Shown piece after piece: positions 1 through 45,025 of a stretch of DNA of 45,025 bases. Origin of the DNA: Candidatus Nanosalina sp. J07AB43. Its GTDB lineage: Archaea > Nanohalarchaeota > Nanosalinia > Nanosalinales > Nanosalinaceae. The position numbers were made by a program, and so were the translations under genes. Every line of letters starts with the position of its first letter. The stretch's first letter is position 1. Below the pieces are notes generated by a model. The model ran no database searches. It was not told the origin of the DNA and worked only from the letters and a program-made list of their open reading frames with translations. The stretch covers positions 697,591 to 742,615 of the forward strand of contig GL982576.1 in assembly GCA_000220375.1 (NCBI GenBank), read 5' to 3'.

Positions 1-391
1 TGAACAATCTGCTTCAGCACTTTGCTTCGTCTTTAGCTTATTCATTTCATCTAAGAAGCGTCTTGTGAGGTTTCCTATGTCTTCTGTAGAATCTTCAAAT
101 TTTGAAATATTATTTGCTACTTCTCCACTTTGTTCCTCGAGAAACTGTCTTAACTTGATATCCTCTCCGTCTAAATGGATTAAATCCTCTGCTATCTTTT
201 TCCCCAATCTAGATTCTTGCATGAAAACGGAAACGGCTTCCTCAATCTCATCTTGGTCTAAGTTCTCCTTCTCTACTCAAGTGAGTTATATATTCTTTCT
301 CCATCTCTTCCTTGTCCTGAAGGTTCTCTTCCTCACCACTAACATTTCTACTGAGGCTGGTAACAGTGTCTAGAATATCCTCTAGAGACAT
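1..391 (-). CDS. Hypothetical acidic coiled-coil protein, frame-broken, runs off the window start
   Basis: I do not recognise this family. Reading leftward from the ATG at 391, the frame gives an acidic helical protein (MSLEDILDTV...) that stops at 248-250. A second frame, shifted by one base and open from about 277 to the window start, continues in the same style (VEKENLDQDEIEEAV..., then KKIAEDLIHLDGED and IGNLTRRFLDEMNKL). Together they give about 130 residues of charged helix with heptad-like spacing, probably coiled coil, with no membrane segment. The switch must fall between 278 (end of an in-frame stop in the second frame) and 250. Either a one-base indel or a real pseudogene would explain it. 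An in-frame ATG at 460 would extend the N terminus, but the added residues are hydrophobic and unlike the rest, so I prefer 391. Confidence 0.5.
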
Positions 392-468
392 GTAAATTGT
401 TAAGCTGCCGCCCAATAAAAAGCTAGCTGAAGAGTTGATGTGAGGGAAATGTTCCCTCATCTAAGAAC

Positions 469-1782
469 TTATTCGTCGAGGTTGAGGCATTTGCCGTTTT
501 CGGATAGGTGTACGTCTTCTCCTAGGCTGTAGCCTTCTTCTCGTGCTAGATCTACGTAGCTTCCAAGCTTCTGGATTGTACCGTGTGAAGGTACAATGTG
601 TTCCGGTTGGAGGAATTTAATGAAGTCTCTGTGGTCTTCTTTGTGGGCGTGTCCCGTGGTATGGATTCCAGGGTAGATTCTGACTCCATCGTCCTCAAGC
701 TTGTTTTCTAGTTTGTGTCTGTTCGCCTTGTTTTCAGGTGTAGGGATTACGTTTGATGAGAAGATCATGTGATCTCCTTTCTCAAAGTCGAATGGGTATG
801 TTCCTGATGCCATCTTGTCAAGCTGTGCTCCAGGTTCTCCCTGGTTTCCGGTTGCTACCACAAGCCAGTTTTCTCTTTCTCCGTCAACCTTGTCCATCAG
901 TTCCTCGCATTCATCGTAGTAGGATACTACCTCTATCTGATCTGTGTTGATCAATCCAAGCTTCTCAGCTGATTCTACGTATTCTTTGAGGCTTCTGCCT
1001 ACGAAGGCAATTTTTCTTCTGTCGTCGTTGGCCTCTATCAGCGAGTTAAGTCGGCCTATCTGTGACGAGAATGTTGAGAAGAATACTGCTCCACCCGCGT
1101 CGTAGCATGATTCAAGTACGTCATTGATCTCTACCTTAACTGATTCCTCAGACCTTGCACGTCCTTGATCATCAACCCGTGTTGTACCGGGTATCATGCA
1201 TTTTACTCCTTCTTCTCCAACCTCTTTCAGTCGTTCAACATCTGTTGTCTCTTCTATCACAGGTGACTGATCTATTTTCATGTCGTTCCCGTATACAACA
1301 TATCCTTCAGGTGTGTCTAGAAGACTGAGTGTTGAGTCAGGTATTGAGTGGTTTACGTGAGCAAACTCTAGGTTGAAGTTACCTGAGACATTCATCTCCT
1401 CTCCCTTCTCGAGTCTTATTATCTGGTTGGAGAGGTTTTTTCTATCGTCTTCTATGGTTCTTTCAACGATTTCTGCTGTGTAGTTTGTGCAGTAGATTGG
1501 ACAGTCATGTGAACCTGCCAGTTTTGGAATAGCTCCTACGTGGTCGAGGTGTCCGTGTCCGATGACGATTCCTACTACGTTTTTGTCTAGAACCGGTTCG
1601 TCTTCCGGTACTGCCCCGATTTCGAGGCTTTGATTTGTTGTCATTTCGTCGACTTGTCCTTCAGAGGATATGACGTTTTCCATGTTGTAACCCATGTCGA
1701 AGATGACGACTTCTCCGTCAACTTCCACTGCGGTCATATTCATGCCAACTTCTTCATATCCGCCTAATGTGTAAACTTTCAT
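469..1782 (-). CDS. rnj: Ribonuclease J, metallo-beta-lactamase/beta-CASP exonuclease
   Basis: This is a 437-residue MBL-fold RNase of the archaeal RNase J type, which degrades or processes RNA in the cytoplasm, mainly 5'-3'. The zinc motif GHGHLDH is at residues 75-81. An early FDMG segment and a late PSHG segment (PSHGTIQKLG) fit the MBL and beta-CASP core, and VVATGNQGEPGAQLDKM is typical of the beta-CASP region. Length is normal for the archaeal family. The ATG at 1782 is preceded by an AGGTGAA ribosome-binding site about 9 nt upstream, so this gene is probably leadered, unlike most here. It is divergent from gatD. The ortholog group (RNase J rather than another beta-CASP enzyme) is inferred from motif and length, not from a search. 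Confidence 0.88.
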   Translation of the reverse strand: MKVYTLGGYEEVGMNMTAVEVDGEVVIFDMGYNMENVISSEGQVDEMTTNQSLEIGAVPEDEPVLDKNVVGIVIGHGHLDHVGAIPKLAGSHDCPIYCTNYTAEIVERTIEDDRKNLSNQIIRLEKGEEMNVSGNFNLEFAHVNHSIPDSTLSLLDTPEGYVVYGNDMKIDQSPVIEETTDVERLKEVGEEGVKCMIPGTTRVDDQGRARSEESVKVEINDVLESCYDAGGAVFFSTFSSQIGRLNSLIEANDDRRKIAFVGRSLKEYVESAEKLGLINTDQIEVVSYYDECEELMDKVDGERENWLVVATGNQGEPGAQLDKMASGTYPFDFEKGDHMIFSSNVIPTPENKANRHKLENKLEDDGVRIYPGIHTTGHAHKEDHRDFIKFLQPEHIVPSHGTIQKLGSYVDLAREEGYSLGEDVHLSENGKCLNLDE

Positions 1783-1869
1783 AGTTAGAAATTCACCTTT
1801 GTTTTAAATTCTTACAATAAGTTTAAGGGTACACGATTCTTTTAAATCAGGAGTTATATTTCAGATAAT

Positions 1870-1878
1870 TTTCTTAAG
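1870..1878 (+). promoter_or_regulatory. Putative TATA element for gatD
   Basis: TTTCTTAAG is centred about 26 nt upstream of the gatD ATG at 1901, the spacing expected for a leaderless archaeal transcript. No ribosome-binding site lies in front of that ATG. Confidence 0.45.
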
Positions 1879-1900
1879 CTTTCCTGAAACAAGCTCTGAT

Positions 1901-3204
1901 ATGTATTCTCAGGAGATCAGGGATAAACTAGACGAGAAAGGTATTGAGTTAGGTGACCGTATAACTGCTTCCGGGCGTGAAGGCAGGTTGATGCCGAAGC
2001 CGGAGTCTGGAGACTCTGATATTGTGGTGTTAAAGGATGAGTCAGGCTATAATCTTGGACTGGAACCTGAGGACCTTAGACTTCTGGAGAAGATGGAAGG
2101 AATTGATGATTCAGAGGGTTTGGAACCCAGTTACTCGGATGATAAGCCTGATATACTGTTTCTGCATACAGGTGGTACAATATCCTCTAGGGTATCCTAT
2201 GAGGAGGGAGGTGTTGATCCTTCTGCCCATGAGGTAGAGGACATGGTTGAGATGTATCCTGAGCTTGCTAAAGAAGTAAATATTCATTCGGAGGTTATTG
2301 CGGAGATGCTATCTGAGGATATGGAGCCAGAACACTGGCAGCAGATAGCGGAAACGATACATGAAGTGAAAGACGAGTATGACGGTATCGTAGTTGGACA
2401 CGGAACTGATACCATGAGCTATACAGGCGCAGCACTCTCCCTGATGCTGAAAGGAATAAATACGGGTGTGCTTCTGGTCGGAAGCCAGCGCTCATCTGAT
2501 AGACCGAGCAGCGACGCTTCAATGAACCTCAGATGTGCCTCAAAGTTTCTCAAGGAAACAGATTTTCAAGGAGTTGGAATCTGCATGCATCAGAACTCCG
2601 AAGACCTAGAATGCAACATTCTACCTCCTCAAAAGGTTAGAAAGATGCATACATCAAGGAGAGATGCATTTGAATCTGTAAACACTGATCAACTGGGAAC
2701 GGTAAATATTGAAACCGGTGAAATAAGTAAAAACTACGAAAACACACAGGAAGATTACAGCTTTGAACCAGGATTTAACCAAGATGTTGGCTGGTTGAGA
2801 GTCCGGCCAGGTATGAAGCCTGAAGAACTTGATCTTATACTTGAACAGGATTACAAGGGCTTGTAATTGAAGGTACAGGACTGGGGCACATGCCTGTAAA
2901 CGACTTTGATGAAAACACCCAACATCACGCCGAAATCCTAGATAAGCTTGACGAAGTTGCAGAAGATACTCTTGTAGTGATGACCTCACAGTGTTTGAAT
3001 GGACGCGTTGACATGGATGTATACTCTGCAGGGCATAAAATTCAAGAGGCTGGTGTAATAGGAGCAGATGACATGCATCCGGAGCTTGCCTATATCAAGC
3101 TTATGTGGAGTCTATCCCAAGCTGAGGACCTAGAGGATGCGGAACAGATCTTCAGTAAAAACCATGCCGGTGAACTTGAGAAGAGGAGTATCTACAGTGA
3201 CTGA
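1901..3204 (+). CDS. gatD: Glutamyl-tRNA(Gln) amidotransferase subunit D (frame broken near 2863)
   Basis: GatD is the asparaginase-like subunit of archaeal GatDE. It frees ammonia from glutamine or asparagine so that GatE can convert Glu-tRNA(Gln) to Gln-tRNA(Gln). An N-terminal beta domain (1-80) is followed by a type I asparaginase core with HTGGT at 89-93 and GHGTDTM at 166-172. The first frame stops at 2866 after DYKGL. The next frame continues without loss as VIEGTGLGHMPVND and runs to 3204 (ending LEKRSIYSD), restoring the conserved VIEGTGLGH motif and a family-like total of about 433 residues. One missing base (probably a G in GGCTTG/TAATTG) explains the break. The gene overlaps the following kinase gene by 8 nt. 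The frame break is more likely a sequence error than gene loss, because both halves look fully conserved. Confidence 0.85.
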
Positions 3205-3736
3205 GATCTATGGAGTTACAGGTATGCCTCTCTCAGGTAAGACACTGGTAGCTGACATTATGAAAGATCAAGGATTCAAGGTCTTAGACATGGGGGATGT
3301 GGTTAGAATTGAGATGCAGAAAAGAGATATAGAGACAGAGGATACAGGTAACTGGGTAAACGATATGAGAGAAGAACATGGTATGGATGCTATTGCAAAG
3401 CTTTCCCTGCCTTATCTACAGGAAATAGTTGAAGAGAATCAGGATGTGGTTATCACAGGTATGCGTGGATGGAGTGAGAAAAACCGGTTTGAAGAGGAAA
3501 TAAACCAGGACATATCCGTGGTATCGGTCTGGGCGTCCAAAGAGACTAGGAAAAGTAGAAGAAATGACAGACAGAGGGAGGAGGATGTGAAGGGAGATGA
3601 GTTTCATGAAAGAGATATTAGGGAGATTGAGAACGGTGTAGGCAAACTGATGGCCTTAAGCAATCATATTGTGAAAAACGACAATAAATCCAAACAGGAG
3701 CTTGAGGAGAAGGTGAAAACTGTACTTGAATCTTGA
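3197..3736 (+). CDS. UPF0200-family P-loop nucleotide kinase-like protein
   Basis: About 179 residues with a P-loop GMPLSGKT at residues 9-16, then GDVVRIEMQKR and an ITGMRGW segment. This order matches archaeal UPF0200 proteins, which resemble dephospho-CoA/adenylate kinases; their substrate is not established. I chose the GTG at 3197 because a GAGGAG ribosome-binding site lies just upstream and the conserved fold starts at ITG/VTG right after it. The longer reading from an ATG at 3137 would sit inside gatD. Its position between gatD and gatE, with overlaps at both ends, shows translational coupling to tRNA amidation genes; a functional link is only inference. Confidence 0.75.
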   Translation: MTEIYGVTGMPLSGKTLVADIMKDQGFKVLDMGDVVRIEMQKRDIETEDTGNWVNDMREEHGMDAIAKLSLPYLQEIVEENQDVVITGMRGWSEKNRFEEEINQDISVVSVWASKETRKSRRNDRQREEDVKGDEFHERDIREIENGVGKLMALSNHIVKNDNKSKQELEEKVKTVLES

Positions 3737-3956
3737 GGATCAAAACGTAAAGAAAACATATGAGACGAAGAACGGCGAGGTCGCAAGGAAAGTCGTGAAG
3801 AAGGTTGCCGACCAACTTGATTATAGGTTTCAGGAGATGAACTCAATTGCAGTCGCATACAACGGATCCAGAGAAGCTGTAGTAAAGAACGGCCACAGAA
3901 TCGAAGCATACTCGGATGAAGCACAACAAAAGGTAGAGGAGAAACTGGAGGAATAA
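3726..3956 (+). CDS. Small hypothetical protein in the gatD-gatE operon
   Basis: A 76-residue charged protein of unknown function. It overlaps the kinase gene by 11 nt and ends 6 nt before gatE. It probably starts at TTG 3726, with a GAGGAGAAGGTG purine-rich stretch upstream (about 3703-3714). It has no cysteine, no membrane segment and no motif I recognise. The pattern (EVARKVVKKVADQL..., then VKNGHRIEAYSDEAQQKVEEKL) suggests an alpha/beta fold with a C-terminal helix. Tight packing with gatE supports real expression. Confidence 0.6.
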   Translation: MNLEDQNVKKTYETKNGEVARKVVKKVADQLDYRFQEMNSIAVAYNGSREAVVKNGHRIEAYSDEAQQKVEEKLEE

Positions 3957-3962
3957 TAAATT

Positions 3963-5807
3963 ATGGACTACGACAAATTAGGATTCAAATGTGGTATTGA
4001 GATACACCAGCAACTTGATACAGATACAAAGCTGTTCTGCAGATGTCCTGTAGATCTTGAGGACGAAAACCCCGACACAAAGGTTGAGAGAAGGCTGAAA
4101 TCGGTAGCAGGTGAGACAGGTGAACAGGACGAGGCCGCAGAAGTTGAGTCAACCAAAGAGAGAAAGTTCATCTATCACTACCATGAACGAAACAACTGTC
4201 TTGTAGAGCTGGATGAGGAGCCTCCTCACAGGATGAACGGCCAGGCATTAGATACAGCTTTGACCTTTGCCAGAATGGTTGACGCAGAGGTTCCTAGAGA
4301 GATCCAGGTTATGCGCAAGATGGTTGTTGACGGTTCAAACACCTCAGGTTTTCAGAGAACAAGCATGGTAGGTCTGGACGGAGAGATTAAAACTGACTCC
4401 GGCCAAGTTGATATAGAGGATATTGAGCTGGAGGAAGAGTCCGCAGGGATAAACAAGAGGAATGACACTGAAGCAGTTTACGATCTTTCACGTCTTGGTG
4501 TTCCGTTAATAGAAGTAGGTACAGATGCTACAATAAAGAATCCTGAGCATGCAAAGGAGGTAGCCGAGGAGATAGGTATGCTCCTTAGGTCGACAGGAAA
4601 CGCTCGGAGAGGAATTGGAACGATAAGACAGGATGTAAACGTATCTATTCAGGGCGGAGCCCGCGTGGAGATAAAGGGATTTCAGGACGTCAAAAATATT
4701 GATACTCTTATTGAAAACGAAGTGAGGCGTCAGAAGAACTTGATTGAACTTGGAGAAGAGTTAGACAAAAACGAGGTTTTAGCTGATAACGTCACTCATA
4801 TTTTTGAGCAAACTGAAAACCGGATAATATCCACAGTGCTTGAAAACAATGGAGCAGTCTACGCATTTAAGCTTCCTCAGCTGGATGGGAAGCTGAAGCA
4901 GAAGATTTCAGGCGAAAGGTACTTGGCGCTGGAGCTTGTTGACTATGCAAAATCTCGAGGAATACAGGGGATAATCCATACCGACGAAGAAAAAGACTAC
5001 GGCATCAAGGATGAATTAGAAGAGATCAGAGATGTGTTTAAGGTCGAAGAGGAGGATGCAGTGGCTATTCTTGCAGGTCCTAAAGATAAGGCTAAGCAGG
5101 CAGGAAAAGCAGTCAGAGACAGAGCAAACCAGCTATACACAGGCACTATTCCTGAAGAGACCAGAAATGCGGAACAGAACTTCACAACATCTTACTCACG
5201 GCCTCTACCAGGTTCTGCAAGAATGTATCCAGAAACTGATATACCGCCTATAAAGATATCAGACCAGAAAATCAAAAACATAGAGAAAGATATTCCAGAA
5301 ACTCTGGATCAGAGAGAAAAACAGTACGCAGATGAGATAGGTGACGAACTTGCCTCACAGATAATAAACTCATATTACTTGGAAGAATTTGAAAAACATA
5401 GACAGCAGGCTAATCCAAAACTCACAGCCAACATCTTCGTGAACATAATACCTAGACTGGAGGCTGAAGGGCTCGAAACATCTAATTTGAGTGAAAAAGA
5501 GTTCAATCTCCTATTTGACGCCCTAGAAGCTGACAGAATATCAAAAGGAGATGTCGAAAAGGTTCTCACCGAAATGTGTCAGACTCCTGATTCTGGAGAG
5601 GTAATTGAAGATATCGTTGAGAGCAAGTCCTCAAAGGATGAGATCCGAGATGCTGTAGATCAGGTTATCGACAGGAATGAAGAGATGATTGAGGAACAGG
5701 GGATGCATGCACAGGGAGCTTTAATGGGTCAGGTTATGCAAGAGGTGGAGGCTACCGGTGAAGAGGTATCGAACATTCTGAGCAGGCGTCTAGAAGACAA
5801 ACTGTGA
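3963..5807 (+). CDS. gatE: Glutamyl-tRNA(Gln) amidotransferase subunit E
   Basis: GatE is the kinase/transamidase and tRNA-binding subunit that works with GatD to make Gln-tRNA(Gln) in archaea lacking GlnRS. The N terminus (LGFKCGIEIHQQL) is the GatB/GatE signature, followed by LFCRCP. A GatB/E catalytic core reaches about residue 280 (GTIRQDVNVSI, ARVEIKGFQ). An AspRS-like GAD insertion follows (about 290-400), and a YqeY-type helical tail closes the protein (MHAQGALMGQVMQEV near the end). The 614 residues match the family and the frame is intact. A GGAGGAA ribosome-binding site precedes ATG 3963. It is the last gene of the gatD operon. Confidence 0.95.
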   Translation: MDYDKLGFKCGIEIHQQLDTDTKLFCRCPVDLEDENPDTKVERRLKSVAGETGEQDEAAEVESTKERKFIYHYHERNNCLVELDEEPPHRMNGQALDTALTFARMVDAEVPREIQVMRKMVVDGSNTSGFQRTSMVGLDGEIKTDSGQVDIEDIELEEESAGINKRNDTEAVYDLSRLGVPLIEVGTDATIKNPEHAKEVAEEIGMLLRSTGNARRGIGTIRQDVNVSIQGGARVEIKGFQDVKNIDTLIENEVRRQKNLIELGEELDKNEVLADNVTHIFEQTENRIISTVLENNGAVYAFKLPQLDGKLKQKISGERYLALELVDYAKSRGIQGIIHTDEEKDYGIKDELEEIRDVFKVEEEDAVAILAGPKDKAKQAGKAVRDRANQLYTGTIPEETRNAEQNFTTSYSRPLPGSARMYPETDIPPIKISDQKIKNIEKDIPETLDQREKQYADEIGDELASQIINSYYLEEFEKHRQQANPKLTANIFVNIIPRLEAEGLETSNLSEKEFNLLFDALEADRISKGDVEKVLTEMCQTPDSGEVIEDIVESKSSKDEIRDAVDQVIDRNEEMIEEQGMHAQGALMGQVMQEVEATGEEVSNILSRRLEDKL

Positions 5808-5840
5808 TTATGCAGTCTCCATCTCACCGGCTTCTTTGAG

Positions 5841-5849
5841 CTTTAAAAA
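5841..5849 (+). promoter_or_regulatory. Putative TATA element for the thermosome gene
   Basis: CTTTAAAAA lies about 40 nt upstream of ATG 5885. Transcription starting about 25 nt later would leave a short leader that still contains the ribosome-binding site AGGTGA at 5872-5877. Confidence 0.4.
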
Positions 5850-5884
5850 TTTTTACTTACGTCTATAAAACAGGTGAATTATCT

Positions 5885-7558
5885 ATGCCAGGATTAGGAG
5901 GTCAACCAATTTTCGTAATGTCGGAAGACGCAGAACGTAAAACCGGAGAAGACGCACAACAAAACAATATTGAAGCGTGCAAAACTGTTTCCAGCGCTGT
6001 AAGAACCACTCTTGGTCCTAAAGGCATGGACAAGATGATGGTGGACAGCGTAGGAGATATTGTCGTAACAAATGACGGTGTTACAATACTTGAAGAAATG
6101 GATTTGGACCATCCTGCTGCACAGATGATGGTCGAAGTCGCACAAACACAGGAAGAAGAGGTTGGCGACGGAACCACCACAGCAGTCGTTCTCGCAGGAG
6201 AACTACTGAAAAACGCAGAAGACCTTCTAGACCAAGACATACATCCAACCGTAATAACGAAGGGATACAGGCTTTCACGCGAGAAGTGTACAGATATCTT
6301 GGAGCAGATCTCGCTTGACGCAGATCTGAACGACGAAGATACTCTTCGCAAGGTTGCCATGACAGCCATGACAGGTAAGTCGGCCGAAACAGCTCGTGAC
6401 TACCTCGCTGACATTGCTGTAGAGGCTGTCAGTTCTGTAGCAGATGAGTCCTCTGACAGAATATTTGTAGATGAGGACAGCATTAAGCTAGAGAAGAAAA
6501 AAGGAAGCTCTGTAGAAGACACCGATCTGGTGCAGGGTGTAATCTTGGATGAGGAGAAGGTTCATTCAGGAATGCCTTCAGAGGTTGAAGATGCCAGAAT
6601 CGCTTTGATTGATTCAGCTATTGAAGTAAAAGAGACTTCGACCGACGCTGAGATCAACATTTCTGACCCTGCACAGATGCAAAACTTTGTTGAACAAGAA
6701 GAGGAACAGCTCAAGGACATGGTTGATGCCATTGATGAAGCAGGAGCAAACGTTGTCCTCTGCCAGAAGGGTATAGACGACATTGCACAGCACTATCTTG
6801 CGAAGAAAGGAATCTTTGCGATCCGACGTGTCTCTTCCGGCGATCTAGACAAGCTATCCAACGCCACCGGAGGCAATATAATCACAAGCATAGACGAAAT
6901 CGAGGAAAGTGATCTAGGAAACGCTGGATCAGTAGAACACAAACACGTAGGCGGAGACGCAATGACTTTTGTTCAGGACTGTCCAGAAGCTGAGTCAGTT
7001 TCAATCCTGATTCGTGGAGGAACAGACCACGTGGTAGATGAGATTGAAAGAGCCATGGAAGATGCAATTGGTGCAGTAACGTCCGCCGTAAAGCATGGAA
7101 AAGTTGTCGGCGGTGGAGGTGCCACAGAAGTCGAACTCGCTCAGGAACTCAGAGATTACGCAGACTCTGTAGGAGGTAGAGAACAGCTTGCCATCAATGC
7201 GTTCGCTGACGCACTGGAGGTTATTCCACGCACACTTGCAGAGAATGCAGGGTTTGATCCTATTGACTCACTTGTTGAGCTCAGAAACCAGCATGACTCA
7301 GGTGAGGAAATGGCTGGCCTGAATGTCAGCTCTGGAGAGTCAGAGGAACTGTACGAGCAAGGAGTTGTCGAACCAAGACAGACCAAGACTCAGGCTGTAC
7401 AAAGTGCTTCTGAGTCCGCAGAGATGATTCTTCGTATAGACGATGTAATTGCTGCTTCAGGTTTTGATGCAGCCGGTGGAGACTCCGGAGGTGGAGCACC
7501 TGAAGGAGGTCCTGGCGGAGGAGGCATGCCAGGCGGAGGAATGGGAGGACTAATGTAA
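5885..7558 (+). CDS. thsA: Thermosome subunit (group II chaperonin)
   Basis: A 557-residue subunit of the ring-shaped ATP-dependent protein-folding chaperonin. Signature motifs are TLGPKGMDK at 42-50, NDGVTIL at 63-69 and GDGTTTA at 94-100, with the late [17 protein letters not shown] segment. The C terminus is a GGM-rich tail, typical for thermosomes. The frame is intact. A strong ribosome-binding site and its own promoter suggest high, independent expression. Only one thermosome gene is visible here; other subunits could lie elsewhere, so the letter A is provisional. Confidence 0.95.
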
Positions 7559-7676
7559 CTCCCAATTACAGCTCTGCTTAAATCCTCATCACTTTTCTTA
7601 ATCTATTCTCTTCTGACTTCCAACCAATTGTTATCCTGCCTTAATTTTCTGATTCTTGGAAAGTATCTTCCAGTGA

Positions 7677-7685
7677 TTATAAATA
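7677..7685 (+). promoter_or_regulatory. Putative TATA element for the pilus operon
   Basis: TTATAAATA, a near-consensus archaeal TATA box, stands in the 166-nt gap after the thermosome gene. It is about 45 nt before ATG 7725, leaving a leader of roughly 20 nt. The rest of the gap is T-rich (about 7590-7615) and could stop thermosome transcription. Confidence 0.5.
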
Positions 7686-7724
7686 CGCTACTATAGACAT
7701 TGTGTGTATAGGGTTTTCCAAGTC

Positions 7725-8408
7725 ATGTCAGAAGATGAAGTACAGCTAGGCAACATGGATGACGATGACTATGAAGTTATTCCAATGGGGCCTGTAAGAA
7801 AATTGGAAAGAAGAGTTGAGAATCTTCAGGAACAACAGGAACAGAGCCAGGAATCAGGCGGAGGCACAGGAAATGAAGAACTGGTAAGAGATATAATGGA
7901 TATAATGAAGTCCAACCAGAAGATCGTCAACGACATGACGGAGTCCACACATGAGCTCAGAAACTCTGTTGAAGACCTGACCAACAAGATGGACTCTGTA
8001 ATCGACAACATGAACGAGTTCATGGATCTTCTAAACCAGGCCTCAGAGATGGATATGGAGGGAGAGGTCGCAGGAAACATAGAAACCAGGGTAGCAAATG
8101 CCATAGGAGACAAGATGGACGATATGGTTGACGAGGTCAGAAACTCCAACCAGAAAATTGCAGATAACCTTGAAGATCTCAACTCCCAGATGAGACAGAA
8201 TTACTACGCATCCCAACAAGCTGCGGATACTGCAACAGATCGTGGAAATAGTCAGCAACCGCAACAGACTCCAAATTCGAACCGTGGTAGAGGAGGAAAC
8301 AGGAGCCAAAGTAGCGGAGATGGTGAAGGTATGCCTCTAGGCTCTGACAACTCTGATAGAATGGAAAAATTGAAGAAGAGATTCGGCTCCATGAACAATA
8401 ATGAATAG
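7725..8408 (+). CDS. Coiled-coil protein with disordered tail, first gene of pilus operon
   Basis: A soluble, acidic protein of about 227 residues with no signal peptide or membrane helix. Residues 20-165 form long amphipathic helices, with repeats of the kind MKSNQKIVNDM and VRNSNQKIADNLEDL; the tail (about 170-215) is rich in Gln, Asn, Gly, Ser and Arg. The ATG at 7725 is preferred over an upstream GTG at 7704 because it starts the charged region. It overlaps the following pilin gene by 8 nt, so it is probably translated with it. By position and coiled-coil content it may be a cytoplasmic accessory protein of the filament, in the manner of archaellum FlaC/D/E, but I see no diagnostic motif for that family. 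Confidence 0.65.
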   Translation: MSEDEVQLGNMDDDDYEVIPMGPVRKLERRVENLQEQQEQSQESGGGTGNEELVRDIMDIMKSNQKIVNDMTESTHELRNSVEDLTNKMDSVIDNMNEFMDLLNQASEMDMEGEVAGNIETRVANAIGDKMDDMVDEVRNSNQKIADNLEDLNSQMRQNYYASQQAADTATDRGNSQQPQQTPNSNRGRGGNRSQSSGDGEGMPLGSDNSDRMEKLKKRFGSMNNNE

Positions 8409-8886
8409 GAAGGGTATAACACCTGTAATAGCTACCTCACTTCTTATACTGATTGCTGTGTCAGCTGTCGCGACTGCAGCGGTATTCTTCAGGAATACAA
8501 CCGATGATATTACAGGTTCAGTAAATGATCAGCTCTCCGAGCAGCAAAGAATAGAAGGAACCTCCATCAGCGTAGAAAGAGGATACAACAACTCCAATGG
8601 GAACATCAGCTTAAAGATAAGAAATACTGGAAGATATGTTATCTCTATTGAGGAAAACGATCAGAAATACTGGAGTTTATTTGCAGATGGAAGACCAAAC
8701 TCATTCAGCTATGCCTCCTACTCATCGCCGTCAACGGTTTCCCTCGATACAGGTGAGGTCATCACATTACAGACCGACGTTGGGTATCCCAGCTCAGGAA
8801 GCTTCACTAGGCTTGAACTACAGGGCAGATTTGAGATTGAGAGCGGTATAGTCTGCAGCAATAATGGGGGCTCACAGAACTGTTAG
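8401..8886 (+). CDS. Type IV pilin-like protein
   Basis: A 161-residue prepilin. The N terminus MNRKG followed by ITPVIATSLLILIAVS is a class III signal peptide of the haloarchaeal pilin type; cleavage is expected after the Gly. A single hydrophobic helix (about residues 6-30) would form the filament core. The rest is a Ser/Asn/Tyr-rich extracellular beta domain with two cysteines near the end that could pair. It overlaps the coiled-coil gene by 8 nt and is followed by a separate promoter and two more pilin genes. The frame is intact. Confidence 0.85.
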   Translation: MNRKGITPVIATSLLILIAVSAVATAAVFFRNTTDDITGSVNDQLSEQQRIEGTSISVERGYNNSNGNISLKIRNTGRYVISIEENDQKYWSLFADGRPNSFSYASYSSPSTVSLDTGEVITLQTDVGYPSSGSFTRLELQGRFEIESGIVCSNNGGSQNC

Positions 8887-8900
8887 AGCCAAGGTCCAAC

Positions 8901-8909
8901 TTATTTAAA
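8901..8909 (+). promoter_or_regulatory. Putative TATA element for the first tandem pilin
   Basis: TTATTTAAA is centred about 28 nt before ATG 8933, which suits a leaderless transcript. Confidence 0.45.
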
Positions 8910-8932
8910 CAAAACTACAGAAAGATGTATCC

Positions 8933-9435
8933 ATGAACATAGGTATTGACAGAAAGGGTATTACCCCTGTTATTGCTATTGTCCTACTCCTGATGGTTAC
9001 GGTTGGTGCGGTTGGAGTAGTATACACACAGTTCCAAAGCTTGTAGGAGACCCAACTGAACAAATAGATGATCAACAAAGAAATCAGAATACTGACATAA
9101 CCATAGTGAGAGGAAAGTCCAATGATACCAGCAATCCGCAGAGCGGTCAACTTATACTGGAGGTGCAGAACACTGGATCAGTAACCAGAAACACCACATC
9201 GTTCAGAGTAACTACAGATGACGCTTCCTTAATCCCTGGACAGGATGGAAGTCTCTCGTCAAACCCGAGCAACTCCACACTTTTGGATCCTGACGAGACT
9301 ATGGACTTCTACACAGGTGTTACGTTTCCAGGTCCGACAGACGGCGTAGTAGTAACACTTAATCTCAAGGGATCGGAGAAAACATTTAACATAGATTGCA
9401 GACCAGAGACGTCCACAACTGCGTTCTGCCAATAA
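8933..9435 (+). CDS. Type IV pilin, tandem copy 1 (frame broken near 9041)
   Basis: ATG 8933 opens a prepilin start (MNIGIDRKG, ITPVIAIVLLLMVTVG) that hits a TAG at 9044-9046 just after the hydrophobic helix. The mature domain continues in another frame (VGDPTEQIDDQQRN...) to 9435, ending TTAFCQ. The neighbouring copy reads AGCCTTGTAGG where this one has AGCTTGTAGG, so one C is missing. Restoring it gives about 167 residues: class III signal peptide, one helix (about 9-35) and an extracellular beta domain with N-glycosylation sequons (NDTS, NTTS). It is closely similar to the next gene, from a recent duplication. Error, true inactivation, or phase variation are all possible. Confidence 0.7.
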
Positions 9436-9456
9436 TTCACCACTTCTTTCCTCTTA

Positions 9457-9464
9457 TTTTTAAT
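9457..9464 (+). promoter_or_regulatory. Putative TATA element for the second tandem pilin
   Basis: TTTTTAAT is centred about 28 nt before the ATG at 9490. This supports 9490 as the real start even though that ATG is out of frame with the pilin body. Confidence 0.4.
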
Positions 9465-9489
9465 CACTCAAGTGCATCAATCATTACGT

Positions 9490-10001
9490 ATGGTACTAGG
9501 CGGAGAAAGGGTATTACCCCTGTTATTGCTATTGTCTTGCTTCTGATGGTCACAGTTGGTGCTGTTGGAGTTGTCTACTCGCAGTTCCAGAGCCTTGTAG
9601 GAGATCCAACTGAACAGATTGACAATCAGAGAAGGAATCAGAATACTGATGTAACTATAGTAAGAGGGAGATCTAATGATACTTCAGATCCTGACAGCGG
9701 CCAGCTGATCCTAGAGGTGCAGAACACTGGATCAGTCACTAGAAATACGTCGGCTTTCAGGCTCATTACTGATGATCCTTCCATGGTTCCAGGTGATGGA
9801 GGGATGGTTGATGGTTCTCTATCCACAAACCCTGAGAATTCCACACTGCTCGATCCAAAGGAGACTATGGATTTCTACACAGGTATCCCGTTCCCGGGTC
9901 CGACAGACGGTGTGGTGGTTACATTGAACTTGAAGGGATCTGTCAAGACATTCAATATAAATTGCAGACCGTTAACTTCTAGTACGGCTTTCTGCCAGTA
10001 G
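9490..10001 (+). CDS. Type IV pilin, tandem copy 2 (start region probably frame broken)
   Basis: The pilin body (RRKG, ITPVIAIVLLLMVTVG ... TTAFCQ-like end TSSTAFCQ) is open to 10001 and closely similar to the preceding copy. In its own frame no ATG, GTG or TTG lies near the signal peptide; the nearest, 9396, is inside the previous gene. The ATG at 9490 is placed correctly relative to the TATA element but reads MVLGGERVLP in the wrong frame. Adding one base in GGCGGAGA would give MVLGGRKGITP, matching copy 1 (MNIGIDRKGITP). So the start is most likely broken by one indel, or uses a non-standard codon. Restored length is about 170 residues. Confidence 0.68.
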
Positions 10002-10032
10002 ATTCAGGATTCTCCCAAACTTATGCGCTGGC

Positions 10033-10041
10033 TTTATATTT
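10033..10041 (+). promoter_or_regulatory. Putative TATA element for the 10064 gene
   Basis: TTTATATTT is centred about 27 nt before ATG 10064, supporting a leaderless start at that codon rather than at GTG 10049. Confidence 0.5.
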
Positions 10042-10063
10042 TAGCCAAGTGACTTTATTTAGT

Positions 10064-10723
10064 ATGAGAAAGGCTCAGGTTGGAGCGATCACCGCTGTAC
10101 TCCTGACCGGTATTACTGTAGGTGTAGCTTCTGTCGTTTATGTCTGGGGTCAGCCAATCCTAGACAAGAGGGATGCAGGCGATCAGCTGGATGAGGTTGA
10201 AGGCCTTGTACTTGATATACAGAGTGAGGTTAACCGTGTTTCCCAGGCTGGAACAGGAGCCACGAGCAGTATACCAGTCCAGATTGAGTCAGATGAGTAT
10301 TCAGTCAATATTGTGGAGTTGAATGCCTCAAGTGATTATATTGATGTAGTGGTTGAGGGAGGAGAGTTTCCATATCCTGAAGGGAGCTGGACCTTGTTGA
10401 GCGGTGAAGGAATGAGAAATCTCTCTATTTCAGGAGGTGACTACGTGCTTGAGGGACAGGATTCTGGTTCTGTGATCCTAGCAAGACCTGAGTCAGGTAT
10501 TACAACTTACAGAATCGAGTTTAGAAACGTCTTTTCGGATGGAGATGAAGTTCCTCTTGAGAAAACTGATCTAATCTCAACAGGAAGCACTGTGACGGGC
10601 TCAGGAAGCATATACTTAGAGAATGCAGGCACACAGGTTAACAGAGGCAGTAGTGGCTTAACTGTCTCTTCCGGTCAAACCTTGGCCAGAGAGCTTTCAA
10701 AGATAGAGGCTGAGATGAGATGA
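10064..10723 (+). CDS. Pilin-like protein with class III signal peptide
   Basis: About 219 residues starting MRKAQVGAITAVLLTGITVG: a short basic leader, then a hydrophobic helix to about residue 32 (ending VVYVWG). A region of about 45 helical residues follows, then an all-beta, Ser/Gly-rich outer domain. The length and the QPILDKRDAGDQLDEVEGL stalk suggest a minor pilin rather than the main subunit. The next gene starts inside its stop codon (ATGA overlap). It probably begins the promoter unit that runs through the ATPase and platform genes. Confidence 0.75.
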   Translation: MRKAQVGAITAVLLTGITVGVASVVYVWGQPILDKRDAGDQLDEVEGLVLDIQSEVNRVSQAGTGATSSIPVQIESDEYSVNIVELNASSDYIDVVVEGGEFPYPEGSWTLLSGEGMRNLSISGGDYVLEGQDSGSVILARPESGITTYRIEFRNVFSDGDEVPLEKTDLISTGSTVTGSGSIYLENAGTQVNRGSSGLTVSSGQTLARELSKIEAEMR

Positions 10724-11133
10724 GTTCAGTTAGAAAAGGACAATACATGGCGATCGAAGCTGTACTGTCTCTCGGACTTAGTCTTATTGTAGCCGTCGCA
10801 GCTATAGGTGTTTTTAATAACTACAGAGGTAGTGTATTTGACGCTATTGGAGACCGAAACGTGGAAATTACTTCCTCCAGAGTTGTTTCAGCAATGTATA
10901 ACTTGGGCCATATGGGAGATGGAAGCTCGATAACTGTTGAGGTACCTCAGACCGGCTCCAGGACATATGATATAGCGGTTACAGCTGACAACTTGGAGAT
11001 CTCCTCAGGAAGTTCATCTTACACTTACTCTCTGGACAGCATAACGTGGACATCTAACATTGAGGGATCGGCTCAGGGAGACGAAATAGCTCTTGTTCGT
11101 GTAAACAATGGAGTAGAGGTGAGGTCTGACTGA
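10720..11133 (+). CDS. Small pilin-like protein
   Basis: 137 residues. MSSVRKG precedes QYMAIEAVLSLGLSLIVAVA, a class III signal peptide with the Q-x-x-x-E spacing of the archaeal QxSxExxxL group. One N-terminal helix (about 8-32) and a small Ser/Thr-rich beta domain follow. It overlaps the genes on both sides (4 nt upstream, 1 nt downstream with the ATPase), so it is translationally coupled to the assembly machinery. Probably a minor pilin or an archaellum FlaF/FlaG-like stator-type protein; the sequence does not decide. Confidence 0.75.
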   Translation: MSSVRKGQYMAIEAVLSLGLSLIVAVAAIGVFNNYRGSVFDAIGDRNVEITSSRVVSAMYNLGHMGDGSSITVEVPQTGSRTYDIAVTADNLEISSGSSSYTYSLDSITWTSNIEGSAQGDEIALVRVNNGVEVRSD

Positions 11134-12842
11134 TGTCTCCGCCTTTGAACAATTTGGTAGGAAAGATGCGTAAGATGAAGCATCCGGAGCTGTTTGAGGA
11201 CGAGGAAGAAGATCAGGAAGAGGATTTAGGTCCGGGTGTTGAGTTACCTACTCCCGGAGAGTTTACTGAAGAGGTGGTTGAGGAGGCGGAAGAGGAAGAA
11301 GATCTAACGGACGTTGATATATCTTATCCATTGGTCCCGGAAGATCCTGATGAAGGTGAGACTGTCTATGCATGGGCACATATCACTTGGAATGACGAGG
11401 AGGGAGAGCTTGTCTATAGGATAGTTGAGCCTGAGCTTGGTGAAGACATGAAGGAGACATACAGCAGAATCGTAGAGATCATGGAGAGAAGCTTTGATAT
11501 TAACTTCGATGAACTCGAAGCAGGTCAGGCAAAGGAGTACTTAGAGGACAAGATCGACATGATAGTTGATAAGTACAATATCAGTATTCCTGAGGAGAAG
11601 AGGGAGGTAATAAGGTATTATACTAAACGGGATTTTGCTGGCCTTGGTAAGCTTCAGCCTTTGATGAATGATACAGAGGTTGAGGATATTTCATGTGACG
11701 GATTAGGTGTTCCCATCTACGCGTATCATAGGAATCCTAGATTTGGATCCATCAAGACTAACCTAGAGTGGAATGATTCGGATCACCTTGACAGCTTTGT
11801 TATGAAGCTTGCTCAGCGATGTGGTAAGTCAATATCTGTCTCAAGCCCTCTGCTGGATGGTTCTCTACCTGATGGTTCTCGTGTACAGGCTACGTTAGCA
11901 ACAGATATTGCGAGACATGGATCCAACTTTACGATTAGAAGGTTTTCCGAGGATCCGTTGACACCTATCCATATGATGGACTACGAGACGGAAAACGCCA
12001 GAATGCTGGCGTATCTATGGATGATCGTGGAGCATGAGAAGTCCATGCTGGTCTCTGGAACCACAGGTGCCGGAAAAACATCACAGCTCAACTCAATGTC
12101 TCTATTTATCCGTCCGGAGAAGAAGATTGTTTCAATAGAGGATACACCTGAGTTGAGGTTGCCGCACGAACACTGGGTGCCGGAGGTTTCAAGATCAGGT
12201 TTTGGATCATCTGCAGGTGAAGGCGGAGAGGTTACTATGGACAATCTTCTCAAGGAGTCTTTGAGACAGCGACCTGAGTACATTATTGTTGGGGAGGTTA
12301 GAGGAGCCGAAGCATACATCCTTTTCCAGCAGATGGCCACAGGTCATACAGGTCTAAGTACCATCCACGCAGATTCCCTTGACATGCTTATGGACCGTTT
12401 AACCACTGAGCCCATCAATCTGTCACCTTCACTCATTGAGACCTTAGACCTTATCATGGTTATTGCACGTATCCGTAGAGGAGGTACTTACATCAGAAGG
12501 ATAATGGGTCTATACGAAATAAGAGGCTACGACAAGAGAAAAGGTATTGATGCTAATCAGGTTTTTGGCTGGAATCCGGATAACGATGAGTATGTTGTGA
12601 AGAATAATTCCATGATTCTGAAGGATATAGCTGATCAGGCGGGAAAGGAGTACAGCGAAATCAGGAAAGAGTTGAGAAACCGTCAACATGTCTTGAACTG
12701 GATGCAGGAGGAGCAAATAAAGAATTACAGGAAGGTGGGTGACATAATCTCACGTTACTACTCGGATCCGGAATCCATCTTGAAGAAGGTAGGGCAAACA
12801 TTTAATTCTGAACAGGCCGAAAAAGACACTGATGGATCTTGA
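11133..12842 (+). CDS. GspE/TadA/FlaI-type filament assembly ATPase
   Basis: A 569-residue cytoplasmic hexameric ATPase that powers pilus assembly. A very acidic N-terminal 100 residues precede the N2 domain. Walker A GTTGAGKT is at 309-316, the Asp box SIEDTPEL at 334-341, Walker B YIIVGEVRG at 383-391 and the His box GHTGLSTIHAD at 404-414; all catalytic residues are present. A C-terminal helical extension (about 500-569) follows. Start ATG 11133 shares its A with the upstream TGA. The next gene begins 11 nt before this one ends. Only one such ATPase lies in the locus, so there is no separate retraction ATPase. Confidence 0.93.
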   Translation: MSPPLNNLVGKMRKMKHPELFEDEEEDQEEDLGPGVELPTPGEFTEEVVEEAEEEEDLTDVDISYPLVPEDPDEGETVYAWAHITWNDEEGELVYRIVEPELGEDMKETYSRIVEIMERSFDINFDELEAGQAKEYLEDKIDMIVDKYNISIPEEKREVIRYYTKRDFAGLGKLQPLMNDTEVEDISCDGLGVPIYAYHRNPRFGSIKTNLEWNDSDHLDSFVMKLAQRCGKSISVSSPLLDGSLPDGSRVQATLATDIARHGSNFTIRRFSEDPLTPIHMMDYETENARMLAYLWMIVEHEKSMLVSGTTGAGKTSQLNSMSLFIRPEKKIVSIEDTPELRLPHEHWVPEVSRSGFGSSAGEGGEVTMDNLLKESLRQRPEYIIVGEVRGAEAYILFQQMATGHTGLSTIHADSLDMLMDRLTTEPINLSPSLIETLDLIMVIARIRRGGTYIRRIMGLYEIRGYDKRKGIDANQVFGWNPDNDEYVVKNNSMILKDIADQAGKEYSEIRKELRNRQHVLNWMQEEQIKNYRKVGDIISRYYSDPESILKKVGQTFNSEQAEKDTDGS

Positions 12843-13707
12843 GGACTACGCAGAATTCTGCTACGATCAGACCGGAAGCGTAGCTCTCAGAATAGTGCCG
12901 TACTTTCAAGACTACAAGATGCTGCTCACGCAGGCAAATATCGATATTTCCCTGCCGGAGTATCTATCTCTCGGAATCTTTACAACAGGACTGATTTCGG
13001 CCTTTGTATTCAGTATATTTGGCTTAATATTCTTTCTAAGTTCAGGTCTTACAGGCCTCTTAACGGCGTTTTTTATCACGTTATTTATCTCGATTATATC
13101 TGCGTCCTTGCTTTATTTCTATCCTAAGACATTGGTTAGCAGTAGGGCAACCGTGATACGTGATATGATGCCTTTTGCCACAATGTATCTCTCTACCCTT
13201 GCTGGTACAGGTAACTCTGTCTCTGAGATATTCACCAAGCTTGCCGACGTTGAAGAATATGACGAGGTTGCAACTGAGGCAGAAAAGATTTCTCGAGATA
13301 TCGAAACGTTAGGTATGGACGTCTCAGAGGCCCTTGAACGGGGCGCTGACCGAACCCCAAGCGAGGACCTTGAAGATCTGCTGAGAGGTCTTGAACACGT
13401 TATCACCACTGGAGGCTCTGTAAGAGAGTTCTTAAACCAGAGGTCTGATGCATTGATGGACGACTATCAGAGACGTATTGAGAAGTTTGCTGATCAGCTT
13501 GGGCTACTGGTTGAAATGTATATTACAGTTGTAATCGTTGGTTCAATTATATTTACAGCAATGAGTGCTATTATGAGCTCTTTTACGGGATTTGATCCTA
13601 CTATAATAGTGGCCATACAGGTTATACTTGTTTTTCTAGGCCTCCCAATCATTACAGGGATGTTTATCATCTTCATTAAAGGTATATCGCCAGGAGGTGT
13701 TATGTAG
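12832..13707 (+). CDS. GspF/TadB-TadC-type pilus platform membrane protein 1
   Basis: 291 residues with two N-terminal membrane segments (about 45-66 and 72-98), a cytoplasmic helical T2SSF domain with MPFATMYLSTLAGTGNSVSE and LEHVITTGGSVREFL, and two C-terminal segments (about 225-250 and 257-285). This is a single-domain GspF protein, about half the size of a typical FlaJ or haloarchaeal PilC, and pairs with the next gene as TadB/TadC do. It anchors the filament in the membrane and couples to the ATPase. Its start overlaps the ATPase gene by 11 nt. Confidence 0.88.
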   Translation: MDLEDYAEFCYDQTGSVALRIVPYFQDYKMLLTQANIDISLPEYLSLGIFTTGLISAFVFSIFGLIFFLSSGLTGLLTAFFITLFISIISASLLYFYPKTLVSSRATVIRDMMPFATMYLSTLAGTGNSVSEIFTKLADVEEYDEVATEAEKISRDIETLGMDVSEALERGADRTPSEDLEDLLRGLEHVITTGGSVREFLNQRSDALMDDYQRRIEKFADQLGLLVEMYITVVIVGSIIFTAMSAIMSSFTGFDPTIIVAIQVILVFLGLPIITGMFIIFIKGISPGGVM

Positions 13708-14751
13708 TGGTCAACTTCTTCAAGGAGGAGGATTATGAGCCAGGTTATTCGCTGAAAGATAAGATTGTATTTGGATCGGCTGGAGGCGCGGCTTTTGTAG
13801 CCATAATTGGGATAGTTATTTTACTGGTGGGGAGTCAGAGAATTGGAGGATTGGTTCTTCTATCTTCTATTCTTCTTGGTATTCTCCCATATGGAGTGTT
13901 TTCTTTCCTGAAGAACAGAAAAATCAGTAAGATTGAGAAGCAGTTTCCTGATTTCTTAAGTGATCTGGCAGAGTCTAAGAGAGGTGGTATGACCCTTTTG
14001 AAGGCATTTGAGTCAGCTAGAGAAAACGATTACGGTGAGCTCGATGCACAGATCGAGAGGATTTATCATGAGCTCAGTTGGGGTATCCCCTTTCCAGAGG
14101 TTATGCAAAGGTTCTCCAGAAGAATGAGCGACTCTGTCGTGATACAGGAGTCCGTATCAATTATTATTCAAAGCTTCAAATCCGGGGGCGATATTACAGG
14201 CACTATCTCTTCTGTAGCCGACGACTCTGCCAGGCTGAGAAAGGTAGTCAAAAACAAGAATGCACAGCTTCAACAGCAGCTCTTCATCATGTACGTTATT
14301 TTCTTTCTGTTTATAGGAATTACAATAGGGATCTACACGATGCTTGCACAGCTTCTAGGCCTTGGATCTACAGAGGATGGTGCGATCAGCGGTATAAGTG
14401 ACGTTATAGGAGGCAGTTCTGGAGGAGGCCCAACTAACTTCTGTAATGGAGATATTGCAGCTGCTCAGCCATTCTGTGTTACTTCAAAGATATTTGGCTT
14501 CGTTCCCGCAAACATTTCCAGTGGACAGGTATCGCTGTCTAGCGAGTACGCTGTCAATCACGCATATGGCAGAATGGCTTATTATAAGGCCTTACTCTTC
14601 GTGATGATGGTGGTTCAAGGTATACTAACCGCGCTTGTTGCTGGTCAGATCAAAGGAGGGCTCTCCAAGCGCAGGTATTAAACATGCAATAGTTATGCTT
14701 CCAATAGCATTTATTGCGTTCATCTCAATTGTAGGGAATGCGGGGATATAG
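13707..14751 (+). CDS. GspF/TadB-TadC-type pilus platform membrane protein 2 (frame broken near 14655)
   Basis: The second single-domain GspF protein, starting at GTG 13707 on the last base of the previous stop. It has membrane segments at about 28-48 and 52-70, a cytoplasmic T2SSF domain (FPDFLSDLAESKRGGMTLLKAF, IIIQSFKSGGDI), another segment at about 195-218, and a final pair. The frame stops at 14681 after GGLSKRRY, but the +1 frame carries a natural C terminus (EGSPSAGIKHAIVMLPIAF...ISIVGNAGI) ending in TAG at 14749-14751, directly abutting the next ATG. An extra G in AAAGGAGGG would explain the break. A large loop between the last segments (about 220-290, with three cysteines) is unusual for GspF and probably faces outward. 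Confidence 0.85.
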
Positions 14752-15615
14752 ATGAAATCTAAAGGACAAGTTACGATCGAGTATCTGCTCTCGACCTTGT
14801 TTGTAATCATAATGTTGTCCACTCTTCTATTACTGTCGGTTGACAGAGTCCCTGAGATAGATGAAGCCTCAAAGCCGGCAGAAGTTACCATGGAAGCTAG
14901 AAGAATCTCTTCCATGATGATTGCCTCTCCAGGCGGCCACTCATACGGCCTAGGAGGCTCCCAATGGGAGAAAAATAGTTCAACCCTTCAAAATATTGAT
15001 TCCGTAGGTTTTGCAACCGACTACCATGCTGTCGACAGGGATAAGGTTGAAAACCTCACATCTTACTCTCCTAGTGGGCTTAACTACTCGGTTTTCCGCA
15101 GCCTGACTAACATAGATAATCAGTACAGATTTCTGTTTACATACATGCCTGTAATACACACTCCTGAAAGATACCGGAGAAATAACCCTCCGGAAAATCC
15201 AAATATCACTGAGCCGCAATCATCAGATTATGATAGCTCCGGCAATACAGTAAGGTATGGTGACTTTACAATCGGAGGTGTAGAATACAATTTTATTGTT
15301 ACTTCTCACAACGATGTTTACGACACAGTATATAGGAACAGAAACAGCAATCGGAGATGGGACTTCAGGTCATCACCCAAGTTCGAGGTAGGCGAGGAAA
15401 TTAAACTTGACGGCAGAAACTTTACTCTAAGAACCATCCAGAATACAGAGAGAAAATCTGGCAGTTTTCTTATGGTTTCGCGCCAGTTCAAGGAGTTTGG
15501 ACCTTCGTTTGATGCAACATCATCTATACAGAAGCTGAACAGGTATGCAGCGCTCAACGAGACAGGCACAACCCTTCAACCTCTGAGGATCGAGGTGTTT
15601 GCATGGAGCAATTGA
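14752..15615 (+). CDS. Large pilin-like secreted protein, QxSxExxxL type
   Basis: 287 residues. MKSKG then QVTIEYLLSTLFVIIML is the class III signal peptide with the QxxxExxxL motif processed by EppA-type prepilin peptidases in other archaea. One helix (about 6-30) precedes a roughly 250-residue extracellular domain rich in Asn, Ser, Tyr and Arg, with several N-glycosylation sequons (NSS, NLT, NYS). It is much larger than a normal main pilin, so a minor or tip pilin is likely. It abuts the platform gene with no gap and overlaps the next gene by 13 nt. Confidence 0.78.
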   Translation: MKSKGQVTIEYLLSTLFVIIMLSTLLLLSVDRVPEIDEASKPAEVTMEARRISSMMIASPGGHSYGLGGSQWEKNSSTLQNIDSVGFATDYHAVDRDKVENLTSYSPSGLNYSVFRSLTNIDNQYRFLFTYMPVIHTPERYRRNNPPENPNITEPQSSDYDSSGNTVRYGDFTIGGVEYNFIVTSHNDVYDTVYRNRNSNRRWDFRSSPKFEVGEEIKLDGRNFTLRTIQNTERKSGSFLMVSRQFKEFGPSFDATSSIQKLNRYAALNETGTTLQPLRIEVFAWSN

Positions 15616-17330
15616 ATAGAAAAGGAATAGGCTATTCAATTGAGGCAATTCTTTCAGCTGTAATACTTTTCACTTTTGCCTTTGGAGCGGTAACTCCTCC
15701 TGAGACACAGGAGTTTTCACAGTTCCAGAACGAGATAGCTGCCAGAGATCTTACACATATGATCAAAAAGACAGGAGATTTGAATATTTTTCTCAGGAAC
15801 TCCAACACCGGCGGAGTCAGGTCGGAACTATCCTCTGTATCGTCAAAAAATCTCAAGGCGTCAGGCACAGTAAGCAACCTTCCTGTGGGTGAGACTCAGA
15901 TAGCCTTCCATACGATGCCTTCTGAAATACATGTAAACGGTACAGAGCCTGTGCAATCTGGCGATAGATGTGACGGTGACCTAACTTCTTTGGACGCCAG
16001 TTCGGAGGAACCTATTTTGAGGGCTGATGTTTCACAAAGTCTCGTTAACAGGCATACATCCTATCTGTATTTTGGTGACAATGATCCATTAAACCCCTCA
16101 GGTTATAATGGAAAGGAAGACTATGATACTGTTTGGGTTGATAATGGAACTAAGTGCGTTTTCTCTCCTTCTGAAGGGCCCTATGGGATTAATGACATAT
16201 TCCTGTGGGGTAACTCCTCAGATCCTAATTCCAGATACTATGAATTCAAGAATATTAACGCCTCAAAAGGACAGTTCACTGTGTACGAAGCTGACAACGC
16301 ATTTGACGTCAAAAAGATGATGAATAAAGATCTCAACGGCATAAACACAGACACTGTCGTCAATACTGTTAACTTCTCGTCACCTGATATATACGGATAT
16401 GATGTAATGGTTTTTCAGGAGAACGAAACTGTTCCTAGGTTTAATCCTTACGAAAGCTTGTTGAGTGATATGGCTTCAAACACGTCGATACTGCTTTTGA
16501 TGAATATGACTCAATCAGATGCACAAAACAGTTTCATCCGTGATCTGGGCTTCAAGTGGACGCCCATGGATTATAGCCCTGTGAGCAGTTACCGTGCGAC
16601 GTTTTCTACCTACGGGAACAGTGATAACATTGAAAGCTACTTTCTTGGTTTAGGAGGCGAGCCAAGAGATCTTTCCTTGAAGCCTGGAGGCCAGATAATA
16701 TCCAATCAAGGCTCCAGAGAAACATCTAGAGATGATATCCTCTACGCAAGAAATGTCAGGTATAGCTCCGGTGACCTGGACGGCGAGATCTCTCCCAGTT
16801 CTTCATGGTCTTCAACCTCTGGTCCAACATCCTGTACACATAATGAAGCAGATTTCTCCATCCCTGGTTCCTCATATTCATCTCAAAATGTGCCGGTGAA
16901 GAATATTGACGTTGAGGATGGGTGTGGGACCCGTGCTCTGAACATTGATTTTGATGATGACGGAGACTTTGAGACAGGGCCGGTATTAGAGGATGAAATT
17001 GTAGAAGTATTCGACAGAAGATACAGCCCTACCATTTCTGGTGCTAGCAGCGCTTCATTAGAGTTTGTAGGTAGTAAGAAAGTTGAGCTCATTAATCATA
17101 GAAAGGCTCTAGAGAATATCTCTGGCGCCAAGGCAGCTAGAATGGCTTATGAATCAGATTATGAAGAAGATGATCTCAAGATGGTGGCTTCTACCATCTA
17201 CTGGCTGCGTGATGATAATGTCAGGTTCAAGTCGACAGATCAAAAGTCATATACCGCGACAAAGATTGTTGGCGGAGTTGAGAACAAGATTTTCCTCCCT
17301 TACAGACTAGATTTGAGGTGGTCTAGGTGA
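15603..17330 (+). CDS. Very large pilin-like surface protein, candidate tip adhesin
   Basis: 575 residues with the leader MEQLNRKG and IGYSIEAILSAVILFTFAF, a class III signal peptide and single helix. The remaining 540 residues should be extracellular: cysteines in pairs (RCDGD, KCVF, SCTHN, GCGT), many Asn-x-Ser/Thr sequons, and an acidic NIDFDDDGDFETG stretch resembling a calcium-binding loop. The middle (about 210-370) has alternating beta/alpha character (DIYGYDVMVFQENE, TSILLLMNMTQSD). I know no family for it. Large pilin-like proteins that prime or cap type IV filaments often bind the target surface, so host attachment is a reasonable guess. Coupled to its neighbours by overlaps of 13 and 4 nt. 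Confidence 0.75.
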   Translation: MEQLNRKGIGYSIEAILSAVILFTFAFGAVTPPETQEFSQFQNEIAARDLTHMIKKTGDLNIFLRNSNTGGVRSELSSVSSKNLKASGTVSNLPVGETQIAFHTMPSEIHVNGTEPVQSGDRCDGDLTSLDASSEEPILRADVSQSLVNRHTSYLYFGDNDPLNPSGYNGKEDYDTVWVDNGTKCVFSPSEGPYGINDIFLWGNSSDPNSRYYEFKNINASKGQFTVYEADNAFDVKKMMNKDLNGINTDTVVNTVNFSSPDIYGYDVMVFQENETVPRFNPYESLLSDMASNTSILLLMNMTQSDAQNSFIRDLGFKWTPMDYSPVSSYRATFSTYGNSDNIESYFLGLGGEPRDLSLKPGGQIISNQGSRETSRDDILYARNVRYSSGDLDGEISPSSSWSSTSGPTSCTHNEADFSIPGSSYSSQNVPVKNIDVEDGCGTRALNIDFDDDGDFETGPVLEDEIVEVFDRRYSPTISGASSASLEFVGSKKVELINHRKALENISGAKAARMAYESDYEEDDLKMVASTIYWLRDDNVRFKSTDQKSYTATKIVGGVENKIFLPYRLDLRWSR

Positions 17331-17635
17331 AGGGCCAGCTTCTGTTGATATCTGCAGTACTTGTCAGTTTGATTATGCTGGCGGCAGGCTCGGCGGTCGA
17401 GAGCATGAGCGAGCAGGAGTATGATTTCATAGAGGAAGGGTATACTGCCGACATTATAGAGCAAGAGACTGAGTCGCTTGATAAAACTGTTCCAAAGAAC
17501 AGGGAAAATTATAGGAAGATGATAGGGTTTCTTACAGAGTATCAGCCCTCTGTCAGCTACGGCGACACAAATCAGTGTTACAACGTGACCTTACGCAGCG
17601 ATGACTCTGTGATTGATTTGAACTGTGTTGGATGA
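17327..17635 (+). CDS. Small pilin-like protein, last gene of pilus operon
   Basis: 102 residues from GTG 17327, overlapping the previous stop by 4 nt. MKG then QLLLISAVLVSLIMLAAGSA is a minimal class III leader and helix. An acidic helical stalk follows (EEGYTADIIEQETESL), with a short tail holding two cysteines (QCYNV and NCVG) that may pair. Probably a minor pilin. Its stop at 17633-17635 is directly followed by the stop of rfcL on the other strand. Confidence 0.7.
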   Translation: MKGQLLLISAVLVSLIMLAAGSAVESMSEQEYDFIEEGYTADIIEQETESLDKTVPKNRENYRKMIGFLTEYQPSVSYGDTNQCYNVTLRSDDSVIDLNCVG

Positions 17636-18823
17636 TCAGAACTTTTTGACAAACTTAGTCTCCTCGTCCTCGAGGTCGAAGTAATTCTCCAGATTCTCGT
17701 CCTGATCTAGCAGTTCCGATATGAATGGCAGTGTCTTGACGGCTTCACGTCCGGATATATGCAGTCTCTCACCTATTTTTGATGTTATCGAATCCATCTT
17801 CTGTCTCGAAGCTCTTGAAGAACCCATCTTGCTTATCTTGGATGGATACTGATATTTTGTGTAGCCTGAGTATTTTTCCTCTTTTGACAGGGCCACTCCT
17901 ACAGTTGAGTACTTGTAAAGGTATTTGAGAAGCTTCCAGTTCTGTCTACGTCTGATTCTTCCGTTAAACAGATCTGCCTTTGATATGTAGTTATATGCTT
18001 TGGCTACATCTCCCTGTTTTTTGTATTCTCTAGGCGTGTTCTCACGGATCCACTGAAGGAATGTATCTGCATCTTCCTCAAGGTCGTTTGTAGCGTCTTC
18101 TGCCGTGGAGGCTGTGGTAGTATTAAATACTATCTTTAGTGCTTCGAAGATGTCCTGATTTCCGTTTCTTCCACCTATCACTTCTAAATCATCTATCAGT
18201 AGCTCTTCCTGTCCCATAGCGACGGCCTGGAGATCGTTTATTGCTGAACGCATTTGACCTCCTGCGCTTCTTGCAATTCTCTTTGGTGCTCCGTCCTCGT
18301 ATTCAATTCCTTCGTTTTCTAGTATATCTCTCAGATGTGCGGCTATGGAGTTGGTGTGTACTGAGTCAAGCTTGATGGTCTTGGATTTGTTTCTGAGGGT
18401 TCTGATCTTGCTGTCATATGCGTCGTTTGCTGTCATGACAACAGGAAATCTTGTCTCATCTACTATGTCGCTTATCTCTGAGACTCCTCCTCTGTCGCTG
18501 TTTCCTGACATTCCATCGACTTCGTCGACCAGTATGAGCTTCTGCCCTCCGTAGAAGGATGCTTGTCTGGTCGCCTCCTTGAGCTCTTCTTTTAGCTTGG
18601 ATTTGGTTCTTACATCAGATGCATTGGTTTCAACCAGTTCGTAGCCTAGGTCGTTTGCCAGGGCCTCGACAAGCGAAGTTTTTCCTGTACCTGCCTGTCC
18701 GTGCAGTAGTACGGGCTTGTCTCCTTGCTCCCAGTTTTGAGCCCAGTTCTTTATTTCCTTCTTTTCTTTGGAGGCTCCACGGTAATCTGAAAGGGTTTCA
18801 GGTCTATACTTTTCTACCCACAT
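17636..18823 (-). CDS. rfcL: Replication factor C large subunit (clamp loader)
   Basis: A 395-residue AAA+ ATPase that, with four RfcS, loads the PCNA sliding clamp on DNA. The start MWVEKYRPETLSDYRG is typical. Walker A GQAGTGKT lies at 42-49 and Walker B DEVDG at 100-104. The collar domain follows (about 215-330). The C-terminal tail (FDLEDEETKFVKKF) is short and ends in aromatic/basic residues where other RfcL proteins carry a PCNA-interacting peptide; a clear PIP box is not evident. Transcribed after rfcS with a 66-nt gap. The frame is intact. Confidence 0.93.
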   Translation of the reverse strand: MWVEKYRPETLSDYRGASKEKKEIKNWAQNWEQGDKPVLLHGQAGTGKTSLVEALANDLGYELVETNASDVRTKSKLKEELKEATRQASFYGGQKLILVDEVDGMSGNSDRGGVSEISDIVDETRFPVVMTANDAYDSKIRTLRNKSKTIKLDSVHTNSIAAHLRDILENEGIEYEDGAPKRIARSAGGQMRSAINDLQAVAMGQEELLIDDLEVIGGRNGNQDIFEALKIVFNTTTASTAEDATNDLEEDADTFLQWIRENTPREYKKQGDVAKAYNYISKADLFNGRIRRRQNWKLLKYLYKYSTVGVALSKEEKYSGYTKYQYPSKISKMGSSRASRQKMDSITSKIGERLHISGREAVKTLPFISELLDQDENLENYFDLEDEETKFVKKF

Positions 18824-18889
18824 AAAACTTCACTGATTGAAGATTGGCAAAATGAGCAAGTTTTTCTCCTTCTGGTTTTCTGCTTTCTA

Positions 18890-19843
18890 TTATTTCTCAT
18901 GATCTAGGTCGGCGATCTTGGCAAGCAAGGCCTCTATCTGTATGTCTGGGCTTCCTCCTTCGCTTATACGGAACTCGAACTCTCCAAGGTTGTCTATTAT
19001 AGTGAGCTTTGCCTGTTCAGATATGTCTAGATCATATACCTCTCTGTGTATGGAGTCAATTACGTCCTGTCCGTCCAGGCCTCTTTCTATCATTAGGTCA
19101 GAGAGCTGGTCTCTTGCATCCATAAACCGTTCTTTTAAGGCTAGCTCTAGGATCTTTGTAATCTCTTCAGGTCTTAGAGAGGCTGCAACACCGTATACAT
19201 CTTCTTCTTCGATCTCGCTGTTTTGAATTGATGCGGTTTGTAGCACGTTTGTAACCCTTCTCAGGTCGCCGTCTGAAACCCTCATGACTGCCTCTAGGGC
19301 ATCTTCTGAGACTTTGAAGCCTTCTGATTCCCCTATCCTCTGGATGTAGTTTTTGACGTCTTCTTCTTCAAGTCTGTTGTACCTGAATACGGCGCATCTT
19401 GATTGTATAGGGTCGATTATCTTCGAGGAGTAGTTGCACGATAGTATGAATCTGCAGTTCTCTGTGAACTGTTCCATAGTTCTTCTGAGTGCCTGTTGTG
19501 CGTCAGGTGTCAGTGCGTCGGCTTCATCTAGGAATATGATTTTGTATTCCGCCTCTATAGGTTTGGTTCTGGCAAAGTCCTTGATTTTCTCTCTTACGAC
19601 ATCTATACCTCTTTCGTCGGAGGCGTTTGTCTCCATAAAATTCTGATTCCACTGATCGCCGTACAGATCTTTCGCAAGTGCGACCGCTGAAGTTGTCTTC
19701 CCAGTCCCGGCAGGACCTGCGTAAAGCATGTGAGGAATTGATTCCTCCTCTACAAATGCGCTTAGTCTGTCTATTATTTCTTCTTGTCCAACAACTTCAG
19801 AAAGCGTATCCGGCCTGTATTTTTCCGTCCATACATCAATCAT
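18890..19843 (-). CDS. rfcS: Replication factor C small subunit
   Basis: A 317-residue AAA+ clamp-loader subunit. It begins MIDVWTEKYRPDTLSEVVGQ. Walker A GPAGTGKT is at 43-50, DEAD at 106-109, and the SRC arginine-finger motif at 148-150. Length and order match archaeal RfcS, and the frame is intact. A GAGGTG ribosome-binding site lies before ATG 19843. It forms a two-gene unit with rfcL and has no intein. Confidence 0.96.
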   Translation of the reverse strand: MIDVWTEKYRPDTLSEVVGQEEIIDRLSAFVEEESIPHMLYAGPAGTGKTTSAVALAKDLYGDQWNQNFMETNASDERGIDVVREKIKDFARTKPIEAEYKIIFLDEADALTPDAQQALRRTMEQFTENCRFILSCNYSSKIIDPIQSRCAVFRYNRLEEEDVKNYIQRIGESEGFKVSEDALEAVMRVSDGDLRRVTNVLQTASIQNSEIEEEDVYGVAASLRPEEITKILELALKERFMDARDQLSDLMIERGLDGQDVIDSIHREVYDLDISEQAKLTIIDNLGEFEFRISEGGSPDIQIEALLAKIADLDHEK

Positions 19844-19944
19844 TGGAATTGCACACCTCTAAATTCCATCTTTTCTAGTTTACTCATCACTGTTTAACTA
19901 CGGTTGGTCTAAGCTTTTATGCTTTCTTTGAACCTTACTTAGAT

Positions 19945-20436
19945 GTGATCATAGGTATTACAGGAACTCCTGGAACAGGCAAGACTACGGTATCAAGATA
20001 CTTTGATATTGAGACTGTTGATCTGAAACAGTATGCGGAGGAGAATAATATGGGAAGTCTAAACACTCAGGGTGAGCTGGAGGTTGATATTGAGGAGCTA
20101 AGACAGAATCCTCCACAGGAGGGAGAAGGTGACTTGATAGTAGAGGGTCATTTAGCACATTTTATCGACCTAGATTACTGTGTTGTATTAAGGTGCAGAC
20201 CAGACATACTGAGGCAGAGACTTCAGAAAAGAGATTACTCAAAACAGAAGATAGACGAGAATGTCGAGTCCGAAAAGCTTGATATTATTCTTTCACAAGC
20301 TGTAAGAAATCAGGAGAGGGTACTTGAGGTTAATAATACTGACAAGGAAGAGGAAGAAGTTGTGAAAGAGGTTAAACAGGGTTTTCAGGAAGAGATTGTT
20401 TCGTATGGTGACGTTGACTGGTCTGAGTTTATCTAG
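19945..20436 (+). CDS. Adenylate kinase of the AK6/Fap7 type
   Basis: 163 residues beginning at GTG 19945, with P-loop GTPGTGKTT at residues 6-14, the EGHLAHF segment, VVLRCRPDILRQRL, and the ENVESEKLDIIL helix; this order is the archaeal AK6/Fap7 (COG1936) pattern. In other archaea and eukaryotes this enzyme phosphorylates AMP and helps the late maturation of the small ribosomal subunit with uS11. Its last four bases (CTAG) also form the end of the thioredoxin gene on the other strand. Confidence 0.85.
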   Translation: MIIGITGTPGTGKTTVSRYFDIETVDLKQYAEENNMGSLNTQGELEVDIEELRQNPPQEGEGDLIVEGHLAHFIDLDYCVVLRCRPDILRQRLQKRDYSKQKIDENVESEKLDIILSQAVRNQERVLEVNNTDKEEEEVVKEVKQGFQEEIVSYGDVDWSEFI

Positions 20437-20744
20437 GCGTTTTCCTCTACCCATGATGTAAGCTGTTCCTTATTCATGAACCCCTCGTTTTTGGCGACTA
20501 CATCTCCATCCTGAATAATTAGTAGTGTTGGCAGCGCCTTGACGTTGTAGCTGGTCGCTAGGTCGGAGTTCTCCTCCATGTTTACCTTTCCAAAATTGAC
20601 GTCTTCAATCTCGTTTGAGACTTCTTCGTAGACAGGTTTCAATTTTTGACATGGCCCACACCATGAGGCCCAGAAGTCTAGAATCCAGGTTTCATCGGAG
20701 CTTTCAACTTGGTCTATTGATGATGAATCTAGGTCAGTTGGCAT
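20433..20744 (-). CDS. trxA: Thioredoxin
   Basis: A 103-residue cytoplasmic disulfide reductase with the active site WCGPC at residues 28-32, preceded by LDFWAS, and the cis-proline segment ALPTLLI. Length and fold order are those of a classical thioredoxin with no signal peptide. A weak TATA-like TTTTAACA is about 29 nt upstream of ATG 20744, so it may be leaderless. Confidence 0.95.
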   Translation of the reverse strand: MPTDLDSSSIDQVESSDETWILDFWASWCGPCQKLKPVYEEVSNEIEDVNFGKVNMEENSDLATSYNVKALPTLLIIQDGDVVAKNEGFMNKEQLTSWVEENA

Positions 20745-20801
20745 ATAATCTATATCATATGATATGTTAAAAATGTAGGTGTGTGTGGGTGGTAATCGGT
20801 T

Positions 20802-21632
20802 TTATTCCTGCATGTACACAGTTCTGATAGGATATGGTATGTCGATTCCTGCCTGGTCGTACTCTTCCTTGATTAGCTGTGATACTTCCGATGCACCTGC
20901 AACTATGTTGGATCTGCCGTTATCAGTCCATCCTCGAAGTTTTAGGTTTACTGATGATCCTCCCAGTTCATCGACCAGTACCTGCGGACTTGGATCATCT
21001 TCGACGCTTTCTGCACTCTCAAGTACATCTTCAGCAACTTCCTTAGCTTCCTTGATATTGTCGTCGTAGCCTATACCAACTATAACACTAAACCTTCGGT
21101 TGCTGTAACCTGTTTTGTTGACTACCTGGTTGCTGTAAAGTTTTGAATTAGGCATTATGACTTTTCTACCATCGTATGTCTTTATCTCCGTTGCACGGGT
21201 GCTTATGTCTTTTATAGTGCCTTCCTCTCCACCTGCTTCTACCTGGTCACCTATTTCAAACGGACGTGTGATCATGATCAGGATTCCTGAGATAAAGTTT
21301 GCTATTATGTCCTGCAGCGCGAAGGATACACCTAAACCGATTAAACCTATTGCGGCGCCTAAGGCGGATGGAGGAACTCCAAATACACCAAGAAGAGTGA
21401 CAAATGTCAAGGGATAGATTATGTATGCTGAGAGTCTCTTGGCTGATTTCTTTGCATGTAAGTCTCCGCCTCCATGCTGAATATACTCACCAATTGCAAT
21501 GTTTGAAGCCTTGTTCAGAAGATAACCTCCCAGTATCGTTGCCACGGCCAGAACAATAGTTTCAACAGTTAAACCTGAAATTAGTGTCCCTGCCTCCTCT
21601 ACGGGAACCTCCCCTACACTTGTCTTATTCAT
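20802..21632 (-). CDS. mscS: Small-conductance mechanosensitive channel, MscS family
   Basis: An osmotic safety valve in the cytoplasmic membrane. Three membrane helices (about residues 20-40, 55-80 and 85-115) end in the pore helix GLGVSFALQDIIANFISGI. The MscS beta domain follows (RPFEIGDQVEAGGEEGTIKDISTRAT, then IMPNSKL). I place the start at ATG 21632, residue 17 of the longest reading from 21680, because a TTTAAG-like element lies about 28 nt upstream; ATG 21641 and 21680 are alternatives. Useful for a halophile facing salinity drops. Confidence 0.9.
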   Translation of the reverse strand: MNKTSVGEVPVEEAGTLISGLTVETIVLAVATILGGYLLNKASNIAIGEYIQHGGGDLHAKKSAKRLSAYIIYPLTFVTLLGVFGVPPSALGAAIGLIGLGVSFALQDIIANFISGILIMITRPFEIGDQVEAGGEEGTIKDISTRATEIKTYDGRKVIMPNSKLYSNQVVNKTGYSNRRFSVIVGIGYDDNIKEAKEVAEDVLESAESVEDDPSPQVLVDELGGSSVNLKLRGWTDNGRSNIVAGASEVSQLIKEEYDQAGIDIPYPIRTVYMQE

Positions 21633-21795
21633 AGATACCATCTGGTGGAATAGACTTAAACTTGTTATGACATACCTCATACCCTAAGTATCTGAAAAGA
21701 GCACGTGTTGATATATTGCCAAATTGATTCCTCTATAGAACCCTCCAAGATTGAATCGAGTTATTCTCTTAAGGCTGATACAAGTAATCCCTAAT

Positions 21796-24484
21796 ATGGG
21801 AGAAATAAAATTTGCTGATAATGATGATGCTTCAGACGCTTTACCTGAAGGCTTTGAACCTTATGTCAAGGAATGGTTTAATTCCGAGTTCCCAGGCCTG
21901 AGTGATCCTCAGAGGTATGCTTTTGAATTAATTCACGAAGAGGAAAACTCTTTGATCTGTGCGCCCACTGGCTCGGGAAAGACGTTGAGCGCATTTATGT
22001 CGGCCTTGAACGAGCTCTTCAGGATGGGTGAGGAGGGCGAACTTGATGATGAGATCTATGTACTGTATATTTCTCCTCTCAGAGCCCTGTCAAATGATAT
22101 AGAGAGAAATCTTGAGGACCCTCTTCATGGCATAAGAGAGAAAGCAGAGGATATGGGTTATGATGTACCTGAGATTAGAAGTATGGTGCGTACAGGTGAT
22201 ACAACTGATGCGGAAAAGCGTGAGATGCGTGAAAACCCTCCACACATCATGATAACTACTCCCGAGTCTCTCGGAATCCTCCTTAACTCTCCAAAGTTCA
22301 AGGAAAACTTGAGGAATGTAAAGTATACTATCACGGATGAGATACACTCCCTGAGTGCAAACAAGAGAGGTGTTCATCTTTCTCTGTCTATGGAAAGGCT
22401 TGAGGACATGGTGAACGGTTCTCCAACAAGAATCGGCTTGAGTGCTACACAGGCTCCCATAGACGAGATCGCAAAGTATCTTACAGGCTACACTGCCGAC
22501 GAAGATACGGGTACAAAGCTGGATCAAAACGATGAAGAAGTTGTTTCAGCACCTATAGCCTCCAGGGAGGACTATTCTCCCAGAGACTGCACTATTGTGG
22601 ATGTCGCGGCGTCTAAGGAAATAGACCTTGAGACTGTATCACCTGTCAGAGATCTTATACATACACCTGCCGCTGAGATACAGGAGGCGATGTACGACAA
22701 GATACATAACCTGATACAAGACCATGATTCTACCATAATCTTTACCAACACCAGATCTGCTACAGAGAGGATAGTCAATAACCTGAAGGAGAGATTTCCT
22801 GATAAGTATGACGAGAATATTGGAGCCCATCACGGCTCAATGAGCAGAGATAAGCGTCTTGAAGTTGAGGAGAAGCTCAAGAAAGGGGAGATGAAGGTCG
22901 GCGTTACCTCAACGTCCCTGGAGCTAGGGGTCGATATAGGAAGTGTTGAACTGGTTCTGCAGCTAGGCTCTCCTAAAGGTGTTGCCAGAGGAATACAGAG
23001 AGTAGGCAGGTCAGGTCACCAGATAGGGGAGAAGGCAAAAGGGAAGATGATTGTTACAGACAGGGATGATGCATTGGAGTGCAGCGTTCTCTCCAAATGT
23101 GCTAAGGAAGATGATTTAGACAAGATTCAGATACCTCAGAACTCTTTGGATGTCCTTGGCTCAGCAGGTTGTAGGCATGGCATGTAACCATAAGTGGGAT
23201 ATTGATCATGCATTTAACGTCATCAGGAAGAGCTACAACTTTGTAGACCTTGAACTAGAGGACTTTGAGAATGTCCTGAAGTACTTGGGTGGAGAATATG
23301 AGCTTGAGGATCAGAATGTCTACCGGAAAATATGGATAGATCATGAAGACGGATTGTTTGGTCGGTCAGGGAAGATGACACGTGTAATCTACATGACCAA
23401 TATTGGTACTATACCAGATGAATCTGGCTACGAGGTAGTTACACGGGGAGATAAGAGCTACGTAGGGACTTTGGATGAAGAGTTCCTGGATAGGCTTACA
23501 AAGGGAGACATCTTTACCTTAGGAGGCTCTACGTATGAGTTTAAGTACGCCAAGGGAATGAAGGTTTTTGTTGATCCTCAGCCGCAGAAGAAGCCGACGG
23601 TCCCAAGCTGGTACTCACAGAGACTTCCTCTAAGCTATGATCTTGGTGTGAAGATCGGAAGATTTAGGCAGGAAGTAGAGGAGCAATTGGATCTTGGTGC
23701 CGGCGACAATGATATTATACAGTGGATTATGCACAATTATTATCTGGATGAGAATACTGCTGAGGCAATATTCAGGTATCTCAAGGAACAGTACCAGCTT
23801 ACAGGCGATGTCTCTAATCACTCTGATGTGACTGTTGAAAGATATATTGATGATGACAACAGACAAAACTTTATCTTCCAGACTATCTACGGCCGCAGAA
23901 CGCATGATGCGTTGTCAAGAATCCTTGCTCACCTTCTTCAGCAGAAGATCAACAAGAACATTGGAATGGTGATCGACGATAACGGATTTATCTTGGTTAC
24001 GCCCAGAAGACCTATAGATATTGAGGAGCTTCTGGAAGATCTTGTAAACTGCGATCTCGAGGAAGAGCTGAAAGAAGCTGTAGGTAAAACAGAGTTGATG
24101 AAGAGAAGGTTTAGGCATGTAGCTGGAAGGTCCCTTATGATACTTAGAAACTATCAGGGAAACTCAAAGACTGTTGGGCAGCAGCAGATGAAGGGACATT
24201 TCCTGATTTCCGCAATCAGAAACCAGTATGACAGAGACTTCCCAATGATAAAGGAGACTTACAGAGAGATAATGGAGGACGCTATGGATATTCAGCACAC
24301 AAAAGAGGTCGTTGATGAGATAGAAAATGGTGGCATAGAGATACAGCAGAGAAAAGCAGATGTTCCGTCACCTTTTAGCCACAACCTGCTGCTTCAGGAA
24401 TCAAGCGATGTGATAAAAATGGAGGACAAGAAAAAACGTCTCCAAGAACTCCATGACCAAGTAATGGAGAGGATAGAAGATTAA
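21796..24484 (+). CDS. lhr: Lhr-type DEAD/DEAH helicase (frame broken near 23157)
   Basis: A superfamily 2 helicase of about 896 residues, acting in DNA repair or RNA metabolism. Motif I APTGSGKT is at about 56-63, motif Ia ISPLRALSND at 92-101, motif II DEIH at 181-184, motif III SATQ soon after, and motif VI (QRVGRSGHQIG) near residue 420. The first frame stops at 23187 after VLGSAGCRHGM. Shifting by one base gives the expected PQNSLDVLAQQVVGMA junction and a continuous winged-helix and Lhr core C-terminal half to 24484. An extra G in CTTGGCT explains it. ATG 21796 is preferred over 21751 since CTTAAG is about 27 nt upstream. Confidence 0.88.
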
Positions 24485-24537
24485 AGCATGAGATCAAAAA
24501 CCCTAGGACAAAGACCAGTAGCCAGCGGTGAAATATA

Positions 24538-26223
24538 CTGATCCAGAGCCTTCCAGAATCGCTGTCAATTCTAAATCAGTATTTCCTTGATCCCTTTGGT
24601 CTAGCTGCCCTTCTAGCATTAATTCCTCTGCTGATCTTTTACCTGGTTAAGCCGAAGCCAGAAGAGGAGATAATGCCGTCCATAAGATTCTTTGAGGAGA
24701 AAGATGAACAAAGCGCTCTCAGGAACGCATACAGAAGACTACTCTCAAATATTCCCCTTATACTTCAGATTCTAGCCGTAATAGGCTTTGCTGCGGCGCT
24801 GGCAAATCCTTACATCACTCGGGCAGAGACCTCAGAGACCAAGGTTATGGTGCTTGATACGTCTGCCAGTACATCGCCAGACCTAGAAAATATGAAAGAA
24901 AAACTTGAGAAAAGAGCGAGCAGAGAGAACACCTTGATCACGGTCGGCAATGAAGCCAAAGTAGTGGCAGAAGATGCATCAAAGTCCAGATTATCTAGGT
25001 TGCTGGACAACGTAAAAGCTCTCGATACTGAAACGGATATAGCTTCAGGTTTACAGGTTGCCTCAAGCCTCAATGGAGAGCTAGTCATTGCATCTGACCT
25101 GGATCAGACCAGTGACAATAGAGACCCCGTAAATATTCTCAATGAACAGATCCAAAGACCTGTAGAAGTTGTAAAACCTGATGTGGAAAACAGATGGGGC
25201 ATCACTTCAGTCAAGCCAGGTGAAAACGCTACAGAGATTGAGGTGACTAATTTCCAACAGGAGCCTGTCTCGATAAAAGTATCCAGAGACGATACCTCGA
25301 AGACCATAGACCTTAGAGACAGAGAATCAAATATTGTCAGATTCGAAAGCAACACAGGGAGAAATACTGTGACTCTACCTGAAGATGGGATGCAATCGGA
25401 TAATACAGCCTACTTCTACATACCTGAGTATGAAACAACAGAGATAGGTTACATAGGCGAACCCAATAAGTACTTTCGAGAAGCTGTCAGCCTTATGAAG
25501 GACGTGAGCGTCTCTGAAGGTTATTCTGAAGACGCCGAAGTCTACTTTGTCGACGCGGAAATAGAGGATAGAAGTACTGTTGAAGATGTCAGGTCTCAAG
25601 TCCGTCAAGGAGGCGCAGCAGTAGTCAAGCCTGGATCAGATGCTCTAAAAGACGTATTTGAACTTGATGCTGATGTCAAGAATATAAACACCTCAGTAAG
25701 TATAAACCGACCTATCAGAACATCCCTAGGTAGAGATGTCTACAAGTCTTGGAATGTCTCCGGTACCTCACTTTCAAATCCGCCTATCATAAAGAGGACA
25801 GAGTACGGCGAGGGAGAGATATTGCTTTATGGAATTAAATCCGACCAGTTTGGAGAAAGCTTTCTTTACCCGGTATTCTGGAAAAAAATTCTTCAAAGCC
25901 TGGTTGAAAGACCTTCAATATCTAGTTTGAACGTTGAGACAGGCTCAAAAGTTCAATCAAGAGAATTAACTTCTCCAGACGGCAATAAGTATGCGGGAAG
26001 CATCAGGCTTAATAAGACAGGATTTTACGAATCAGAGTCGAAAACTTATGCTTCAAACTTGGAATCAGTCGATGAGTCCAGAATTGATACTGTAAATTAT
26101 ACTTCAGGCAGCCCAGAAAGCCTGAAAACGGAGAAAACAAGCATCCGGGCCTATGTTATCATTGCGGTAATCTTTCTGATGCTTTCTGACTTATTATATA
26201 TTCGTTCAAGAGGTGAATTCTAG
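24538..26223 (+). CDS. BatA-like membrane protein with vWA-type domain (start unclear)
   Basis: The frame contains a typical BatA-like N terminus, YFLDPFGLAALLALIP and LLIFYLVKPKPEEEIMP, which precedes the first ATG at 24673. This shows that translation starts earlier, yet the frame holds no ATG, GTG or TTG back to a TGA at 24529-24531. The CTG at 24538 is the only near-start codon. Two N-terminal membrane helices (about 22-38 and 73-93), a vWA-like DTSAS motif at 107-111, a Ser/Asp-rich extracellular part and a C-terminal helix follow. It abuts the next vWA gene. No MoxR or DUF58 gene lies beside it, unlike usual Bat operons. Function: probably a membrane-anchored protein-interaction or surface complex. 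Confidence 0.72.
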   Translation: MIQSLPESLSILNQYFLDPFGLAALLALIPLLIFYLVKPKPEEEIMPSIRFFEEKDEQSALRNAYRRLLSNIPLILQILAVIGFAAALANPYITRAETSETKVMVLDTSASTSPDLENMKEKLEKRASRENTLITVGNEAKVVAEDASKSRLSRLLDNVKALDTETDIASGLQVASSLNGELVIASDLDQTSDNRDPVNILNEQIQRPVEVVKPDVENRWGITSVKPGENATEIEVTNFQQEPVSIKVSRDDTSKTIDLRDRESNIVRFESNTGRNTVTLPEDGMQSDNTAYFYIPEYETTEIGYIGEPNKYFREAVSLMKDVSVSEGYSEDAEVYFVDAEIEDRSTVEDVRSQVRQGGAAVVKPGSDALKDVFELDADVKNINTSVSINRPIRTSLGRDVYKSWNVSGTSLSNPPIIKRTEYGEGEILLYGIKSDQFGESFLYPVFWKKILQSLVERPSISSLNVETGSKVQSRELTSPDGNKYAGSIRLNKTGFYESESKTYASNLESVDESRIDTVNYTSGSPESLKTEKTSIRAYVIIAVIFLMLSDLLYIRSRGEF

Positions 26224-28509
26224 ATGATTTTGCAGAACCCTTTGATGGTTCTCCTAGCTCTGCTGTCACTTCCTTTGATTGTGAGAGCTTATAGAACCGA
26301 AGAATTACAATGGAAGATTGTCGGAGTTCTGAATATAGCTACAGTTATTTTGCTGTCTCTGGCGGCGGCATCTCCTGCAGTCCAGACACAGGTAGATACG
26401 GTCAGTGACAAAGAAGTAGTTTACCTTACTGATAATTCAAACTCAATGCTCAATACATCCGAACAAATAGATATCGAGGGAGTATCTGTTCAAGAGAAGA
26501 TTATTGGATCGGGAAACTCATCAAACCTTGAATCGTCTTTAATCAACTCTGTAAGGAGGAATCAGACATATCTTGTAAAATCAGATATGAGAGGTATTGA
26601 TGATCCCCAGAGGATCATAGATGTCTACGAAAATCATAATTCCAGCATGTACTTTGTAAAGCCGAAGCTGCCTGAGGAAACCTCTATCTCACTGAAAGGA
26701 CCTTCAACGACTGTCCCTGGGGCAGAAAACAGTTTTACAGCTACAGTTAGCTCGACAGATAACTTGCAAAAAGAGGTTACAGTATTCATAGATGGTGAAG
26801 AAGTCGCCTCAAAGGAAGTAAGAGAAGATCTAACGGTGAATCAAGAGTTCACAGATAAGGGATACCATAGAATCGAGGCCAGGGTTAAATCAGATGATCG
26901 ACACTCATCTAACAACAGGTATTACAAATCTGTCAGAGTCGTGGAGAAACCTGAACTCCTGATTGTCGGCGAATCTGGAAGACTGCAAGAAAAATTATCC
27001 GAGTTCTACGATATTACCAGGGACACTTCACTCCCCGAGGGCATATCTGAATATCATGCAGTTGTTCTGAAAAAGAAAATTGCTTCATCTGAGCAACTTG
27101 ACCCGTATTTGATTGAGGGTAATGGGTTAGTCTATACAGGAGACGAGCCTATGGATATTTTACCTGTGGAGCCGGCAGAAGATCGGAGATCTACTTCCAA
27201 TCCGAAGATAATCATTGGGATAGACATTTCGGAAGGTATCGGTCAGAACCTCAAGAAATCCAAAAACTATTCCACAAGATTTTTAGCTGGCCTGAAGCAA
27301 GAGCTACCGGGCACCCAAGTAGGTGTTTTCGCATACAACAGTTCCGTAATTAGTTTCGGTGAACCAGAGCCACTAGCAAACGAATCCTTCTATAGAAGGA
27401 TGTTGAGCATTAGAAGCAACGTACCGCCGAATGGCGTAGCATATCAAATAAGAGCTCTCAGACACGCTAAAGATATCCTAAAGGGAAGTCCAGGAAACAT
27501 CGTACTTATGACAGATTTGGAGATTCCTGGGGACGGCGGAATCAAACGCAAAGACCTATCACAGCTTTCCCCAAGTCCGGACTCAGGCATACAACTGTAT
27601 TCGCGCCCTGAATATGTTTCAACATTTCTAGATGAGGTATCAAGCCTTAGAGAAAACGTAAGATTACATACAGTTATAACAAATAAGGTTGACGATGCCT
27701 ATAGCGACAGAATAGGCCTTGAAAAGATAGATTCGCTTGGCGGCTCCTTTGTCTACAGAGATCTTGAGGACTTTGAAGAAAAAATTGGAACGAGGATTCA
27801 AGGAGGGGGAGGTTCCGATCAAAGCATAGTATCCATATATGATGAGAATCACTTTATCACTAAGGATGTTGACAGAGTTTCGGTGCCCGTATCAGGGCTC
27901 GCAAAAGTCGATACGAGAGACACTGCTCATAAGTTATTGGCTACTTCAAGAAACAGACCTGCTCTATCGACTTGGAGGTATGGGCTAGGCAGAGTTGCAG
28001 CATATTCAGCCGGAGGCCCAGATTTGGAGGGTTTCCTGAGTCAGGAGCCCAAAGCTGTATCAAATTCGATCTCGTGGGCTGTAGGAGATCGCTTGAGAAA
28101 AGACAACATAAGTCTGGAGGTCGATTCGGCTCGTTATCCGGACAAAGTTGAGGTTTCCTCCGATCGAAAACTCGATTCTCTTACAAGAAAGGCCGGAGGA
28201 ATTTACGAAACAGAGGTTAAGCCTGAGTCACTGGGCTTCCACAAATACAGAAACAGACATGTTTACACATACAACTACGATAGTGAGCTTGAAAACCTAG
28301 GCTATAGAGATGATATAATTGAAGATCTTGCTCAGCAAACAGGGGGTAGGGTGCTGAAAGCGCAAGATCTGAACTCAATTAAGCCCGAGATTACGTCCTC
28401 TACTTCCAAAACTGTCGATTACAGGTCTTTTACCCCTTACTTGCTTATCGTTGCCCTCATCTTGTTTCTAGGTCAGGTAGGCTATAGGAAGAGAAGAGGT
28501 TTAATCTAG
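26224..28509 (+). CDS. Large membrane vWA-domain protein
   Basis: 761 residues starting right after the previous stop. Two N-terminal membrane helices (about 5-20 and 32-52) precede a degenerate first MIDAS-like site (TDNSNSM). A beta-sandwich region (about 155-235) and a class I glutamine-amidotransferase-like segment (PELLIVGESGRL onward) follow. A second vWA domain has GIDISEGIG and LMTDLEIPGDGG. The WRYGLGRVAAYSAG motif near 585-600 is typical of bacterial membrane vWA/GATase-like proteins. A C-terminal helix (about 738-755) ends in RKRRG, so most of the protein faces outward. Partner of the BatA-like protein; specific role unknown. Confidence 0.78.
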   Translation: MILQNPLMVLLALLSLPLIVRAYRTEELQWKIVGVLNIATVILLSLAAASPAVQTQVDTVSDKEVVYLTDNSNSMLNTSEQIDIEGVSVQEKIIGSGNSSNLESSLINSVRRNQTYLVKSDMRGIDDPQRIIDVYENHNSSMYFVKPKLPEETSISLKGPSTTVPGAENSFTATVSSTDNLQKEVTVFIDGEEVASKEVREDLTVNQEFTDKGYHRIEARVKSDDRHSSNNRYYKSVRVVEKPELLIVGESGRLQEKLSEFYDITRDTSLPEGISEYHAVVLKKKIASSEQLDPYLIEGNGLVYTGDEPMDILPVEPAEDRRSTSNPKIIIGIDISEGIGQNLKKSKNYSTRFLAGLKQELPGTQVGVFAYNSSVISFGEPEPLANESFYRRMLSIRSNVPPNGVAYQIRALRHAKDILKGSPGNIVLMTDLEIPGDGGIKRKDLSQLSPSPDSGIQLYSRPEYVSTFLDEVSSLRENVRLHTVITNKVDDAYSDRIGLEKIDSLGGSFVYRDLEDFEEKIGTRIQGGGGSDQSIVSIYDENHFITKDVDRVSVPVSGLAKVDTRDTAHKLLATSRNRPALSTWRYGLGRVAAYSAGGPDLEGFLSQEPKAVSNSISWAVGDRLRKDNISLEVDSARYPDKVEVSSDRKLDSLTRKAGGIYETEVKPESLGFHKYRNRHVYTYNYDSELENLGYRDDIIEDLAQQTGGRVLKAQDLNSIKPEITSSTSKTVDYRSFTPYLLIVALILFLGQVGYRKRRGLI

Positions 28510-28520
28510 GTTTCAAAACC

Positions 28521-28529
28521 TTTAATTAC
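28521..28529 (+). promoter_or_regulatory. Putative TATA element for the Gly/Ser-rich gene
   Basis: TTTAATTAC is centred about 26 nt before ATG 28551, so that codon is probably the start of a leaderless mRNA, not the TTG at 28533. Confidence 0.4.
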
Positions 28530-28550
28530 TACTTGAGCAATAATACGTCT

Positions 28551-29317
28551 ATGGGAGTTCTCGGACCTTTGAAGAATCTTGTAGGAGATAAAACCGGTTC
28601 CAGTAGTTCTGATAGTTCCTTTGGAGGCGATTCTGACTTTGGCTCAGATGGCTTTGGAGGCTCTGATAGCGGTTCTGATTTTGGTGGAGGCTCTGATTTT
28701 GGATCATCAGATTCATCAGGATCATCTTTTGGAGGAAACAGCGACTCAGGTACAGGAATGGGACAGGCCTCAAATAATAATTCACAGCCAAATGGCGGAG
28801 CACAAAACTTAGGAGGACAGCAAGGTGGACCAATGGGGGGCGGTCAGCCCAGCGCTCAAGGCGGTGGATCGCAGCCTGCTGCCCCAAATATGAATAATAG
28901 CCAATCAGGGCCTCAAGCGCGAAACGGCGGTACAAATACTCAGTCAGCTCAAGGAGGTCAATCATCTGGTGCAGCCCTATAAACAGCTCTGGTTCTTCTG
29001 AAAATGGTCTCGACCCTACTGGAGGATCTCCGGCTTCAGGGAGAGCTGGAGGAAATACCTCACAAACCACCTCAGGTAACAGAGGTTCACCAAATGCAGG
29101 TGCTGGGTCTCCTCAAGCTGGCAGTTCTTCTCCTCAGTTAAGTAGGTCTACTCAGAATAAGATGGAGAATGCAGGTCTTGATCCTTCAGGTGGCTCAAGT
29201 GGTGAGGGCCAAGTCACCCGTGAGGAGTTTGATCAGCTTGTTGATCAAAACCAGCAGATTATCGACCTGCTTGAAGACGTAGTCAATCAGATCAAGAGCC
29301 AAAACAGCGTCAGGTGA
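28551..29317 (+). CDS. Gly/Ser/Gln-rich disordered protein with C-terminal coiled coil (frame broken near 28976)
   Basis: MGVLGPLKNLVGDK opens a low-complexity region of Gly, Ser, Asp, Phe repeats (FGGDSDFGSDGFGG style, residues 20-65), then Gln/Asn/Gly-rich sequence. The frame stops at 28982 after SSGAAL, but another frame continues with the same composition (PINSSGSSENGLDPTGG...) to a charged helix REEFDQLVDQNQQIIDLLED and stops at 29317. A missing C in GCCCTAT explains the break. Restored length is about 255 residues. It has no signal peptide. The short FG-like repeats plus a coiled coil suggest a scaffolding or phase-separating protein, but this is a guess; the tail recalls the helices of the 7725 gene product. 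Confidence 0.65.
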
Positions 29318-29323
29318 GTACGC

Positions 29324-29647
29324 CTAGAATTTCTTCATAAGTCCGAAAAGGCTCCAAAGACCCTTTATAAGAAGTGCTCCCGCTACGATTTGCTTGTAGC
29401 TATTTAACACAGGAGGTGTGCCTGTGAAGAGTATTGCTGCTGACAGGACATCTGCCATACCTCCTAGAACGAACATGGAGAAAGGCAGCCTAGCAGGTCT
29501 TATGACAGTTCCCAGACCTTTGACAACAAGTACGCCTGCGTGTACCTGAACTATCCCGGGCGGCATAAATGATTGGGTAAAATACACCAGTACGGCCGAG
29601 AGCAGGTCTATGCTACCTAACGGATCCGGCTTTAACAACTTTGCCAT
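29324..29647 (-). CDS. Small hypothetical membrane protein
   Basis: 107 residues with about three hydrophobic stretches: 15-30 (DLLSAVLVYFTQ), 55-78 (LPFSMFVLGGMADVLSAAILF) and 85-103 (IVAGALLIKGLWSLFGL). Few charges besides terminal lysines. I do not recognise the family. It follows the NYN-domain gene by 28 nt on the same strand, so the two are probably co-transcribed. Its end lies 6 nt from the stop of the facing Gly/Ser-rich gene. Confidence 0.7.
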   Translation of the reverse strand: MAKLLKPDPLGSIDLLSAVLVYFTQSFMPPGIVQVHAGVLVVKGLGTVIRPARLPFSMFVLGGMADVLSAAILFTGTPPVLNSYKQIVAGALLIKGLWSLFGLMKKF

Positions 29648-29675
29648 CTACTAGAAAGTACAGGCTTAAATTCTT

Positions 29676-30140
29676 TTATTCGAGAGTTACTACTTCGTCT
29701 GCCGCGTTTTTCAACGCGGTCGAGAATCCCGGATCCATACCTATTACAACAGTATCCTTTCCATGCTCCTTTGCCTTCTGAATTACAGGTAGAAAGTCTG
29801 TATCTCGTGTTACTAAAACTATCGTATCTATATCTTCGTTAAAGACTGCTTCCATTGCGTTTACAGCCATATATACGTCTACGTCGCTTTCCTTGGCTTT
29901 TTCTCCTCCAAGTCCAAGATCTGCCTCAAATCCCTGTGATATGATTGCTTCAATCAATTTGTCCGAGGCATACTGGTTCAGAAACACCTTGCCAACTTTG
30001 ATGTTGCCAAACTCCCCTGTCTTCTCCCTTAGCTCATCTAGGTCTAGGTCGAACTCTTTTCTGACAACATTCGGGCCGTCCACAAATATTGCTACGTTCG
30101 GCTCGGTATTTACAGAGTTCTTGATTTTTCCAAGTACCAT
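29676..30140 (-). CDS. NYN-domain (LabA/DUF88-like) putative ribonuclease
   Basis: About 154 residues with the PIN-like NYN fold: VAIFVDGPNVVRKE near the start, the acidic KESDVDVYMAVNAM in the middle, and VLVTRDTDFLPVIQKAKEHGK. The aspartates in FVDGPN, SDVDV and RDTDF are the expected metal-binding residues of NYN nucleases. It resembles the archaeal TIGR00288 type. I chose ATG 30140 over TTG 30146 because an AATAAAAAA-like element is about 27 nt upstream. RNA cleavage is inferred from the family. Confidence 0.87.
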   Translation of the reverse strand: MVLGKIKNSVNTEPNVAIFVDGPNVVRKEFDLDLDELREKTGEFGNIKVGKVFLNQYASDKLIEAIISQGFEADLGLGGEKAKESDVDVYMAVNAMEAVFNEDIDTIVLVTRDTDFLPVIQKAKEHGKDTVVIGMDPGFSTALKNAADEVVTLE

Positions 30141-30169
30141 AATCAAGTATTGTTTGTAGGGCTTTTTTA

Positions 30170-30928
30170 TTACATATCTTCCAAATCAAAAACCTGCATA
30201 GAGTTCTGAGTGGTCTCTGAAACCACTTCTTCAGTGCTTATCTCCTTTATATCAGCTATCTTTTTTGCGGATTCTAACACATTTGATGGCTGATTTCGTT
30301 CACCTTGGTATAGAAAGGGAGAATCAGTCTCCAAAACTATATCCTCTATATCCAGTTTCCCTACTATATTTTGAACTCTGGTTGAGTAAAGAATCTGCGT
30401 TGTCACACCAATTTTAGTGTCAGATCCTATTATTTCCTCTGCTAATTCAGGTTTTCCGTTGAAGCAGTGCATGAAAACCTTTGGTATATTATACTGCTGT
30501 ATTAATTCATATGCCTGTTTTTCAGCTTCTCTGGAGTGTACTACTACCGGCTTGTTCAGCTGTTCAGCAAGCTCGAGCATTTTCTTAAATGCTTTTCTCT
30601 GTCTGGTCCTCTCATCCTCTCTGGTCACATGATGATGGTCTAGGCCGATTTCTCCTATAGCTGCTGGGTTAGCTTCTCTAATCTGTGATTTGATGCTTTC
30701 GACGTTATCAAAGGCCTCTTTGTAGGTTGGATGCAAACCCAAATTAGGCACTATGAACTCGCTGTAGTCGTTACTGAGGTCAACGGCCTTCCTGTTGCTC
30801 TTGTAGTCCACTCCAGGCACCACGACTTTTTGCAGATCTTCCCGTGCAGATTCTATAACTTCTTGTCTATCGTCCTCAAATTCTTCGAAGTATAGGTGAC
30901 TGTGTGCATCTATAGGCTTTGGCTTCAT
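30170..30928 (-). CDS. tatD: TatD-family metal-dependent hydrolase
   Basis: 252 residues of the TatD DNase family (metal-dependent TIM barrel). DAHSHL at residues 8-13 gives two metal ligands. GEIGLD (about 92-97), VVVHSREA (about 127-134), FMHCFNG and the late ETDSPFL complete the active site. Frame and length are normal. It lies 31 nt downstream of the dCTP deaminase gene and is likely co-transcribed. Possible roles are DNA 3'-5' exonuclease or editing of D-aminoacyl-tRNA, as described for family members. Confidence 0.9.
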   Translation of the reverse strand: MKPKPIDAHSHLYFEEFEDDRQEVIESAREDLQKVVVPGVDYKSNRKAVDLSNDYSEFIVPNLGLHPTYKEAFDNVESIKSQIREANPAAIGEIGLDHHHVTREDERTRQRKAFKKMLELAEQLNKPVVVHSREAEKQAYELIQQYNIPKVFMHCFNGKPELAEEIIGSDTKIGVTTQILYSTRVQNIVGKLDIEDIVLETDSPFLYQGERNQPSNVLESAKKIADIKEISTEEVVSETTQNSMQVFDLEDM

Positions 30929-30959
30929 ATTTGACCAGTATTATCCTCAATATGTGTGT

Positions 30960-31553
30960 CTAAAGGTTTCCTCGGTCTTCTTCGTCAAGTCTTGATCCTG
31001 TCGCTCCTTCCTGTCCCATGTACTTTGAATCAGTTTTCTCACCGTAAGGGTTTTCTGCTTCTGATGTCATAGTCTCAAATACTACTTGACATATCCTGTC
31101 CTCTGGATAGATTGTTATAGGCACGTTCCCAAGGTTCTGTATTTCAAGGGTTATCTGGCCTTCAAATCCCGGATCTACAAATCCTGCGGCGGCGTGCGGT
31201 ATTAGACCTAGGCGTGCATAGCTTGATCTTCCTTCTATACGTGCAACAAGGTTTGAAGGCACATTCAGAGTTTCAAGGGTTGTACCTAGTAAGAACTCTC
31301 CGGGGTGTACAACCATGCCTTCTTCCGGTGTGGCCTTCCTGCCTTCTTTGATATCGCTATAGTCCTTCATTGATTGTGTGTCGATAGCTTTTACTCTTCG
31401 CGTCTTAAGCACACCGAACTCGTATCCAAGTCTTAGGTCCAGAGATGAAGGACCTAGCTGAAGGTCTAGATCTACTTCAGGACCTTCTTTCACTTTGACG
31501 GCGTTATTTTTGTTTATAAGCTCTCTCATGTCCTTATCAGATAGGACTGTCAT
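30960..31553 (-). CDS. dcd: dCTP deaminase
   Basis: 197 residues. GPSSLDLRLG, the catalytic/nucleotide segment EGRSSYARLGLIPHAAAGFVDPG and EIQNLGN match the trimeric dCTP deaminase family, which makes dUTP for dTMP synthesis. Archaeal members can also hydrolyse dUTP; the sequence alone does not decide this here. The C-terminal tail is GATGSRLDEEDRG-like. ATG 31553 is about 28 nt from an AT-rich element that probably also serves the divergent peptidase gene. Confidence 0.93.
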   Translation of the reverse strand: MTVLSDKDMRELINKNNAVKVKEGPEVDLDLQLGPSSLDLRLGYEFGVLKTRRVKAIDTQSMKDYSDIKEGRKATPEEGMVVHPGEFLLGTTLETLNVPSNLVARIEGRSSYARLGLIPHAAAGFVDPGFEGQITLEIQNLGNVPITIYPEDRICQVVFETMTSEAENPYGEKTDSKYMGQEGATGSRLDEEDRGNL

Positions 31554-31576
31554 TACCTATTACACGGTTCTGCGGC

Positions 31577-31585
31577 TTTTTTATT
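31577..31585. promoter_or_regulatory. Shared bidirectional TATA-like element
   Basis: TTTTTTATT on the plus strand is AATAAAAAA on the minus strand. Its centre is about 27-28 nt from both the dcd ATG at 31553 and the peptidase GTG at 31609, so one element could drive both leaderless genes. Confidence 0.4.
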
Positions 31586-31608
31586 CATTGGCTACTTTTT
31601 TTAACACA

Positions 31609-33108
31609 GTGAGGAGACACGGACTGATTCTGTTGTTTTTCGTAGTTCTCTGTTCGGGAGCGGCTGCAGAAGTCTTCCATACTGTAGACGCTAATACAGA
31701 TGAGGTCATGGTAAACACTACCTTGGAGCTTGATTGTTCTCAGGCCGGTTCGAACTGCCCTGTTAATAGCTGGAGGCTGTCTTGGAGTATACCGGAGAAC
31801 TCACAGGTAATATCTGTCAGAGATACCTACGGCAATATAACAGATTACGAATTTTCTGGTGGCCAACTAGATATTTCGACTAACTCAGGGCCGCCGAGGA
31901 AAACTGAGAAAGTTAAGATTTCTACAGTAGTCCCCTCAGAAGCCGAGGAGATACATGAAGGTTTGTTTAAGCAAGAAATCAGTCTTGCCGGACTTCCAGG
32001 TGAGCAGACTGCAGGTATAGTACAAAACCCTGATATTATCTCCGGATGGACATCCGGAAGCTTTAATGAATCGTTTAACGACGGCAAAATGAAGTTTAGG
32101 GGTGCTGGTTCGACGAACATTAGAATAAACTTTGGTGAAGGCAATAAGACATCTCACTACGAGTTTTTTAGAGGGAACCCTGATAATACGTCTTTGGGTT
32201 ATCAGATCAGTGTTGGTATGACAGGTTTGAGCAAGCCGTTCGACAGGTTTCCAGTAGCTTTGATGGGCTCTGAGGAGTATGAAGGTTCAGTCACGTCTTG
32301 GAGCTCGGGTGAGTATGTAGCAGGAAGCTTCAGAATGAGAGAGGATCTTGAGGATAGATTTCTTCCTGTTCTTGTACATGAGACTGTGCATGGTTTGAAT
32401 GAGAGACATCTTGAGTGGGACAGAACTTCAAGCAGCTGGTTTGACGAAGGTACTGCGAAGTACGTGGAATCGATGACCAGTCGCTATGTTAATGGTGAGG
32501 AAAAGACGCGCAAGCTGTTCTCAGAGGATACAGTCTACTATGAAACCAGAAACGGAACTAGGTATAGGATCACGTTACCTTCATCAGGTAATCCAGATGC
32601 ACTTTGGAGTTACTACCAAGAAAATAGAAGTTTCATGAAGAACTGGAATCCACGTAGGTATTCATCTCAAAGGGATTTTGGCTATGCCTACTCAGAGCTG
32701 ATAGTTAGAAACTATGTCGTTAACCAGAATAGGAGCCTAAGAAGCCTATATCCTCAGCTTAATCCCGATAAACCTATTAAGACCAACAGTGAGAAGTGGG
32801 ACTTTTATTCAAGGATGCTTGAACTTGAGCCATGTAATTTTGAGTCCAGAGAGATGTTTGATAGATGTCTAGAACGTATAAACGATTACAACTATAAAGT
32901 ATATCGTGCAGAGAACTTCTCAAGGCAAAACACAAGTATAGATGTCGAGCCGCTTGAAATAGAACAGAGTGAGCCTGTTAGATTTTCAACGGTTGGAAAT
33001 GTCTCGGTGGATTCGTCCAAGGTTCAGTCAAACTTGTTCAACCTCTTTGGCGGTTTTGAAGACTTTTTGCAGGACATGTGGGGTCGAGTGGATAGATGGA
33101 TTCAATAA
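31609..33108 (+). CDS. Secreted HExxH metallopeptidase-like protein
   Basis: About 499 residues. From GTG 31609 the protein has a Sec signal peptide (MRRHGLILLFFVVLCSGAAA, cleavage probably near AEVF). A beta-rich domain of about 220 residues follows, then a gluzincin-like site HETVH at about 257-261 with WFDEGTAKYVE near 278-288, whose Glu is the likely third zinc ligand. Many N-glycosylation sequons fit an exported protein. A frame extends upstream to 31495 but overlaps dcd and lacks promoter support. No C-terminal anchor is evident. The gene overlaps the DUF368 gene by 13 nt. Peptidase activity is inferred; it recalls M1/peptidase_MA-type domains. Confidence 0.82.
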   Translation: MRRHGLILLFFVVLCSGAAAEVFHTVDANTDEVMVNTTLELDCSQAGSNCPVNSWRLSWSIPENSQVISVRDTYGNITDYEFSGGQLDISTNSGPPRKTEKVKISTVVPSEAEEIHEGLFKQEISLAGLPGEQTAGIVQNPDIISGWTSGSFNESFNDGKMKFRGAGSTNIRINFGEGNKTSHYEFFRGNPDNTSLGYQISVGMTGLSKPFDRFPVALMGSEEYEGSVTSWSSGEYVAGSFRMREDLEDRFLPVLVHETVHGLNERHLEWDRTSSSWFDEGTAKYVESMTSRYVNGEEKTRKLFSEDTVYYETRNGTRYRITLPSSGNPDALWSYYQENRSFMKNWNPRRYSSQRDFGYAYSELIVRNYVVNQNRSLRSLYPQLNPDKPIKTNSEKWDFYSRMLELEPCNFESREMFDRCLERINDYNYKVYRAENFSRQNTSIDVEPLEIEQSEPVRFSTVGNVSVDSSKVQSNLFNLFGGFEDFLQDMWGRVDRWIQ

Positions 33109-34031
33109 GGAAGTGGTTCGTGGTGTATCTGAAGGGTGTGGCAATGGGTGCTGCTGACGCAGTCCCCGGAGTCTCTGGAGGTACAATAGCTCTCATCACG
33201 GGGATTTACGAGAGATTGATAGACGCTCTCAGCATCCCTGAAACAGAACAGATTAAGCAAGGCTTCAAAGCGTTTTTCAACAGAGATTACCAGAAAATAC
33301 TAAAATTGGCAACCGCCCTAGATATACCTTTTCTCTCAATACTCGGCATAGGTGTTATTTCTTCACTGATTCTAGTTTTGAACACTATGAATTTCTTGCT
33401 TGAGTCCTATACGACTTTCACGTACGGCTTCTTCTTTGGTCTTATACTTTTGTCGGCTGTAACTTTGCGTGAACAGGTCTATCTGTCTGGTTTTCGAAGG
33501 AAGGTCTGTGCAGCTTCCGGGTTCAGTATTGCCTTTTTTGCATCTGGTTTGGGTGCTGCAAGTTTCAACCATTCTGCTCCTTTATTGTTTCTGTCAGGTG
33601 CCTTGGCTGTCTCTGCGATGATTCTTCCAGGTGTGTCCGGTTCCTTGTTCTTGGTGGTTTTGGGCCAGTACAGCTACGTTTCGTCTCTTGTATCAGATCT
33701 TACCTCAGATTTTACGGGCCTGCTCTTACAAGGCAGGCTGTTTAATTTCCTGTCTGAGATATACCCTGTTTTGGTGTTTATGTCTGGCGGAGTTGTAGGC
33801 ATACTTTTGAGCGTCAACTTAGTGGAATTAGCACTGGAGAAGTATAGGAAGGCTTCTATGACGTTTTTGATAGCTTTGATGGTTGGGGCGCTAAGGTCTC
33901 CTCTGATTCAGGTGGTAAGAGCTACCTCAGGCTCTACAGGTGTGCTAAGCTTGGCTCCAGAATTTTCTTTGGGAGCCTTGATAGGTGGTCTTGCTGTTTT
34001 CATTCTGGATAGAAATACTGCTGATATTTAG
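33096..34031 (+). CDS. DUF368 membrane protein, putative polyprenyl-phosphate translocase
   Basis: 311 residues with about eight hydrophobic segments. The N-terminal GVAMGAADAVPGVSGGTIALITGIYERL and the later MILPGVSGSLFLVVLGQY are the two inverted-repeat PGVSGG/S motifs of DUF368. Bacterial members (PopT) return undecaprenyl phosphate across the membrane. In an archaeon the substrate would be dolichyl phosphate used for surface glycosylation; that is an extrapolation. It overlaps the secreted peptidase gene by 13 nt and its stop is 1 nt from the aRF1 stop. Confidence 0.9.
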   Translation: MDSIRKWFVVYLKGVAMGAADAVPGVSGGTIALITGIYERLIDALSIPETEQIKQGFKAFFNRDYQKILKLATALDIPFLSILGIGVISSLILVLNTMNFLLESYTTFTYGFFFGLILLSAVTLREQVYLSGFRRKVCAASGFSIAFFASGLGAASFNHSAPLLFLSGALAVSAMILPGVSGSLFLVVLGQYSYVSSLVSDLTSDFTGLLLQGRLFNFLSEIYPVLVFMSGGVVGILLSVNLVELALEKYRKASMTFLIALMVGALRSPLIQVVRATSGSTGVLSLAPEFSLGALIGGLAVFILDRNTADI

Positions 34032-34032
34032 G

Positions 34033-35283
34033 TTATCTTATTCGGTATCTAAGTATTGCTGCGACTCCTCCCATGTTCATGAGTCTTCTTCCTTCCTCGT
34101 GACTTGTTGATATTATTTCTAGGTCAGTTCCCATGTTTTCGGCTACTTCTCCAAGTGCGTCTACTATATGGCTTATCTCTTCCAGCTGCATATTTTTGCT
34201 GCACTGAGGGCAGTTTACCTCTTCTTCTATTTCAGGCTTCTCCTCGAATATCTCTCTCCTGTTTCCGTTGTCACATTTGTATGTGGCGTGGAAAAGTTCT
34301 AGGTCTTCTGATATGAGTACGGTGTCAACTGCACCCATGTCCAGTGCCTCTTTGACAGGTTCTGGACCGTACTCAGATTTCCCATTTTCCTCCTTTAGGT
34401 TTTCTAGGAATTTGTTTACAATATTTTTCTCTCTGACTGCCTGTGAGTCCTGTATTGACTCTTCAGCCTTTGAGACTAGTTCCTTTAATGCACCTTCACC
34501 TGAGTGTCCGAGCGACTTTGTAACTACAACTTTGTCTTGCAGCTGTTGATGCAGGTATCCGTCTTCGACCAGTTTTTCCTTAACAAATCCTGGGCCTCCA
34601 ACAATTATGCCAAGGAGTTTATCCTCTCTTGCCTTACTGAGGAATGCGCTTTTGGATTTATCCGCTATCTCCTGTAGAAATGTTTTCAGCATTTCCTTTC
34701 TGAGGCGGGCAAATCTCTGTGCAGACTGTCCTCCTGCCTTTGTCTTTCCTGGTACGTTTGAGTCAAGTGTGTATGCGGTTTTTATCGAGTTTCCTTGGAG
34801 GTAGCCGATAGCTGCTTCTGACTTGTCCGCCACGATAAGCCCGTATACTCGGTCATCGACGACCATGTCCTTGAGCGGCTGCAGAACGAATTCCTTGTCG
34901 CATCTGTAATGCCTTGATTCTATCGGCTGAGGTGGATGTACCTCCCATATCTTTATGTCTGGTCTTCCTTCTGTGTCGGATACGTTTCCTGAGAAGAAGG
35001 CTACTCCGTTTTCCGGTGTTTGTTGCTCCTCTTTTACTTTTCTGCCGATCTTGCCAAGCGCGTCTTGTACATTGGTTCTTGTGTGCTTGGATTTTATGTT
35101 CTCGGCCTCAGATTGTTCAGATGTTACAAACTCCGAGATTTTTGACATGTCGTAGCCTGCAGGTATGTAGAGTGAGACAAGTTCGGTGTTTCGCCCCCTT
35201 ATGTCCTCAAGTTCGTTTAAAACCCTCTTGAGTTCGTACTTATCCATTCCAAGATTATCTGAATCATTGTTTTGGTTAGACAT
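34033..35283 (-). CDS. prf1: Peptide chain release factor aRF1
   Basis: 416 residues of the eRF1/aRF1 family, which reads all three stop codons and releases the peptide. Stop-codon recognition motif NIKS is at 62-65 and the catalytic GGQ at 184-186. Domain 3 keeps CPQC plus an upstream cysteine (YKCDNG), a partial zinc-finger pattern. The frame is intact and length is normal. An intact release factor argues against wholesale stop-codon reassignment in this genome. A weak TATA-like ATTAAAAG lies about 30 nt upstream. Confidence 0.95.
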   Translation of the reverse strand: MSNQNNDSDNLGMDKYELKRVLNELEDIRGRNTELVSLYIPAGYDMSKISEFVTSEQSEAENIKSKHTRTNVQDALGKIGRKVKEEQQTPENGVAFFSGNVSDTEGRPDIKIWEVHPPQPIESRHYRCDKEFVLQPLKDMVVDDRVYGLIVADKSEAAIGYLQGNSIKTAYTLDSNVPGKTKAGGQSAQRFARLRKEMLKTFLQEIADKSKSAFLSKAREDKLLGIIVGGPGFVKEKLVEDGYLHQQLQDKVVVTKSLGHSGEGALKELVSKAEESIQDSQAVREKNIVNKFLENLKEENGKSEYGPEPVKEALDMGAVDTVLISEDLELFHATYKCDNGNRREIFEEKPEIEEEVNCPQCSKNMQLEEISHIVDALGEVAENMGTDLEIISTSHEEGRRLMNMGGVAAILRYRIR

Positions 35284-35379
35284 ATTCCTAGTTCAGGTGG
35301 TGAATCCTTTTAATTTGAAAACGCTTAATGCTTGTATACCTTCGTGTGCGTTTGACTAGGTGTACGTGAGTTAAGTTGT

Positions 35380-37986
35380 TCAGGTTTGCTCCGGGTTTAC
35401 TATCACCAAGGAGCTCTCTGTCTCCAGCATTTTGCCCTGTCCTGTGTATGTTCTCTCCTCTTGGACCTCGAATTCCTCCGGTTTCAGATGTTCGCCCGCA
35501 ACGTCAAGGTGGCCGTCCTCAATCATCCATTCGTTCCTGTCAAGAGCATCTTCAATCTTGTTAATCTTGTCTCCGTATTTTGGACCTGCTTGCTCATAGT
35601 TCAGCGAGATTTCGACTATCTTCTCCTCAGTCTCAGGTTCATGGTCGAGTTGAATCAGGTCCTGTACATGCATAACCTGTTTAACTGCTTTCTGGAATCC
35701 CGATATGTCTCCATAGACCTCAACCTGTGATAGCTCCTGATTTAACGGTAGCTGGTTCTGTGTTTTGAATTTTCTGATGGCTGAAACTACCTCCATCGCT
35801 CGTTCCCCTGCTTCTTTGTCTGCATTAATGCTTTCCTTCTCAGGCCACTTACTCCTGTGTATTGATGTATTCTGGTACATCTCGTTCCATATTTCTTCAG
35901 TGGTGTGTGAGAGCAGAGGTGCAAACATCTTGAGGAATTTTTTATGTACTTTCCTAAGGGTGTAACGCGCCGACCTGTCATCTTTGTCGTCAAGACGCTG
36001 TTTTGCAATCTCTAGGTAGTCGCTGCAGAACATGTTGAAGAACCGGGTTCTGAGCTTATCCCTGGCCTGCGAGAATTCGTAGTCTTCAAATTTTTCTGTG
36101 ACATACGCTCTTAGTTCATCCATTTCAGCGAGCATCCATTTGTCAATTTCCTCGAGCTCATCCTCACTCATTTCAAGGTCTTTGTGTGGTGTAAGGTCGT
36201 CGATTAGCTTTGAGGCGTTCCAGAGTTTTCGCATGAGTTTTTCTCCTTCTACTAGGTCTTTCTGTTTTAAGGCTAGGTCGTCTCCAACTTTGCTTCTCGC
36301 TCCCCAGTACCGTGCGGCATCGACAGGAAAGTCTTCAAGTACCTCTTCAGGTGTTGTAACGTTTCCGCGTGACTTAGACATCTTCTCTCTGTTCTCGTCT
36401 AAGACAAAGCCATGCACCATTGTATCCTTGAAAGGGACTTCGTCTGTGTGTTCGACGCATTTCACAACTGTGTGGAACAGCCAGAAAGAGATGATGTCGT
36501 GTGCCTGGTAGCGTGCATCTATCTGATAGAGCTCAGGTCGCCCAAGCTCGTATTCTTCTTTTTCAGGGTTCCATCCCCAGTCTGCGTTTATCAGAGGTGT
36601 CAGGCTAGATGTTGCCCATGTATCCAGCACGTCTTCTTCTGGCTCAAACTCTTCATTTCCACACTCCTGGCATTTCTCGACAGATGGTTCGTCCTGAAGA
36701 GGATCAACAGGAAGTTCAGTCTTGTCTGCGATTACCTCTTCCTCGCATTTGCTGCAGTACCAGACCGGTAGAGGTATTCCTGAATCTCTCTGCCTTGAGA
36801 TACACCAGTCCCATTGAAGTCCCTCGATCCAGTGTTCGTATCTAGTATACATCTTTTCTGGGAACCACTCCATTTCCTGACCTGCCTCAAGATACTTCTC
36901 TTTGCGGTCAAGGAGCTTAATGTACCACTGCTTTGTCACCAAGAACTCTATCGGCTCATCACATCTTTCATGGACCTGTACAGTGTGTTCGATACTCCAT
37001 CTGTCAAGCAGAATGCCTTCCTCGTCTAGGTCGTCAACGATAGCTTCACGTGCTTCCCCGCGGTCCTTTCCCTCATACTTTCCGGCAAGTTCTGTCATTT
37101 GACCGGATTCATTCATGGCAATCCTGAGATCGAGGTCGTGAGCCTTATACCATTCTATATCCGTCTGGTCTCCGAACGTACAGCACATTACAACCCCTGA
37201 ACCGGTGTCCATATCAACTCTTTCGTCTTCTATAATCGGGACCTCATATTCAAAGAGAGGTACCTCTGCTTTTTCACCTACAAGGTGTTCATTACTTTCA
37301 TCGTCGGGATGAACTATTACAGCAACACATGCTGGAAGAAGCTCTGGACGGGTTGTAGAGATAACCAGTGATCCGTTTCCTGTGGCTAGATCAAACTCTA
37401 TATCATTGAAGTGTGAGTCTTCTTCCATGTCCTCTGTTTCAACTTGTGATATTGCTGTCTCACACTCAGGGCACCAAATTGCAGGTCCTTTTTCCCTATA
37501 CTCACGGTCCTTTTCATATAGGTCGATGAAGGATAACTGGGAGATTTTCTGTACTCTCGGCTCAATGGTCTTGTAGGTGTTGCTCCAGTCCATTGAAAAT
37601 GCAAACTTCTGCATAGCATCTGTGAACTCACCTTCGTATTCCTCACAGACATCCCTGCATTTCTCCTGAAACTCTCTTCTTGTGAAGTTTTGATGCCGGA
37701 TATCGAGTTCACGCTCAGTTAAGCGTTCAGATGCAATCCCATTATCATCGTATCCGAACGGGTAGTATACGTCGTAGCCCTGCATCCGCTTAAAACGGGC
37801 CATAAAATCCATTAAAGTATTCCCGTAGGTATGTCCAAAGTGCAGGTTGCCTGAAACCGTTGGAGGAGGCGTATCAATCGAAAACACCTCTTTATCGTCA
37901 TCCTCTTGGTATGCGTATGTATCGTTTTCAACCCATTTCTGGCTCCACTTCTGTTCGTAGTCTTCCGGCTTGTAGTCTCCTAGCAT
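35380..37986 (-). CDS. valS: Valyl-tRNA synthetase
   Basis: A class I synthetase of about 868 residues charging tRNA(Val). The HIGH motif is HFGH at about 49-52 (after DTPPPTVSGNL) and KMSKS is at about 535-539. An editing domain (TTRPELLPACVAVIVHP), zinc-like CPEC and CSKC/CQEC pairs, and the anticodon-binding and C-terminal coiled-coil region are present. Start ATG 37986 has an AGGAG site 11 nt upstream; GTG 37998 would overlap that site. The 97-nt gap to aRF1 holds no RNA gene that I can see. Confidence 0.94.
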   Translation of the reverse strand: MLGDYKPEDYEQKWSQKWVENDTYAYQEDDDKEVFSIDTPPPTVSGNLHFGHTYGNTLMDFMARFKRMQGYDVYYPFGYDDNGIASERLTERELDIRHQNFTRREFQEKCRDVCEEYEGEFTDAMQKFAFSMDWSNTYKTIEPRVQKISQLSFIDLYEKDREYREKGPAIWCPECETAISQVETEDMEEDSHFNDIEFDLATGNGSLVISTTRPELLPACVAVIVHPDDESNEHLVGEKAEVPLFEYEVPIIEDERVDMDTGSGVVMCCTFGDQTDIEWYKAHDLDLRIAMNESGQMTELAGKYEGKDRGEAREAIVDDLDEEGILLDRWSIEHTVQVHERCDEPIEFLVTKQWYIKLLDRKEKYLEAGQEMEWFPEKMYTRYEHWIEGLQWDWCISRQRDSGIPLPVWYCSKCEEEVIADKTELPVDPLQDEPSVEKCQECGNEEFEPEEDVLDTWATSSLTPLINADWGWNPEKEEYELGRPELYQIDARYQAHDIISFWLFHTVVKCVEHTDEVPFKDTMVHGFVLDENREKMSKSRGNVTTPEEVLEDFPVDAARYWGARSKVGDDLALKQKDLVEGEKLMRKLWNASKLIDDLTPHKDLEMSEDELEEIDKWMLAEMDELRAYVTEKFEDYEFSQARDKLRTRFFNMFCSDYLEIAKQRLDDKDDRSARYTLRKVHKKFLKMFAPLLSHTTEEIWNEMYQNTSIHRSKWPEKESINADKEAGERAMEVVSAIRKFKTQNQLPLNQELSQVEVYGDISGFQKAVKQVMHVQDLIQLDHEPETEEKIVEISLNYEQAGPKYGDKINKIEDALDRNEWMIEDGHLDVAGEHLKPEEFEVQEERTYTGQGKMLETESSLVIVNPEQT

Positions 37987-38273
37987 AGTTTTTTCCACTC
38001 CTGTAAACTGGTTTTTGAAGAAATGTTAAATTGATTTTCTGGTTGCATAGAGTTGCCGCTGTCTAATTTTTTACTTTCCATAAGAAATTCACTTTGGATT
38101 GAAAGAATGCAGGTGGAGATGAAAAAACTACTCAAGTTCTGAAGCGTTGAAGGACGGTACAAAGTATCCACCCTTAGTTCTATACTCCATAATTTTTCTC
38201 TTTCTGTGAAGTTTTTAACTCCTTCGAAAAGTTACGTATCAATCTATATGAGTTTACACAGATAGAGGAGTGT
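37987..38273. other. Intergenic region between valS and the phosphoesterase gene
   Basis: Holds divergent promoters. On the minus strand, a GTTAAAAAC element at about 38209-38217 would give a leader of about 200 nt before valS. That leader contains two short ORFs: 38128-38190 (20 residues, MEYRTKGGYFVPSFNASELE) and 37980-38081 (33 residues, overlapping the valS start). Neither is Val-rich, so simple attenuation is not indicated. On the plus strand, GAGGAG before 38274 is the ribosome-binding site of the next gene. Confidence 0.35.
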
Positions 38274-39107
38274 ATGAGAATTCTTGTTGTTGGTGACTGT
38301 CACGGCACGAAACCTGATGTAGATCAAGAAGCTGTAGAAGCAGATCTGATACTTGCAACCGGTGATATTTGTGGAGACCCTGCCGATGTTCGGGATGCTA
38401 TGTTCAGCTCGGAGGAAAACGAGGATTGGTGGCATATTCTTGGAGAAAAACAGGCAGAGGAGAGAATTAACCAATCATTGGAGGAAGGTAGAGAAGTTCT
38501 CGAATATCTTGATTCATTTGGTAAGCCTGTTTACCTGGTTCCAGGTAACTGGGACTGGACAGGAGAAGACTCTCAGGAATTCCTATCCGAAAACAGATTC
38601 CAAGAAATTGTTGATAAGTTTAGTAATGTGAGAAATATTGATGGAGATGTAGTAAGTTGTAATGGCTTCTCGTTTGTCGGTTACGGTCCCTGCCCAGCCC
38701 CGGAGATACCGCAGTATGAGGATGATATGCCCGAGTCAGATGAAGACCTAGAGAAAATTAAGGAGGAATATGCCGACATGAAGGAAACATTACAAGAGCT
38801 ATTCAAGGAGGCGGAGAATCCTGTAGTATTTCTTTCACATAACGTCCCATATGATACATCTCTTGACAGGATTGAAAACCCAGATTCTCCGGTTGACGGC
38901 CGGCACTACGGTTCTTTAATTGTCAAGGATATATTAGAGGAATTTAAACCTGTACTCTCTGTCGCTGGACATATACATGAGGGCTATGGCCAGCAAAACG
39001 TTTCAGAAACCGTAGCATTAAATGCAGGCCTTGAATCATATGTGATGATAGAGCTCGTAGATGAAAAAGTTGAAAATACGGAGTTTAGTCCTATATTGGA
39101 TGACTAG
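38274..39107 (+). CDS. Calcineurin-like metallophosphoesterase
   Basis: 277 residues with all five metal-binding blocks: GDCHG at 7-11, GDICGD (about 30-35), GNWDW (about 92-96), SHNVP (about 188-192) and GHIHEGYG (about 227-234). Soluble, no signal peptide. Substrate unknown; the fold includes phosphodiesterases and protein phosphatases. SD-type start at 38274. Its last four bases (CTAG) also end the MBL gene on the other strand. Confidence 0.88.
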   Translation: MRILVVGDCHGTKPDVDQEAVEADLILATGDICGDPADVRDAMFSSEENEDWWHILGEKQAEERINQSLEEGREVLEYLDSFGKPVYLVPGNWDWTGEDSQEFLSENRFQEIVDKFSNVRNIDGDVVSCNGFSFVGYGPCPAPEIPQYEDDMPESDEDLEKIKEEYADMKETLQELFKEAENPVVFLSHNVPYDTSLDRIENPDSPVDGRHYGSLIVKDILEEFKPVLSVAGHIHEGYGQQNVSETVALNAGLESYVMIELVDEKVENTEFSPILDD

Positions 39108-39880
39108 AAAGCGTCCAGTTTTCTGTTGCCAGGATAGTCCATACCGTCGTCCGCGAAGACAACACCTGGATCGACTTGTTCTTCAAGCCAGTTTTTCTGT
39201 GCCTCAAGATCGGATTCAAGAAACTTGAATCCAAAATGTGTCACCACTACTTTTGAGACATCAAGTTTCTCTGTGATCTCAGGTATGTCATCCAAAGAGG
39301 TGTGACTTCTCGTACCCTCATTCTTGGGTCTGGAGCAGTAAACTACCAGAGTATCGCATCCTTCATAGAAGTCCACGAGCTCATCGCTGTACTCAGTATC
39401 GGTCCAAAACCCGAATTTTTTGTCGCCGTTGTCCACAGTAAATCCTACTGTCTTGGGGTCGCTGTGGAACATCTCCTGTGTCCTGATCTCGAGGCCCTTA
39501 AATTCCGCCTCTACGCCTTCACCTAGCTTCTTCACTTCTCCGCACAGGTCTTGATGATAATCGGAGACCCGTTTCTCTATATCACCGAAGCCCGATAGAA
39601 CTGATTCACTCGCCATCAAGAATCCTGCATGGTTGTACGCCTCAACCATCATCTCCGTCAGCGCTTCTGCATCGTTTGAATGATCTACATGACCGTGAGA
39701 AACCAGAACAGCCTCAGTATCCTCTGCAACCTCCTGTTCATGTGCCTGTACAAGAGCTCCAGGACCTGGATCAATATGTATCTGTGTTTCGTCTGATTCA
39801 AGTATTATACCGCCGGACTGGCGTTTTTGCTGCCCCACGGCGTATCTTCCTCCGCAAGTACCGAGAAATTTCATCTTCAT
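39104..39880 (-). CDS. MBL-fold metallo-hydrolase
   Basis: 258 residues beginning MKMKFLGTCGGRYAVG. Metal ligands are SHGHVDHSND (about 61-70); later HSD, WTDTEY and VVTHFG provide the remaining ligand positions. The layout resembles RNase Z / PhnP-type hydrolases, but the substrate is not determined. ATG 39880 or 39874 may be used; a GTGAGGT sequence lies upstream of both. It overlaps the phosphoesterase gene by 4 nt tail to tail. Confidence 0.82.
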   Translation of the reverse strand: MKMKFLGTCGGRYAVGQQKRQSGGIILESDETQIHIDPGPGALVQAHEQEVAEDTEAVLVSHGHVDHSNDAEALTEMMVEAYNHAGFLMASESVLSGFGDIEKRVSDYHQDLCGEVKKLGEGVEAEFKGLEIRTQEMFHSDPKTVGFTVDNGDKKFGFWTDTEYSDELVDFYEGCDTLVVYCSRPKNEGTRSHTSLDDIPEITEKLDVSKVVVTHFGFKFLESDLEAQKNWLEEQVDPGVVFADDGMDYPGNRKLDAF

Positions 39881-39947
39881 ACCTCACTTTTTGACCTGTA
39901 ATTATATAGAGTTAGATGTGTCTACTGACAGAATGCGTATCCAAAAA

Positions 39948-39956
39948 CTATTTAAG
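39948..39956 (+). promoter_or_regulatory. Putative TATA element for the 39979 small gene
   Basis: CTATTTAAG is centred about 27 nt before ATG 39979, the usual leaderless spacing in this window. Confidence 0.5.
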
Positions 39957-39978
39957 TGTGAGTGTAAAGTAACAACAC

Positions 39979-40101
39979 ATGTATACAGAAAATCACTTGA
40001 AGTACAGCTCCATAACTGAAGAGAACTTGGAGGAGCTAAAGAGAGACCTAAACCCCTCTGAAACCCGCTTGAATAAAACCTCAATCTCCACTGGATCCTG
40101 A
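39979..40101 (+). CDS. Small hypothetical protein, 40 residues
   Basis: A short frame reading MYTENHLKYSSITEENLEEL and a charged remainder, ending at TGA 40099-40101, one base before the ATG of the next gene. A well placed TATA element supports expression, and the tight junction suggests an operon with the 188-residue protein. The middle is a probable amphipathic helix (ITEENLEELKRDL). No family recognised. Too short for certainty; it could instead be a leader peptide. Confidence 0.45.
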   Translation: MYTENHLKYSSITEENLEELKRDLNPSETRLNKTSISTGS

Positions 40102-40102
40102 A

Positions 40103-40669
40103 ATGGAATCTGAAGATGTACTCATATCGGTTCATTCCCAATATGGATATGGTCATGGAGAGGGTAGAGACGAGATTATACATCGAACTGAGGAGTTTGA
40201 GGGACATACAATTCTCTTGAAAGACGACGACGCAGGTGAGGTCTATGGGGACGAAGATATGTACGACCTAGTAGTTGAGGACGATTTATATGGTAATCTT
40301 GACGAAGATCTTTCTAATGTTGTTAGACAGGCTTATGGAAATATTGAGATAATCGGTATTTACGGCTCTGAGTGTGTCGCAAACACAGCAGAGTCGATAG
40401 GTATAGAAGAAGTTACTATAAATCCTGATGCTTTAGTAGATCAGACGTTTGGAAGCGGAGATTATCTTGTCTCAGATCTCTTGGAAACCCGCGACCCAGA
40501 GATCATATCTAGATACGTTGAAAAGTTCAGGAATGCCGATACCGCGGGTAGAATCGAATTCAAAGACGGACTTTTGGATGACTACAACATTAGTTTGGAC
40601 GTTCCAGTGAATAGCAGTGAGGGCGTTGAAGCTGCAGATGAGGATGAGGGCGTTGAGATCCTTACTTGA
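40103..40669 (+). CDS. Hypothetical acidic protein, cysteine-hydrolase-like fold possible
   Basis: 188 very acidic residues, soluble. SQYGYGHGEGRDEI near the N terminus, then alternating beta/alpha elements with IEIIGIYGSECVANTAESIG. The last resembles the catalytic-Cys region of isochorismatase-like cysteine hydrolases, but the other catalytic residues are not clear, so I assign no activity. The C-terminal 20 residues are disordered (EGVEAADEDEGVE). It follows a 40-residue ORF by one base and overlaps the end of metG by 8 nt tail to tail. Confidence 0.65.
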   Translation: MESEDVLISVHSQYGYGHGEGRDEIIHRTEEFEGHTILLKDDDAGEVYGDEDMYDLVVEDDLYGNLDEDLSNVVRQAYGNIEIIGIYGSECVANTAESIGIEEVTINPDALVDQTFGSGDYLVSDLLETRDPEIISRYVEKFRNADTAGRIEFKDGLLDDYNISLDVPVNSSEGVEAADEDEGVEILT

Positions 40670-42746
40670 TAGCAGAACCTTCTTCTACATCCTTATCTGA
40701 TTGTAACAATGAAACAGCTTCCCCATTCTCCGATTCTGCAGCTAGCATCATGCACTCTGATTTTTCTCCTCGCAGCTTGGTTGGTTCAAGGTTTGCAAGT
40801 ACAACTACGTCTTTACCCTCCAGATCTTCTGGTTCATAGAAGTTCTTGAGTCCGGCACAGGTCTGCAGTGTGGCCTCACCTACATCTACCTGTATTTTAT
40901 AGAGTTTATCTGCGTTTGGATGCTCTTCTACTTTCTGCACTTTTCCGGTTCTTATGTCCATCTCTTGGAAGTCTTCAAAGCTGACAGTGTCTTTGTTGAA
41001 CTCGTTTTCCATATTATCTTTCTCCTCTTCTGTCTCGTCTCGATGTTCTGACGTATCGATTTTTTCGAATAGTATCTCCCGTTCTCCAAGCTCATGGCCC
41101 GGTTCTAGGCCTCCTATGAGAGGATCCATTAGTTCATCAACTCCTGCAGTGGAGTGTATACTGATGTTCAGCATATCGGCTATCTTTTCCGACGCTTCCG
41201 GTGTAAATGGGTATAGTGTGGCTGCCAGTGCACGGATTATTTGTAGTGACACGTGTATTGTTTCTTTTCTTATGTCTTCGTTGTTCCATGGTTCCTGTTC
41301 GCTGAGGTATCTGTCTCCAATTCTTGCCAGTTCTACAGCGTTATCAAGAGCCTCCTGTATGTTCTTGTTTTCAAAGCTTTCTCTGTAGTCCTCAACTGCT
41401 TTTTCAGCCTCCATCAGTACTTGCTCGTCTTTTTTCTTTAGTTCGCCTACAGGCACTTTTGAGTTGTGCCAGTCCTCTGCTAGAGTTAGGTGCGGTTGAC
41501 AAAGTTGCCTACGGTGTCGTTGAGGACGTTGTTTACCTCTGACTCGAAGTCTTTCCATGAAAAGTTTGTATCATGGTTTGTTGGAAGCATCTTTGCTATG
41601 TAGAATCTCCAGTAGTCTGCTGGGTAATGTTTTACTGCCTCATCTATGAATACGCCTCTATTTCTTGATTTTGAGAAAGCTCCTTCCTCCCACATCAGGT
41701 ACTGCTGTATAAATTCGTAGCTTGGGAGGCTGTACTCTATGTCTTCATTTGATGCTCCTAGAAGCATCGTAGGCCAAATCACAGTATGGAATATTGTATT
41801 ATCTTTTCCTATGGAGTAGACTGTCTCGGCATCTTGATTCCAGTGTTTTTTCCATTTGTCTTTGTCGTCATATAGTTCTCTTGTAAATCCTATGTAGCCT
41901 ATTGGGGCGTCAAACCAGACGTACAGCACTTTGTTATCGTATTTTTCCGCGTCTAGCTTGTCAACTTCGAGGTTTTCTTCTTCGATTCTCTGGTTCACTC
42001 TTTCTACAGGTATTTCAAATCCCCAGTTCTGGTCACGTGTGATTGACCTGTCCTCTGCTTCATCTATATCATGTAGCACTTGTTCTTTCATGTTTTCAGG
42101 TACAGGTTCTTCGTTTTCAACCCAGTCCTTGAGCTCGTCTTTGTATGCTGTAAGGTCTAGGAACAGGTGATCTGTATCCCTGAACTCGATGTTGTTTTCT
42201 CCACAGATCTGGCATTCCAGGTTCTTAATTTCTGATGGCTGCACAAGCTTTCCGCAGTCATCGCATTGATCTCCCCGTGCAAGACCACCACAGTGAGGGC
42301 ATTCACCTTCAACATATCTGTCGGGTAGAAACCTCTCATCGTTTATGCAGTATGCCATGTTCTGTGTTTTTTCATGTATCAATCCAGTGCAGTAAAGCTC
42401 CTCAAACATGTCATGTGTCTGTTTCCTGTTGTAGTCCGAATGTGTATCTGAGAAGATCGAGAAATCAACATTGAGGCTTTCATACGCTTCCTTCACTTTC
42501 TTGTTTTGTTTATCTTTAATTTCACGTGGATCTTTGTCTCTCTCCATGGCCTCTAGTTCTAGAGGCGTACCATGTACATCTCCTCCGCATACAAACTCAT
42601 TTTCTTTACCTACTAGGTCTAGATACCTGTGGTATAGTTCTGCTGGTAGTACGCTACCTGCAAAGTTTCCTAGATGCGGTACACCATGCACATACGGCAG
42701 TGCTGACGTAACTGTAATTTTATCCTGTTTAGAGATAAGTATCCAC
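40662..42746 (-). CDS. metG: Methionyl-tRNA synthetase with C-terminal tRNA-binding domain (frame broken twice)
   Basis: A class I synthetase. The conserved start KITVTSALPYVHGVPHLGN lies upstream of 42691, so translation must begin earlier; GTG 42746 is 28 nt from a CTTATAAG box and would read MDTYL then join the frame if one T near 42731 is extra. HIGH is HLGN; the KMSKS region is FSKSRNRG. Zinc knuckles CPHCGG, CDDCG and CQICG are present. The first half stops at 41486 after GNFVNRT, and the other frame continues LTLAEDWHNSKVPVG: a missing C in ACCTA. The tail is an EMAP/Trbp111-like OB fold (RTGKVQKVEEHPNADKLYKI). Restored length is about 690 residues. Confidence 0.88.
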
Positions 42747-42770
42747 CTACTTTCTGTATTTACTGAGAAG

Positions 42771-42778
42771 CTTATAAG
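42771..42778 (-). promoter_or_regulatory. Putative TATA element for metG
   Basis: The palindrome CTTATAAG is centred about 28 nt upstream of GTG 42746 on the minus strand, supporting that codon as the true metG start. Confidence 0.45.
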
Positions 42779-42843
42779 TCTGTACGGAGTCCTTAGGTGC
42801 GGCTTCCCTGTGTTATTTGATTCTACTTATGCAAGTTTTTGGC

Positions 42844-43437
42844 ATGGTTGAAGAAGTATTTTTTGCGACAGGTAATGAGGGTAAGATTAAGGAGATGCGT
42901 CCACTGTTCAGGGATAGAAAAATTGAGTTGAGACAGGTTGACGTAGATGTTCCTGAGATTGACGCTATGGATGTGGAAAAGGTTGCTGAGAGAAAGGTGA
43001 GAGACTCATTTGAGAAGGCATTATCAAAAGACCTGGTTGATGAAGATGATTTGCTTATCGTTGAGGATACAGGGTTCTATGTAGAGGGTTTAAATGGTTT
43101 TCCTGGTCCGGAGGCAGCTTTCTTCAGCAGAACTGTTGGCGTAGATAAGCTTCCTACACTGATGAATTCCGTAGATGATAGATCAGCATACTTCAAGACA
43201 GCCATCGCCGTGAAAAATCAGAATCAAGTCAAGGTCTTCACGGGAAAGCTGGAAGGAAAGGTGCCTGAAAATTCCCGAGGAGAGTCGCATGACCATCTTC
43301 CTTACAACAGCTATTTTATCCCAGACGGTAGAGACTCCTCGCTGGCTGAGAATTCAATGCATTCGGATGAAAATTTCCATAGAACGGAAGCAGTAATCAA
43401 GTTCCTCGAAAATTATATTGGGGCTTCAACTAGATAA
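42844..43437 (+). CDS. Non-canonical purine NTP pyrophosphatase, Ham1/RdgB family
   Basis: About 197 residues. FFATGNEGKIKEM at the start is the Ham1 signature, followed by VEDTGFYVEGLNGFPGPEAAFF and the later SHDHLPYNSYFIPDG, with HSDENFHRTEA near the end. The enzyme removes ITP, XTP and dITP from nucleotide pools. I chose ATG 42844 because it starts the conserved strand; ATG 42829 is possible. The late PYNSYFIPDG region replaces the usual GYDPIF, a small divergence. It overlaps the HAD gene by 8 nt tail to tail. Confidence 0.88.
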   Translation: MVEEVFFATGNEGKIKEMRPLFRDRKIELRQVDVDVPEIDAMDVEKVAERKVRDSFEKALSKDLVDEDDLLIVEDTGFYVEGLNGFPGPEAAFFSRTVGVDKLPTLMNSVDDRSAYFKTAIAVKNQNQVKVFTGKLEGKVPENSRGESHDHLPYNSYFIPDGRDSSLAENSMHSDENFHRTEAVIKFLENYIGASTR

Positions 43438-44209
43438 CTCTTCTTCTGAGCTTGTCAAGTCTTGTAAGTGCGTAATCCGGAACCTGCTTGCCTTCCAGAT
43501 TCCTTAGAGTCTCTTCGTTTATACTTCCCTGCATGACGGCCGCAGTTGACATACCTAGCTTGTTTCCGGCCTCTATATCGGATGGCCTGTCACCGATAAA
43601 TACGCTTTTTCCCGGAAAGTAGCTGAAGTAATCCTTGAAACAGTCAATAAAATCTTGACTCGGCTTTCCAACTAGTCTAGAGTCAGCAAACTCATTTATT
43701 GCAGAGTTCAGAGCTTTCTGATGAACCTGCTTTCTATCTTTCCGTGAGAAATACTTTTCATTGCTGCAGACCAGTACCTGACCGCCGTTCCCTGTTATCT
43801 TTCTCAGTTTCTCAAGCTTGTCATAACTGAAGCTTCTGTCTAGACCTACTACTGCATATGCTGCATCCGCTGAGATTTCAATTCCAGAGTCCTGTACCTC
43901 CGAAACTAATCCGGACTCGCCTACTACATAGGCCTTGGTAATGTTGTTTTCATTCAAGATCTTGGATGCGATAAAACCTGAAGTTATGATCTGATCCTCG
44001 TCCGTTTCAAAACCCATTTTTGAGAGTTTTCTTGCATAGCCCTCCCTGTCATGTAGTGTATTATCTGTGTGGAAGTAAACATTCCTACCTGCAGACTCTA
44101 GGGATTCAAGGAGATCTAAGGCGCCTGACTTGAACTCGTCCCAGTTCCAGAGGGTATCATCTAGATCAAAGAAAAAAGTCCTGTTTTCTGAAAGATCCAT
44201 ATTAACCAT
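43430..44209 (-). CDS. HAD-superfamily hydrolase, NagD/phosphoglycolate phosphatase-like
   Basis: About 259 residues. HAD motif I FFFDLDDTLWNWD is near residue 13, motif II FHTDNTLHDREGYARKLSKMG resembles the class IIA NagD/PGP type (TNN-like, capping domain follows), and motif IV GDRPSDIEAGNKLGM is near residue 215. Probably a small-molecule phosphatase in the cytoplasm. An ATTATAAGA box lies about 25-29 nt before ATG 44209 and ATG 44200; either may be used. Confidence 0.85.
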   Translation of the reverse strand: MVNMDLSENRTFFFDLDDTLWNWDEFKSGALDLLESLESAGRNVYFHTDNTLHDREGYARKLSKMGFETDEDQIITSGFIASKILNENNITKAYVVGESGLVSEVQDSGIEISADAAYAVVGLDRSFSYDKLEKLRKITGNGGQVLVCSNEKYFSRKDRKQVHQKALNSAINEFADSRLVGKPSQDFIDCFKDYFSYFPGKSVFIGDRPSDIEAGNKLGMSTAAVMQGSINEETLRNLEGKQVPDYALTRLDKLRRRVI

Positions 44210-44296
44210 ATTCACCGTAAAATCTTATAATTCAGAATAAAGAGAGGTAAAGAACTACCCCGTAGATTTTTGTGCATCTCCAACTACTCAATAATT

Positions 44297-45025
44297 GTGA
44301 ACTCATACAATAAGGGTGTACTAATTCTTCTAGTATTTGGGCTCGTGTCATCTTTAGTATATGCAGATTCCTCCTGAGGATCCTGATGTTCAGCTTGAGC
44401 CAGCTCCTCTATATGACGATAATGATGCCTACTGTCTTGCTACATTTACAGACTTAGACGATAGCTCAGGTAAGCTTATGTTTAATTACTCAGTAGGTGG
44501 GACAGAGGTAAAAAACACAATTTTCTCCGGGGTAGGCAATAACTCTCAGAGGAACTATACCCTATCAAAAACCGAGTACAACGAAGGTGAAGAAGTACTC
44601 TGTAATGCAACGGCTATTAACACAAGTAGGACCATGGGATCAGAAAGCGTGATTGCTGATACTTTTGATCCAGAAATTATTTCAGGTCCTAACTTCTATA
44701 ATTACACCTCAAAACACGCTTTTAACGTATCGGCTGTTGTACTGGATCGTGAAAACGATACAGAGATAAAAAATTGCTGGCTGAATGCTTCGGGACTCTC
44801 CAGTGGGCTTAATATTAGAAAAGACATGAAAATAGACAGAACGTACGGGAATGGGAACGAAGCACAATGTACATACAGTAATATTAGCAATATCAGCTTT
44901 ACTGTGCTAGAGGACATTAACACCACAGTATTTGCAAATGATTCTGGTGGCGGACAAGGAAATAGATCACGTATAAACCCTGTACCAAACAGCCCTCCAA
45001 GGGTCTTCGATGTTCAGCCTTCAAC
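44297..45025 (+). CDS. Secreted Asn-rich glycoprotein-like protein, frame broken, runs off the window end
   Basis: GTG 44297 begins a Sec signal peptide (MNSYNKGVLILLVFGLVSSL, then VYADSS) that stops at TGA 44375-44377. In the +1 frame the sequence continues from 44373 as PEDPDVQLEPAPLYDDND and stays open to the window end (about 217 codons). The mature part is very rich in N-glycosylation sequons (at least ten, such as NYS, NYT, NAT, NTS, NDT) and has spaced cysteines, as in beta-sandwich surface domains. One extra T in TCCTCCTG would explain the break just after the signal peptide. Likely a cell-surface protein; no family recognised. Confidence 0.6.

Follow-up and report, generated by a model that had tools for sequence, protein, structure and literature searches.

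DPANN archaea are taken to depend on contact with a host cell, a contact for which surface filaments are prime candidates. A stretch of 45,025 nucleotides from Candidatus Nanosalina sp. J07AB43 (contig GL982576.1, positions 697,591 to 742,615; hereafter the window) carries what a preliminary description, made from the letters alone, took for a pilus locus of the Tad/Epd branch rather than an archaellum, and possibly a host-contact filament. To which branch of the archaeal type IV filaments does this locus belong, and what might it be used for? The analysis described here indicates with high confidence that it is a complete operon for type IV pilus assembly, from a DPANN branch whose sister group is clade 2 of the euryarchaeal pili (GspE2/PilB-type). 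The locus type itself ("Locus 1") and the idea of host contact are already published (2024, PMC11291902).

Gene content and genomic setting

The locus is an operon-like run of overlapping frames on the forward strand (window 7704-17635, Table 1), containing one type IV filament ATPase, two single-domain GspF proteins, class III prepilins and a coiled-coil gene. The last of these opens the run, which places its start earlier than the 7725 first assigned. The operon is preceded upstream by a chaperonin and GatE and followed by replication factor C genes on the opposite strand, all identified by sequence similarity. The genome comprises 1,227,157 bases in 7 contigs, and the assembly is a composite from the Lake Tyrrell metagenome, about 83% complete (PMC3630111). 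Nanosalinarum J07AB56 is a close relative of J07AB43 from the same family.

Much of the inventory in the preliminary description was borne out. One ATPase and two separate GspF proteins were recognised by PF00437 (114 bits) and PF00482 (62 and 63 bits), the overlapping frames all share one strand, and neither a prepilin peptidase nor a FlaH-like or other KaiC gene is present among the locus genes. Further, the domains and the ATPase tree agree with its reading of a DPANN type IV pilus locus.

Table 1. Genes of the pilus operon, with positions in the window
Feature	Position	Strand	Remarks
Coiled-coil protein, 234 aa	7704..8408	+	Heads the unit; neither TM segment nor signal peptide; N-terminal motif conserved in relatives
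Prepilin p1	8401..8886	+	KGITPVIA leader; archaellin/FlaF-G-like; TIGR02537 30.4 bits
Tandem copy of p3 prepilin (copy 1)	8933..9435	+	Frame broken at about 9040
Prepilin p3 (copy 2), putative major pilin	9490..10001	+	Leader RRKGITPVIAIVLLL; TIGR02537 22.5 bits
Prepilin p4	10064..10723	+	DUF7289 family, via orthologs (PF23960)
Prepilin p5	10720..11133	+	DUF7266 family (PF23928)
Type IV filament assembly ATPase	11133..12842	+	PF00437, PF23989 PilB3_C
GspF/TadC-like platform protein 1	12832..13707	+	PF00482 62.1 bits
GspF/TadC-like platform protein 2	13707..14681	+	PF00482 63 bits
Prepilin p6	14752..15615	+	KGQVTIEYLL leader; DUF7287 family via orthologs (PF23958)
Large prepilin p7, 575 aa	15603..17330	+	Class III leader; conserved orthologs (alignment A2)
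Small prepilin p8, 102 aa	17327..17635	+	Class III leader; orthologs in relatives

Prepilins

Eight prepilin-like proteins had been counted in the locus. Eight leaders are indeed visible by eye if both gene copies near 9 kb are included, but they amount to seven families and one duplicate, the gene at 8933 being a tandem copy of that at 9490. One simple rule detected a class III leader in 6 of the 12 locus ORFs versus none of the 33 other window ORFs of at least 95 aa; the rule passes over the two p3 copies, whose frames are disturbed, and both show RKGITPVIA by eye. The QxSxExxxL-type leaders described earlier proved to be a single case, the QVTIEYLL of the protein at 14752 (p6), which was assigned through its orthologs to the DUF7287 family of minor pilins; no other locus protein has such a leader.

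Both p1 and p3 weakly match archaellin and archaeal pilin models as well as the NCBIfam ArlF/ArlG models, and their TIGR02537 scores (Table 1) lie above the cut-off of 20. The PF01917 match of p1 is weak, and its C-terminal Cys pair is invariant (alignment A3). The predicted model of p3 (pLDDT 83) consists of a helix plus a beta sandwich, with FlaG as its best PDB match (5tuh, E=8.8e-4) and FlaF among the other matches. For p4, 11 of 16 orthologs match PF23960 (DUF7289; best E=1.2e-6) and for p6, 8 of 15 match PF23958 (best E=9.2e-6), the window proteins themselves falling below threshold in both cases. Similarly, p5 scores 27.4 bits with PF23928 at a cut-off of 27.6, and 12 of its 14 orthologs match. 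The pilin families shared with clade 2 are hence recognised via orthologs rather than from the window proteins alone. DUF7289 was also detected in Haloferax volcanii and Methanosarcina acetivorans, controls that were searched for this family alone; in two genomes (G034 and G096), it lies no more than 2-3 kb from a clade 2 ATPase. The large p7 gave no family match and, with a low-confidence model (pLDDT 55), no fold match; it is possibly a tip or minor component. The small p8 likewise has no fold assigned to it.

The assembly ATPase and the platform

Besides PF00437, the ATPase matches PF23989 (PilB3_C) with 36.7 bits at a cut-off of 27. Its best NCBIfam match is FlaI, at 396-399 bits and below the cut-off of 550, compared to 585-843 bits for the ATPases above that cut-off across 100 related genomes (fused frames aside); no ATPase above it was found in any Nanohaloarchaeota genome searched. 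Against the PDB, Archaeoglobus fulgidus GspE2 (2oap, 373 bits) precedes FlaI (4ii7, 255 bits) and CpaF (154 bits).

In a maximum-likelihood tree of 65 rows, with support given as paired values, the window ATPase belongs to a DPANN clade (100/99) whose sister is the clade holding A. fulgidus GspE2 (99/92); support for the branch that unites the two is moderate (91/87). The ATPase is not placed inside the archaella, a position that was named at the outset as contrary to the initial reading, and FlaI forms a separate clade (100/100). Three ATPases taken as Epd-type fall outside the FlaI, DPANN and GspE2 clades; this label rests on locus content and is best founded for L198, which has an A24/Arc_PepC peptidase and short GQGGIEYLLLIAALIGLG pilins. 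CpaF (Tad) is a distant outgroup. The approximately unbiased (AU) test rejects a grouping of the window ATPase with the Epd-type sequences (p=2.6e-38), and more weakly a grouping with FlaI (p=0.024), a value that depends on model and sampling. Of the two platform proteins, the one encoded at 12832-13707 aligns to the N-terminal half of FlaJ (NF004704 positions 5-248) and the one encoded at 13707-14681 to the C-terminal half (NF004705 positions 197-392, NF004703 positions 238-504).

Components encoded elsewhere in the genome

A search for a peptidase outside the locus, as the preliminary description had proposed, was successful. Profile searches of the genome with PF06847 and PF01478 found none; a query with the A24 protein that lies between two pilus loci of a relative (G022; PF01478 38 bits, cut-off 26.5) then exposed a 271-aa protein encoded at C7:414,299-415,114, the sole recognised A24 peptidase of the genome. 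As a relative's protein was needed to reveal it, a negative Pfam search is no proof of absence. Of the 28 genomes of the order, that of J07AB43 included, 27 have matches, which are short and weak in G012 and G017, and in several genomes (e.g. G003, G005, G006, G007, G009, G014, G018 and G022) the gene lies within a few kb of a second pilus ATPase. An alignment of 22 sequences, one Epd-type peptidase included, shows both catalytic Asp columns without variation, Asp21 as well as the Gly-Gly-x-Asp84 motif.

Contig C3 encodes a second, more divergent ATPase, accompanied by a short pilin, a coiled-coil gene and two GspF genes. By gene content, this system corresponds to Locus 2 of Hamm et al.; the Locus 2 coiled-coil proteins start with a weak helix-turn-helix match that is under the cut-off. 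Relatives also carry a third, KaiC-linked ATPase, which was not found in the J07AB43 genome: its three KaiC genes are all on contig C5, with no pilus ATPase around them. The same contig encodes a stand-alone MinD/FleN-family ATPase (C5:84873-85595; TIGR01969 243 bits, cut-off 201.75), and such a protein is expected as a partner of a clade 2-type pilus.

Alternative explanations

The Tad/Epd assignment drew on the separate GspF proteins and the one QxSxE-like leader at 14752, and the Epd pili (Makarova clade 1), known from methanogens and thermococci, do share an ATPase, two GspF genes and several pilins with the window. Separate GspF genes are not diagnostic, however, because many euryarchaeal clade 2 loci also have two tadC genes (PMC4858521). 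Since the Epd-type ATPases, L198 included, branch outside, CpaF is remote, and the locus has no peptidase, EppA included, this affiliation is now scarcely credible. An archaellum that has diverged or degenerated, with FlaJ split and FlaH absent, would account for FlaI being the best NCBIfam match, for the alignment of the GspF proteins to the two halves of FlaJ, and for the FlaG/FlaF-like model of p3. The resemblance to the archaellum thus consists of distant FlaI/FlaJ homology and a FlaF/FlaG-like pilin fold, whereas the FlaI score is below that of any recognised FlaI, the FlaI clade stands apart, no KaiC/FlaH gene occurs near the locus, and the FlaI loci examined have one two-domain FlaJ together with a FlaH-like gene. 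Although it fares somewhat better than the Tad/Epd assignment, an archaellum is very unlikely, in line with the original "rather than an archaellum".

The remaining alternatives accept a pilus-like machine and question its state or its use. The frame of p3 copy 1 stops after ...VYTQFQSL, resumes one base out and is then open to its natural stop, while copy 2, open in its body, lacks an in-frame ATG, GTG or TTG close to the leader; both could be pseudogenes of a pilin set in decay, the system being lost in this strain. However, dN/dS between the copies is about 0.07 over 131 codons, which indicates purifying selection even if dS near saturation makes the value imprecise, and two other genes of the window, MetRS (40665-42688) and Lhr (21751-24481), are likewise split over two ORFs, as expected from indels of a composite metagenome draft (PMC3630111). 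Further, relatives carry single intact p3 genes. On the dN/dS and the other split genes, the view of the p3 copies as dead genes was rejected, and loss of the system is improbable; we infer that draft indels caused most of the faults and that the organism carries two copies of p3. One p3 gene is found in the same genus, and two in one other genus of the family and in several genomes across the order. Alternatively, the machine could be not an adhesive pilus but a pseudopilus for secretion or DNA uptake. Seven prepilin families, several of them large, recall multi-minor-pilin machines, and DNA uptake by pili has been proposed for the related Nucleotidisoterales (PMC9563170), but none of the locus genes was recognised as a competence or secretion substrate gene, and p1 and p3 resemble filament subunits. 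A pseudopilus is therefore unlikely, if less so than a system in decay.

Conservation and relation to known systems

All 28 genomes of the order, that of J07AB43 among them, have the ATPase, and a collinear operon was found in all 18 relatives sampled, where 3 to 11 of its elements were recognised (two scattered J07AB56 pieces left out). Aenigmatarchaeota and other DPANN show the same gene order. Hamm et al. (2019) reported FlaI, FlaJ and archaellin in the proteome of Ca. Nha. antarcticus and doubted an archaellum (PMC6642349). In 2024, the same group described two type IV pilus loci conserved across cluster 2 DPANN, suggested a role in host interaction, and gave proteome support for Locus 1/2 proteins of Ca. 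Nha. antarcticus (PMC11291902). Like the window, their Locus 1 (cluster 2 DPANN, Undinarchaeota) combines GatE, a chaperonin, a coiled-coil protein, FlaF/PilA-like pilins, a CpaF-type ATPase and TadC, with a P-loop NTPase nearby, and the same neighbourhood is found across Nanohaloarchaeota. The main text of that study makes no filament-clade assignment, whereas the window ATPase is placed by the tree.

The closest euryarchaeal counterparts are the clade 2 pili, such as that of A. fulgidus GspE2 and the PilB3, PilB4 and PilB5 pili of H. volcanii (PMC4858521, PMC6491452). Shared with these are the sister-clade ATPase, PilB3_C, the DUF7289 pilin family, which Haloferax and Methanosarcina also have, one or two GspF genes and an A24 peptidase elsewhere in the genome. 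In contrast, the window ATPase belongs to a separate DPANN clade, and the operon has a leading coiled-coil gene, the archaellin/FlaF-like p1 and p3, and the large p7.

The coiled-coil protein

The first gene of the operon has its counterpart in the coiled-coil (CCP) gene of Locus 1, where such proteins were likened to a viral attachment protein (PMC11291902). By contrast, the window protein shows neither an obvious signal peptide nor an obvious membrane segment by hydropathy: its maximum over 19 aa is -0.02, and 17 orthologs, which reach at most 0.58, are alike in this respect. Judged from sequence, this favours a cytoplasmic location, with non-classical export as a further possibility, and sits badly with a role in surface attachment. 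Without an export signal, the protein would most likely be a cytoplasmic partner of the platform or the ATPase. More specifically, it might be a scaffold analogous to archaellum FlaC/D/E or FlaX that acts on the pilus platform, a tentative and rather unlikely proposal. If true, the likening to viral attachment proteins would be wrong and, together with the FlaF/FlaG-like pilins, the DPANN machine would be a pilus with archaellum-like parts.

Assembly and biological role

For the clade 2-related pilus favoured here, the prepilins would be cleaved by the distantly encoded A24 peptidase, and a hexameric ATPase would drive the platform formed by the two single-domain GspF proteins. This platform would polymerise mainly the archaellin/FlaF-like p3 as the putative major pilin, with p1 and p4-p8 as probable minor, tip or base pilins. 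Because the locus occurs in every sampled Nanohaloarchaeota genome, all taken as host-dependent, the pilus is most likely used for adhesion, probably to a haloarchaeal host; host contact, as first suggested for this locus, is thus plausible.

Collectively, the pilus operon is real and ancient; the Tad/Epd assignment is rejected, and its reading as an archaellum is disfavoured. It represents a near-universal nanohaloarchaeal machine and not a new kind of system. With the filament clade placed, the peptidase named and the surface role of the coiled-coil protein questioned, the published idea of host contact becomes easier to test in cultivated nanohaloarchaea.

Second pilus locus and split frames in J07AB43

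Besides the operon in the window, J07AB43 carries a second pilus locus on contig C3 (L054; Table), whose short pilin bears KGQSAIEYL. The GspF1 of this locus is broken up, one ORF being 126 aa long and the other 152 aa. Within the window, the methionyl-tRNA synthetase and the Lhr helicase each span two overlapping ORFs, suggesting indels in the draft assembly.

ATPase and locus variants in relatives

Four loci of relatives (L057, L058, L060 and L206) encode a third ATPase class, 41-43% identical to the window ATPase, with an adjoining KaiC gene and, close by, archaellin-like pilins in three of the four; this class was not found in the J07AB43 genome. Elsewhere, two tandem ATPase matches share one open frame of 1048-1142 aa (locus L213 and contigs G028:C81, G070:C7 and G090:C2). 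The G024 match falls into two pieces with a break near Walker A, possibly an interruption by an intein. Nanosalinarum J07AB56 (L048, L049) has its pilus locus in scattered pieces, among them several incomplete copies of the ATPase and GspF genes, reflecting either rearrangement or misassembly.

Features of the window and compared loci
Feature	Location	Strand	Remark
Second pilus locus	L054 7392-12113 (J07AB43 contig C3, about 47.4-52.1 kb)		ATPase, GspF2, pilin, coiled-coil gene
Run of small prepilins	L054 2973-4705		divergent
Methionyl-tRNA synthetase	window 40665-42688	-	two overlapping ORFs
Lhr helicase	window 21751-24481	+	two overlapping ORFs
Tandem-ATPase open frame	L213 4204-7350
ATPase-like open frame	G024:C28:6641-9724		about 1150-1170 aa
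ATPase-like open frame	G056:C1:1785056-1786069		about 1150-1170 aa
Locus 2 coiled-coil protein	L059 6624-7706		N-terminal weak helix-turn-helix match
Locus 2 coiled-coil protein	L063 6803-8008		N-terminal weak helix-turn-helix match

The coiled-coil proteins of L059 and L063, two loci of the Locus 2 type, the second pilus locus type of Hamm et al. 2024 (PMC11291902), match PF13384 at E about 1e-4, under the cut-off; such a start, weak as the match is, fits oddly with a surface attachment role.
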